Shown here in pieces: positions 1 to 42,790 of a stretch of 42,790 nt of DNA (positions are counted from its first letter, which is position 1; every line of letters starts with the position of its first letter). Made by a program: the position numbers and the translations under genes. Origin of the DNA: a virus; IMG/VR virus record IMGVR_UViG_3300028920_000132, positions 1 through 42,790 of that record. One strand, 5' to 3'. A model generated the notes under the pieces. It did not search any database. It saw only the letters and a program-made list of their open reading frames with translations, and was not told where the DNA came from.

Positions 1-295
1 CAGTTTGTTGAACGTTTATCTAATGGTAAGTTTGCAGTTGGAGACAATATTAAGAATCTACAACCTATAGACCCTGAAGGAATGTTTAATGATGTGTTAG
101 GAGATATAGCTGATGTTGTTGGTGAAGTTCCAGTAATTGCAGGTCAGATATTAGGTACCATAGGCGGTGCTGCAGCTGAAATACCTACAGGTCCTATACC
201 CACTACTATATCTGGTGCTGCAATAGGTGCTGGTGCTGGTAGTGTGGTTAAGCAAGGTATAGGTAAAATTTTAGGAGTTAACGAACGTAAAGCAC
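1..295. repeat. Terminal overlap, left copy
   Basis: Matches 42496-42790 end to end with four mismatches (positions 55, 84, 211, 292) and no indels, in the same reading frame. Most simply it is the overlap left when a circular or circularly permuted genome is assembled from a mixed population. All four differences change an amino acid (N/D, M/I, S/A, A/S). Confidence 0.9.
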
Positions 296-1551
296 AAGAT
301 ATGGCAACTGATGTTGCTATAGAAGCTTTGTTTGGTGCTGCAGGTGAAGGATTAGCACAAGGTACCAAAGCTATTGGTAAAAGAATCATTGCACCTAAAC
401 TTACTAAGTTATTAGATAAAACAGTTAAAGAAAGTAATTCTCCCGGTAAAGCTGTTCAGTCTATAGCTAAACTATTTAAAGCTACTGCAAACGTTAACGA
501 AAACTCCACACTTGCTGCATTTAAGTATGGCATAGATGATACATTTAGTAAAACAAATTTGTATGATGAGAAAGCTGTTATACCTTTAATCCAGAACCTT
601 ATGTCTACGTTAGATGATACCACTAAATCTATAGGTAAAGATATATATAAATCTACTAAAAAATTGTTAACTACTCCTTATCAAAATATAGATGTAACTG
701 ATTTATATAATGCTGTTAGAGGTGAATTAAAGAACATGAATTTATTAACTGAATCAGGAGTGTTGAACCTAAAATCTTTAAGTAAAGATGTTAATAAGAA
801 CCTTAAATTTGCTCAATCATTATTAGAAAATTTAGGTAATTTTAATGAAAACACAGACATATTTCCAGAAGCTACTAAATCTATTAAACTACCTATAGAG
901 AATGTGTTAGGACTTATGTCAGAACTATCAGATGAATTTGATAGGATAACTCCTAGAATGCAAGCTGTTGTAGCTCAAATAAATAATGGTATGAATAGTG
1001 GAGAGGAAGGACTTAAACCTATAATAAAAAAACTAGCTAAAGCTACTAATAATACTGATTATATAGATAGTGTTAATAATTATGCTGAGTTTATGAGTCT
1101 TAAAGAACAGTTACCACAACTTACTAAAGGTGGTAAATTCACTGAACAGTTTGTTAGACGTATAGAAAACATTACTGCTACTGAAAAAGAAGCTTTAACT
1201 AAACTAAATGCAAGAGCTAAAAGACCTTTCTTGAAAGATTTAGAACAATGGAACGCTATACAAGATTTTAAAGGGTTTAATCCTAACTTTCTTAGAATGG
1301 GTGCTATAGCTGGTATATTAGGAGGATTAGGTGGATTCGATACCAAACCAGGTAGAGGTGCAACTATAGGTGGAGCTTTACTTTTAGGTACGCCTGTAGG
1401 AGCTAAGTTCTTACTTAGAAGCGGATCTAAGATAGGTAAAGAATTAACTAAAAAAGGGTTATCTAATGTAGGTAGATTTGCTGCTAGACCTAGTGTTTTA
1501 GGTGAAACAGCTTTACTTTCTAGGTTACTAAAATCTAAAGTTAACCAATAA
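1..1551 (+). CDS. Ejection (internal virion) protein, 3' part
   Basis: The frame is open from base 1, so this is the C-terminal 516 codons of the gene whose 5' end is at 42232-42790; joined across the circle the protein is about 604 residues. The ATG at 82 is not the start: the other copy of this sequence has ATA there. Visible features are small-residue-rich hydrophobic stretches (for example GTIGGAAAEIPTG near the front and GILGGLGG near the end) that could insert into membrane, with a long helical, charged middle. No enzyme motif is seen. It is last in the late operon, after two other ejection-type genes, which is where podoviruses keep DNA-ejection or pilot proteins. That role is inferred from position and composition. 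Confidence 0.75.
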   Translation, partial: QFVERLSNGKFAVGDNIKNLQPIDPEGMFNDVLGDIADVVGEVPVIAGQILGTIGGAAAEIPTGPIPTTISGAAIGAGAGSVVKQGIGKILGVNERKAQDMATDVAIEALFGAAGEGLAQGTKAIGKRIIAPKLTKLLDKTVKESNSPGKAVQSIAKLFKATANVNENSTLAAFKYGIDDTFSKTNLYDEKAVIPLIQNLMSTLDDTTKSIGKDIYKSTKKLLTTPYQNIDVTDLYNAVRGELKNMNLLTESGVLNLKSLSKDVNKNLKFAQSLLENLGNFNENTDIFPEATKSIKLPIENVLGLMSELSDEFDRITPRMQAVVAQINNGMNSGEEGLKPIIKKLAKATNNTDYIDSVNNYAEFMSLKEQLPQLTKGGKFTEQFVRRIENITATEKEALTKLNARAKRPFLKDLEQWNAIQDFKGFNPNFLRMGAIAGILGGLGGFDTKPGRGATIGGALLLGTPVGAKFLLRSGSKIGKELTKKGLSNVGRFAARPSVLGETALLSRLLKSKVNQ

Positions 1552-1632
1552 TTATTTTCTTATAATGTCTAGAATAGTAGCTATTATGTAAGCAATAAAA
1601 GTACATATTAATAAATTAACTATTAAACTCAT
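1552..1632 (-). CDS. 26-residue membrane microprotein
   Basis: ATG at 1632 follows a GAGGAG-type ribosome-binding site inside the end of rusA. Its ATG overlaps the rusA stop as ATGA, so translation is probably coupled. The peptide starts MSLIVNLLICTFIAYIIATI and is one hydrophobic helix with a basic end (IRK). The stop codon abuts the end of the converging plus-strand gene at 1551 with no base between. No family recognised; a small membrane effector (holin- or toxin-like) is possible but unproven. Confidence 0.6.
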   Translation of the reverse strand: MSLIVNLLICTFIAYIIATILDIIRK

Positions 1633-2039
1633 TTATTATTCTCCTCATTCTTATACCTATCATCATCTTCAACATATAACTTAACAACAGTTTTACATTT
1701 ATGTGACTGTACTTTTTCGTCAGTAACCTTAAACAACACTGAATCGTCTATACCTAACCCTCTAAACACTGCGTCTATTAATAGCCGGTTCATGTTCTGT
1801 ACGTCTTTCTTCTTAACATTCCCGTTCTTATAATACCAATCATAATAGTATTCGTTATGCATACTATACAGTTTATTTTTATCTATATCTATATGTGGCA
1901 TATATATCTTTACCATATCTTTAAATTTCCTAGCTTCTTGTGATAGGTAAGTCTGTTTCAACCCATAGTTTATCTTGAAACTTGCAGTGTAACTGGGTGG
2001 GATGTTTGGTACAGTGAATTGTAGTGTTGGTTGGTTCAT
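1629..2039 (-). CDS. rusA: RusA-like Holliday junction resolvase
   Basis: Endonuclease that resolves branched DNA during recombination and before packaging. The protein has the usual RusA length (136 residues). It has an N-terminal beta segment (LQFTVPNIPPSYTASFK) and the acidic signature at about residues 79-99 (KDVQNMNRLLIDA, then GIDDSVL), matching the DxxN...D...DD metal-binding pattern of the family. An AAGGAAGGA site precedes the ATG. It lies downstream of the SSB-like, Sak4-like and nuclease genes in the leftward operon, as expected for a phage recombination module. The GC-rich structured island at 2050-2290 is immediately upstream and could affect its expression. Confidence 0.85.
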   Translation of the reverse strand: MNQPTLQFTVPNIPPSYTASFKINYGLKQTYLSQEARKFKDMVKIYMPHIDIDKNKLYSMHNEYYYDWYYKNGNVKKKDVQNMNRLLIDAVFRGLGIDDSVLFKVTDEKVQSHKCKTVVKLYVEDDDRYKNEENNK

Positions 2040-2049
2040 TTTAATTCCT

Positions 2050-2290
2050 TCCTTTTATGTTATGTTATGTTGCATTTCAGTTCCAGCTAGTAGCCCTCCC
2101 CTTCGGTCGGGCAAGAACGGTTTGTATAGGGTGGTGAGCAGTGCCAATCGAACAGTAGGTGCCAAGACTTCCACATAAGGTGGTTCTAAGTAAGGTGGGT
2201 GGTACCCAAGCTCGAGTTGTTTATCCTCGCCTTCGGCTCGGATTCCATAGAACGTGGGTGCCAAGTTCAAACTGAGCAACCAAGTAACTG
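2050..2290 (-). ncRNA. Candidate structured RNA, GC-rich island
   Basis: By hand count, 2101-2280 is about 52% GC while the next 60 bases are 25%. Read on the minus (transcribed) strand it holds two short hairpins with the same plan: CCGAGCCGAAGGCGAGG (2241-2225) and the sequence at 2112-2093. Each has C-G pairs, a tandem G.A/A.G mismatch, more C-G/G-C pairs and a GAA or GAAG loop. A heptamer GTGCCAA occurs three times on the plus strand (2141, 2159, 2258). The island lies between the stop of the 75-residue gene and the rusA ribosome-binding site. A minus-strand ORF crosses it, but its sequence resembles no protein I know. It could be a cis-regulatory or trans-acting RNA or a small foreign insertion; no known RNA family is recognised. 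Confidence 0.45.
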
Positions 2291-2292
2291 CA

Positions 2293-2520
2293 CTAATCAT
2301 TCTTCTTAACTTTCTTAATCTTAATATAAATATTAGGACAATAATATTCTTTAAGTTCCCATACCAACCTTTCAAAAGACTTATACTCATCTTTACTAGT
2401 CTCTATAATATAATGTTCAATAAAATCATGGTCATCATGGCTAGGTCGTTGTATAAGGTACCCATTATGCAGTTTATTTATCCTTACCCACCAATCCATA
2501 TTCTTATTAATAATGTTCAT
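2293..2520 (-). CDS. Hypothetical 75-residue protein
   Basis: Starts MNIINKNMDWWVRINKLHNG after an AAGGAGG site about 8 bases upstream; the ATG overlaps the stop of the preceding gene (ATGA). Acidic and aromatic middle (HDDHDFIEHYIIE), lysine-rich tail (IKIKKVKKND). No signal peptide, membrane helix or known motif. It is part of the leftward early operon, so a small host-takeover or accessory protein is possible; function unknown. Confidence 0.75.
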   Translation of the reverse strand: MNIINKNMDWWVRINKLHNGYLIQRPSHDDHDFIEHYIIETSKDEYKSFERLVWELKEYYCPNIYIKIKKVKKND

Positions 2521-2723
2521 GCTGTGTCCTCCTTAAACTTCTTAATCACCCATTTAACTACATCAAGCATACAGTTATCACATATCTCTACATATTCTTT
2601 TCCTTCATTTGCAAGCTGAAAATTAGTTGCCCAATCTTCTGTTTCATACCCACCACATACATCACAGTTAACCCTATTACAAAACTCATCATTATATACA
2701 AACTTATCTTTACTGTTATCCAT
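2517..2723 (-). CDS. Small zinc-finger-like protein
   Basis: 68 residues with two Cys pairs: CNRVNCDVCGG near residue 16 and CDNC near residue 48, about 28 residues apart, the spacing of a small zinc ribbon. AAGGAG precedes the ATG. Four bases separate it from the upstream gene and its stop overlaps the next start. Nucleic-acid or protein binding is plausible from the fold; the target is unknown. One of several small Cys-rich proteins in this operon. Confidence 0.8.
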   Translation of the reverse strand: MDNSKDKFVYNDEFCNRVNCDVCGGYETEDWATNFQLANEGKEYVEICDNCMLDVVKWVIKKFKEDTA

Positions 2724-2726
2724 AAT

Positions 2727-2966
2727 TTACTCCTTACCAACTTTTAATTCAATATCTTCAATAGTGCCAATAGTTTCACCAAACCTATTAATTTTATTAT
2801 CATCAATATATATATGACCATAACTTGTTTCAAAATTATCATACTGTTCTTCAGTGCATAGAGGTATACTATTTACTTTATCAACATCCCACGGTATATA
2901 AAATTCTTTACCATTAAATAAAATATAATCACCTTTTTTAAGTTGTTTGAATTTATCTATATCCAT
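2727..2966 (-). CDS. Hypothetical 79-residue protein
   Basis: Begins MDIDKFKQLKKGDYILFNGK after a strong AGGAGG site. The KKGDYILFNGKEF stretch suggests a small beta-barrel, as often seen in phage accessory proteins, but no family is recognised. First gene after a 142-base gap in the operon (2967-3108), so it may have its own upstream signal. Confidence 0.75.
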   Translation of the reverse strand: MDIDKFKQLKKGDYILFNGKEFYIPWDVDKVNSIPLCTEEQYDNFETSYGHIYIDDNKINRFGETIGTIEDIELKVGKE

Positions 2967-3108
2967 AATAATCTATCCTCCTAAATTAAGTTGGGCAGTT
3001 TATAAAAGACAATACCCAGGTCTTATAATAGAAAGCAACACACTTTCTACCATTAGTTATTATAACCTTCCCTGTAAAGTTAAATAACTACATCACATCA
3101 CACTCACA
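2967..3108 (-). other. Intergenic stretch with inverted repeats
   Basis: Contains a perfect 7-bp inverted repeat (TAGAAAG at 3029-3035, CTTTCTA at 3043-3049, 7-base loop) and, next to it, an imperfect one between about 3001 and 3028 (AAGAC/GTCTT plus flanking AT pairs). Neither is followed by a T run on the minus strand, so they are not clear terminators. They could protect or process the mRNA between the SSB-like gene and the small genes downstream. Confidence 0.4.
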
Positions 3109-3630
3109 TTATACCAAACTATCAGTCGAAACTTTCTTATAATTCTTAACTTCATTATCTGGACCATACTGTTCGTTACCTTTAGTCTGTAATATATCAG
3201 CAACTACCATCTTACCAGTAATATCTTGAATAAACTGGTAATTAATTTTCAATCCAGCTAAATCCATACCAACAGCTTCAGCAAACTGACGTAAGTTAAC
3301 TAAATGTTGTTTTTTCTTAAAATAGTCTTTAGCACCATACATTTCCATATTAGCGTAATAACATATTTTACCAAACACAACTTTACCTTTATACTTACCT
3401 TCAGCATCAACACCATCAACTAACTGTAACTGTGCATTAACCCATCTGTAATTGTTATCTTTACTAGCTTTAACTTCAGCTTTCTTTACCAACAACTTAA
3501 CTTCTCTACTAGGTGGTATTAACTGTTTCTCCTCTTTAACATCAGTTAAATCTTCTATAACTACCTCATCTACCACATTAAAACCTTCTTCTACCATACC
3601 TTCTTCACCAAATGTACTGAACTCTACCAT
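3109..3630 (-). CDS. SSB-like protein of recombination module (DUF669-like)
   Basis: 173 residues with an acidic N-terminal tail (about residues 1-38) and then a beta-rich core containing KLLVKKAEVKASKDNNYRW, GKVVFGKICY and KMVVADILQTKG. Phage proteins of this build next to Sak4-type ATPases are commonly single-stranded-DNA-binding proteins, often annotated DUF669. AGGAGG lies ahead of the ATG, which overlaps the stop of the small coiled-coil gene upstream. I infer that it binds ssDNA and works with the ATPase at 3847-4665. The assignment rests on context and general resemblance, not a catalytic motif. Confidence 0.6.
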   Translation of the reverse strand: MVEFSTFGEEGMVEEGFNVVDEVVIEDLTDVKEEKQLIPPSREVKLLVKKAEVKASKDNNYRWVNAQLQLVDGVDAEGKYKGKVVFGKICYYANMEMYGAKDYFKKKQHLVNLRQFAEAVGMDLAGLKINYQFIQDITGKMVVADILQTKGNEQYGPDNEVKNYKKVSTDSLV

Positions 3631-3857
3631 TACTTTACCTCCTGTTTTTTAGTTTCTACTTTATCAATATTCTTAACTAACTCTGCCCTTTCAGTCTCTA
3701 ACTTACTAAACTCATCAGCTAACGGTTTAATAGCAGTGTCTAACTGTTCTTTAATCTGTTTAACAGTAGACTGATACTTAACCTGTAACTCTTCAGCTTC
3801 AGATTTCAGTTCAAACATTCTAGACTGAACTTCAACTAACTTACTCTTATTGTCCAT
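3630..3857 (-). CDS. Small coiled-coil protein
   Basis: 75 residues, nearly all helical with heptad-like hydrophobics and many E/K (for example MFELKSEAEELQVKYQ and LETERAELVKNIDKVE). I chose ATG 3857 because a GGGGGAGG site lies 9 bases upstream; a GTG at 3866 sits on top of that site. It overlaps the end of the ATPase gene and its stop touches the SSB-like start, so it is probably a partner in the same module. Function unknown. Confidence 0.75.
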   Translation of the reverse strand: MDNKSKLVEVQSRMFELKSEAEELQVKYQSTVKQIKEQLDTAIKPLADEFSKLETERAELVKNIDKVETKKQEVK

Positions 3858-4665
3858 CTTTGTCACCTCCCCCTACAGTTATAGATTTATTAATCACTTC
3901 CATTATTTTCTGATAACTTATACCTTGTACTGTACTAGGCAGAGGTATCCTACTCTTACCATTACGTTGGTTACCTTTATTAACTCTAGCCCAATACTGG
4001 TATTTACCTTTATCTTCTAACTTAGTTAAATACATATTTAAACTAAACATACCTTCTACCTTGTTCCTAAACCCACCTAATATATTTGCCACTACTGGAG
4101 ACGTTTTATCTATCTTCTTATCCATAGCTTCGTCATTCTCTAACATCTCATGTGTAGTACATATTAAGTTACCAGGAAAACTCATTATCAATAACCCAAC
4201 TAACCTACTTAACTTAGTGTTCAAATCACCATACATACCTCTAGTATCTATAGCACCATCTCTAGTCTTCTTAACACAAAACTTGTTCATATATAACCAT
4301 AAATAATCTACTAAATAAGTTAACGTATCAATAACTAACGTATCTACCTTACCTTCTTTAAACAACGTCTTAGCTTCATTAACTAACTTATGCACTAACC
4401 CGTTATCTAACCCGTTATCCAAATCACCAAACAGTTGTTTTAACTCATCGTCATCTCCCGGTACCAACTCACATACCTTAACCATATTCTTACTTAAATG
4501 TGGTTGTACTTTAAACGTATCACCTTCACCTAAACTAAACCCCATATAGTATACTTTAGGACACGTACTGGCAAAATAAGTCTTACCACTTCCCGGTAAC
4601 CCACATACTAACGCTCTTAACTTAATATCCATAACAGCTTCTTTACCATCTTGTACTTTTAACAT
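3847..4665 (-). CDS. Sak4-like P-loop ATPase (recombination/annealing)
   Basis: 272 residues from ATG 4665, chosen because AAGGAG is 9 bases upstream; the in-frame TTG at 4674 lies too close. Walker A GLPGSGKT at residues 22-29 near the N terminus and Walker B-type VDTLVIDT near residue 110 fit the AAA_24 or Sak4 group of RecA-like phage ATPases. These act with an SSB in single-strand annealing or replication-coupled recombination. The flanking genes (SSB-like downstream, PD-(D/E)XK nuclease upstream) support that role. It acts in the cytoplasm on DNA. Confidence 0.8.
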   Translation of the reverse strand: MLKVQDGKEAVMDIKLRALVCGLPGSGKTYFASTCPKVYYMGFSLGEGDTFKVQPHLSKNMVKVCELVPGDDDELKQLFGDLDNGLDNGLVHKLVNEAKTLFKEGKVDTLVIDTLTYLVDYLWLYMNKFCVKKTRDGAIDTRGMYGDLNTKLSRLVGLLIMSFPGNLICTTHEMLENDEAMDKKIDKTSPVVANILGGFRNKVEGMFSLNMYLTKLEDKGKYQYWARVNKGNQRNGKSRIPLPSTVQGISYQKIMEVINKSITVGGGDKDGQ

Positions 4666-4710
4666 ATCAACCAACTCCTTTACCTATAATTTAATATTTA
4701 ACTAACTAAT

Positions 4711-4848
4711 TTAATATTTAACTAACCCTCTAACATAAGCTTTCTTAACTCTCCTAAACACAGTCTTAAACGATACCTTACTACCTCTAATACCAACCCA
4801 CTGTTCATAAACTTTACTCCTTAACTCTTTAGCTTTTTTACCTCTCAT
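4711..4848 (-). CDS. Small basic protein
   Basis: 45 residues, starting MRGKKAKELRSKVYEQWVGI and ending VRGLVKY; about a third Lys or Arg. ATG 4848 follows a GGAGG that lies over the end of the nuclease gene, 2 bases after its stop. A longer frame to 4962 lies inside the nuclease gene and has no supporting site, so I reject it. Likely nucleic-acid binding by charge; function unknown. Confidence 0.65.
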   Translation of the reverse strand: MRGKKAKELRSKVYEQWVGIRGSKVSFKTVFRRVKKAYVRGLVKY

Positions 4849-4849
4849 A

Positions 4850-5695
4850 TCAAACCTCCAAATATTTAGTAGCATCAAACTTTTCATATAACGTATCCAT
4901 AACCATTTCATCATCACAACTTTCACATATCTGCATATACTGACATCCTCTATAACTACCACAATGTTCAGGGTTATGCCGCCAATGGTTACTCACCTTA
5001 CACCTCTCAATCTCATCAGCTATACCTAACATATCTTCACCCCAACTATCTATCATATCTTGTGTTCTATTAACTATAGTATAATCAAAACTACAATGAA
5101 ACCCAGCCGGTTCACCTTTATACTTACGTTTCCTATACCCCATAAACAACCCTACTGGTATAAACCCTGAACATTGACCAAACTCTAACTGACACCATTT
5201 AACATAACCTGTAGGTTGAAAATCTAACCTGAACCTATCGAAATATCCATGTTTTCTAGTGGTTTTAGTAGTCTTCCAATCCACAACATATATGTTACCT
5301 CTCCATTTAACCACCCTATCTATCTTAACAATATAATCAACTTTACCACCTATATTAACATGTCCTACCTTCTCTACCGCTAAAGTTTCCCATTCACCAA
5401 AATTAGCCCTATAATACGGTACAAACTCTTGTAACAACTTAACACCATTCTCAACTGTCTTAACATCTTCACCAGGTAAATCCACAAAGTTATCTATAAA
5501 CCTATCAGTAATAGCCTTAACGTCTTGACAATTATCGGTAAGTAACTCTAACCCAGCATGTATACCAGCACCAAACCTGATATCTACCGAATCTTCACCA
5601 TACTCTAGTTTCCTTAACTGATCTACATAATTTAACTTATACCTTTTCTTACAATTACTAAAACATTTAGCTTGTGTGCTGTCTAGTGTTAACAT
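4850..5695 (-). CDS. PD-(D/E)XK nuclease, Cas4/RecB-like
   Basis: 281 residues. The nuclease signature is GKVDYIV followed by IYVVDWKTTK (D...DxK, about residues 118-147). The N terminus has CFSNCKKRYKLNYVDQL, like the FSxCKxRYKLxY opening of Cas4/AddB-type nucleases. The C terminus has a cysteine cluster (EHCGSYRGCQYMQICESC) that could hold an Fe-S cluster with the early Cys. Family members are 5'-3' exonucleases or DNA-processing nucleases. With the adjacent Sak4-like ATPase, SSB-like protein and RusA it makes a complete exonuclease-annealase-resolvase set. Confidence 0.8.
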   Translation of the reverse strand: MLTLDSTQAKCFSNCKKRYKLNYVDQLRKLEYGEDSVDIRFGAGIHAGLELLTDNCQDVKAITDRFIDNFVDLPGEDVKTVENGVKLLQEFVPYYRANFGEWETLAVEKVGHVNIGGKVDYIVKIDRVVKWRGNIYVVDWKTTKTTRKHGYFDRFRLDFQPTGYVKWCQLEFGQCSGFIPVGLFMGYRKRKYKGEPAGFHCSFDYTIVNRTQDMIDSWGEDMLGIADEIERCKVSNHWRHNPEHCGSYRGCQYMQICESCDDEMVMDTLYEKFDATKYLEV

Positions 5696-5707
5696 TACAT
5701 ATCCTCC

Positions 5708-6025
5708 TTACATAAATATATCATTTAATTTTCTGTTCCAGTATTCTTCGTTTCCTTCTCGTCTCCAACATCCTTTCTTAAAGGTTTCAATATATCTTCT
5801 GACTCCTTCAGAAAATATTGCATAGCTTCTGTTGTGTCCTTCTGGAAGGTTTCTAAGGTGGTACAAAGTTTCTTCGATACTTCCTCCGACAAAAGGACTA
5901 TAGACTCCTTTCGCTGCAAAGCTTTGAGCGATAGCTGATTGCTGTAACCTTTGTAACAAAATGTTATTATTATTTTGACTAAATAAACCACCAAGCAAAC
6001 CTTGATTATACCAATCGTACCCCAT
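5708..6025 (-). CDS. Nested ORF, 105 residues, overlapping frame
   Basis: Lies in another frame inside the 125-residue gene (5725-6102) for 301 bases. The start ATG 6025 is 9 bases after a perfect AGGAGG. The product starts MGYDWYNQGLLGGLFSQNNN and runs through IEETLYHLRNLPEGHNRSYA to a stop 12 bases before the nuclease ATG. Codons look as phage-like as those of the host frame. No signal peptide, so it does not resemble an Rz1 lipoprotein. Either it or the outer frame may be chance; the strong ribosome-binding site argues that it is translated. Function unknown. Confidence 0.5.
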   Translation of the reverse strand: MGYDWYNQGLLGGLFSQNNNNILLQRLQQSAIAQSFAAKGVYSPFVGGSIEETLYHLRNLPEGHNRSYAIFSEGVRRYIETFKKGCWRREGNEEYWNRKLNDIFM

Positions 6026-6102
6026 ATCGCAACACCTCCTATGGCGAACCAACCGCCTTGTTGTACTAAACTTATTAATGCTTTCATTAATTCAATGTTC
6101 AT
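5725..6102 (-). CDS. Membrane-anchored coiled-coil protein
   Basis: 125 residues: a hydrophobic N-terminal half with one or two membrane helices (GGWFAIGGVAIWGTIGII and VCLVVYLVKIIITF), then a charged helical tail (SLKALQRKESIVLLSEEVSK onward). A strong AAGGAGGGAG site precedes ATG 6102, which overlaps the upstream gene's stop. The layout recalls an inner-membrane spanin or a membrane-tethered regulator, but no family is recognised. A second frame with its own AGGAGG is nested inside. Confidence 0.6.
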   Translation of the reverse strand: MNIELMKALISLVQQGGWFAIGGVAIWGTIGIIKVCLVVYLVKIIITFCYKGYSNQLSLKALQRKESIVLLSEEVSKKLCTTLETFQKDTTEAMQYFLKESEDILKPLRKDVGDEKETKNTGTEN

Positions 6103-6356
6103 ACTCCCTCCTTAACTTTACTAATAACATAAGCTACCATAAACAAATCTCTATCATCAATATTTTCATCTAACAACACACTCTCTAAAGCGTTCTCCAA
6201 CCTGTTAATTTCCGTACTCTTACTAGTAAGTTCTTCAGCTTTACTAGTAAACGGTATAAATATAGCTTTATCATGTCTACTACTTATCCATTGTTTAATA
6301 TCTTGTTTAACTGAATCTGATAAGTTACTTATACTTATTGTTTGCATTAGTATCAC
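6099..6356 (-). CDS. Hypothetical 85-residue helical protein
   Basis: Starts MILMQTISISNLSDSVKQDI. Mostly helical and acidic in the C-terminal half (INRLENALESVLLDENIDDR). ATG overlaps the stop of the gene before it (ATGA) and its own stop overlaps the next start, so it is fully coupled in the operon. No motif recognised. Confidence 0.7.
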   Translation of the reverse strand: MILMQTISISNLSDSVKQDIKQWISSRHDKAIFIPFTSKAEELTSKSTEINRLENALESVLLDENIDDRDLFMVAYVISKVKEGV

Positions 6357-6664
6357 TCTCCTTTACCTTGTTTTTCTAACCTTTCTAACCTCCGGCTCAA
6401 CACACTAGCAGAAGTATTAACATGTGTCTTAGTATCTTCACATAGTTTCTTTATAGATATATAATTGTCTTTAATGCAATTATTATAATTAGTAACGTTC
6501 TCGTTAAGCATATTAACAATATCTATTAATGTTTTCATATTAGGTATTAAGTCTTTTATTAACCATTTAACTATAAGTATTAAAGCTACTAATAGTATAA
6601 TAATAATAGCGTATAACCCGCCAGCTTTAACTATTAGTACTATAGTTTCTATCCATTCAGGCAT
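6353..6664 (-). CDS. Membrane protein with C-terminal coiled coil
   Basis: 103 residues with a long hydrophobic segment near residues 6-35 (VLIVKAGGLYAIIIILLVAL and onward), then a polar helical tail ending SRRLERLEKQGKGE. One or two membrane helices with the tail in the cytoplasm seem likely. This form occurs in phage holin-like and haemolysin XhlA-like proteins, but position among recombination and unknown genes gives no direct support for lysis. Its start lies inside the preceding 47-residue gene. Confidence 0.65.
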   Translation of the reverse strand: MPEWIETIVLIVKAGGLYAIIIILLVALILIVKWLIKDLIPNMKTLIDIVNMLNENVTNYNNCIKDNYISIKKLCEDTKTHVNTSASVLSRRLERLEKQGKGE

Positions 6665-6800
6665 TATCTACCTCCATTTCTTTTTCAACTAACAGTTTTA
6701 AACAATATTCTAAAGCTTGTTTATGTTCTTTATCTAGATAGTTTTCACCATTATCTAATATCTTTTTTATATACATATAATATTTTTGTAAATCAATCAT
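6657..6800 (-). CDS. Small hypothetical protein, 47 residues
   Basis: GGAGG precedes ATG 6800; the start overlaps the end of the receiver gene and the stop (6657) lies inside the start of the next gene. Starts MIDLQKYYMYIKKILDNGEN and is predicted all-helical and charged. No family recognised. Overlaps at both ends and a good ribosome-binding site support it as real. Confidence 0.65.
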   Translation of the reverse strand: MIDLQKYYMYIKKILDNGENYLDKEHKQALEYCLKLLVEKEMEVDNA

Positions 6801-7176
6801 TATCAACCTCCTTAATCTTCCCTATCAACTCTTCAAAACTAATAGGTTTACACATATAATCATCACATCCTTTTTCATGAGCTTCCAGAAACTTATCCTG
6901 ATACGCAGTTATCACTATAACTTTACTTCTATTACTAACAGCCCCGTCATGTTCCATCTGTCTAATCTTTTCCAATACCTCTATCCCATTCATACCTGGC
7001 AACCCTAAATCCAAAAGCACCACTTCATAAGGGTTATTAGCTTGTATAGCACTATCAACATATTCTATAGCAGTCGAGCCGTCACCAGCATAATCATAGT
7101 TACCTAACCCATTAAGACTCATACTGAGTATGTTTAGGTAACCTTCTTCGTCATCTATTATCAGTATCTTTTTCAT
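6793..7176 (-). CDS. Stand-alone CheY-type response-regulator receiver
   Basis: 127 residues with every catalytic position of a receiver domain: acidic pair D8-D9 (LIIDDEEG), phosphoacceptor D56 (VVLLDLGLPG), T90 (VIVITAYQ) and K110 (CKPISFEEL). No output domain follows, as in CheY or Spo0F. I chose ATG 7176 (AAAGGAT upstream) over a frame extending to 7287, because MKKILIIDDEE is the canonical receiver start. Phospho-dependent signalling proteins are rare in phages. It could tap a host histidine kinase to titrate phosphate, rewire chemotaxis or sense host state. The partner is unknown. Confidence 0.9.
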   Translation of the reverse strand: MKKILIIDDEEGYLNILSMSLNGLGNYDYAGDGSTAIEYVDSAIQANNPYEVVLLDLGLPGMNGIEVLEKIRQMEHDGAVSNRSKVIVITAYQDKFLEAHEKGCDDYMCKPISFEELIGKIKEVDND

Positions 7177-7426
7177 TATTATCCTTTCTTTTAAGAGGAC
7201 ACAATCTATGTCTAACAAATCCTGTACCATCATAAGGAATCTCCCATCTATTATATATAGAATTATTAAATGGTTGTAACAGTTCACAACAACGTGCTGT
7301 TATTACATCATAGGTTCCACAATGTTCACATTTTTTTTTAAATTCTTCTAATGCAGGACATCCATCACAATATTTCTCGCCATTATAAAGCAATACTTCC
7401 ATGTTCATTTTAATTTGATTTTTCAA
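7151..7426 (-). CDS. Cys-rich zinc-binding protein
   Basis: 91 residues with Cys groups CDGCPALEEF, CEHCG, CCELL and a late HRLCPLK, enough for one or two zinc sites. The longest frame starts at TTG 7426, which has AAAGGAG 6 bases upstream; ATG 7408 or 7402 lack a nearby site, so TTG is my tentative choice. The C terminus overlaps the receiver gene start by 26 bases. Similar small CxxC proteins of unknown function are common in phage early regions. Confidence 0.65.
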   Translation of the reverse strand: MKNQIKMNMEVLLYNGEKYCDGCPALEEFKKKCEHCGTYDVITARCCELLQPFNNSIYNRWEIPYDGTGFVRHRLCPLKRKDNNEKDTDNR

Positions 7427-7556
7427 CCTCAGCTCCTTTCTTTATCTTAATAACCTTAACCTGCTGTTTAAGTATATCTTCATTAAGTTTCTTAACAGTT
7501 TTCCTATACTTAGACATCTTACCCTTATACTTACCTCTCCATGGTAACTCTATCAT
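7410..7556 (-). CDS. Small basic protein, 48 residues
   Basis: MIELPWRGKYKGKMSKYRKT and a Lys-rich continuation (VKVIKIKKGAEVEKSN). The ATG shares a base with the preceding stop (TAATG) and a GGAGGTGA site sits upstream. Strong positive charge suggests nucleic-acid contact. Reminiscent in charge and length of the 45-residue gene at 4711. Function unknown. Confidence 0.65.
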   Translation of the reverse strand: MIELPWRGKYKGKMSKYRKTVKKLNEDILKQQVKVIKIKKGAEVEKSN

Positions 7557-7744
7557 TAGTCACCTCCTTCCATCCAATCTATATGAAAACTGGTACCTAA
7601 CACTAAATCCACAAGAAACAATATACCTTCAACCAACTTAGCTATTAACGCTATTATTGGTAACGCTATTAACATAAGTATACCTACTAATATGAAACAT
7701 ATAGAGAACCATATACCTTGGTAGGTTTTTTGCAAGATAGTCAT
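7556..7744 (-). CDS. Small integral membrane protein
   Basis: 62 residues, two closely spaced hydrophobic helices (IWFSICFILVGILMLIALPI and LVEGILFLVDLVLG) and an acidic end (DWMEGGD). Coupled by overlap to genes on both sides. Size and topology would fit a class II holin or a host-membrane modifier; nothing specific decides. Confidence 0.65.
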   Translation of the reverse strand: MTILQKTYQGIWFSICFILVGILMLIALPIIALIAKLVEGILFLVDLVLGTSFHIDWMEGGD

Positions 7745-7917
7745 GTTGTCTCCTTATAAATATTTTCCAAATAGTCTTGAGTTTTAATAAACTCTTTTTC
7801 AGCTTTCAATATCCATTCAATCTTATCTTTTGGTATATCTAGAGCCTTTCCGAAACTGTTGTCTTCATCAATTCCATAAACTGGATACCATTCATCTTTA
7901 TATATTCTTACTTTCAT
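7741..7917 (-). CDS. Hypothetical 58-residue protein
   Basis: I place the start at ATG 7917 because GTGGAGGAAAGAA directly precedes it; the longer frame to 7977 starts in the preceding gene without a site. MKVRIYKDEWYPVYGIDEDN suggests a small beta-hairpin followed by a helix. No family recognised. Confidence 0.65.
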   Translation of the reverse strand: MKVRIYKDEWYPVYGIDEDNSFGKALDIPKDKIEWILKAEKEFIKTQDYLENIYKETT

Positions 7918-8062
7918 TTCTTTCCTCCACATATTTATGTTTATCAAAATATTGCCCCCAACCGCTACACTTAGCACCAGTCTTTTTAACTTCTTCAGGT
8001 GTCATACCACATCTTACACAATACTTCTTTCCTGGTCTGAAGTTAACCATTGTTAGTTTCAT
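7898..8062 (-). CDS. Small zinc-ribbon-like protein, 54 residues
   Basis: MKLTMVNFRPGKKYCVRCGM carries one CxxC; a third Cys (TGAKCSGWGQ) follows 14 residues later. AGGGGGAAAGAA precedes the ATG. The last 20 bases overlap the next gene, whose ribosome-binding site lies within it. Function unknown. Confidence 0.6.
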   Translation of the reverse strand: MKLTMVNFRPGKKYCVRCGMTPEEVKKTGAKCSGWGQYFDKHKYVEERNESKNI

Positions 8063-8108
8063 TTCTTTCCCCCTAAGTTACATTCTCACAACTAAAAGTT
8101 CCAGTAGT

Positions 8109-8264
8109 CTAATTTAATCCTTTAGTTTGTTTTAATTTTTTAAGTAACAGTTCTATTTCTTTAACAAACATATCTTTACAATCATCAAACCCTTCTTCGT
8201 AACCTTGTAGATATCCTGGTAAATTATTACAACAATAGTTAGCCCAGTTATTTCCTGTTATCAT
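8109..8264 (-). CDS. Small hypothetical protein, 51 residues
   Basis: MITGNNWANYCCNNLPGYLQ then an acidic helix and a Lys-rich tail (LLKKLKQTKGLN). GAGGAGG lies 6-8 bases before ATG 8264, inside the end of the upstream gene (17-base overlap). No family recognised. Confidence 0.6.
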   Translation of the reverse strand: MITGNNWANYCCNNLPGYLQGYEEGFDDCKDMFVKEIELLLKKLKQTKGLN

Positions 8265-8577
8265 TTCTTTCCTCCTCTATCCTATCTAACATCTCTTGTC
8301 TGCAAGCGTTATGACCTTCAAAATAACCTTTATTTCTAGCATTTTTAGGACAGTTTTCTACTGTATGACCACCAACACAACATTCTTCATAATCAGTAAA
8401 AGCTTCTGACACTAACTCCTTAACATAATCTAGTATAGCTTGTTTAGCATCTTCTACTGCATAATCTAATGCTTTATCAAATTCATCACCAGTTATCATT
8501 TTATCTTCTATAGCAATGTCAGCTATCATAACCTTATTTCTCATAATACATAATATCTTATCTAACCTCTTACTCAT
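8248..8577 (-). CDS. Hypothetical helical protein with Cys-rich middle
   Basis: 109 residues, starting MSKRLDKILCIMRNKVMIAD, helical and acidic, with YEECCVGGHTVENCPKN near residue 66 (possible zinc site). The start is preceded by GGAGGTGGAGA, the same start block seen at 8752 and 8999. Function unknown. Confidence 0.75.
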   Translation of the reverse strand: MSKRLDKILCIMRNKVMIADIAIEDKMITGDEFDKALDYAVEDAKQAILDYVKELVSEAFTDYEECCVGGHTVENCPKNARNKGYFEGHNACRQEMLDRIEEERNDNRK

Positions 8578-8752
8578 TCTCCACCTCCAAAAAACCCAAA
8601 GGAACTAAACTAATAAAATTACTAATAACAACACAAGCATAAGTTCTGTTATTTCCACCTCTTACATATCCGTCTATATATCCTATATCATCTTTTTTAG
8701 CTTTTTCCTGTGGTATGTCATGCAATATTTTTACTTTAGTTTTCTTACTCAT
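8570..8752 (-). CDS. Hypothetical small beta-barrel-like protein
   Basis: 60 residues from ATG 8752, chosen because GAGGTGGAGA sits directly upstream; the frame continues to 8779 without a site. KVKILHDIPQEKAKKDDIGY and later SLVPLGFLEVE look like a short SH3-type barrel, as in phage proteins controlling partner binding. No family recognised. Confidence 0.65.
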   Translation of the reverse strand: MSKKTKVKILHDIPQEKAKKDDIGYIDGYVRGGNNRTYACVVISNFISLVPLGFLEVENE

Positions 8753-8999
8753 TCTCCACCTCTCTTTTAATATTTTCATTCAGCTTCTTTCCAACAGCTA
8801 TATACCAGTCATCTTCTTTCAATCTTTCGTCTACGTAGATTTTAGTGCCATAAAACTGTCCCAGATATTTATAGAAAGGAATATTTATTTCTTGCTCTAC
8901 AGTTTTTGCGTCCTCTATAAGACTTTTATACGTTATCTCTTTATTAAATTCAGGATTATTACATTCTGTTCTGAACTCAGGGTTTTTAGCTTCCATCAT
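8745..8999 (-). CDS. Hypothetical 84-residue protein
   Basis: MMEAKNPEFRTECNNPEFNK with a repeated NPEF; helical, highly charged C terminus. Two consecutive ATG codons follow the GAGGTGGAGA start block, so initiation may be at 8999 or 8996. Function unknown. Confidence 0.7.
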   Translation of the reverse strand: MMEAKNPEFRTECNNPEFNKEITYKSLIEDAKTVEQEINIPFYKYLGQFYGTKIYVDERLKEDDWYIAVGKKLNENIKREVENE

Positions 9000-9061
9000 T
9001 CTCCACCTCGCTTATTAAAATTGTTAATACAATACTTTAAAAATAGTTAGTTACTTTAAAG

Positions 9062-9310
9062 CTATTCTCTACCTCGCTTCTCTTTTCTGGCTTTTATTAT
9101 AGCTTGTGCTAAATATCCATTCATACTTGAATATTTATGTTTATCTATTAACACCATTATCTCCTGCTCATCTAACTCTAGGTTATCTAGTTCAGATAAA
9201 GCAATAGTCTTTATCCTTTCACCATGCTCATATTCAACATTACCTTTTAATCCGTTTTGCATACCTTCTAAATACACACTATCTAACACCTCTCTCCGTC
9301 TATCTTCCAT
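9062..9310 (-). CDS. Hypothetical 82-residue helical protein
   Basis: AAGGAGGAG precedes ATG 9310. MEDRRREVLDSVYLEGMQNG, then an acidic helix with LELDEQEIMVLIDKHKY, and a basic end (KARKEKRGRE). The final codons (AAGCGAGGTAGAGAATAG) nearly duplicate the start block of the next gene. Function unknown. Confidence 0.75.
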   Translation of the reverse strand: MEDRRREVLDSVYLEGMQNGLKGNVEYEHGERIKTIALSELDNLELDEQEIMVLIDKHKYSSMNGYLAQAIIKARKEKRGRE

Positions 9311-9312
9311 AC

Positions 9313-9699
9313 CTACTCCTCCTTACTCCACTTTAGTATTGATTTATCGTTGACTATGGCTTTGGCTAAATCTGATGGCGAACACTTCCAATGCGATAGA
9401 GTACACTCACCTACTACTGGTGGCTCTATAAGCACAGCTATTTTTCTGATTACCTTCTCAATCTTCTCCACATCAAGCTCAACACAATCATTCACATCAG
9501 GCAATGGTGTTGATAGGGTTTTGTCTATGGCTGACTTAAATGCGTAGTCTATAGTGTCCTTATCCCAACTAGCCATCTCTGTAAAATGTGTACCACCTAA
9601 CTCAAAAGCATGGTGTCTATCTTTAACACTTATTTTTTTAGGCACAACAACCTTCAAAGCACTCTCACCTACTGTAATATTATCAGTCTTTTCATTCAT
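9313..9699 (-). CDS. Hypothetical 128-residue protein
   Basis: I place the start at ATG 9699 (AAAGGAGGAG just upstream) rather than 9735, because the longer version would run into the structured stem at 9719-9807. Contains DRHHAFELGGTHFTEMASWD and a single CTLSHWKC pair. No known fold recognised. Its leader carries the strongest predicted RNA structure in the early region, so expression may be controlled post-transcriptionally. Confidence 0.7.
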   Translation of the reverse strand: MNEKTDNITVGESALKVVVPKKISVKDRHHAFELGGTHFTEMASWDKDTIDYAFKSAIDKTLSTPLPDVNDCVELDVEKIEKVIRKIAVLIEPPVVGECTLSHWKCSPSDLAKAIVNDKSILKWSKEE

Positions 9700-9718
9700 A
9701 TCTCCTCCTTTAATAAAC

Positions 9719-9807
9719 CTATAGGTACAAGGCAAGGATTTGACAAGAGGATAAGTCGTCTATCCTTATATGTTTTTACCGACTTTTACTTGCACTTGTA
9801 CCTATAG
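9719..9807 (-). promoter_or_regulatory. Structured leader: 18-bp stem enclosing a pseudoknot
   Basis: Outer stem: CTATAGGTACAAG (9719-9731) pairs perfectly with CTTGTACCTATAG (9795-9807), and GCAAG (9732-9736) with CTTGC (9789-9793), with one bulged base. Inside, on the minus strand, AGGATA and TATCCT (about 9747-9766) form a hairpin whose 7-base loop GACGACT can pair with an upstream AGTCG near 9779-9787, giving an H-type pseudoknot. The element lies between the stop of the 42-residue gene and the ribosome-binding site for 9313-9699. No T run follows, so it is not a simple terminator. A riboswitch, protein-binding leader or RNase III site would all fit. Confidence 0.6.
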
Positions 9808-9821
9808 ATTTCAAATAACAA

Positions 9822-9950
9822 TTAACTATCTCTATTAACAATCTCTCTAAACAAACTCCAAACCTCATTCAGAAACTCCAAACCATTACCTTCAGGAGTA
9901 TTAACATATTTATCATATAGTTTATCTATTTCTAATAACCAATCTTTCAT
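9822..9950 (-). CDS. Small acidic protein, 42 residues
   Basis: MKDWLLEIDKLYDKYVNTPE to FREIVNRDS; predicted helical. Its ATG overlaps the stop of the upstream gene (TAATG) and AAGGAT lies ahead. Precedes the structured leader. Function unknown. Confidence 0.6.
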   Translation of the reverse strand: MKDWLLEIDKLYDKYVNTPEGNGLEFLNEVWSLFREIVNRDS

Positions 9951-10801
9951 TAAGGATTCCTTTCAAAATAAAAATCAACCACAGTTTCTTTATTCTTACG
10001 TCTAATATAGTCTCTTTGTAACACCACTCCAATATCCATTTTAATCCTGGTAAAATATCGTTCTAAACATTTAATACACATATCTTTAACTACATGACAT
10101 TCTTCTATATCAGGATTACAATCAACTACGTTATCTATTTCGCCACATTCTTTACACATAACCACAACAGTATTGTTTGATCTACCAAACATATCGTATA
10201 TCCTTATAAGATCATCTATATCCCTTGCTTTAACTTTTATATACTTATCCAAACACCGTAACTTAAACTCCATATAGTTCATGCAAGTAGCTGGTGACAT
10301 AGGATGTGTAATAAAAAAATCATCCATGATCTTCTGTATACGGTTCTGCTGTTCAAAATCTATCTTTTCAGCATCGTCTAAATCTTCGTAGTCTATACCT
10401 AACTGTTTCATATAGCACCTAACACAAGCACTATGGCTCACGTTTCTACCATCATCGAACCTTAGAGCATCTTTAGTATGTAAAAGCTTGCCACAATAGC
10501 TACAAGGACATATAACTAAATTAGCATATTTAGCTAATTCTTCCATTTCATACCAAGTTTCACGTTTACTTGTACCTTTACAATATTGTTCGATACAATA
10601 CAGTTTAAAATCATCTTCACTCATAAAAGTCCAGGGTGCCACAGTATAAGTTTCTATATCCTGTACCGCTTGAAACCTATGTACTTGTCTGGCTAAATAA
10701 TCAGCATAACTATTACTATTAACCAGCATAATCAACAACACAAACACCTTAATTTTCATCTTATTAATCATTTTCATAAACATTACCCACAACTTCAACA
10801 T
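9950..10801 (-). CDS. Exported or anchored Cys-rich protein
   Basis: Up to 283 residues. A signal-peptide-like segment (MKIKVFVLLIMLVNSNSYAD) with a possible cleavage site after SYA is followed by several CxxC pairs: CPCSYCGK, CVRC, VVMCKECG and CIKC, suggesting two zinc ribbons. Starts at 10801 (GGAG 6 bases upstream), 10777 and 10759 are all possible; 10759 gives the most typical signal peptide. Zinc ribbons behind an export signal are odd, so the hydrophobic segment may be a membrane anchor with a cytoplasmic domain. Function unknown. Confidence 0.6.
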   Translation of the reverse strand: MLKLWVMFMKMINKMKIKVFVLLIMLVNSNSYADYLARQVHRFQAVQDIETYTVAPWTFMSEDDFKLYCIEQYCKGTSKRETWYEMEELAKYANLVICPCSYCGKLLHTKDALRFDDGRNVSHSACVRCYMKQLGIDYEDLDDAEKIDFEQQNRIQKIMDDFFITHPMSPATCMNYMEFKLRCLDKYIKVKARDIDDLIRIYDMFGRSNNTVVVMCKECGEIDNVVDCNPDIEECHVVKDMCIKCLERYFTRIKMDIGVVLQRDYIRRKNKETVVDFYFERNP

Positions 10802-11114
10802 TTAAAGCTCCAGTATACACCGTTCCTAAACTATCAATCTCACTATTAATAACTTTCATAGTAAACCCACAACAAGCATTATTCCATTTAACTATTCTTG
10901 TATCTGAAGAAGTTTTAACTATATCACCTTCATATATCTCAACTCCATTTTTATCCTTCAGTCCTGTGTATTGCATAACAGGATTATCTTTTTCAAAACC
11001 TTCACATACTGCACCATCTGACGAATATAATCCCCCCTTCAACCAAGATAATTCTCCCACCTCATACATCAATTTTCTTTTTTTATCCCAAGCCCTAAAC
11101 CTAATTTCTCTCAT
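10764..11114 (-). CDS. YopX-like protein
   Basis: 116 residues with the family's hallmark opening REIRFRAWDKKRKLMYEV and the central MQYTGLKDKNGVEIYEGDIV. YopX-family proteins are common in phages and of unknown biochemical role. AAGGAGG is 6 bases before ATG 11114, which lies inside the end of the upstream zinc-ribbon gene. A very secure family call with no clear function. Confidence 0.9.
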   Translation of the reverse strand: MREIRFRAWDKKRKLMYEVGELSWLKGGLYSSDGAVCEGFEKDNPVMQYTGLKDKNGVEIYEGDIVKTSSDTRIVKWNNACCGFTMKVINSEIDSLGTVYTGALNVEVVGNVYEND

Positions 11115-11340
11115 CTAAAACCTCCTTAAACTCATACCCACAATTAAAACAAAAACATTTCCCATCAACACAATCACTCAACCCACCACATTTCGGACAT
11201 TCTGGAGAATCTTTAAAATAATCATATATAGTAACCACATTACCCTTACCATCAACAGTCACCTTATACTTACCCTTAACAGTCTCTATTAACATAAACT
11301 CACCTTCTAACAATTTAATATTTACCTTAGGTCTACTCAT
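11101..11340 (-). CDS. Zinc-ribbon protein
   Basis: 79 residues from ATG 11340, which overlaps the end of the lysin gene and has GGAGGG upstream. A beta-rich front (KGKYKVTVDGKGNVVTIYDY) is followed by a zinc ribbon: CPKCGG and CFCFNCG. A longer frame to 11484 runs inside the lysin gene and is not supported. Function unknown. Confidence 0.7.
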   Translation of the reverse strand: MSRPKVNIKLLEGEFMLIETVKGKYKVTVDGKGNVVTIYDYFKDSPECPKCGGLSDCVDGKCFCFNCGYEFKEVLDERN

Positions 11341-11836
11341 CAAACTCATACCCTCCAGCCCCATATTTACCCTGGTTAACTTTCTTAAACTTCTCATAAT
11401 TACCAATATAAACCTTAGTATCCTGAGGTAAATGTTTATAAACCGCACCTCTCCTATACCAATCCAGTAGATTACCAATACCAAAATTATAAGCTATAAG
11501 TCTATGATACGCAGTATCAGGTATACTGTAATAATCTAACATATCAGGTATCTTAACATTAATATACCAACACCCAACAGTATACCCCAAATCCGGTTTC
11601 AACATATCATCTAACTTATAATTAGTCATATGATACTCATTATAATCGTCAAGTGCCGGTTGTCTTATCTGCATACACCCATAAGCACCTTCATCTTTTC
11701 TAATCTTACTATAATCCCCAGAACATTCAGCCATAATAACAGCCTGTATATCCATATCCACCTCAGCCGAAAAACAGTTAGGTACCACTATAAGAGCTAT
11801 AATAATTATAAACATACACCCTATAATATATTTCAT
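11333..11836 (-). CDS. Exported lytic transglycosylase (endolysin)
   Basis: 167 residues. An N-terminal hydrophobic segment (CMFIIIIALIVVPNCFSA) forms a signal peptide or signal-anchor. The SLT/lysozyme-like domain follows, with likely catalytic E37 (QAVIMAECSGD) and the conserved EGAYGCMQIRQPAL motif; later YNFGIGNLLDWYRRG also fits transglycosylases. It would cleave the glycan strands of peptidoglycan. Its ATG overlaps the stop of a two-helix membrane protein, so holin and lysin are coupled. A signal-bearing lysin suggests Sec export and a Gram-negative cell wall. Confidence 0.8.
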   Translation of the reverse strand: MKYIIGCMFIIIIALIVVPNCFSAEVDMDIQAVIMAECSGDYSKIRKDEGAYGCMQIRQPALDDYNEYHMTNYKLDDMLKPDLGYTVGCWYINVKIPDMLDYYSIPDTAYHRLIAYNFGIGNLLDWYRRGAVYKHLPQDTKVYIGNYEKFKKVNQGKYGAGGYEFDE

Positions 11837-11991
11837 AACATCTCCTTTATTGGGTAAGCTATAAATTCATAAACTGAACAAGCTAACCATCCAATTATAA
11901 ATGATTTTGTACCTAGATTAAATACATCGCATATAAACAGTCCTATTGACGCAATTATTATAGAAATAATAAGGATAAGAATATATTTCAT
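11833..11991 (-). CDS. Holin-like two-helix membrane protein
   Basis: 52 residues with two hydrophobic helices (ILILIISIIIASIGLFICDV and SFIIGWLACSVYEFIAYP) and a short charged end (KEML). GGGAGAGG lies ahead of ATG 11991. Both ends overlap neighbours as ATGA: upstream the transglutaminase-like gene, downstream the lysin. Position directly ahead of the lysin and size make a pinholin or holin likely; sequence alone does not prove it. Confidence 0.65.
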   Translation of the reverse strand: MKYILILIISIIIASIGLFICDVFNLGTKSFIIGWLACSVYEFIAYPIKEML

Positions 11992-12404
11992 AACCTCTCC
12001 CTATCCTTAACAACCCTCTCCCAATCATATTTCCCAACATAATAACAATCAAACCCCGCATCCTGATTATTAGTAGCCGGGTCTACTATATGACCATAAA
12101 GGTTAACTCTATTATGTCTCCTCCCATCAATAAACCCTAACTCACCCACAAAATCCTTACCCGGTTCCAAGCCCGCATCTTTCATCTCCTGTATTATCAA
12201 ACTCATCCTCTTAGCACAAGTCATCTCTTTAACTCCAGCAAACTGATACCACATTTCACTAGCCCTATCCTGCCATTTCTGCACAACATCTTCTTTCCCC
12301 ACAAACCTACCCTGCACCACAACCGCATCACAACTATTAACACCTATACCAACACCCACACCAAACACCAAAACACTCATCATCACCAAAACTTTAAAAT
12401 CCAT
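11988..12404 (-). CDS. Exported transglutaminase-like protein
   Basis: 138 residues from ATG 12404 (AAGGAGG about 10 bases upstream). A hydrophobic leader (VLVMMSVLVFGVGVGIGV) is followed by a domain with C63 at the head of a helix (EMTCAKRMSLIIQEMKDAGL) and then H97 and D108 in GRRHNRVNLYGHIVDPATN. The order Cys-helix, His, Asp matches transglutaminase-like cysteine peptidases. It probably acts in the periplasm, perhaps on peptidoglycan cross-links or envelope proteins, given its coupling to holin and lysin. The fold call is from motif pattern only. The first part of its mRNA is free of C (see findings). Confidence 0.55.
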   Translation of the reverse strand: MDFKVLVMMSVLVFGVGVGIGVNSCDAVVVQGRFVGKEDVVQKWQDRASEMWYQFAGVKEMTCAKRMSLIIQEMKDAGLEPGKDFVGELGFIDGRRHNRVNLYGHIVDPATNNQDAGFDCYYVGKYDWERVVKDRERL

Positions 12405-12533
12405 ATCCTCACCCCTCCTTAAATTCACCCAACAAACCCAAATTAACAAAACTCAACCAACCCAACAACACCAACCCAACACCAAACTCAACCCAACATC
12501 AATTTCCTAACAACATCATCAAACCTATCAACA
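12326..12533. other. 208-base run without G on the plus strand
   Basis: I checked every base: none of the 208 positions is G on the plus strand, so the transcribed (minus-sense) RNA has no C. It spans the end of the 77-residue gene, the spacer and the first codons of the exported protein. The spacer at about 12421-12500 is a low-complexity G/T-rich string on the minus strand. Confidence 0.9.
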
Positions 12534-12721
12534 GCATTACTAAGCTCCACATCCTGCACTTCAAACCCAACCTTAGCCAACACATCATTCACCACATTAA
12601 GATCTTTGTCACCCCACTGCACAGCTTCTTTCTGCACAACAGTTTCCAATTCAGCCATAATTTTCCTAACCGCCACATTAACCCTAAACCCTCTATAACC
12701 CTTATTATCACTAGACTTCAT
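12488..12721 (-). CDS. Hypothetical 77-residue protein
   Basis: MKSSDNKGYRGFRVNVAVRK, then a helical, acidic segment ending DRFDDVVRKLMLG. AAAGGAG is 8 bases before ATG 12721. First gene downstream of the strong promoter at 12769-12797, so it heads the lysis-containing transcription unit. Function unknown. Confidence 0.7.
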   Translation of the reverse strand: MKSSDNKGYRGFRVNVAVRKIMAELETVVQKEAVQWGDKDLNVVNDVLAKVGFEVQDVELSNAVDRFDDVVRKLMLG

Positions 12722-12768
12722 AACACCACACTCCTTTCTTAACTACCTTATCATTCCGATTATCACTA

Positions 12769-12797
12769 ATTATACCATAGCTACAAACTAAAGTCAA
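12769..12797 (-). promoter_or_regulatory. Sigma70-like promoter for lysis-unit genes
   Basis: On the minus strand TTGACT (12797-12792), 17 bases, TATAAT (12774-12769): consensus -10 and 5/6 -35 with ideal spacing. The 38 bases 12760-12797 match 14867-14904 at 31 positions, including spacer and early transcribed bases, so a shared operator is likely. Faces the gene at 12721. Confidence 0.85.
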
Positions 12798-12861
12798 TAA
12801 CAAAAACAAAAAAACAATAACAAAAACACAAATCAATAAAAATCAAACCCAACACACCTCA

Positions 12862-13116
12862 TCATAACTCTTCTGGCAAATAATCCTTAGAACTAACTTT
12901 TTCCCTATGAATAGCAATATCATCATCACTCATAAAATGTAATTTAGTACTTATCTTAATTTCCAACTTAGACAACAACTTCTCCCTACTACTATATTTC
13001 TCATCACCCGGATACTTAATCAACATCTTAAAATTCTCATCATACAACACATGTAACCAATCCAGCCCTTTCTTACTATAGGTAACTTTCCTCAATTTCT
13101 TACTCCAGCTAACCAT
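12862..13116 (-). CDS. Hypothetical 84-residue protein
   Basis: MVSWSKKLRKVTYSKKGLDW, basic at the N terminus and acidic at the C terminus (SSKDYLPEEL). AAAGGAT precedes the ATG. It sits alone between a promoter region downstream and the repeat-rich region upstream, and is therefore a candidate for an origin- or repeat-linked protein. No family recognised. Confidence 0.7.
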   Translation of the reverse strand: MVSWSKKLRKVTYSKKGLDWLHVLYDENFKMLIKYPGDEKYSSREKLLSKLEIKISTKLHFMSDDDIAIHREKVSSKDYLPEEL

Positions 13117-13496
13117 AAAAATCCTTTCTATTATGTGTCCAGAAGTTTATTTGATGCGTATTCACGTATCTTTAACTTAAACATCAGTTCCCTATATATA
13201 TAATATATATAATATATAGCAAACATGTGTATTTTATGTGTCCATACGTGTTTTTTATAACTTTTTATATTCTTTATCATGTTTTTAACCTAAATGTACA
13301 CATCAAATTTATTATAACTCATTTACTTTTATATATTTATATTATAGTTGGACACTCATTTTCAATGTGTCCACTATAATTAAATATATAAAAGATATAA
13401 TATAATATATATATAATAGTGATTGTTGGACACATGGACAGTATGTCCAGAACATATCCAAACACATCCAACACATCACTAGAGTATAGTATATAA
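13117..13496. repeat. AT-rich non-coding region with TGTGTCCA repeats
   Basis: 380 bases without a gene. ATGTGTCCA occurs at 13133, 13236 and 13365; its reverse (TGGACAC) at 13349 and 13427; TGGACA-GTA-TGTCCA forms a palindrome at 13435-13449, followed by degenerate ACATATCCA and ACACATCCA copies. 13341-13355 and 13367-13380 form a long inverted repeat (ATTATAGTTGGACAC and GTGTCCACTATAAT) with an 11-base loop and one extra T. The rest is TATATA-rich. Such iterated sites beside a replicative helicase gene suggest an origin or a regulator-binding array. Confidence 0.65.
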
Positions 13497-14480
13497 TTAT
13501 AATTCATTTTTGTATTTTATAAGACTGTAGTATTTAGTTTTAGAACCATATTTAAATATGATGTTTTCGTCCAGTAATTGCTTCAGGAGAGCATATAACA
13601 GACTTCTTGATATCTTACCCTTCTTAACCAATTCTTTCACTGTGAGGGTCTTATATTGGTTAAATAACTTAATAATATCAGCTATCCTTTCAGTATGCAG
13701 ATTAACCACTTCATAATATAATGGGTCAGGTTCAATCATAAGTAACCTAGTACTCTCAATAATATCCCCATCACGTTGAGTATCGCATTTAAGTATCCTC
13801 TCTTTAGTATCCGGATCATCACCAAACTTTTCCAACCTGAAACAATGGTCTATATCAGCCAATAAATAAGCAGATCCAAAAGTATCTTTATCGGTTCTTT
13901 TATAATACTTCCCATTTTTATCTTTACCAGGCTTAGTAAGATGATGCACTGCAACTCTAGCACATCCACCCAAACTATCAGCTAACCAACTAAAAGTATT
14001 ATTAAAATCATTAATAACATTATCATCTTTAAGACTACCATTAACCGCCTTATACAACGCATCCAATATAATCACATCCGGCACATTATCTCTATTTTCC
14101 TGCACTATCTGCTTAAGTTGTTCCTTACCTGTATCGGTATTAAACTTAAACTTAAAGTATATAAGAGTAATATTATCAGTATTAATCCCTATACCATTAC
14201 TCATACACCTAAATCTTTCCTTAATTTTCCATAACTTAACTTCATTAAACATATACCACACTTTACAAGGTTTATTAATAGGGAAAGTTTTAAGGAAATC
14301 AACACCATTACTCAAACTACAACATAACTGCTGGCTAAACACAGTCTTGCCAACCTTCTCTTCAGCCACAAACAACACATAATCACCTTTGGACAATATA
14401 CCTTCTATTATAGGAATTTTATTATCTTCATCAATATTAAGTATATCGTTACCTTTAATGTAGTTATATAGTTTAGACAT
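13497..14480 (-). CDS. RepA-like hexameric helicase / AAA_25 ATPase
   Basis: 327 residues. P-loop FVAEEKVGKTVFSQQL near residues 38-53 (the first Gly of the usual GxxxxGKT is Ala), Walker B VIILDALYKAV near 136, a His motif VHHLTKPGKD near 180 and GSAYLLADIDHCFRL near 205. These are typical of RecA-fold RepA/AAA_25 replicative helicases. The C-terminal 60 residues (VKELVKKGKISRSLLYALLK) look like a winged helix that could bind origin DNA. The repeat region at its 3' side is a candidate target. No primase or polymerase was found, so this would recruit host enzymes. Confidence 0.8.
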   Translation of the reverse strand: MSKLYNYIKGNDILNIDEDNKIPIIEGILSKGDYVLFVAEEKVGKTVFSQQLCCSLSNGVDFLKTFPINKPCKVWYMFNEVKLWKIKERFRCMSNGIGINTDNITLIYFKFKFNTDTGKEQLKQIVQENRDNVPDVIILDALYKAVNGSLKDDNVINDFNNTFSWLADSLGGCARVAVHHLTKPGKDKNGKYYKRTDKDTFGSAYLLADIDHCFRLEKFGDDPDTKERILKCDTQRDGDIIESTRLLMIEPDPLYYEVVNLHTERIADIIKLFNQYKTLTVKELVKKGKISRSLLYALLKQLLDENIIFKYGSKTKYYSLIKYKNEL

Positions 14481-14517
14481 AAAAAATCCCCTATCTTATT
14501 AAAAACAGTATTAGTTA

Positions 14518-14826
14518 TTAAACAATATTAAGTCTTTTAAGACCATAATTAGCCGATATTCTAGAATTCTTAAGTATCTGCACAATCTTATCTGTACATT
14601 TACCATCAACAAAATCTTTAATATCTTTCATACTGATTTTAAGAAAAGACAGGAAATAAGCATCTTTTATCTTTTGGTAAGTTTTTTCATTTATTATTCT
14701 ATACCCTCTATTATCTCTATCAATTTTACCAAACATACCCTTTCTTTCATAATGGTAAAACTTAGGTCTAGATATAGAACAATTAAGCTCTATGGTAAGC
14801 CTATCCATAACATCTTGAACAGTCAT
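14518..14826 (-). CDS. MerR-like DNA-binding regulator
   Basis: 102 residues. The N-terminal helix-turn-helix and wing pattern (TVQDVMDRL, then SRPKFYHYERKGMFGKIDRD and GYRIINEKTYQKI) is like MerR-family domains, with a short C-terminal helix instead of an effector domain. GGAGG is 9 bases before the ATG. It lies directly under the promoter at 14876-14904, which shares its spacer with two other early promoters. It is therefore the best candidate for the regulator of that operator family, possibly autoregulated. The family call is moderate; the regulatory link is inference. Confidence 0.65.
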   Translation of the reverse strand: MTVQDVMDRLTIELNCSISRPKFYHYERKGMFGKIDRDNRGYRIINEKTYQKIKDAYFLSFLKISMKDIKDFVDGKCTDKIVQILKNSRISANYGLKRLNIV

Positions 14827-14875
14827 CTATTAATCCTCCTATTATTGCACAGGGAAGGCAACAACCTTGTCACTA

Positions 14876-14904
14876 ACTATATCATAACTATAACATAAAG
14901 TCAA
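14876..14904 (-). promoter_or_regulatory. Sigma70-like promoter for MerR-like gene
   Basis: Minus strand TTGACT (14904-14899), 17 bases, TATAGT (14881-14876). The bases around it (14867-14904) match the 12760-12797 promoter at 31 of 38 positions. Drives the regulator and probably the helicase. Confidence 0.85.
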
Positions 14905-14931
14905 CAAAAAAATATAATCTATTATCTATCC

Positions 14932-14988
14932 TTAACACCTTCAACCACTAAACACAATACTAAACATATTATAAGAAAACTTAACATG
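14932..14988 (-). CDS. 18-residue membrane microprotein
   Basis: MLSFLIICLVLCLVVERC: one hydrophobic helix with a charged end. AAAGGAG sits at good spacing before ATG 14988. It lies upstream of the MerR promoter and downstream of the 59-residue membrane gene. Too short to be sure; the ribosome-binding site is the main support. Confidence 0.45.
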
Positions 14989-15029
14989 ATTACTCCTTTA
15001 CTTATACTTATACTTAATTAATTAATCAC

Positions 15030-15209
15030 TTAACCACAAAACAATATACTAAATATCAACCCTAAAGAAAAAACCACTCCTAATATCAATCTAATAAACA
15101 AATTATCAGACAACACACAAGCCACTATACTACTAACCATAACAGCCGGAACAAACCCAAACAACACAATAACAACACTATAACAATCAACACAAGTATT
15201 ATCCATCAT
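15030..15209 (-). CDS. Small two-helix membrane protein
   Basis: 59 residues, MMDNTCVDCYSVVIVLFGFV followed by a second hydrophobic helix (LILGVVFSLGLIFSILF). Start at 15209 overlaps the preceding stop as ATGA; a GGGAG lies just upstream. Two Cys near the N terminus (CVDC). Function unknown. Confidence 0.65.
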   Translation of the reverse strand: MMDNTCVDCYSVVIVLFGFVPAVMVSSIVACVLSDNLFIRLILGVVFSLGLIFSILFCG

Positions 15210-15373
15210 TTCTCCCTTCTTTTGCAAACATTTTCCATAACCTTATAATAAATAGCATACAATTGTTTCTTACTCTTACCCCTTAACCCTTTCCAATGCG
15301 GATACATTTTATTTAACTGCCTTAACAACTCCCATTTACTACTAGGCACATAATAATCCCTAAACTTATACAT
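15206..15373 (-). CDS. Small phage protein with KKQLYAIYY motif
   Basis: 55 residues: MYKFRDYYVPSSKWELLRQL, then RGKSKKQLYAIYYKVME. The KWELLxxL...KKQLYAIYY arrangement is common in small phage proteins of unknown function; the exact family name is not known to me. GGGAGG lies ahead of ATG 15373. Basic and helical, so nucleic-acid binding is possible. Confidence 0.7.
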   Translation of the reverse strand: MYKFRDYYVPSSKWELLRQLNKMYPHWKGLRGKSKKQLYAIYYKVMENVCKRREK

Positions 15374-15434
15374 GATACCTCCCATACATATATCATTTAA
15401 CCCTCATAACTGCCCCACACAGCCACTTTCTACC

Positions 15435-15578
15435 TCAATACACATAAACATATCCATTTTCAATAAAAACACCGTCATGCCCCAATTCCTGCATTATTTC
15501 AACCAAACTATAACCCCATGCATACAAATTATTTGCCCTCACTTCCAACTCATCATAATCAATATTAAGTAACTGCAT
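15435..15578 (-). CDS. Small acidic protein, 47 residues
   Basis: MQLLNIDYDELEVRANNLYA to ENGYVYVY. A run of G (GGGGGG) on the minus strand serves as ribosome-binding site ahead of ATG 15578. Helical with a beta end. Function unknown. Confidence 0.6.
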   Translation of the reverse strand: MQLLNIDYDELEVRANNLYAWGYSLVEIMQELGHDGVFIENGYVYVY

Positions 15579-15615
15579 TATCCCCCCCTTATATTGTTAT
15601 CAAACAACTATAATA

Positions 15616-15786
15616 TCATCTACCAACATTCAACACATTATCAAGATATCTATTTTCTAATTCCTTCTCAACATAGAAAAACTCATTATGTAATGGAAAC
15701 CCAAAAAAACAAAGCTGTTTCAAACAATCTCTAATTTTAAACATATCATTTAAACTTCTACTTTCAAACAATTTATTATAATCCAT
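15616..15786 (-). CDS. Small hypothetical protein, 56 residues
   Basis: MDYNKLFESRSLNDMFKIRD, one CFFGF motif, acidic C terminus. ATG 15786 follows AAGGGGG; a frame to 15804 has no site. Function unknown. Confidence 0.65.
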   Translation of the reverse strand: MDYNKLFESRSLNDMFKIRDCLKQLCFFGFPLHNEFFYVEKELENRYLDNVLNVGR

Positions 15787-15818
15787 AACAAACCCCCTTC
15801 TCATTCACATCAAATTAA

Positions 15819-15956
15819 TCATTTAACCAACTTCTCCAAATTATCTAACACTTTATCAATAGTATCAACTATATGCGGAAACAAAAGTTCTCCGTGCCTA
15901 TCGTAACAATCATCTTTCAACCCCTTCATTAACTCTATATGTTCGTTATTACTCAT
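15819..15956 (-). CDS. Small acidic protein, 45 residues
   Basis: MSNNEHIELMKGLKDDCYDR; helical. GGGGG precedes ATG 15956, the same style of site as its neighbours. Function unknown. Confidence 0.6.
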   Translation of the reverse strand: MSNNEHIELMKGLKDDCYDRHGELLFPHIVDTIDKVLDNLEKLVK

Positions 15957-15968
15957 GACAGCCCCCTA

Positions 15969-16130
15969 TTAAAACTCTATAACATGTAAGTTATTAATAT
16001 TTAGGTTATTATCCATAATATGACTGTAAGCCTCTTCCTCGTCTTTAAATCTTAAATAATCCCCATCATTCCCCATCATATAATCCCAACTACAAGAACA
16101 TTTACCATTATTAATTGCTATTACATACAT
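15969..16130 (-). CDS. Small hypothetical protein, 53 residues
   Basis: MYVIAINNGKCSCSWDYMMG, then an acidic helix with DEEEAYSHIMDNN. AGGGGG ahead of ATG 16130. The opening resembles small proteins with a beta-hairpin-helix fold. Function unknown. Confidence 0.65.
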   Translation of the reverse strand: MYVIAINNGKCSCSWDYMMGNDGDYLRFKDEEEAYSHIMDNNLNINNLHVIEF

Positions 16131-16153
16131 AACAAACCCCCTTTATTAACAAG

Positions 16154-16336
16154 TTAAATATATCCATTCTCTTCCATTCTCCTGGCTTCCCTGAGCGTAA
16201 ACACGTTATTATCCACGATCTTTCTAAGCTGTACTAAACTCATATCACTTAAATAATAATAATAGTCTTTCGTTAGCTCCTCAATTATATCTTCTCTAGC
16301 TGTCTCTATTAATATATCGTTTTGTTTATGTGACAT
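16154..16336 (-). CDS. Small helical protein, 60 residues
   Basis: MSHKQNDILIETAREDIIEE, four consecutive Tyr (DYYYYL), ending REARRMEENGYI. AGGGG precedes the ATG. Function unknown. Confidence 0.65.
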   Translation of the reverse strand: MSHKQNDILIETAREDIIEELTKDYYYYLSDMSLVQLRKIVDNNVFTLREARRMEENGYI

Positions 16337-16354
16337 AATAATACCCCTTTTTTA

Positions 16355-16516
16355 TTAAACAAAATAATGTTCATTTTCATAGTTATGGTCAATAAAATCA
16401 AAATAGCTATCTTTATAACCATAATCAGTTAATGTTTTAATTTGTTTGTTTGCTTGATATTCATTATCCCAAGCGGAATGTTTACTTCCATCTTTTAAAA
16501 ATACTATACACTTCAT
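16355..16516 (-). CDS. Small hypothetical protein, 53 residues
   Basis: MKCIVFLKDGSKHSAWDNEY; resembles the 15969-16130 product in layout (beta-hairpin then acidic end). AAGGGGG lies ahead of ATG 16516. Function unknown. Confidence 0.65.
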   Translation of the reverse strand: MKCIVFLKDGSKHSAWDNEYQANKQIKTLTDYGYKDSYFDFIDHNYENEHYFV

Positions 16517-16545
16517 TTTATCCCCCTTCCATAGGTTATTAATAA

Positions 16546-16722
16546 TTATTTACTCCAATCATACTTTTGCCCCTTTAATAGTTCAAGAGTATCTTTTATA
16601 TCTTTTCTTGTGTATTGAGCATCATATATAAATGCTAAAACAAAATACAAACCTTGCTCTTTTAATATATTTTCCAAAACATCTATTGTCCTATATAGTT
16701 CACCTTTTCGAGTTGCTCCCAT
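16546..16722 (-). CDS. Small protein with C-terminal GQKYDW tag
   Basis: 58 residues, MGATRKGELYRTIDVLENIL to LLKGQKYDWSK. The same GQKYDW end occurs in the upstream 163-residue protein, from a 26-base direct repeat with two mismatches (16555-16580 and 16735-16760). GGTGG near the ATG, which follows the upstream stop directly. Function unknown. Confidence 0.65.
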   Translation of the reverse strand: MGATRKGELYRTIDVLENILKEQGLYFVLAFIYDAQYTRKDIKDTLELLKGQKYDWSK

Positions 16723-17214
16723 TTAAACCACCTTCCAATCATACTTTTGTCCCTCTAATATCTCCATATCGTCACAAATACGAGATATAACACCATCAAG
16801 ACTGATTGCCTGACCCGTTGTAGTTCTACCCCAATAATAGTTATTACCCCATTCAAGCACTGGTTGACCTTGTTCTCTTAGCTTTTCATATAAATAACTT
16901 GTAACTATCCACCATTCAAAGATTTCTTGTGGTTCATCCGTTAAATGATCTATTGTACTATCGCAAGAGGTACAAATATATTCATTATCTTGAATATGTG
17001 TAATATACTCTTCTTGTTCCCCGCATTCAGGGCAAACTTGACAATAAAGGTTTTCTATGTCTTCTTCATTAATAACACCCGAATTTAAAACATCTTGCAT
17101 TTCATAACTAAAACAAGTTAACACCTCACGCCTAACAAACTTGTCCTTAATTTCTTGATTAACTACGCTGTTATGATCTTTCTTTAAATTCTTTGTTTCT
17201 TTTGTCTTTTCCAT
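16723..17214 (-). CDS. Zinc-ribbon phage protein, 163 residues
   Basis: Basic N terminus, then a zinc ribbon (CQVCPECGEQ...ICTSCDS, about residues 53-80) and a domain with EWWIVTSYLYEKLREQGQPV and YYWGRTTTGQAISLDGVI. The latter block is widespread in phages and plasmids without known function. First or second gene of the leftward operon, so very early. AAAGGAGAGG lies upstream of the ATG. Confidence 0.8.
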   Translation of the reverse strand: MEKTKETKNLKKDHNSVVNQEIKDKFVRREVLTCFSYEMQDVLNSGVINEEDIENLYCQVCPECGEQEEYITHIQDNEYICTSCDSTIDHLTDEPQEIFEWWIVTSYLYEKLREQGQPVLEWGNNYYWGRTTTGQAISLDGVISRICDDMEILEGQKYDWKVV

Positions 17215-17241
17215 TTTACCTCTCCTTTATTTTGTTATTTA

Positions 17242-17433
17242 TTAAACATTCCCCGCATAAATATTAACTATTTCTTTCGCCTTCTTTTCAGTCCATGTGT
17301 AGATAAAAGTTTCCATCACTCTTGTTTTGCCGTTGTTGTATTGATATTCTATTATGCAAGGTATTGCATAATTACCGTAGCTTGAGTTACTTTTACGGAT
17401 ATCATTAAATACTTGTTTTATTGTTTCCTTCAT
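17242..17433 (-). CDS. First early leftward gene, 63 residues
   Basis: MKETIKQVFNDIRKSNSSYG, then a beta segment (AIPCIIEYQYNNGKTRVMET) and a short helix with a basic face. Directly downstream of the leftward promoter at 17491-17518, hence likely the first product made after infection. Function unknown. Confidence 0.75.
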   Translation of the reverse strand: MKETIKQVFNDIRKSNSSYGNYAIPCIIEYQYNNGKTRVMETFIYTWTEKKAKEIVNIYAGNV

Positions 17434-17468
17434 TTTACACCCCTTTTGTTATTTAATTAATCACACAT

Positions 17469-17510
17469 TATCGCAACTACAACCATAATAAGTATATCAC
17501 AACTACAACC
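17469..17510 (-). promoter_or_regulatory. Two operator-like direct repeats
   Basis: Plus-strand TATCACAACTACAACC (17495-17510) and TATCGCAACTACAACC (17469-17484) differ at one base, 26 bases apart. The first fills the promoter spacer and part of -10; the second lies downstream of -10. This is the arrangement of paired repressor sites. Confidence 0.6.
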
Positions 17511-17518
17511 AAAGTCAA
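17491..17518 (-). promoter_or_regulatory. Main leftward early promoter
   Basis: Minus strand TTGACT (17518-17513), 16 bases, TATACT (17496-17491). Spacer GGTTGTAGTTGTGA resembles the other two leftward promoters. Faces the gene at 17433. Confidence 0.75.
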
Positions 17519-17627
17519 GCAAAACAATAAAAAAAAGTGCCATAAAAAAACAAAAAATAAAAAATCATATAACCCAGGTTTCATCAATGTTTCAGCTCAT
17601 CAACCATTACTAAAACTGTCAATCATC

Positions 17628-17657
17628 TTGACAAATATAAATAATTATTATTATCAT
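17628..17657 (+). promoter_or_regulatory. Main rightward late promoter
   Basis: TTGACA (17628-17633), 18 bases, TATCAT (17652-17657). The predicted transcript start falls about on the terS ATG (17664). A reading frame could begin at the TTG of the -35 box but that is better explained as promoter. Confidence 0.6.
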
Positions 17658-17663
17658 GACTAC

Positions 17664-18203
17664 ATGCCAAGAAAAAAACTATCAACAAAAAATAAAATGT
17701 TTGCCAAAAATCTTATCAAATACCATGGCAACGCAACCGAAGCATATCTCGAAACATACCCAAATTCCGGCATCAACTCAGCCCATGCCAACGCATCTAG
17801 ACTATTGGCTCAAAAGCCCGAAATACTTGACATAGTTAAACAAGTAGCAGATAACAACGGTGTCACTCTAGATAAACTAACAAAGAAACTAAAACAAAAG
17901 TTAGATAGTAAGAAATCGATAGTTATTGATAGAGAAATTCAATATGTAGATGACAATACAAATCAATTAAAAGCAGTTGAATTAGGCTTAAAAATACAAG
18001 GTGCGTTGGATGATTCGACCAAAATACAAAATAATACGGTTAATATTACCCATAATCAATCAATAATTGTTGAGAAAATACAAAGCAACATGGAGCGTAT
18101 GTTTGAGATAATGGACTCGAGACGTGATAAGCTGAATAAAAAGGAAGATATATCCACAACTTATGCACATGTTGAGGAAAACCCCAATGAACCAGCCGAA
18201 TAA
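17664..18203 (+). CDS. terS: Terminase small subunit
   Basis: 179 residues. MPRKKLSTKNKMFAKNLIKY and GNATEAYLETYP are typical of terminase small subunits: an N-terminal helix-turn-helix that recognises packaging DNA, followed by a central oligomerisation helix and a charged C terminus that contacts the large subunit. No ribosome-binding site is seen before ATG 17664, and the promoter geometry predicts a leaderless message. Followed by a non-coding stretch with a G-quadruplex candidate before the next gene. Confidence 0.85.
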   Translation: MPRKKLSTKNKMFAKNLIKYHGNATEAYLETYPNSGINSAHANASRLLAQKPEILDIVKQVADNNGVTLDKLTKKLKQKLDSKKSIVIDREIQYVDDNTNQLKAVELGLKIQGALDDSTKIQNNTVNITHNQSIIVEKIQSNMERMFEIMDSRRDKLNKKEDISTTYAHVEENPNEPAE

Positions 18204-18422
18204 TCCCTTATATAGGAATTAATATTAATATATATACCTATATATATAAGTAAAAGTGGGGGTAGGGGGTGGGGGTAAGTTTTGGGTTGGTAGTCTCCCA
18301 AATTTTTACAGAAATTTTAAATGTGCAGGATTAAGTATAATAAAAAGTTAGGTAATGATTAGTGTAATGATAATGGAAATGGCAACAATAATGATAAATA
18401 TGTAAAAAGGAGCAGCAATAAT
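18204..18422 (+). other. Terminase intergenic region with G-quadruplex candidate
   Basis: G5 at 18258-18262, 18265-18269 and 18271-18275 and G3 at 18284-18286, with loops of 2, 1 and 8 bases, on the sense strand of a very AT-rich genome. Upstream is a TATATA-rich stretch (18206-18250); downstream an AAATTT-type inverted repeat around 18300-18318. Could regulate terL translation or mark a packaging site. No gene is seen here. Confidence 0.7.
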
Positions 18423-18665
18423 ATGTCTGAAATAGCAAATCCTGCAATAAAGAAGATACCCTATAGACCAATAACACTACTAAAATTAGGTGAACTAATA
18501 GATAAATGTCAGTATAAAAGTGGTTATGAGATGGCATGTTATTTAATGGCAGATAATGGGTTATTGATATTGCAAAAAGAGGGTGATGGTGAGATTGATA
18601 CTACTAATGTAACTGATATTAATGAACCAACTGGAACCACTAATCAGGTACCACAAAATGACTAA
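18423..18665 (+). CDS. Small hypothetical protein between terminase genes
   Basis: 80 residues, MSEIANPAIKKIPYRPITLL then a helix and an acidic, Thr-rich tail. AAAGGAG about 11 bases upstream. Its stop overlaps the terL start by 8 bases. Small genes here often act in packaging; function unknown. Confidence 0.7.
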   Translation: MSEIANPAIKKIPYRPITLLKLGELIDKCQYKSGYEMACYLMADNGLLILQKEGDGEIDTTNVTDINEPTGTTNQVPQND

Positions 18666-20259
18666 CACTTCCACAACACTGATGCCTACTGGTGCAGATC
18701 GTCTTGCAATAGATCCTCTAGCTTGGGGTTACATATTCATAGCTGACCATTTCAGACAAAATTTCCCTGATTTTCATCTTGAACTTATGGATGCTGCTAT
18801 GCAACATCGTAAACTTGCTATAGTAGCACCACGTGAACATGCAAAAAGTGAGCTTTTATCGTTTCTATACCCACTCCATGCGATATGTTTCAGTAGAAAA
18901 CGGTTTATTGTGATGTTTAGTAGTACTAAAGATATGGCAGCGTCACATTATTCTGCTATACGTATACAACTTGAAACTAACGAACTTATACATGCGTATC
19001 ATGGTAAACCTACGTTTAAGAAACTCACATCTTCTGAAATGATATTCCAGTTTCCTGATAAGAAACCTATACGTATTGATACCTATGGTGCTGAACAGAT
19101 GGAATCTATACGTGGACTTAAACATGACGGGTATCGACCTGACCTAATAATACTAGATGACGTAGAGTTTCAGGAACTGGTAGATTCTCCTGACCGTAGA
19201 CGTAAACTTAAACAATCTTTTGACGAAGCTCTTATACCTGCAGGTGATAGAGAATATTGTCAATACATCGCTATCGGTACTATGCTGCATTTCGACGCTC
19301 TCATAGCTAAACTGGTAAATAAAGATACTTACCCTGATTGGTACAAAATGTTTTATAAAACTTCTGTAGAAAACCCGTTATGGTCTGACCGAATATCTTC
19401 TAAATATTTAGCTACTGTTAAACGTAATAACCCTATAGTGTACGCTAAAGAGTATCAGAACAATCCTATAAGTGGTGAATTGGCTAGGTTTAAACCTGAC
19501 AACTTCAGGTACTATACCGACCAGTCTACCCATTACACTTTGTTAGGTACTAACTCAGAAAAAATAGCTACTTATCCATATACCGATTGTTACCCAGCTA
19601 TAGCTTGTGATCTAGCGTTATCTGAACGTAAAACTGCCGATATGTCAGTGATACTGTCGCTCCTACTAGACCCAGACAACAACTATCTAGTATATTCCTA
19701 TATTGCCGAACGGGGTATGCGACCTGAACGGTTAGCACATATACTGTTTAATCAAGTTAACTATCTAACTAAACTTACCGGTACACGTCCATATGTAGGA
19801 TTTGAAAAAGCTAATATCGAACGTATCCGTAAAGAATTCTTGCAACGTGAAATGCGTAGACGTGATGAATTTTTTATTATTAAACCTATAGAATGGAAAA
19901 ACGATAAAATCGCTCGTATAGAACTTGCACTTGAACATCTGTATGCTAACCATGTAATATACCATAGACATAACATGACTGAACTAGAAGACCAACTCAT
20001 ACAGTTTCCGTTTGCATCTCATGACGATATACCTGACGCTTTACAAGGTGCTACTCAAATACTTAAATATGCTAAAAGACGTACTGCCACTTCAACTAAA
20101 CCATCTTCCGACGATCCTATGTTTGATTGGGTACGTAACAACATGTTACCTGCAACTAAAAATAAAAGTAGCCATAAAAAAAACGCATTATTTAATTTTC
20201 ATAACAACCCTTCAAACCCCTATGAAATCAAAGCTAAAAAGTCTTTTATGTCAAGATAA
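18658..20259 (+). CDS. terL: Terminase large subunit (packaging ATPase-nuclease)
   Basis: 533 residues from ATG 18658, which overlaps the preceding stop; the earlier ATG 18622 is in that gene. Walker-A-like APREHAKSELLSFL, Walker B PDLIILDDVEF, then a C-terminal RNase H-type nuclease with CDLALSERKTADMSVI (first Asp), GFEKANIERIRKEF and HDDIPDALQGA (last Asp pair). Powers DNA translocation through the portal and cuts the concatemer. Matches headful-type (P22/T4-like) large subunits by motif order. No good ribosome-binding site, so translational coupling is likely. Confidence 0.92.
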   Translation: MTNTSTTLMPTGADRLAIDPLAWGYIFIADHFRQNFPDFHLELMDAAMQHRKLAIVAPREHAKSELLSFLYPLHAICFSRKRFIVMFSSTKDMAASHYSAIRIQLETNELIHAYHGKPTFKKLTSSEMIFQFPDKKPIRIDTYGAEQMESIRGLKHDGYRPDLIILDDVEFQELVDSPDRRRKLKQSFDEALIPAGDREYCQYIAIGTMLHFDALIAKLVNKDTYPDWYKMFYKTSVENPLWSDRISSKYLATVKRNNPIVYAKEYQNNPISGELARFKPDNFRYYTDQSTHYTLLGTNSEKIATYPYTDCYPAIACDLALSERKTADMSVILSLLLDPDNNYLVYSYIAERGMRPERLAHILFNQVNYLTKLTGTRPYVGFEKANIERIRKEFLQREMRRRDEFFIIKPIEWKNDKIARIELALEHLYANHVIYHRHNMTELEDQLIQFPFASHDDIPDALQGATQILKYAKRRTATSTKPSSDDPMFDWVRNNMLPATKNKSSHKKNALFNFHNNPSNPYEIKAKKSFMSR

Positions 20260-20283
20260 TTAACAAAATATTTTTAACTTAAC

Positions 20284-20313
20284 TTGACTTGATAATAAAT
20301 TTAATGTTATAAG
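20284..20313 (+). promoter_or_regulatory. Candidate promoter before portal gene
   Basis: TTGACT (20284-20289), 18 bases, TATAAG (20308-20313), followed by AAGGAG ahead of the portal ATG. In the 88-base gap after terL. Confidence 0.5.
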
Positions 20314-20347
20314 GAAATTAATACTAATTAATTTTAAGGAGTTTTGA

Positions 20348-22405
20348 ATGGCTAAAAAAGAAATTTCCCAAAAACGGTTAACTAAACTATTCAATGAAAT
20401 CCGTATGGCTACCGCGTTTAACGAACAAGAACTTCAACCAGTGATTAGAGAATCTATTAACCGATATACCAACAAATTCAGACCTTCTATTGGATATAAC
20501 TGGCGAGTGTTTATTAACGAGTTTTATCCCATAATACAGTTTAATCTACCTAACACGTTCCTGAACACTCCACGTGCGTTTCTTAAACCTAAACATAAAT
20601 ATTTTATCGCTACTAAACGTGATCCTGTAACGGGTAAACGTCAACAGATGCAACTAGATTCTACCAAATCCGCTAAAACTCAAGAAGCTATTATTAATTA
20701 CCGACTACCTGAAATGCGGTATAAACAAGAAGTTAAGAAATGTGTTATGGACGCACTTATGTTTCCACATGCAGTGTTATGGCATGGATATAAAGGTGAT
20801 TTCGGGATGACTAACGAAAACGAAATGTATATACGTAACGAAAAAACGTTTGTTAAACATCTGTTTCCATTAGAGTTCATCAAAGATCCTACTGTACCGT
20901 TTACCGAACTGGAATCAGCTCAATGGGTTGGTCGTATAATAGATATACCTTATGACGATTTTGTTGAAATGAACGATGTGTTGAATATAGATAAGAAAAA
21001 TAATGTTAAAACGTTTAAAGGGTATGGTACCGAAATCGGGTCACAATACGCTATAACTAACGGTGCTGATAAAGCTACGTTATCTAAATATATGAAACCT
21101 ATACTATCGTATGCCGATAAAAGTTTCCAAAACTCTACCTCTTCTGATTATGTGAGATGTTATGAAATATACCTCCGTCCCACTAGTAAACAACAACGAC
21201 AAAACGTACCGGGTAAAATACTTTTATTAACTGAATCGCAACCTACTCCCTTAAGAGAATCCGATTGGTCAATAAAAGCTGAAGGGTTCCCCTCACAAAT
21301 ATTGCAGTTCAACCCTGTACCCGGTACTTACTTATCAATGACAGATATCGATACTTATAAAGATGCAGTTGACCAGAAAAACGCTATCATTAATCTACAA
21401 CTCCGTAACGCTACCGAAAATTCTAAAGTTTGGGTTGCTATCGCTGCACAAGGTATAGATTCTGAAGAAGATATAGAAAAGATTACTGTAGGTGACCAAA
21501 CTATACTTATGTTTAAAGATACCGATAACATTAACGGTAAAATGTCTCTAGCGTCTCCTAGCGGTATGGCGTCTAGTGAACTATACATTATAGATACACG
21601 TGTGCAACGTAATATAGAGAATCTGTCTGGAGTGAGTGATTTGAAGAAAGGATTCCTCCAATCAGGTGAAGAATCTGCTACTTCAGTACGTATACGTAAC
21701 GCAGGGTCTAGTGCCAGACCAGCTTACCGGCAAGACATCATGAGTGACTTCTTACGTGATTCCATACATTACCTACTTCAACTAGAAAAACAATATACAA
21801 CTGTTAAAGACGCTGTACGTATTGTCGGTACACTAGATATTCAATGGTCTGATAAACCTACTAAAGAAGATATACAAGCTGATGTTGATGTTGAAATAGA
21901 CGTGGTTAGTATGTTACCTGAAGATCCTGAACGGGAACTGCGTAACCTCCGTGAAACTCTTATACTGTTCTCACAAGCAGTCCAGTCACCACAGATAATG
22001 CAGAAAATTAATCAAGAAGGTAATACACTTAACCTATCACCACTTATACAACAAATACTTATGCGGATGAAACTTAAAGACCCTGATATATTCAGGTCTA
22101 TCGAACCACAAGAATCTATGGGATACGCTTCTATCCAACAACTACGTGAAGCTGAACAGAATATCGTCAGCACAATATCTCAAGGTCAAATAGCTGTTAT
22201 GCCTAACGAATCAGACGATCATAGAGTTAAACTGGAAATATATAGTGTGTTTAATCAGTTACTTCAAGCGTTACAACAGAAATCTAACGCTCTTGAACAA
22301 CTTATAGTAATGCAACAATCTTTAATGGAAGAGATGCAATCTAAAGAAGGTGCTGCTAACTCTCCAGTTAAAATAGGGTCAAATAACAATGTGGTTTCAA
22401 TCTAA
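20348..22405 (+). CDS. Portal protein (head-tail connector)
   Basis: 685 residues, close to the about 725 of P22 gp1 and much larger than siphophage portals. Position directly after terL, long helical C-terminal region rich in Gln and Glu (QALQQKSNALEQLIVMQQSL) that would make the barrel, and the loop-rich N-terminal part support the call. Forms the dodecameric ring at one vertex through which terminase pumps DNA. AAGGAG ahead of the ATG. No catalytic motif is expected. Confidence 0.85.
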   Translation: MAKKEISQKRLTKLFNEIRMATAFNEQELQPVIRESINRYTNKFRPSIGYNWRVFINEFYPIIQFNLPNTFLNTPRAFLKPKHKYFIATKRDPVTGKRQQMQLDSTKSAKTQEAIINYRLPEMRYKQEVKKCVMDALMFPHAVLWHGYKGDFGMTNENEMYIRNEKTFVKHLFPLEFIKDPTVPFTELESAQWVGRIIDIPYDDFVEMNDVLNIDKKNNVKTFKGYGTEIGSQYAITNGADKATLSKYMKPILSYADKSFQNSTSSDYVRCYEIYLRPTSKQQRQNVPGKILLLTESQPTPLRESDWSIKAEGFPSQILQFNPVPGTYLSMTDIDTYKDAVDQKNAIINLQLRNATENSKVWVAIAAQGIDSEEDIEKITVGDQTILMFKDTDNINGKMSLASPSGMASSELYIIDTRVQRNIENLSGVSDLKKGFLQSGEESATSVRIRNAGSSARPAYRQDIMSDFLRDSIHYLLQLEKQYTTVKDAVRIVGTLDIQWSDKPTKEDIQADVDVEIDVVSMLPEDPERELRNLRETLILFSQAVQSPQIMQKINQEGNTLNLSPLIQQILMRMKLKDPDIFRSIEPQESMGYASIQQLREAEQNIVSTISQGQIAVMPNESDDHRVKLEIYSVFNQLLQALQQKSNALEQLIVMQQSLMEEMQSKEGAANSPVKIGSNNNVVSI

Positions 22406-22529
22406 AAAGGTTAGAAATATAGACGCTAGACTTAAAAAAGTTGAGTTACAAATACAAACTATAACTAAAATAATATTACAGGAGAAACAAAAATATGGTA
22501 CTCATAAAAATGTCAAACAAGAAAGCTAA
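22389..22529 (+). CDS. Small coiled-coil protein overlapping portal end
   Basis: 46 residues, MWFQSKKVRNIDARLKKVEL then Q-rich helix to VKQES. Overlaps the portal end by 17 bases and the next gene start by 35. The MWFxSKKVxxIxxRLxxxE form is common in tiny phage proteins after the portal. Weak ribosome-binding site; moderate support. Confidence 0.5.
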   Translation: MWFQSKKVRNIDARLKKVELQIQTITKIILQEKQKYGTHKNVKQES

Positions 22530-22896
22530 ACGAGGTAATAACCATAACATAATAGTACGTAACTACGAACATTATAACAAAGCGTTTAAACAATGGGATT
22601 CTCATCAAGGTAAATATATATCGTCTAAAGCTCATTACCAACAAGAACTCGATAGGCAAGGTATGATAACTGAAAAAGAAGCTGATAGGTTAGGACTTAA
22701 TACCGGTCCTAAACGTAAAGATTACAAAATAACTCAAGATACTGTAGAGTTAATTAATTCAGTTGCACAAACTGCGGATAAACATGGTAACGTTAAACCT
22801 AGTGATAGAGCTATAGATAGACTGAACAAAAATAAACCTAAATATAACCATGACGCGTTACCTAAACATTACCAAGATAAAGGCGGGTTTGATTAA
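22495..22896 (+). CDS. Basic hypothetical protein, 133 residues
   Basis: MVLIKMSNKKAKRGNNHNII, basic throughout, with LGLNTGPKRKDYKITQ and KNKPKYNHDALPKHYQDKGG. AGGAG is 10 bases before ATG 22495. Located between portal and scaffold. Possibly head-assembly or DNA-binding; no family recognised. Confidence 0.75.
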   Translation: MVLIKMSNKKAKRGNNHNIIVRNYEHYNKAFKQWDSHQGKYISSKAHYQQELDRQGMITEKEADRLGLNTGPKRKDYKITQDTVELINSVAQTADKHGNVKPSDRAIDRLNKNKPKYNHDALPKHYQDKGGFD

Positions 22897-23123
22897 TGAG
22901 ATTCTTTACTGTACCTGACATATACAATCAACCGATAATGGTTAATATAGACCATATAGAATCATTAACATATAACGAAGAAGATTACAACATAATTAAC
23001 ATTAATCTCTCCAGCACAAGAACCATACAAACCAGTATGCCTAGAGAAATATTAGTTGGTATGATTAATCGTGTAAGCACTAAACCAGAAACCGTTACAA
23101 CACATACAGAGTTTGCTGGATAA
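22896..23123 (+). CDS. Small FlbD-like beta protein
   Basis: 75 residues, MRFFTVPDIYNQPIMVNIDH, then IINLSSTRTIQTSM and IVGMINRV-like end. The pattern of two strands with an IxVNxxHI motif recalls the FlbD-like fold. Start overlaps the previous stop by one base. Head or connector accessory role is a guess. Confidence 0.65.
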   Translation: MRFFTVPDIYNQPIMVNIDHIESLTYNEEDYNIININLSSTRTIQTSMPREILVGMINRVSTKPETVTTHTEFAG

Positions 23124-23189
23124 ATTTACCAATACTAATCTTAACATAACGTTAAGAAGTAAGTAAACTAAACTAAGGAGTGAAACAAA
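23124..23189 (+). other. Intergenic hairpin and TTAAG repeats
   Basis: TCTTAAC (23139-23145) and GTTAAGA (23151-23157) form a 7-bp hairpin with 5-base loop, followed by AGTAAGTAAACTAAACTAAGG. Related short repeats recur at 32225-32275 and 38206-38245. Confidence 0.5.
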
Positions 23190-24185
23190 ATGAGAACTAT
23201 ACAAGAAGCGTTAGCAGAAAGAGGTATCACGGCTGAGGAAGCTGCTAGTCAGGTTAAGTCACAGCAGCTTAATTCACATAACATTACATCTACAACTGTT
23301 GATGGTAATGATGCTGATACCAAAACTGATACCAAAACTGATACCAACACAAATACCAACATCGACACCAACACCGACATAGTAACTAGAGTAATGCAAC
23401 ATAAACCAGAAATGACCAACATTGAAAGTGATAGTCAACCAGTAGATGACAATACTGACACTACCACCAAATTCAATGTTAACGATATAGAAAACATAAA
23501 AGATCCTGTTGCAAAGAAGTATGCTGAAGAAGCATATAAATCTTTCGAAAAAGGGTACCAAAAAAAGTTTCAAGAACTTGCACAAGAACGTAAGTTACTT
23601 GAACAAAAACTGTCTGCTAGTGAATCTTGGACACCGGAGAAAGTACAGTCATTACTTTCTAACCAAGACTTTATACAAGCTTCACAACAAATACTGCAGT
23701 CACAGAACCCAACTGATGGCGAGATGAGCGATCAGGAATGGTCTGCGTTAAGTGATAAAGAAAAGAACGAGTTTAAGTCTATGCAACGTGAGTTGAAAGA
23801 AATGAAACAGTATAACCAGCGTATACAAATGGAACAACAACTTAACCAACAAGTTACTGAACTACAACAGAAATACGCTAGTTTCGATAAAGATAAAGTA
23901 CTCGGTCTACTTAACGATATTAACGCAGGTAAGTTCAGTGCTACGTTAGAACATATTCATAAAGTTTCTGATTATGAAGATGCAATCAGACGTGCATACA
24001 AAATGGGTCGTGAAGATAGAAAACTTGAGATAACAGAAAAGTCCGAAATATCTATGCCTGTAGACGGTATTCGTATACAACCTAACACAGAAACTACAAT
24101 ACAACGTCAAGAAAACGAATCGTCTAAACAGTTTTTAATGCGTAGACTTAAAGAACGGATGCAAGAAAAACAAAACAAAAAATAA
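23190..24185 (+). CDS. Scaffolding protein
   Basis: 331 residues, very acidic and helical, placed directly before the capsid gene. Contains a tandem repeat DTKTDTKTDTNTNTNIDT (12-base DNA repeats at about 23316-23378), a long Q/E/K-rich coiled coil (MKQYNQRIQMEQQLNQQVTE) and a basic end (MRRLKERMQEKQNKK), the usual form of scaffold proteins, whose C-terminal helix binds capsid. Guides procapsid assembly and is expelled. Confidence 0.8.
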   Translation: MRTIQEALAERGITAEEAASQVKSQQLNSHNITSTTVDGNDADTKTDTKTDTNTNTNIDTNTDIVTRVMQHKPEMTNIESDSQPVDDNTDTTTKFNVNDIENIKDPVAKKYAEEAYKSFEKGYQKKFQELAQERKLLEQKLSASESWTPEKVQSLLSNQDFIQASQQILQSQNPTDGEMSDQEWSALSDKEKNEFKSMQRELKEMKQYNQRIQMEQQLNQQVTELQQKYASFDKDKVLGLLNDINAGKFSATLEHIHKVSDYEDAIRRAYKMGREDRKLEITEKSEISMPVDGIRIQPNTETTIQRQENESSKQFLMRRLKERMQEKQNKK

Positions 24186-24213
24186 TTAATAATTAAAGTA
24201 AAGGAGAAATATA

Positions 24214-25179
24214 ATGAGTGCAACGACAATGACTTCACCTTACAGTATACCAACTACTTTAGATGAATGGACACTTACAGCGTCTATGGCAGATTATCAA
24301 GGTACACTTGTAGATAACGTGTATAATTCTAACGTGTTGTTAGGTATACTTAAGGGAAATAAAGAAATTATAGATGGAGGTAACTCTATCGTGGTGCAAC
24401 TTCTTAAAGAAGAACAAGATGATGGAGGATTCTATCTAGGAGCTGACACACTTAACACTACACAAGGTAACTATATTACCCATTGTGAGTATAAGTGGCA
24501 GAACCTTTACGAACCTATTGTTATCCATCGTGACGAAGAAAGACAGAACAGTGGTGCTAACCATAAAACCATAGACTTAGTAGCTTCTAAAACTATGTCT
24601 AGTGAAAAAGCTATAGCTAAACGGTTAGAACAAGCTCTTTCTATACCAGTAGGTGCAGCTGGTAACTTAATCGACCTGGACACATTAGTAGACACAGGTA
24701 CGTTAGGTTCTATTGCAGGTGCAACTTACACGTTCTGGCAAGCTACTGAAACTACTTCAGGTTCGTTTGCTACACAAGGGTTATCTGATATGACCACAGC
24801 TACATATGCAGTTAGTGGTGCAGCTGATGAAGAAAACCCTAACATATACATAACGAACAAAACTATATTCCAGAAGTTCGAACAGACTCGTTTACCTTTA
24901 GAACGTATCCAGAACCGTGACTTAACTGCAAACGCAGGGTTCAAGAACTTAACGTTTAAAGGTGTACCGGTAGTGTATGGTAACTATATCGGGTCAGGTA
25001 AACTTTATGGTATTAACACTAACTATACTTACTTAGCTGTTGATAGTATAACTGATTTTGCTATGACAGAGTTTAAGTCACCTGTTAACCAAACAATTAA
25101 AGTTGCTTATATCTTGTTTAGAGGTAACTTGGTTACTAATAACAGACGTAGAAACTTTAAATTACAGAGTATTACTTAA
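24214..25179 (+). CDS. Major capsid protein
   Basis: 321 residues, beta-rich HK97-type by composition, directly after the scaffold. Motifs such as LDEWTLTASMADYQGT, VVQLLKEEQDDGGFYL and the C-terminal VAYILFRGNLVTNNRRRNFKL fit the P-domain and A-domain of capsid proteins. AAAGGAG precedes the ATG. Forms the icosahedral shell. The call rests on position, size and composition. Confidence 0.85.
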   Translation: MSATTMTSPYSIPTTLDEWTLTASMADYQGTLVDNVYNSNVLLGILKGNKEIIDGGNSIVVQLLKEEQDDGGFYLGADTLNTTQGNYITHCEYKWQNLYEPIVIHRDEERQNSGANHKTIDLVASKTMSSEKAIAKRLEQALSIPVGAAGNLIDLDTLVDTGTLGSIAGATYTFWQATETTSGSFATQGLSDMTTATYAVSGAADEENPNIYITNKTIFQKFEQTRLPLERIQNRDLTANAGFKNLTFKGVPVVYGNYIGSGKLYGINTNYTYLAVDSITDFAMTEFKSPVNQTIKVAYILFRGNLVTNNRRRNFKLQSIT

Positions 25180-25193
25180 TAAGGAGGTAAATC

Positions 25194-25460
25194 ATGGGTT
25201 CTGTAACACCTAGTAGTGTATCTAGAGAAAATTTAGGATCAGTGAACCTTCTTATATGTCCGTTTGCTAATACTGTAGATGACGGTGACACTTGGGCTAG
25301 CGGTCTTACCACAGTCAGAGGTTATTGGGCTAATGGTACTGAAGACCCTACTACTCAAGCTCATGTCGGAGTGGATGTTAGCGAAAGTTCAGGAACGTTC
25401 ACGTTCTATATCGGAGAAGATAATAAAGCGTTTACGTTATACGTTTTATGTACAGAGTAA
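25194..25460 (+). CDS. Small structural protein (capsid accessory)
   Basis: 88 residues, MGSVTPSSVSRENLGSVNLL, all-beta, ending FTFYIGEDNKAFTLYVLCTE. AAGGAGG ahead of the ATG. Follows the capsid gene closely; a decoration or head-completion role is likely. Confidence 0.65.
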   Translation: MGSVTPSSVSRENLGSVNLLICPFANTVDDGDTWASGLTTVRGYWANGTEDPTTQAHVGVDVSESSGTFTFYIGEDNKAFTLYVLCTE

Positions 25461-25477
25461 CATACTAAATCCTGGTG

Positions 25478-25511
25478 GCTGGGCTGGTAACTTGTAGTTA
25501 TTTGACCCAGC
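25478..25511 (+). other. mRNA hairpin between capsid accessory genes
   Basis: GCTGGG (25478-25483) pairs with CCCAGC (25506-25511); inside, GTAAC (25487-25491) pairs with GTTAT (25497-25501) around TTGTA. No T run follows, so it is not an intrinsic terminator. Could stabilise or process the message. Confidence 0.5.
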
Positions 25512-25538
25512 AGAGGATAACAAAAAGGAGAAATAATA

Positions 25539-26345
25539 ATGGCTTATTCAACAAGTTCAAGATTACCGTTTGGTGTTGTCGGTGTACCTCAAGTTGGCGG
25601 TGCATTTGATAAGTTCCAGATGGACGCTACACCTAAATACAATTTAGGGTTCAAAGTAGAATCTGCAGACGGTAAAGTTTACCGATACTCTCATTTCGGT
25701 GATGATGTTAATAGAGGAGTTCTAGTAGCACAAGATTTATCTGAATCTTCAGTAGTAGATACTGATAACGCTATCATAGATTCAGCTTCTGCAGTTACCA
25801 CTACTGACGGGTTAATTAAAAGTAAATATGTTCAGTTAACTTTAGCTTCTATCACTGCAGGTCAGTTAGCAGGTGGAGTATTTATCACAACAGACGATGC
25901 TGGTGAAGGATACACTTATGATATCGTGGGTAACACTGCTACTAACGATCCTGCTACTGGAGATATCCGTATCGAGTTAGCACAACCGTTACAAGTAGCT
26001 GTAACAAGTGCAACTGATTTCTGTATTATGGGTAACCAATACAGTAACTTAGAAATAGCTACTACTACTGATGCAGGTATAGCTGGAGTAACTTGTGCTA
26101 CTATGGACGTATCTGAAGCCGCATGGGGTTGGATACAAACTAAAGGTAGAGTAGGTATACTTCAAGACGGTACTATTGCTGTTGGTGGTATAGTAACTTT
26201 ATCTGACGGTACTAGCGGTGCAGTACAAGCACTTGCTGGTGGCGGAACTGACGTTACTGACGTTATATCAGAACCTATTGTAGGGTTCTGTACAGTAGCT
26301 GGAGATACCGGAGGACATGGCGGGTTTGTGATTAACCTGGAATAA
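25539..26345 (+). CDS. Capsid decoration-like protein
   Basis: 268 residues, all-beta, Gly/Thr/Ala-rich: GVVGVPQVGGAFDKFQ near the start, then LAGGVFITTDDAGEGYTYDI and the end GFCTVAGDTGGHGGFVINLE. Position after the capsid genes and the composition suggest a head decoration or stabilisation protein. AAAGGAG precedes the ATG. Family not recognised. Confidence 0.65.
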   Translation: MAYSTSSRLPFGVVGVPQVGGAFDKFQMDATPKYNLGFKVESADGKVYRYSHFGDDVNRGVLVAQDLSESSVVDTDNAIIDSASAVTTTDGLIKSKYVQLTLASITAGQLAGGVFITTDDAGEGYTYDIVGNTATNDPATGDIRIELAQPLQVAVTSATDFCIMGNQYSNLEIATTTDAGIAGVTCATMDVSEAAWGWIQTKGRVGILQDGTIAVGGIVTLSDGTSGAVQALAGGGTDVTDVISEPIVGFCTVAGDTGGHGGFVINLE

Positions 26346-26424
26346 CAACAAAACTTGTTAGTAATAACAAACATAGTTAGAGTGTGTTGCTCTAACAACC
26401 CGAAAAAACAGAGGAATAAAACTT
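26346..26424 (+). other. Two hairpins before the glycan cassette
   Basis: TTGTTA-GTAA-TAACAA (26355-26370) and GTTAGAG with CTCTAAC (26376-26396, 7-base loop). Neither has a T run. They mark the junction between capsid genes and the cassette and could be mRNA processing signals. Confidence 0.5.
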
Positions 26425-27198
26425 ATGGCAAAGATTTTAGTAGGTATAGCAATGTGGCAACCACACAAACTCTTCTTAGAGTCTTTGCCTAAGTTTTATT
26501 CACAAATTAAACATAACCATGACGTGGAAATATACGTATGTTCAGGTATGCCGTTAGTAGACGCACAAAACGAGTTTGCAGAATATATGCTCAATAACGA
26601 CCATGAGTATTTGTTAACTTTAGAAGACGATCATTGGGGACACACACCTGAAATGTTGGAATCGTTACTCAACGCTAACACTTATATGTGTGGTATAAGA
26701 TATTATTCACGTCATCCGTTTTATATGTGTACGTTAATGAAATATAGTGATTGTAAAGGTAAGTCTATTAATAAACGATACGTTGATTTTCCATTAGATA
26801 CTAAAGGTTACCATGAATGTGATTTAGTACCATTTGGCATGACGTTAATTAAACGTGAACTGTTTACTGACGTGTTAGATAAACCTTATTTCAGGCTTAA
26901 CCATATATACGATCCAATAGAAGGCGAATATTATACTTATGGTACTGACCGTAATTTCTGTGATCGTATGATACAGAAAGGTATATATCCTGTAGGTTGT
27001 TTTGACCATACGTTAACACATGACGATATAAATGATAAAACTATTTGGTTCTATAGATGTGAAACTATGAAGTTATATAAAGGGTTTTCAGATAGATGTA
27101 AAGTGTTAAGACGTAAAGGTAAAAAACAACCTAAGTTTCATCTATATTATCAAAAACATAAACATGAGGTAGACGAATGCGTAAAATCTTATTTATAG
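26425..27198 (+). CDS. Family-2-like (GT-A) glycosyltransferase
   Basis: 257 residues. KILVGIAMWQPHKLFLESLP opens like a nucleotide-sugar-binding fold; the LLTLEDDHWGHTPEMLE segment gives a DxD-like EDDH near residue 72 and CFDHTLTHDD provides later metal or catalytic candidates. Transfers a sugar from a nucleotide donor, probably in the cytoplasm. AGAGGAAT ribosome-binding site. First of four overlapping genes; the next starts 22 bases before its stop. Acceptor unknown (virion protein, host glycan or DNA). Confidence 0.75.
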   Translation: MAKILVGIAMWQPHKLFLESLPKFYSQIKHNHDVEIYVCSGMPLVDAQNEFAEYMLNNDHEYLLTLEDDHWGHTPEMLESLLNANTYMCGIRYYSRHPFYMCTLMKYSDCKGKSINKRYVDFPLDTKGYHECDLVPFGMTLIKRELFTDVLDKPYFRLNHIYDPIEGEYYTYGTDRNFCDRMIQKGIYPVGCFDHTLTHDDINDKTIWFYRCETMKLYKGFSDRCKVLRRKGKKQPKFHLYYQKHKHEVDECVKSYL

Positions 27199-28112
27199 GG
27201 TCGTTCCCAACTAACGCATCTAATTTAGGTGACCAGGCACAAACCTGGTCTATACTGAACTATCTACATAACAATTTTTCAGATTATCAGTTACATCAGT
27301 TCTACCGTACTGAACTTAATACTGACAGGTACAAAGACATAACATCCACTGTCAATGAAGACGATATTATAATCATATCAAGTAGCGGAGATTTCGGGTC
27401 ACGATACAAAGGGTGGCATAATACTGCCAGACCCAGTATAATCCAACAGTTTAGTAATAACCAAATAATACAACTACCAACCACAGTGTATTATGATAAC
27501 AGTGCATATGCCGAATCGTTACTTAAACAAGACAAAACTATATACAACAATAACAACATAACAATATTGTGTCGTGAACCTGTAAGTGAATCTATAGCGT
27601 CTACACATTTCAGTTGTAACGTTAAGTTCTTCCCGGACTTTGCTTTCTACATACAACCTGAAACTTACGTAACTGAAACCAAAAACAACATATTACTTAA
27701 CTTACGTAATGACGGTGAACGAGCGATATCTAAAGAATATACTAACACGTTATCTAAACTAACTAATACCACTCCAATTAACATACATACTTTACCTTAT
27801 AACGTGGTACCTGACGTACGTGACAAAACGTTCAGTAACTTATTTAAAACTTACCAATCATATAACTTAATCATAACAGACCAGATGCATAGTATGATAT
27901 TTGCTATTATTAACAATATACCTTGTATAGCTATAGATGACGCTATACCACATAAACTGTCAGGATACAAGTCAGTTACTAAAAACGCAGTTAAGTATTT
28001 AGATTTAAACATTAACCAATCTATACCAGAATTAATCACACAAACAGTAACTGAATATGAACAAATATCTTTCAAACATTATTTCGACACTTTCAGGAGT
28101 ATGATAAAATGA
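27177..28112 (+). CDS. Polysaccharide pyruvyl transferase-like protein
   Basis: 311 residues. N-terminal KILFIGSFPTNASNLGDQAQ has the family's typical start with a GD..A motif; C-terminal NLIITDQMHSMIFAIINNIP and CIAIDDAIPHKLSG match the conserved (D)xxH...A...xPxI region. Members transfer pyruvate ketals or related groups to sugars of surface glycans. Overlaps both neighbours, so its level is tied to the glycosyltransferase. Its substrate is probably the sugar installed by the preceding gene. Confidence 0.75.
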   Translation: MRKILFIGSFPTNASNLGDQAQTWSILNYLHNNFSDYQLHQFYRTELNTDRYKDITSTVNEDDIIIISSSGDFGSRYKGWHNTARPSIIQQFSNNQIIQLPTTVYYDNSAYAESLLKQDKTIYNNNNITILCREPVSESIASTHFSCNVKFFPDFAFYIQPETYVTETKNNILLNLRNDGERAISKEYTNTLSKLTNTTPINIHTLPYNVVPDVRDKTFSNLFKTYQSYNLIITDQMHSMIFAIINNIPCIAIDDAIPHKLSGYKSVTKNAVKYLDLNINQSIPELITQTVTEYEQISFKHYFDTFRSMIK

Positions 28113-28759
28113 CCGGTATAAGACCAGAATATAAAAGTAGATGGGAAACGTATAGTTACCGTAACCATACGCCAGACGATCGTATTGATCCGGTATCTCT
28201 AGTAGGTGGTGATTTAGATAATGTATCTAAACGTCAACTAGAAATGGTACAAAGTGTAGGACTCAAACCTACACATAAATATCTAGATATAGGTTGTGGT
28301 TGTGTTAGAGGTGGTAGGTTAATAGAAAAATATTTAGATGAAGGTAACTATTGGGGATTAGACATATCAGAAACTTTGTTAGAAGAAGGTAAGAAACATG
28401 TTAAATGTCCCGACCAGCTTATACAAGTAACTGATTATGAGTATACTAAATACGTATCGTTAAAGTTTGATTACATAGTGCTATTCAGCGTGTTTACACA
28501 TATATATGAAGACGATATAGTTAACGTGCTTAATGGGATTAAACCTTTAACCACACCAACTACTATAACAGCACCTAGCGTACTGTTAATGTCTGAAGAT
28601 AACGAACGTGATGCGTTAGGTAACGTAGACAAGATAGTTTACAAACAATCTTGTATAGAAAGAATATTCAATAGTTGTGGATATGATTATAAGTTATATT
28701 CATTTCCTATAACTAACACTAGAAAACATACATGGTATTTACTTAACTATGACAAATGA
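28109..28759 (+). CDS. SAM-dependent methyltransferase
   Basis: 216 residues with motif I LDIGCGCVRGGRLIEKYLDE near residue 55, the acidic residue after it in WGLDISETLLEEG and a typical FDYIVLFSVFTHI segment. Rossmann-fold class I. Methylates a small molecule or sugar rather than protein or DNA by context. Its start overlaps the preceding stop (ATGA). Confidence 0.85.
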   Translation: MTGIRPEYKSRWETYSYRNHTPDDRIDPVSLVGGDLDNVSKRQLEMVQSVGLKPTHKYLDIGCGCVRGGRLIEKYLDEGNYWGLDISETLLEEGKKHVKCPDQLIQVTDYEYTKYVSLKFDYIVLFSVFTHIYEDDIVNVLNGIKPLTTPTTITAPSVLLMSEDNERDALGNVDKIVYKQSCIERIFNSCGYDYKLYSFPITNTRKHTWYLLNYDK

Positions 28760-29336
28760 CGAATTATATAACTTAATTAAAAACAGACGTAGTTACCGTA
28801 GATGGACTTATAAGAAGGTACCTACAAACATACTTAACCGTATAGCTGAATGTGGTGTGTATGCACCGTCAGGTGCCAACACTCAGAAAGTTAAGATACA
28901 GATAGTAACTGATCCGGAAACTATAGAAAACATATGTAAGAACACTTCTGATTGGTTTTATAAAAGTTACCCTACAAGTATACTAACAGTGTATTTTGAC
29001 CTTAACGTTAAAGATACTTTAAAATTAAACTATTTAACACCACATAAATATTGGTCTAGACTAATATGGCAAGACAGTGCGTCTTCTATGACTAACATGA
29101 TGTTAATGGCAGAAGCTTATGAACTTAAAACGTGTTGGGTATCTGTCAGACCCGATACTAACAACAAATACGAACAAAACATACGTGAGATACTTGATAT
29201 ACCAGACAACTATATAATAACTAGTTTCCTGTTTATAGGATACAGTGACGATAAGATAGATTACGAAACGTTTATTCATCAAGGTAAAAAGATTAAACGT
29301 GATTTAGATAACATAATTAAGGAGGAAAATAAATGA
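28749..29336 (+). CDS. Nitroreductase-family FMN protein
   Basis: 195 residues, usual size for the family. Opening NRRSYRRWTYKKVP with the two Arg and Ser that bind FMN phosphate; CGVYAPSGANTQ and the later MLMAEAYELKTCWVSVRPD also match. Uses NAD(P)H to reduce its substrate. In this operon it could complete a modified sugar or protect against host defence chemistry. Phage-borne nitroreductases are uncommon. Overlaps the methyltransferase end. Confidence 0.85.
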   Translation: MTNDELYNLIKNRRSYRRWTYKKVPTNILNRIAECGVYAPSGANTQKVKIQIVTDPETIENICKNTSDWFYKSYPTSILTVYFDLNVKDTLKLNYLTPHKYWSRLIWQDSASSMTNMMLMAEAYELKTCWVSVRPDTNNKYEQNIREILDIPDNYIITSFLFIGYSDDKIDYETFIHQGKKIKRDLDNIIKEENK

Positions 29337-29629
29337 GTATGAATTTAATGATTGATACTGTGAGGTTAGCTGCAGACGGTGCAGTGGGTGTGAGTGGTAA
29401 ACCTATGAGAATTTATTGGATACATTTAGTGTCTGGTGCTACAGCTTCTACTACTAGTTTAAAAAACGGTACTAGTACTGCTGGTACTGCTTATTGTCAA
29501 GTAGATGGTAAAGCTAACGAAGGTGTGTTGCTTAATTTTGCTGGTGGTATGCGGTTTCCAGACGGTTGTTTTATGGATACTGATGCTAATATAAGTTATG
29601 CAACTATAGGTTGTACAAGGGAATTTTAA
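29333..29629 (+). CDS. Small beta structural protein
   Basis: 98 residues, MSMNLMIDTVRLAADGAVGV, all-beta, Gly-rich, ending ISYATIGCTREF. AAGGAGG sits inside the nitroreductase end; the start overlaps the nitroreductase stop. Returns to virion-type composition. Likely a virion component. Confidence 0.6.
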   Translation: MSMNLMIDTVRLAADGAVGVSGKPMRIYWIHLVSGATASTTSLKNGTSTAGTAYCQVDGKANEGVLLNFAGGMRFPDGCFMDTDANISYATIGCTREF

Positions 29630-29638
29630 GGAGGAGTT

Positions 29639-29794
29639 ATGATAGGTATATCACCAGTAACGCCAACGGCACCTGCACTAAATTTTGCACAAAAAGAAAG
29701 AGATTTCAGTTCACCGTCTATTTGGGATCATCTGTTACAAGATAATGGTGATGATTTACTTAAAGACGATGGAGATTATTTATTAAAAGATTAA
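29639..29794 (+). CDS. Small protein with duplicated tail, 51 residues
   Basis: MIGISPVTPTAPALNFAQKE followed by LQDNGDDLLKDDGDYLLKD, a near-perfect repeat of (D)DNGDDLL/DDGDYLL units. AAGGAGG just upstream. Acidic; could be a chaperone or adaptor for the fibre gene that follows. Too short for the usual callers but well placed. Confidence 0.6.
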   Translation: MIGISPVTPTAPALNFAQKERDFSSPSIWDHLLQDNGDDLLKDDGDYLLKD

Positions 29795-29808
29795 TAAGGA
29801 GATAAAAT

Positions 29809-31842
29809 ATGGCTGATTCAAAATTTGGAGGTTTAACAGAAGCCACTGCTTTAAACTCAACAGATGAGTTTTGTTTGTCGCTTACAGGTTCTAATGGTAG
29901 TAGAAAGATAACTACTACTAATTTATTCGGTACAATACCAGTAGCGGTAACTATGGGTAGTGCTACTGTGGATAGTGGTACTTTTACCATGATTAAAGGA
30001 GCACAAACAGGAGATCCACAGGTACAGTTTGCTTTAAGTGCAGATGCTTTAGGTAACTTCTCCACTACTGCTGATACAGGAGAAATACAACTTAATGCTA
30101 AGACAAATATAAGACTATATAATGATAGTGTTAATTATGCTACATTAGCAGGTGGTGACTTTTATTTAGGTACTTCTGCTGTTGATACTGGTAGTTTTGT
30201 TATGATTAAGGGTGCCCAGACAGGTGATCCACAGTTCAGTATCAGTCTTAGTGCAGATGCTAATGGTGACACTACATTTGTTGCTGATACTGGTGACGTT
30301 ATAATGGAAGCTGGTAGTGGCAGAAACTATGGTGTAGTTAATGGTACTTTTGTAGCAGGTAGTTATAACGGCGATTTCAATATTATACATACCACCACTA
30401 AAGCCACATTATATATGGATACTTATGATGCTGGTACTGAAGGCAGTAGATTATATTTTCAACGATCAGATTCAGATACTTGCGGTACTCTTGCACAGAC
30501 AGATTCAGGAGACATTTTAGGTGACATAAACTGGTTAGGTGTAACTACCGGATCAGCTAGAGGGTTAGGTGCAATAATCAGAGCTACACAAGACGGTACG
30601 TCTGGCGGTACTTATGTTCCAACTAACCTTGAACTTAGGACACATTCTGATAGTGCGGCTAATAGTAATCAGTTAGTGTTACACAATGATGGTAAAGTAT
30701 GTATAGGTGATGATGGTACATATTCTACTGGTGACTTTAATGTATTAAAAGGTGGTGGCGGTGGAGTAGATGTAGCTTTTGATAGTTATGATTCTACTCC
30801 GGGTGACGATACTACAATATTTTTAAGACACTCAAAATCTTCAACATTAGGTACTAAAACACGAACTATTGATGGAGACGGATTAGGTAAAATTATCTGG
30901 CAAGGTGTAAGTGCAGGTGGAGCGTTTATAGATAGTTTTTCCATGAAAGTATTACAAGACGGTGCAACAGATACTTATGCACCTAGTAACCTTATTTTAG
31001 AAACTTATTCTGATACTGCACTTAATAGCAACCAGTTAGTACTAGATAGCAATGGTGACGTTTATGGTCATACATCAGCTATATCTAACCAACATAAAGA
31101 AATAGGTATACTCCTAGACGAACTAACGTCTCCAGTAGCAATAGTAGGGTTTACTGGTACAGGTGCAGATACCGCAACTGAATCAGGTTATGAGAGTGGA
31201 GCTGGTCGTACATGGACATACTCAGGCGGGTTAGCTACTGACAAGATATTTAAAGGACAGACCTATGTGTATAGTTTTGATGGTACTGACAGTTACTTAT
31301 CCACACCTGATACGGCTGATATGAGTTTTGATGATAGTGGTGCTAATCCTGTTTCGATGGGTGGTTGGGTACAAGTAACTGATGGTGGTGTACAAACCAT
31401 AATATCTAAATGGGATGAAACTACAGGTTCTGAACTCAGAGAATGGATGTTTTTATTAGCTAGTACCGAAAAACTAAATATCTTATTATACGATGAATCA
31501 GCAAATGTACAATGTTCTTCTATAACAGACGCAGCATTATCATTAGGTTGGCATCATGTAGTTGTCGTATATGACAGTACAGGTGGTGCTACTGCTGCTA
31601 ATGGTATAACTTTTTATGTAGATGGTGTAGCAGTAGCAAGTACACCGACTAATAATGGTAGTTATGTGGCTATGGAGAATACTGCGTCATTACCTTTTGT
31701 TGGTGCTATAACAGGTACTAGCGGTTCGAATAATTATGAATTTGCTGGCGACATGGGCAGACTATTCGTAACCCCAGAAGAACTAAGTGCAGCTACTGTA
31801 TGGAAACTGTATGAAAAAACTAGAGGGTTCTATAACGTATAA
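29809..31842 (+). CDS. Tail fibre / appendage with LamG-like domain
   Basis: 677 residues. The N-terminal part has two copies of a module with MIKGAQTGDPQ and LSADA..TADTGEI (about residues 60-100 and 110-160); later a second pair (TRATQDGTSGGTYVPTNLEL and KVLQDGATDTYAPSNLILE) shows more internal duplication. The C terminus (residues about 490-670) is a concanavalin/LamG-type jelly roll: YSFDGTDSYLSTPDTADMSF and WHHVVVVYDSTGG. Such domains bind sugars, so this is the best receptor-binding candidate. AAGGAG precedes the ATG. Confidence 0.8.
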   Translation: MADSKFGGLTEATALNSTDEFCLSLTGSNGSRKITTTNLFGTIPVAVTMGSATVDSGTFTMIKGAQTGDPQVQFALSADALGNFSTTADTGEIQLNAKTNIRLYNDSVNYATLAGGDFYLGTSAVDTGSFVMIKGAQTGDPQFSISLSADANGDTTFVADTGDVIMEAGSGRNYGVVNGTFVAGSYNGDFNIIHTTTKATLYMDTYDAGTEGSRLYFQRSDSDTCGTLAQTDSGDILGDINWLGVTTGSARGLGAIIRATQDGTSGGTYVPTNLELRTHSDSAANSNQLVLHNDGKVCIGDDGTYSTGDFNVLKGGGGGVDVAFDSYDSTPGDDTTIFLRHSKSSTLGTKTRTIDGDGLGKIIWQGVSAGGAFIDSFSMKVLQDGATDTYAPSNLILETYSDTALNSNQLVLDSNGDVYGHTSAISNQHKEIGILLDELTSPVAIVGFTGTGADTATESGYESGAGRTWTYSGGLATDKIFKGQTYVYSFDGTDSYLSTPDTADMSFDDSGANPVSMGGWVQVTDGGVQTIISKWDETTGSELREWMFLLASTEKLNILLYDESANVQCSSITDAALSLGWHHVVVVYDSTGGATAANGITFYVDGVAVASTPTNNGSYVAMENTASLPFVGAITGTSGSNNYEFAGDMGRLFVTPEELSAATVWKLYEKTRGFYNV

Positions 31843-31854
31843 AGGAGACTAATC

Positions 31855-31959
31855 ATGGCAAGAACAGGTAAAAAAGGCGATTGTGGCGGTACACCAAGAG
31901 TAGGTAAAAAAGGCGACTCCAAACCATCTAGAGGTGGTAGAGGTCGTAGAGGAAAATAA
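31855..31959 (+). CDS. Very basic 34-residue protein
   Basis: MARTGKKGDCGGTPRVGKKG to GGRGRRGK; about a third Lys or Arg, otherwise Gly, no hydrophobic core. AAAGGAGA ahead of ATG 31855. Likely binds DNA or another virion part. Contains an internal repeat (GKKGD twice). Confidence 0.6.
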   Translation: MARTGKKGDCGGTPRVGKKGDSKPSRGGRGRRGK

Positions 31960-31987
31960 AGTATTAAATTAAAGAAAGGATTAAATC

Positions 31988-32224
31988 ATGCCAAGTTATA
32001 TAAGTAAAGGTGGTAACTGGACGATGGTAGCTAAAGATAAGAAAGCAGAATATAAAGACGAACCTAAAACAGTTAAACCAGAAATTAAAGTTGAAACGGT
32101 AAAGGTAGAAGAAATTAAACCAGAACAACCTAAACTAACTAAACCTAAACGTAAACGTAGAACTAAGAAACAGATAGAAGAAGATAAGTTAAAAGAAAAA
32201 TCCAACACTAATTCTAACCAGTAA
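31988..32224 (+). CDS. Small Lys/Pro-rich protein
   Basis: 78 residues, MPSYISKGGNWTMVAKDKKA then KVETVKVEEIKPEQPKLTKP-type repeats and a basic end. Probably disordered. AAAGGAT ahead of the ATG. Function unknown; virion or DNA-associated role possible. Confidence 0.65.
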   Translation: MPSYISKGGNWTMVAKDKKAEYKDEPKTVKPEIKVETVKVEEIKPEQPKLTKPKRKRRTKKQIEEDKLKEKSNTNSNQ

Positions 32225-32279
32225 GTTACTGGAGATAAGTGTTAAGTAACTTAAGTAACTAAAGTAAAGGAGTTAAACC
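32225..32279 (+). repeat. Short TAAGTAACT repeats
   Basis: TAAGTAACT occurs twice in tandem and its inverse AGTTACT just before. The repeats resemble those at 38206 and 23150 and lie between genes of the late operon. Confidence 0.5.
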
Positions 32280-32711
32280 ATGAGTCCAAGATTCATATCA
32301 GACGAAGGAATATTTGTACCAGCAAAAGAGAAAGTAGCGTTAGAACGTGTTAATGAAGAAACAGGAGAGGTAGAACCGTATATCTATGAAGGTCCTGATC
32401 GTGCAGCATTACAAATGCTTAAAGAACTAGACTTAGAAGAACAAGGGTATATGGGTCAACATTTCAGTGAAAATTTAGAACTGTTTGAACTTGCACGTAT
32501 GCGAGGATACAATTCAGTTGAAGAATATGTTGAACGGTTAGGGTACAACTCAAATAAAGCTAAAGAACTAGCAGCTAAATATAAAGAAAAATATTATACT
32601 CATAGACCGCCAGTTAAAGTTAAAGGTAAAAAGTTTAAAGGCGGTGGTGTTAACACTGCCGGTACTGGTGGTGACCGTGAAGGTGGGTTTGGTGAGTTAC
32701 CTGAAGAGTAA
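32280..32711 (+). CDS. Hypothetical virion-associated protein
   Basis: 143 residues, MSPRFISDEGIFVPAKEKVA, DRAALQMLKELDLEEQGYMG and a basic C-terminal tail with Gly-rich end. Located between fibre genes. No family recognised, though DRAALxMLKELD-type segments occur in phage head/tail assembly proteins. Confidence 0.65.
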   Translation: MSPRFISDEGIFVPAKEKVALERVNEETGEVEPYIYEGPDRAALQMLKELDLEEQGYMGQHFSENLELFELARMRGYNSVEEYVERLGYNSNKAKELAAKYKEKYYTHRPPVKVKGKKFKGGGVNTAGTGGDREGGFGELPEE

Positions 32712-32728
32712 AGGATAAAGGATAAAAC

Positions 32729-32998
32729 ATGGCTAACAAAACTGCAACAACAACTGCAACTTTAATAGTACCTTCAAACGCTAAACGTGTGAGTATTATC
32801 ATGGAAAACGAAGGTGCTAGTGACGTGTATATTGGTAAAGACAACACTGTAACTGCAGCTAACGGAGTTAAGATGGTAGTTGAAGGTACGTTCACTGAAG
32901 ATGGTGCAGGTACGCCAGTATATAAAGGTGACATATACGGTATAACCAGTGCAGGTACAGCAGACGTAAGGTACTGGGAACGGGAGGCTAACCACTAA
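32729..32998 (+). CDS. Small beta protein before second fibre
   Basis: 89 residues, MANKTATTTATLIVPSNAKR, all-beta. Stop overlaps the next ATG (TAATG). Common type of minor structural protein next to fibre genes in podoviruses. Function unknown. Confidence 0.65.
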   Translation: MANKTATTTATLIVPSNAKRVSIIMENEGASDVYIGKDNTVTAANGVKMVVEGTFTEDGAGTPVYKGDIYGITSAGTADVRYWEREANH

Positions 32999-34779
32999 TG
33001 GGTATATTGCTTAACAATAGTTTAACTAAATCAGAAGGTGATGACAGGTACCTAAAACTGGACTGTTCTAACGATCCTTTAACTAATCCTTTAGATTTAC
33101 CATGTATATATAATTCATTAGGCGATTTAAAACTAATGCCCGATATACAAGGTGATATTGTTTTGTTTGGTGATACTGATACAGCAGGTGACGGCAAAAA
33201 ACTTACTATATATCGTAAAAGTGCAGCTGGTGTAGGTGATATTAACTTAGATATTTATTGTGCATCTGACGAAGATTTTCAAATCCATAGTTCATGGGAT
33301 TTAGATATAACAGCAGATGCTTTAATGTATATAACAGCCGATTCGACTAGCATAGACGCAACTGTCGGGTTCTTTAGATTAAGCCCTAGTGCAACAGCAG
33401 ATATAGACTGTTTCAGTGAAGCTGATGTAGCTAACGCATCTGACGGTAAATCGTTCTATATCCATCGTAAAGCTGCAGAAGGCGACACATATTTCCAGAT
33501 ATATGGAGATGATGATGCGCAAACAGGTATCTTAGATTATAGTGGTGGTGATATTTCGTTTGTAGATACTAACCTATACACAACAGGACTGTTAGGTATA
33601 GGCAGTATATACGGTGCTAATCAACGCATGACTTTAACTTTAGAGGCAACTGATACGCATGGGATCTTAATTGACGGTGCGACAACTGACTCGACAGCTA
33701 CAGGCACAACTTACGGTACACATCTTGACAAAGACATAAACTCAGCTAGTGGTACGCATATAGGTCATAAAGTAGATTTAGATTTTGCTACTACTAGCGG
33801 TATAGGTAACTTAGGTTATGGATTCTGGTCAGATGTGTCAAGAGATGCTGGAGCAAGTTATTCTGATACTTTAGGGATAGGTAAAATGGCAGGTGTTATA
33901 GCTACTGTTACGTCTACTGGTGTAGGTTACGAAAACACAGGTACGGTTAATAGAACTATTGTCAACGATGGCGTAACTGGTACTGTGACAACTTCTGGTA
34001 CGATGACTCAAAGCAGTACAGGTACGATAACCAACTATGCTAGAGGTGGTGTTTTCTCAGCTAATAACTCTGCGTTAGGAGATGTAACTACTTTAACTTA
34101 TGGAGTTTCCGCAACCGCTACTGGTAACACAGGTGGTACAAGTACAGCTTATGGTATATATTCTAAAGCTTCTGGTGCAGACACTAACTATGCAGGATAT
34201 TTCGATGGTATGGTAACATTAAAAGAAAACACTCTTGTAACAACTCCAGTAGCTGGTACGTTTGAGTTTGCTAACGATAGAATGTATGTTACTAATTTCT
34301 GTACTCAAAGATCAATAGATAGAACAAGTGACGTTATAACATCAACCACTACAGTTACCAACACAACTACAGAAACTATAATCTATACTGGAGAAATAGG
34401 TGCAGATTGTTTAAAAGTAGGTAACATACTTAAACTACATTGTGACGGTGTGTTGAGTAACGATAGTGCTGCTGATGATATAACTGTTAAGATATATATA
34501 GGTACAACTGAAGTGTTAAGTTTTGATCCTCCTATTGGTAACGTAACAGACGCACATTGGCATATGAACGGTAACATGACCGTAAGAACAGTTGGTGCAG
34601 GTGGTACTATGGCTTATCATTTAGATTTTAATTTAGCCGATAACGATACTGAAATCATAGGTACCGACACTCTTGACACTACTGCATCGTTAGACTTTAC
34701 AGTTACAGTAACTTGGGATAACGCTAAAGAAGACAACACTATAAGTATATATCAAGGTTTTACTGAATGGAAAAACTAA
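32998..34779 (+). CDS. Second tail appendage protein
   Basis: 593 residues, all-beta, Gly/Thr/Asp-rich, with the N-terminal MGILLNNSLTKSEGDDRYLK of fibre-type attachment domains. Centre GTTYGTHLDKDINSASGTHI-type repeats suggest beta-helical or triple-strand fold; C-terminal domain ends ISIYQGFTEWKN. Probably an elongated appendage. No peptidoglycan or sugar hydrolase motif seen. Confidence 0.7.
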   Translation: MGILLNNSLTKSEGDDRYLKLDCSNDPLTNPLDLPCIYNSLGDLKLMPDIQGDIVLFGDTDTAGDGKKLTIYRKSAAGVGDINLDIYCASDEDFQIHSSWDLDITADALMYITADSTSIDATVGFFRLSPSATADIDCFSEADVANASDGKSFYIHRKAAEGDTYFQIYGDDDAQTGILDYSGGDISFVDTNLYTTGLLGIGSIYGANQRMTLTLEATDTHGILIDGATTDSTATGTTYGTHLDKDINSASGTHIGHKVDLDFATTSGIGNLGYGFWSDVSRDAGASYSDTLGIGKMAGVIATVTSTGVGYENTGTVNRTIVNDGVTGTVTTSGTMTQSSTGTITNYARGGVFSANNSALGDVTTLTYGVSATATGNTGGTSTAYGIYSKASGADTNYAGYFDGMVTLKENTLVTTPVAGTFEFANDRMYVTNFCTQRSIDRTSDVITSTTTVTNTTTETIIYTGEIGADCLKVGNILKLHCDGVLSNDSAADDITVKIYIGTTEVLSFDPPIGNVTDAHWHMNGNMTVRTVGAGGTMAYHLDFNLADNDTEIIGTDTLDTTASLDFTVTVTWDNAKEDNTISIYQGFTEWKN

Positions 34780-34799
34780 TAATGTATAAGGATAAAACT

Positions 34800-35087
34800 A
34801 TGAATCAAGAAAACAAAGATTGTATGTTACATAGAGACAAAATACATCAATTAGAACTTAACATGACAGAACTTAAAACAGACATTAAACATATACGTAA
34901 CAGAATAGATGACGGTCTTAGCAACACAATAACTAAAGTATACGACACAATAATCCACCTATCTCCACAGGTAGACAAAAACACTAAGATAAGCAACCAT
35001 ATAATAACGGCTGTATTTAGCATAGTATCTGTTAGCGTGATAGGTGGAATTATAACTTTAATGTGGTATTTTGCTACTAAACAATAA
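34800..35087 (+). CDS. Coiled coil with C-terminal membrane helix (holin-like)
   Basis: 95 residues from ATG 34800 (AAGGATA at good spacing); earlier ATG codons at 34767 and 34782 lack sites. MNQENKDCMLHRDKIHQLEL is coiled coil, then a single hydrophobic segment IITAVFSIVSVSVIGGIITL to ATKQ. Domain order as in XhlA-like membrane-associated lysis proteins. Its neighbour is another small membrane protein, so a lysis or ejection role is plausible. Confidence 0.6.
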   Translation: MNQENKDCMLHRDKIHQLELNMTELKTDIKHIRNRIDDGLSNTITKVYDTIIHLSPQVDKNTKISNHIITAVFSIVSVSVIGGIITLMWYFATKQ

Positions 35088-35113
35088 ACTGGAATAAAAT
35101 AAGGAGAACTAAA

Positions 35114-35278
35114 ATGGATTGGATTAAATCTCATTGGGCAGAAATAGGTGTTATAGTGTTATATCTACACACTTTTCTAAAAGCTATAGCTAGAATAACA
35201 GCTACTAAAAAAGACGATATGATAATGGACAAGATAGGTTCAGTAATAGCTTATTTATTCGGTAAAGACCCAAAGTAA
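35114..35278 (+). CDS. Small membrane protein ending at a frameshift signal
   Basis: 54 residues, MDWIKSHWAEIGVIVLYLHT then FLKAIARITATKKDD and GSVIAYLFGKDPK. AAGGAG ahead of ATG 35114. Common type of phage small membrane protein next to holin-like genes. The stop TAA directly follows a C-CCA-AAG heptamer and a stem-loop, so a fraction of ribosomes may read on in the -1 frame (next entry) to give a 108-residue product. Confidence 0.7.
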   Translation: MDWIKSHWAEIGVIVLYLHTFLKAIARITATKKDDMIMDKIGSVIAYLFGKDPK

Positions 35279-35319
35279 TTAAGCGGAGACCACCGTTTTT
35301 AATACGTACGGCACTCCGC
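35269..35319 (+). promoter_or_regulatory. -1 frameshift signal: slippery heptamer plus stem-loop
   Basis: Heptamer C CCA AAG (X XXY YYZ) in zero frame at 35269-35275; stop codon at 35276; 7-base spacer; stem GCGGAG (35283-35288) with CTCCGC (35314-35319), inner pairs CCGT (35293-35296) with ACGG (35308-35311). Spacer length and stem are those of classical programmed -1 sites. No T run, so not a terminator. Confidence 0.65.
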
Positions 35320-35439
35320 ATAATAGAGACAGGTGAAATACCGTTTTGGCTTAAACTGTTACTTAACGTTAAGTTTGGTAAGTTTAAAACACCTTCAGGA
35401 ATAGAGTATGAAGGTATAAAAATAGAATTTAAATGGTAA
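35276..35439 (+). CDS. Probable -1 frameshift extension, 54 residues
   Basis: This frame holds VIKRRPPFLIRTALRIIETG, EIPFWLKLLLNVKFG, then a strand-rich end (GIEYEGIKIEFKW), a typical protein composition, but it has no ATG, GTG or TTG codon anywhere before its stop at 35437-35439. It is reached only by slipping at C-CCA-AAG (35269-35275). It then joins the small membrane protein at KDPK. The stop lies 11 bases before the tail adaptor gene, whose ribosome-binding site GGAG lies in between. Without shift the frame is not expressed, barring a rare ATT or ATA start. Confidence 0.6.
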
Positions 35440-35449
35440 GGAGAACATT

Positions 35450-36676
35450 ATGTTTGTTTTCAGTGAATTACAAAATGAAGTTAAACGTGGTGCTGTTAGG
35501 GATAAGTCAGGTACCGAATTCGATACTGCTGTTAAAAGTGCTATTAACAGAGCTATTAACAGGTTAAGTAGAGAATGTAGGTGGCGACCGTTACGTAAAG
35601 AATCCAGTTTCAACACTGTGACTAGTTATAGTGAAGGGTCAGGTGCAGTAAGTGTAACTGAAGATTCAGCTAACGTTACCGTAACTGGTGCTACGTTTGT
35701 AACAGACGATATTAAAGTTGGTAGACGTATAAATATAGGTGGTAGCAGTAAAAACTACCGTATATCTACCATAACAGGTGAAACTACATTAACACTTAAC
35801 CAAGCGTATGATGGCGATACTGATACTGCTGAAACTTACAGTATACTGGCACAAGGTAGGTATAACTTACCTATACAAGCTAGTCATCATGTGATTATGT
35901 GGCATGAACAGTATGGTAACCCACATCAGATGAACTATATCACTAGCCAACAATCGTTTGGATATGGGTTAGAAGAAGATACTGAAAGTATACCTACATA
36001 TTACCGTATGTGGGGTGCAGATTCTACACTTATGCAACCTCGTCAAGCCAGTACTATAAGTATAGTTTCCAGTAGTGCTAGTGATACTACTCAAACAATA
36101 ACTATATTCGGTACAGTGAGTAACTATCCTGATTACGAAACTATTAACCTTAACGGTACCACTACTGCTACTGGTAGTAAAAGTTTTTCTGCAGTTGATA
36201 GAATAGTGTCTAACAGTACCGCTAGAGTAGGTAGAGTTACCGTATCGGCTAATTCAGGTAACGATACTTTAGCAGTGTTGCCAGTAGGTGCTACTACACG
36301 TGAAGTTAAATATTATAAAGTGGATATAAGACCTCTGCCATCAGCAGTGTTCCCGATGTTTGTGTATTATTATAAGATACCTTATATGTTAGTTAACGAT
36401 CAAGACGTACATGAGTTAGGTAGCGATTTCGATAACGCTATAATATTCTTAGCTATTGCTATAATGAGAGGTGAAACTAGCCAGAAAGAAAGTACTACTT
36501 ATTTAGGTATGTATAAAGACGAACTTAAAAGTTTAAAGAAATTTTATCTAGACAAAATAGATTGGTTACCTAGACTTAAAGAATCGTCGTTAACGTCTCC
36601 AGTAAGTTATCTGCACCCTGCAGTTAGTTATGCACAGATGGGTAACAATGGTATGTTTGGACCGACAGTTTATTAA
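35450..36676 (+). CDS. Tail adaptor / head-tail connector protein
   Basis: 408 residues. N-terminal helical segment (FSELQNEVKRGAVRDKSGTE, then VKSAINRAINRLSRECRWR) is the form of tail adaptor (gp4/gp11-like) proteins; a long beta-rich insert follows, and the C terminus has an acidic helix pair (GTYLGMYKDELKSLKKFYLD-like). Sits next to the nozzle gene, as in podoviruses. Joins portal to tail. Confidence 0.75.
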   Translation: MFVFSELQNEVKRGAVRDKSGTEFDTAVKSAINRAINRLSRECRWRPLRKESSFNTVTSYSEGSGAVSVTEDSANVTVTGATFVTDDIKVGRRINIGGSSKNYRISTITGETTLTLNQAYDGDTDTAETYSILAQGRYNLPIQASHHVIMWHEQYGNPHQMNYITSQQSFGYGLEEDTESIPTYYRMWGADSTLMQPRQASTISIVSSSASDTTQTITIFGTVSNYPDYETINLNGTTTATGSKSFSAVDRIVSNSTARVGRVTVSANSGNDTLAVLPVGATTREVKYYKVDIRPLPSAVFPMFVYYYKIPYMLVNDQDVHELGSDFDNAIIFLAIAIMRGETSQKESTTYLGMYKDELKSLKKFYLDKIDWLPRLKESSLTSPVSYLHPAVSYAQMGNNGMFGPTVY

Positions 36677-36697
36677 AAGTAAAAAAGGAAAATAGAT

Positions 36698-38209
36698 ATG
36701 GCTAAATATGTTTCAGATAGAGTACCTATAAGTCAACTAAAGTTAGGTGGTGGACTGAACGATACTGCAGGTCCGTTAAGTTTACAAGATAACGAATCTA
36801 GCGGACTGCAAAACGTTGATTTCAATAAGTTCGGTTCAGTGTTTACTCGTAACGGGTACCTTAACCTAACCAGTAGTGCAATAACTGGTACTCCTGATAT
36901 AGACGGGTTATGGTGGTACCAATCAACTGCAGTTGATAAAGCTATAGCTGTTGCAGGTGATAAACTGTATAAGATGGACGATCTTGACGGTACTTGGGAC
37001 GATATCACTGGTGGGTTAACTATAACTGCGGGTAACCATTGCGATTTTGAAAACTTTCTAGACGAAGTGTTGATAACTAACAACAACGATTTACCGTTTA
37101 AATATGACGGGTCAAGTGCAGCTGCTATGACAGTACCTACAGGACTCACTAAATCTAAGTTTGTTTTATCGTTTCAAAACTATACTGTGTTAGGTAACGT
37201 CACAGTATCAGGTACAATACATAAAAGTAGATGGTACTGGTCAACTATAAAAACTATTGATACTTGGAACACTGCAGATTTTATTGAAACTGACAAAAAC
37301 GATGGGCAACAAATAACTGGTATGAAAGTGTTAGGTGACGCTTTATGTGTGTTTAAGGAACGGAAAATATGGGTATACAAATTCACTGGTGAACGTGACG
37401 TACCGTTTGTAGGGTACCGTACAAACTCGTCTGTAGGTTGTGTTGCACCGTGGAGTATACAAGAAGTTGATAATGGGTTAGTGTTCTTATCCTATGATGG
37501 GTTATATTTCTTTGACGGTAATAACTCTTATAAAATAAGTGACCGTATAAACAAAACTATAACAGGACTTAATAGAAGTAATTTCCCTGACGCTGTTAGT
37601 ATGGTACAGAAAGATAAGAACAGGTATATGTTAGCTGTGACTTCTTCAGGTCAAAGCGAGAATGATAAAGTTATAGTTTGGGATTATTTTAATAATGCGT
37701 TTAGTATATATGCTGGTATTGCTGCTAGTAGTATGTGTACATTTTATGTAGACGATATAGATGAGAGACCTTATTTCGGTGATTATGCCGGTTGGACCTA
37801 TAGAATAGATAATGGTATAGACGATTATCCTTTAGGTGTACAGACTGCTATAGACAGTTACTATTACACTAACTGGAAATATTATGGTGATATAGTAGAC
37901 CAGAAAGGTGTGTCGCATGTGTATGTGTATTATCAGTATAGTAACAGTGTGCTTACGTTTGCATATTCTTATGATTTGGAAGAGAACGACCAGTACACTC
38001 AAACATTTAATATGAGTGGTGGTGGTGATGTTTATGGTACCGGAGTTTATGGTACTGCAGTGTATGGCGGGTCTGGTGGTGCTGTAGCTAGACGAGACTT
38101 AACTGGTATGGGTAGAGTTATCAGACTTAAGTTTGCTACTAACACTATAGGTGAAAGTTTTCAGATAGATGGTATAGGTTCTATGATAAATGTTGAGACG
38201 TTTAGTTAA
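36698..38209 (+). CDS. Tail nozzle (P22 gp10-like) beta-propeller protein
   Basis: 503 residues. MAKYVSDRVPISQLKLGGGL and DNESSGLQNVDFNKFGSVFT are the signature start of phage nozzle proteins; repeated blade-like segments (YQSTAVDKAIAVAGDKLYKM, NDLPFKYDGSSAAAMTVPTG, VYKFTGERDVPFVGYRTNSS) suggest a beta-propeller. It closes the tail machine and holds DNA in. AAGGAAAA ahead of the ATG. The match to the nozzle family is one of the surest in the late half. Confidence 0.88.
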   Translation: MAKYVSDRVPISQLKLGGGLNDTAGPLSLQDNESSGLQNVDFNKFGSVFTRNGYLNLTSSAITGTPDIDGLWWYQSTAVDKAIAVAGDKLYKMDDLDGTWDDITGGLTITAGNHCDFENFLDEVLITNNNDLPFKYDGSSAAAMTVPTGLTKSKFVLSFQNYTVLGNVTVSGTIHKSRWYWSTIKTIDTWNTADFIETDKNDGQQITGMKVLGDALCVFKERKIWVYKFTGERDVPFVGYRTNSSVGCVAPWSIQEVDNGLVFLSYDGLYFFDGNNSYKISDRINKTITGLNRSNFPDAVSMVQKDKNRYMLAVTSSGQSENDKVIVWDYFNNAFSIYAGIAASSMCTFYVDDIDERPYFGDYAGWTYRIDNGIDDYPLGVQTAIDSYYYTNWKYYGDIVDQKGVSHVYVYYQYSNSVLTFAYSYDLEENDQYTQTFNMSGGGDVYGTGVYGTAVYGGSGGAVARRDLTGMGRVIRLKFATNTIGESFQIDGIGSMINVETFS

Positions 38210-38245
38210 GCAGTTAAGCAGTTAAGTAATTAAGTAATTAAGCAT
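38206..38245 (+). repeat. Five tandem octamers TTAAG(C/T)A(G/A/T)
   Basis: TTAAGCAG twice, TTAAGTAA twice, TTAAGCAT once, directly abutting, including the stop of the nozzle gene. Tract could be slippage-prone and protein-binding. Confidence 0.8.
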
Positions 38246-38254
38246 AGGAGACAA

Positions 38255-38632
38255 ATGGAAATAGCTAAATCCAGCAGTATGATAAAAGATGTGGGTAACG
38301 TTGAAAGGTTACAAGAATACCTTAACACGTTAGATGGTGATATACGTAACCTGTTTGATTTAACTCAAGGCAGGGTAAGGTTAGGTGACGCGTCAGATGG
38401 TGAGTTAGGTGAAAACGTATCAGGTCAGTTTCAAGTAGTAGCTGATACTGGTGCAGCTGATACAGAATTCACAGTATCGCATGGGTTAGGTGCGGTACCT
38501 ATAGGGTACCTATTACTTAACATAGACAAAGCAGGTGTGGTGTATGATTCCGGTACTGCATGGACTAGTAGTAACGTTTATCTTAAATGTTCAGTAGCTA
38601 ACTGTGCAGTTACGTTATTTCTAATTAAATAA
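38255..38632 (+). CDS. Hypothetical virion protein
   Basis: 125 residues: helical N terminus (MEIAKSSSMIKDVGNVERLQ, LNTLDGDIRNLFDL), then beta-rich C-terminal domain (EFTVSHGLGAVPIGYLLLNI). Typical of small tail-associated proteins. AGGAGA ahead of the ATG. Function unknown. Confidence 0.7.
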   Translation: MEIAKSSSMIKDVGNVERLQEYLNTLDGDIRNLFDLTQGRVRLGDASDGELGENVSGQFQVVADTGAADTEFTVSHGLGAVPIGYLLLNIDKAGVVYDSGTAWTSSNVYLKCSVANCAVTLFLIK

Positions 38633-38643
38633 GGAGTGTTGTG

Positions 38644-38940
38644 ATGGACAAGACAGGACATTGTGTGAATTGTGGTGTTAACATGATAACTGAACAGGTT
38701 ATAGACGGTAAACTGCAGAAACGGTTAATGAGTAACTATACTGAACATTATTATAATTTATCTGACGGTAGTAAAATTAGAGTAGCTATGTGTAGAGATT
38801 GTAAAGGTAACTTAGATAATGTAAGTGTAGAGAAAGTTATGGATAACATACATGAAGGTTGGGGTAAACAAACTGATTTAACTATAGTTATGAATGATAA
38901 ATGTGAACAGGTTAAGAATAAGAAAAAAAAGGAGAAATAA
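38644..38940 (+). CDS. Zinc-binding protein in tail region
   Basis: 98 residues from ATG 38644 (AAGGAG at 38631-38636; GTG 38641 too close). HCVNCGVNMI and MCRDCKGN are a zinc pair around 45 residues apart; the end is strongly basic (KKKKEK). Not a typical virion protein; could chaperone a fibre or bind nucleic acid. Confidence 0.65.
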   Translation: MDKTGHCVNCGVNMITEQVIDGKLQKRLMSNYTEHYYNLSDGSKIRVAMCRDCKGNLDNVSVEKVMDNIHEGWGKQTDLTIVMNDKCEQVKNKKKKEK

Positions 38941-38943
38941 ACT

Positions 38944-39894
38944 ATGGGACTTATATCTAAAACATATACGTTCAGTACTGGTGCTACTATACTAGCAACT
39001 GAACATAACACTAACTATGATACGTTATATAACTGGGCTAATGGTAACGTGGATAATGCTAACGTTAAAGCAGGTGCTAACATATCGTTAAGTAAACTAT
39101 CGTTATCAGATGACGTTACGTTCACTGGTGACGTGAGTTTCACTAACGCTGCTACTACTGACGATATATTCACTATTACTGGTAGTAGTATAACTACAGG
39201 ATCGTTACTTAAAGTATATTCTAACTCTGCTGATACTTCTGCACGTAACATATTGGAAATAATTAACGATAACGCTGCTGCTGATGCTGCTGTGCCTTTA
39301 CAAATACAACAAGACGGTGATGCTGCACATATTAACTTAACTGGCGATCCTGCTAACAGTACTCCGGTAGATGGTGACTTTTGGTATGACGGTACTAACT
39401 TTAAAGGATATGACGGTACTAACTCTATTACTTTAGAAAGTCAGTTAGTGCAGGAAGTTGCTACTGAAACCGGTACTGCTGCAACTGGTACTACACTTAT
39501 GGTACTGGACAACTCTATCCCACAAAACGATGAAGGTAACGAGTATATGACATTAGCTATCACTCCTAAAGCTACTACTAATAAATTAGAGATAGTGGTA
39601 ACTATAGTGTGTGGTAGTAGTGGTGCACGGCAACAAGTTATAGCTTTGTATCAAGACGCTACTGCTAACGCTTTAGCTGCTGTACCTAGCAACATAACAG
39701 CTAACAGCGAGATGCGTACAATATCGTTCACACATTATATGGATGCTGGTACTACTAGCGAAACTACTTTTAAAGTTAGAGCAGGTAACGTTGCTGGCGA
39801 TACGTTTCATTTCAACAGTTTAGGGTCAGGTACTGGTGCAGTGTTAAGTGGTACTTGTGCTAGTAGTATAGTTATTAGAGAGATAAAAGTATAA
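38944..39894 (+). CDS. Third appendage protein
   Basis: 316 residues, MGLISKTYTFSTGATILATE, NTNYDTLYNWANGNVDNANV: typical start of phage appendage proteins; beta-rich, Thr/Ala/Asn-rich, ending SGTCASSIVIREIKV. Fibre or tail needle-type role. Confidence 0.7.
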   Translation: MGLISKTYTFSTGATILATEHNTNYDTLYNWANGNVDNANVKAGANISLSKLSLSDDVTFTGDVSFTNAATTDDIFTITGSSITTGSLLKVYSNSADTSARNILEIINDNAAADAAVPLQIQQDGDAAHINLTGDPANSTPVDGDFWYDGTNFKGYDGTNSITLESQLVQEVATETGTAATGTTLMVLDNSIPQNDEGNEYMTLAITPKATTNKLEIVVTIVCGSSGARQQVIALYQDATANALAAVPSNITANSEMRTISFTHYMDAGTTSETTFKVRAGNVAGDTFHFNSLGSGTGAVLSGTCASSIVIREIKV

Positions 39895-39903
39895 GGATAC
39901 TTT

Positions 39904-40341
39904 ATGGAAATAATTAACCAACTAGTTACTATATACAACACTTTAGATAGTGACAGAGCGTTAACAGACTTAGAAGCTAAACGATACTACAGTCAGATGT
40001 TAGCTCATGGTAGGTTACATCTATATACTGATAGAGGTTATGTTATAGGACTTATAGAAAGTTGGAGACTGGATTACGAACAGTTAGGTAGAGTTATATG
40101 TTGGCATGAGTTTAATGCGTTAGAAGAAGACGTTACTGTAGGACCAGTAGCTTATATATCAGATATATGGGTTAGACCTGAAAGTCGTGGTACTGGTAAA
40201 ACTAAAATACTTATAGAAATGTTTAAACAAGCTAATAGTGACGCTGAATATTATGTATCGCATAGGGCTAACCATAAAGTTAAATATTATAGAGTATATG
40301 ATAAATGTACTGGCTACAAACATAAATTAAAGGAGACATAA
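39904..40341 (+). CDS. GNAT-like acetyltransferase
   Basis: 145 residues. VAYISDIWVRPESRGTGKTK matches GNAT motif A with the RxxGxG acetyl-CoA loop, and a C-terminal HRANHKVKYYRVYDKCTGYK segment fits the end of the fold. Acetylates an amine on an unknown target. Its place between virion genes suggests late expression with a virion or host substrate. AAGGAT ahead of the ATG. Confidence 0.7.
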   Translation: MEIINQLVTIYNTLDSDRALTDLEAKRYYSQMLAHGRLHLYTDRGYVIGLIESWRLDYEQLGRVICWHEFNALEEDVTVGPVAYISDIWVRPESRGTGKTKILIEMFKQANSDAEYYVSHRANHKVKYYRVYDKCTGYKHKLKET

Positions 40342-40342
40342 A

Positions 40343-40984
40343 ATGGATGATAAAAAAACTACTAGAGAAACTCAAAGCACTACTAGTGAACAACGAGCTA
40401 AACCTACTGATCAAGAACAGAGGATACTTAATGCACAAGAACAAATATTCATGCAAAGTGTACCTGGTCAGGAACGGTTAGCTGAACTGATACCACAAAC
40501 TGTTGAAGGGATATTGTCTGGTGGTAAAGGGTTACCAGATATATATAACTCTTTGTTTGCTGGGATAAGTCCTGAAATTACTAATGAGTTAGCTGGTGAA
40601 GCGGTATCAGATATTATGCCAGGGTTTCAGTCTAGTGGTATACTAGATTCTGGAGTAGCTGCAAGTGTAGCTGCTAGAACTGCAGGTGATATTAGACGTA
40701 ACGTAGCAGAAAACAACTTACAACGTATATATAACTTACTTGGTCTAGGGTTAGGGCAAGGACTAGCACAACAATCTGTAGGTAGTGGTCAAGGTACTGC
40801 TTTAGGTGGACAGTTAGCTGGGTTAAGGACAGTTACTAGTACTGGTACAGGCTCAGGTATGACTACTACTACTCAGATGAACCCGTTTCTTAAAAGTTTT
40901 CAAACTAGTTTTGGTGAAGGTATGGGTGGGTTAGCTACTGGTGGTGTATCTGGTGGTGCTAGTTATTTAGGTAAATTATTTTAA
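40343..40984 (+). CDS. Ejection (internal virion) protein A
   Basis: 213 residues. Gln/Glu-rich helix at the N terminus, then GFQSSGILDSGVAASVAART and a Gly-rich region (LLGLGLGQGLAQQ, GGVSGGASYLG). Composition and position fit small ejection proteins (gp7/gp14-type). AAAGGAGA ahead of the ATG. Delivered into the host with DNA. Confidence 0.65.
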   Translation: MDDKKTTRETQSTTSEQRAKPTDQEQRILNAQEQIFMQSVPGQERLAELIPQTVEGILSGGKGLPDIYNSLFAGISPEITNELAGEAVSDIMPGFQSSGILDSGVAASVAARTAGDIRRNVAENNLQRIYNLLGLGLGQGLAQQSVGSGQGTALGGQLAGLRTVTSTGTGSGMTTTTQMNPFLKSFQTSFGEGMGGLATGGVSGGASYLGKLF

Positions 40985-41000
40985 TTATAAGGAGTTTAAT

Positions 41001-42221
41001 ATGGCTAATATACTAAATTATATAAATGCAGAAACGTTATCTAACCCTGCAGGTCTTTTAGGTAGGTTAATTAAAGAAGGTGCTAATAAGTTAATTACTG
41101 GTAACCCTGAATTTTCTACCGAACAGTTAGAACAGTTAATGACAGCTGGACCAATACAACAGTCTATGCAACAATCAGTTCAGGCTAATCCAGTAATCCA
41201 ACAAGCACAAACTTTACAAGGATTAGTAGACGCTGCTAGACAAAACATAGTAGAACCTGTTATGAAATCTGCTATGGGCGGTCAAGATGTTGCTACACAG
41301 ATAAGAGCTAAAGCTGCTGAAAAAGCTTTAAAGAAACAAGCTGATATGCAGGCACAAGAAGCGTTAATGGATCCACAAGGTGAACAAGCATTATCGCAGT
41401 TTATATCTCAAGCACAACCTACGCAATCACAAATAAATAACGCTACTGTGAATCAGATGAATAGACCTGGTGCTATGACTACTATTAAACCTGGTGCAAG
41501 TGGTGCTGAAACAGGTGTTACTGAACCTGCAGCTCAACCTACACAACAACCAGACCCTTACCAACAACAAGTACAAAACATAATGAATACTGGTGCAGAT
41601 AACATATTACAAGCATTGTTACAAGGTATGGGTCAGAAATTTGAAGCTGGTCAAGCTGCTATACAAGGACAGAGACTGCAGAACCTTATGAGTCAACAAG
41701 AGATATTGGGTGAGAAACCTTTACAGAAAGGTGAGAGAGAAAAACAGTTAATGGAGTTAGATAAAGAATTGCAGAAACTAGCCACTACAGCACCAGACGC
41801 ACTTAACATAGAACAAGCTTCTAAATTTGCTATAATAACTAGTGGTCAAAAAGGATTACAACAAGCAGCTAGTTTATTAGACCAAAACCCTAATTTATTA
41901 AAGACAGGTAACTTACCAGGATTCTTAAAATCTCAAGCTGGTAGACAATTTGTAACTGCTATGGAATCAGCTTATGAAGGTCAGTTAAGGGCAGTTTCAG
42001 GTGCAACTTTAGGTGAAGAAGAAATTAAAAGAAAAGTTAAACAGTTTGGTGCTACCATATTAGATAGTCCGGAAACTATAAGACAAAAGTTTTCAGCATT
42101 AAACGGATTCTACAACACTGCTATTAGAACTGCTGATCCTACTGGTATACATCGTCAACGTGCATCTAACCAGACGTTACCAGGTACGTTAGAAATAATA
42201 TCTATTAAACAAGCAAAATAA
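41001..42221 (+). CDS. Ejection (internal virion) protein B
   Basis: 406 residues, helical, Gln- and Ala-rich, with an amphipathic front (AETLSNPAGLLGRLIKEGAN), Gln-rich stretches (EQLMTAGPIQQSMQQSVQAN) and QQAASLLDQNPN. Typical of long internal virion proteins. AAGGAG ahead of the ATG. No lytic enzyme domain seen. Confidence 0.65.
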   Translation: MANILNYINAETLSNPAGLLGRLIKEGANKLITGNPEFSTEQLEQLMTAGPIQQSMQQSVQANPVIQQAQTLQGLVDAARQNIVEPVMKSAMGGQDVATQIRAKAAEKALKKQADMQAQEALMDPQGEQALSQFISQAQPTQSQINNATVNQMNRPGAMTTIKPGASGAETGVTEPAAQPTQQPDPYQQQVQNIMNTGADNILQALLQGMGQKFEAGQAAIQGQRLQNLMSQQEILGEKPLQKGEREKQLMELDKELQKLATTAPDALNIEQASKFAIITSGQKGLQQAASLLDQNPNLLKTGNLPGFLKSQAGRQFVTAMESAYEGQLRAVSGATLGEEEIKRKVKQFGATILDSPETIRQKFSALNGFYNTAIRTADPTGIHRQRASNQTLPGTLEIISIKQAK

Positions 42222-42231
42222 GGAGTTAACA

Positions 42232-42790
42232 ATGCCTAAATATACAGTAGAAACTAATCAAGGTACTTTTGAAATAGAATCTAATAGACAACCTACTAAT
42301 GAAGAAGCTATGCAAGCTATTAGCAGTCAGATGTCTGGTAATCAGATGAATACGCAACCACAATCTAAGTTTCTTCAAGAGACTCCTTTAGATGACATGC
42401 AATCAGGTGCAACTTCACCTATATCTGTTGGAGAAAGGTTAAAGTTATCTTTTGCAGATGATGTTGGTAGGGAAAAGTATCTTAGAAATAAGTTTCAGTT
42501 TGTTGAACGTTTATCTAATGGTAAGTTTGCAGTTGGAGACAATATTAAGGATCTACAACCTATAGACCCTGAAGGAATATTTAATGATGTGTTAGGAGAT
42601 ATAGCTGATGTTGTTGGTGAAGTTCCAGTAATTGCAGGTCAGATATTAGGTACCATAGGCGGTGCTGCAGCTGAAATACCTACAGGTCCTATACCCACTA
42701 CTATAGCTGGTGCTGCAATAGGTGCTGGTGCTGGTAGTGTGGTTAAGCAAGGTATAGGTAAAATTTTAGGAGTTAACGAACGTAAATCAC
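42232..42790 (+). CDS. Ejection (internal virion) protein C, 5' part
   Basis: 186 codons before the window ends. MPKYTVETNQGTFEIESNRQ is a small beta N-terminal domain used in phage internal proteins; it continues into the 295-base overlap with position 1. AAGGAG precedes ATG 42232. Continues as 1-1551, total about 604 residues. Confidence 0.75.
   Translation, partial: MPKYTVETNQGTFEIESNRQPTNEEAMQAISSQMSGNQMNTQPQSKFLQETPLDDMQSGATSPISVGERLKLSFADDVGREKYLRNKFQFVERLSNGKFAVGDNIKDLQPIDPEGIFNDVLGDIADVVGEVPVIAGQILGTIGGAAAEIPTGPIPTTIAGAAIGAGAGSVVKQGIGKILGVNERKS
42496..42790. repeat. Terminal overlap, right copy
   Basis: Partner of 1-295, four mismatches, same frame. Removing one copy gives a circle of about 42,495 bases. 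Confidence 0.9.

Follow-up and report, generated by a model that had tools for sequence, protein, structure and literature searches.

Evidence for a programmed frameshift that would extend a small phage membrane protein, with slip signals that differ among lineages

We analyzed a 42,790-nucleotide stretch of DNA (the window), the uncultured virus record IMGVR_UViG_3300028920_000132 of IMG/VR, which has no close relative among named viruses. Its structural genes show only distant matches, at low similarity, to a terminase family (phrog_38), to a major head protein, to an SU10-type adaptor, and to a "stabilisation"-type protein. These are generic families, and the label "P22-like" given in an earlier note on this DNA is not supported. 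The locus described here lies directly before the adaptor gene and holds a gene for a small membrane protein, which we call up, and a second open frame in the -1 register, which we call dn. All of its features are on the plus strand.

34767..35087, plus strand: upstream small membrane protein, 106 aa, with a C-terminal hydrophobic segment; matches phrog_937 ("hemolysin") at E 0.005, below firm significance
35114..35278, plus strand: zero-frame gene up, 54 aa, with one predicted membrane helix and a KKDD motif; matches phrog_9685 at E 1.1e-5
35269..35275, plus strand: slippery heptamer CCCAAAG in the zero-frame phase C|CCA|AAG, the sole in-phase heptamer in the overlap
35276..35278, plus strand: zero-frame stop TAA, which abuts the heptamer and forms the first 3 nt of the spacer
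35283..35319, plus strand: putative stimulatory hairpin with a 6-bp outer and a 4-bp inner stem, -14.3 kcal/mol
35275..35439, plus strand: C-terminal domain dn in the -1 frame, 54 codons, with homologues in five lineages and coding-type substitutions
35450..36676, plus strand: SU10-type adaptor (PF24175, E 4.6e-6), the next gene, with its own ribosome-binding site (TAAGGAG)

The up gene has a strong ribosome-binding site (TAAGGAG) 7 nt upstream, and AlphaFold, given up alone, predicted one long helix at residues 8 to 28 with middling confidence (pLDDT 71). The 3' end of the gene reads GAC CCA AAG TAA, and the 7-nt spacer TAATTAA (35276-35282) separates the heptamer from the hairpin, whose outer stem pairs GCGGAG (35283-35288) with CTCCGC (35314-35319) and whose inner stem pairs CCGT (35293-35296) with ACGG (35308-35311). 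The earlier note had described this arrangement of heptamer, adjacent stop, spacer, stem with inner pairs, and -1 frame, and each element proved to be as described. An in-phase heptamer would occur in this overlap by chance with a probability of 0.7%, given two possible codon positions and the genome's own rate of 0.35% of codons. A correctly spaced hairpin of the same stability was found at 0.7% of random positions, and the hairpin's z-score against dinucleotide shuffles (-3.9) was equaled in 0.3% of 595 neighborhood windows. The only Rfam hit was a chance match to the opposite strand. In a systematic test in Escherichia coli, C_CCA_AAG was among the most efficient heptamers, together with G_GGA_AAG and A_AAA_AAG, and reached a 54% shift with a strong stimulator (PMC4066793). 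These rates are only a guide, since it is not known which host this phage infects.

The dn frame runs from GTA at 35275 to TGG at 35436, followed by TAA (35437-35439), and a fusion of up and dn would have 108 residues. The dn domain is basic, and AlphaFold predicted two helices and a β-hairpin for dn alone, with moderate confidence (pLDDT 69). At the sensitivity used, dn matched no PHROGs family and had no credible relative among 50,697 named phage records; tblastn of dn or of the fusion products against named phages gave either nothing or matches at chance level (E 0.1-8). As a direct query, the 108-aa fusion gave no match in viral contigs and no credible match in named phages. We therefore took the adaptor gene as an anchor instead, gathered contigs with related adaptor genes, and inspected the sequence on the upstream side.

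Two adaptor-anchored contigs, L017 and L020, had a -1-frame domain similar to the window's dn after a small one-helix protein, and a profile built from these three sequences added three lineages with other gene contexts (L037/L038, L039, and L041/L042). The dn domain was thus found in five lineages besides the window, each time directly after a small one-helix protein, and these copies shared 28-57% protein identity with the window's dn, L041/L042 being the closest at 57%. A dn profile search of 25 records recovered five dn copies at E 1e-20 to 1e-30 and no others, and a scan with a four-sequence dn alignment found no further viral lineage and none in a bacterial and archaeal genome collection. 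In four of the five lineages, dn lies in the -1 frame after an in-phase heptamer: T TTT TTG in L017 (3147), A AAA AAG in L020 (3500), T TTT TTC in L037 (2986), and G GGA AAC in L039 (2983), the last abutting its TAA stop, as the window's heptamer does. L041 and L042, which come from two samples and have the same sequence at the site, carry dn (2905-3084) in the +1 frame, after AAG TTT TTT CAA CCC AAA CAG TAA.

We scored each overlap from the last -1 stop to the zero-frame stop, with background rates taken from each contig's own genes. The overlaps of L017, L020, L037, and L039 each contained a single in-phase X XXY YYZ heptamer, different in every lineage, with chance probabilities of 0.028, 0.032, 0.031, and 0.013, respectively. 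Multiplied, these give 3.6e-7 without the window and 2.6e-9 with its 0.007. A hairpin starts 4 to 8 nt after the heptamer in all five -1 lineages (spacers of 7, 6, 5, 4-8, and 8 nt). The fraction of random placements that were as stable was 0.007 for the window, 0.053 for L017, 0.000 for L020, 0.047 for L037, and 0.013 for L039 (Fisher P = 1.3e-5; 1.6e-4 without the window). The hairpin z-scores stood out only in the window, L017, and L020 and were unremarkable in L037 and L039.

As a control, we screened 343 genes of these contigs, in a screen whose overlap filter removed up of L020 and L037. Of the 343 genes, 143 could be extended in an open -1 frame for 35 codons or more, and such overlaps contained only 8 in-phase heptamers. 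Three of these were dn cases, and the others belonged to shadow frames or ran into a following open reading frame (ORF) with its own nearby start. Start-less -1 extensions with a heptamer were essentially limited to dn in this screen. A frame in L008 that ends in KTQNGEKFKVMGIKF looked dn-like by eye and was dropped because it did not match the dn profile, as were tails ending in FKW or WKW in L032 and L018/L019.

The substitutions in dn bear on whether the frame is translated. When all dn sequences were compared pairwise, codon positions 1, 2, and 3 differed at rates of 0.48, 0.40, and 0.67, and identical residues were encoded by different codons in 146 of 262 cases. Such a pattern is characteristic of a frame that is translated and under constraint. 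The earlier note had named two observations that would refute its reading, a lack of purifying selection in the second frame and homologues in which that frame has its own ATG and ribosome-binding site. The first can be set aside, since the codon-position substitutions are typical of coding DNA. As to the second, a start of its own for dn is unusable or absent in the window, L037, L039, and L041 and remains possible in L017 and L020. The window and L037 have no ATG, GTG, or TTG in dn; the TTG of L039 and the first GTG of L041 have purine runs at zero spacing; and plausible internal starts, with weak Shine-Dalgarno (SD) sequences, exist only in L017 (ATG 3192, GAGGT) and L020 (TTG 3536, AGGA).

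These possible starts are one point in favor of reading dn as a separate small gene translated by stop-start coupling. Overlaps such as TAATG and ATGA also produce a -1 frame relation, so we did not count the frame relation alone as evidence for frameshifting. The window does have a comparable geometry, in which the stop overlaps a noncanonical ATT at 35278 (TA-ATT, compare the common TAATG), and coupling would allow for the different frame of dn in L041. However, ATT is a very rare start codon, and the one in the window lacks an SD sequence, whereas 22 of the 24 genes in this arm of the window have one. Nothing like this overlap start exists in L037 or L039. In L017, the motif GRLTLRGRA, shared with L037 as GRITLKGKA (GR[LI]TL[KR]G[KR]A), is conserved upstream of ATG 3192, which argues against an internal start there. 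Coupling also leaves five different in-phase heptamers with their hairpins unexplained, and we consider it improbable.

Programmed frameshifting is, in our view very probably, the best explanation of up and dn, although the shift itself, its rate, and its role are all inferred from sequence. The criteria for a frameshift signal that are met are an in-phase heptamer before the stop (in the window and four of the five other lineages), a downstream structure, for which 5 to 8 nt after the heptamer is the expected distance, and a conserved start-less -1 frame. The decisive support is recurrence: because different slip signals recur at the same place in four other lineages, the feature is not a chance sequence. 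These four independent homologous -1 loci, each with its own heptamer and hairpin, bear out the -1 frameshift extension that the earlier note proposed. Ribosomes on C CCA AAG would meet the hairpin 7 nt downstream, and a fraction would re-pair on CCC AAA and bypass the adjacent TAA. The shifted ribosomes would translate 54 further codons, which would append the basic domain and give a form of 108 residues, and the remaining ribosomes would terminate to give the 54-residue form. This reading is limited by the lack of expression data, by the small number of lineages (six), and by heptamer efficiencies that come from E. coli.

The direction of the shift differs among the six lineages, with five at -1 and one, L041/L042, at +1 or -2. 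The L041/L042 frame could be reached by a +1 shift at TTT TTT C, where UUU re-pairs to UUC, or at CCC A, where the shift would resemble that of Listeria phage PSA, which goes +1 at a proline codon. A -2 shift on the T run is a possible alternative. Related tail genes, and likewise related Ig-like extensions, are known to differ in shift direction (PMC5009743). Our comparison suggests that phages conserve the extension itself, whereas the way of recoding can be exchanged. Immediately after dn, L041 has a terminator-like hairpin and T run (3085-3120, GGGCAAAGGCTAAAATCTTTGCCCTATTTTTTG), so up and dn seem to end that operon.

Slippage of the RNA polymerase on homopolymer runs, rather than of the ribosome, would join the frames as well, and it could also yield the +1 frame of L041. 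Runs of six T or A are present in L017, L020, L037, and L041, but not in the window (CCCAAAG) or L039 (GGGAAAC). Runs of six are short for slippage by bacterial polymerases, and transcriptional slippage requires neither hairpins nor codon phase, which leaves it very unlikely. It is hardly credible that the locus reflects a faulty assembly, or that an ordinary in-frame fusion is decaying here into an indel pseudogene: a single-base indel could create the -1 relation, but the same arrangement occurs in six lineages, the sites of L037/L038 and of L041/L042 are identical in different samples, the profile search of 25 records showed no in-frame fusion of up and dn, and constraint persists through dn.

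To our knowledge, most described cases of frameshifting in tailed phages concern tail chaperones or extensions of capsid or tail-shaft proteins. The λ G/GT-type tail assembly frameshift likewise yields a short and a C-terminally extended product, and its direction varies among -1, -2, and +1 (PMC5009743). In contrast, up and dn are not beside a tape measure gene, the next gene being the adaptor, and up encodes a membrane-helix protein of 54 to 77 aa rather than a chaperone; we found no sequence relation to the G/GT-type system. The extensions of T7/T3 gene 10, the Ig-like extensions, and those of Listeria phages A118, A500, and PSA add a C-terminal domain to some molecules by a -1 or +1 shift (PMC5009743). 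Here, the target is instead a small membrane protein, and dn, with its predicted helices and one hairpin, is not Ig-like. In the alphavirus 6K/TF system, a -1 shift in a very small membrane-protein gene gives two membrane products (PMC5009743). That system belongs to an animal RNA virus and its TF replaces the 6K C terminus, whereas here the whole short form is extended, and we claim no homology. The up protein resembles the small phage membrane proteins of phrog_9685 and phrog_402, two families without an assigned function: it matches phrog_9685 (in L039 at E 2e-9) and shares an LTPTKKDD-type motif with these proteins, and relatives without dn (L006 and L009) end normally. Our search of the open-access literature turned up no holin or lysis-membrane gene with a frameshift, although such a case may still exist. 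As far as that search goes, the mechanism is familiar but has no described case in this kind of gene.

The role of the two forms is inferred from the neighboring genes, which lean weakly toward lysis; the timing or ejection-control role suggested in the earlier note remains a conjecture. The 106-aa protein upstream is a probable cassette partner of up and is at best weakly XhlA- or holin-like; coiled-coil or membrane ORFs of similar size also precede up in L017, L020, and L037. A peptidoglycan-hydrolase gene lies no more than 0.5 kb downstream only in L037 (a DPBB lytic transglycosylase) and L041 (an M15 endolysin), and the window's SLT-domain gene (11333-11836) is distant from up and dn. Because of the second small membrane protein upstream and the hydrolases near the L037 and L041 loci, we favor a holin-like or lysis-associated pair. 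The shift may serve to set the ratio of two forms of such a protein, a role that we put forward tentatively and at somewhat less than even chance. Other membrane roles, such as virion-membrane contact or superinfection exclusion, remain possible. With still more reserve, we raise the possibility of an undescribed class of phage recoding, in which a small, holin-like membrane protein gains its C-terminal domain through frameshifting, the ratio of short to long form controls the timing of lysis or of a membrane event, and distant phages retain the domain even as the slip signal and the direction of the shift are exchanged.

The same extension would be reached through five different slippery heptamers and, in one lineage, through a shift in the opposite direction, which offers a directly testable two-product system. 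Gene callers miss dn because it has no start codon, and the case suggests that real domains may lie hidden in other overlapping phage frames that lack a start.

Several neighboring ORFs were recorded in passing. In L003 (3360-4787), L006, L007, and L009, the place of the window's up and dn, just upstream of the adaptor, holds a 445- to 480-aa multihelix protein that resembles membrane glycosyltransferase-type proteins and has a repeat-rich C terminus. ORFs like HNH-type homing endonucleases lie beside the adaptor in L020 (3633-3986, between dn and the adaptor) and in L026/L027 (near 3400-4050). In the window, four nonstructural genes lie between the head and tail genes (26425-29336); by eye, they are glycosyltransferase-, polysaccharide pyruvyl transferase-, methyltransferase-, and nitroreductase-like.
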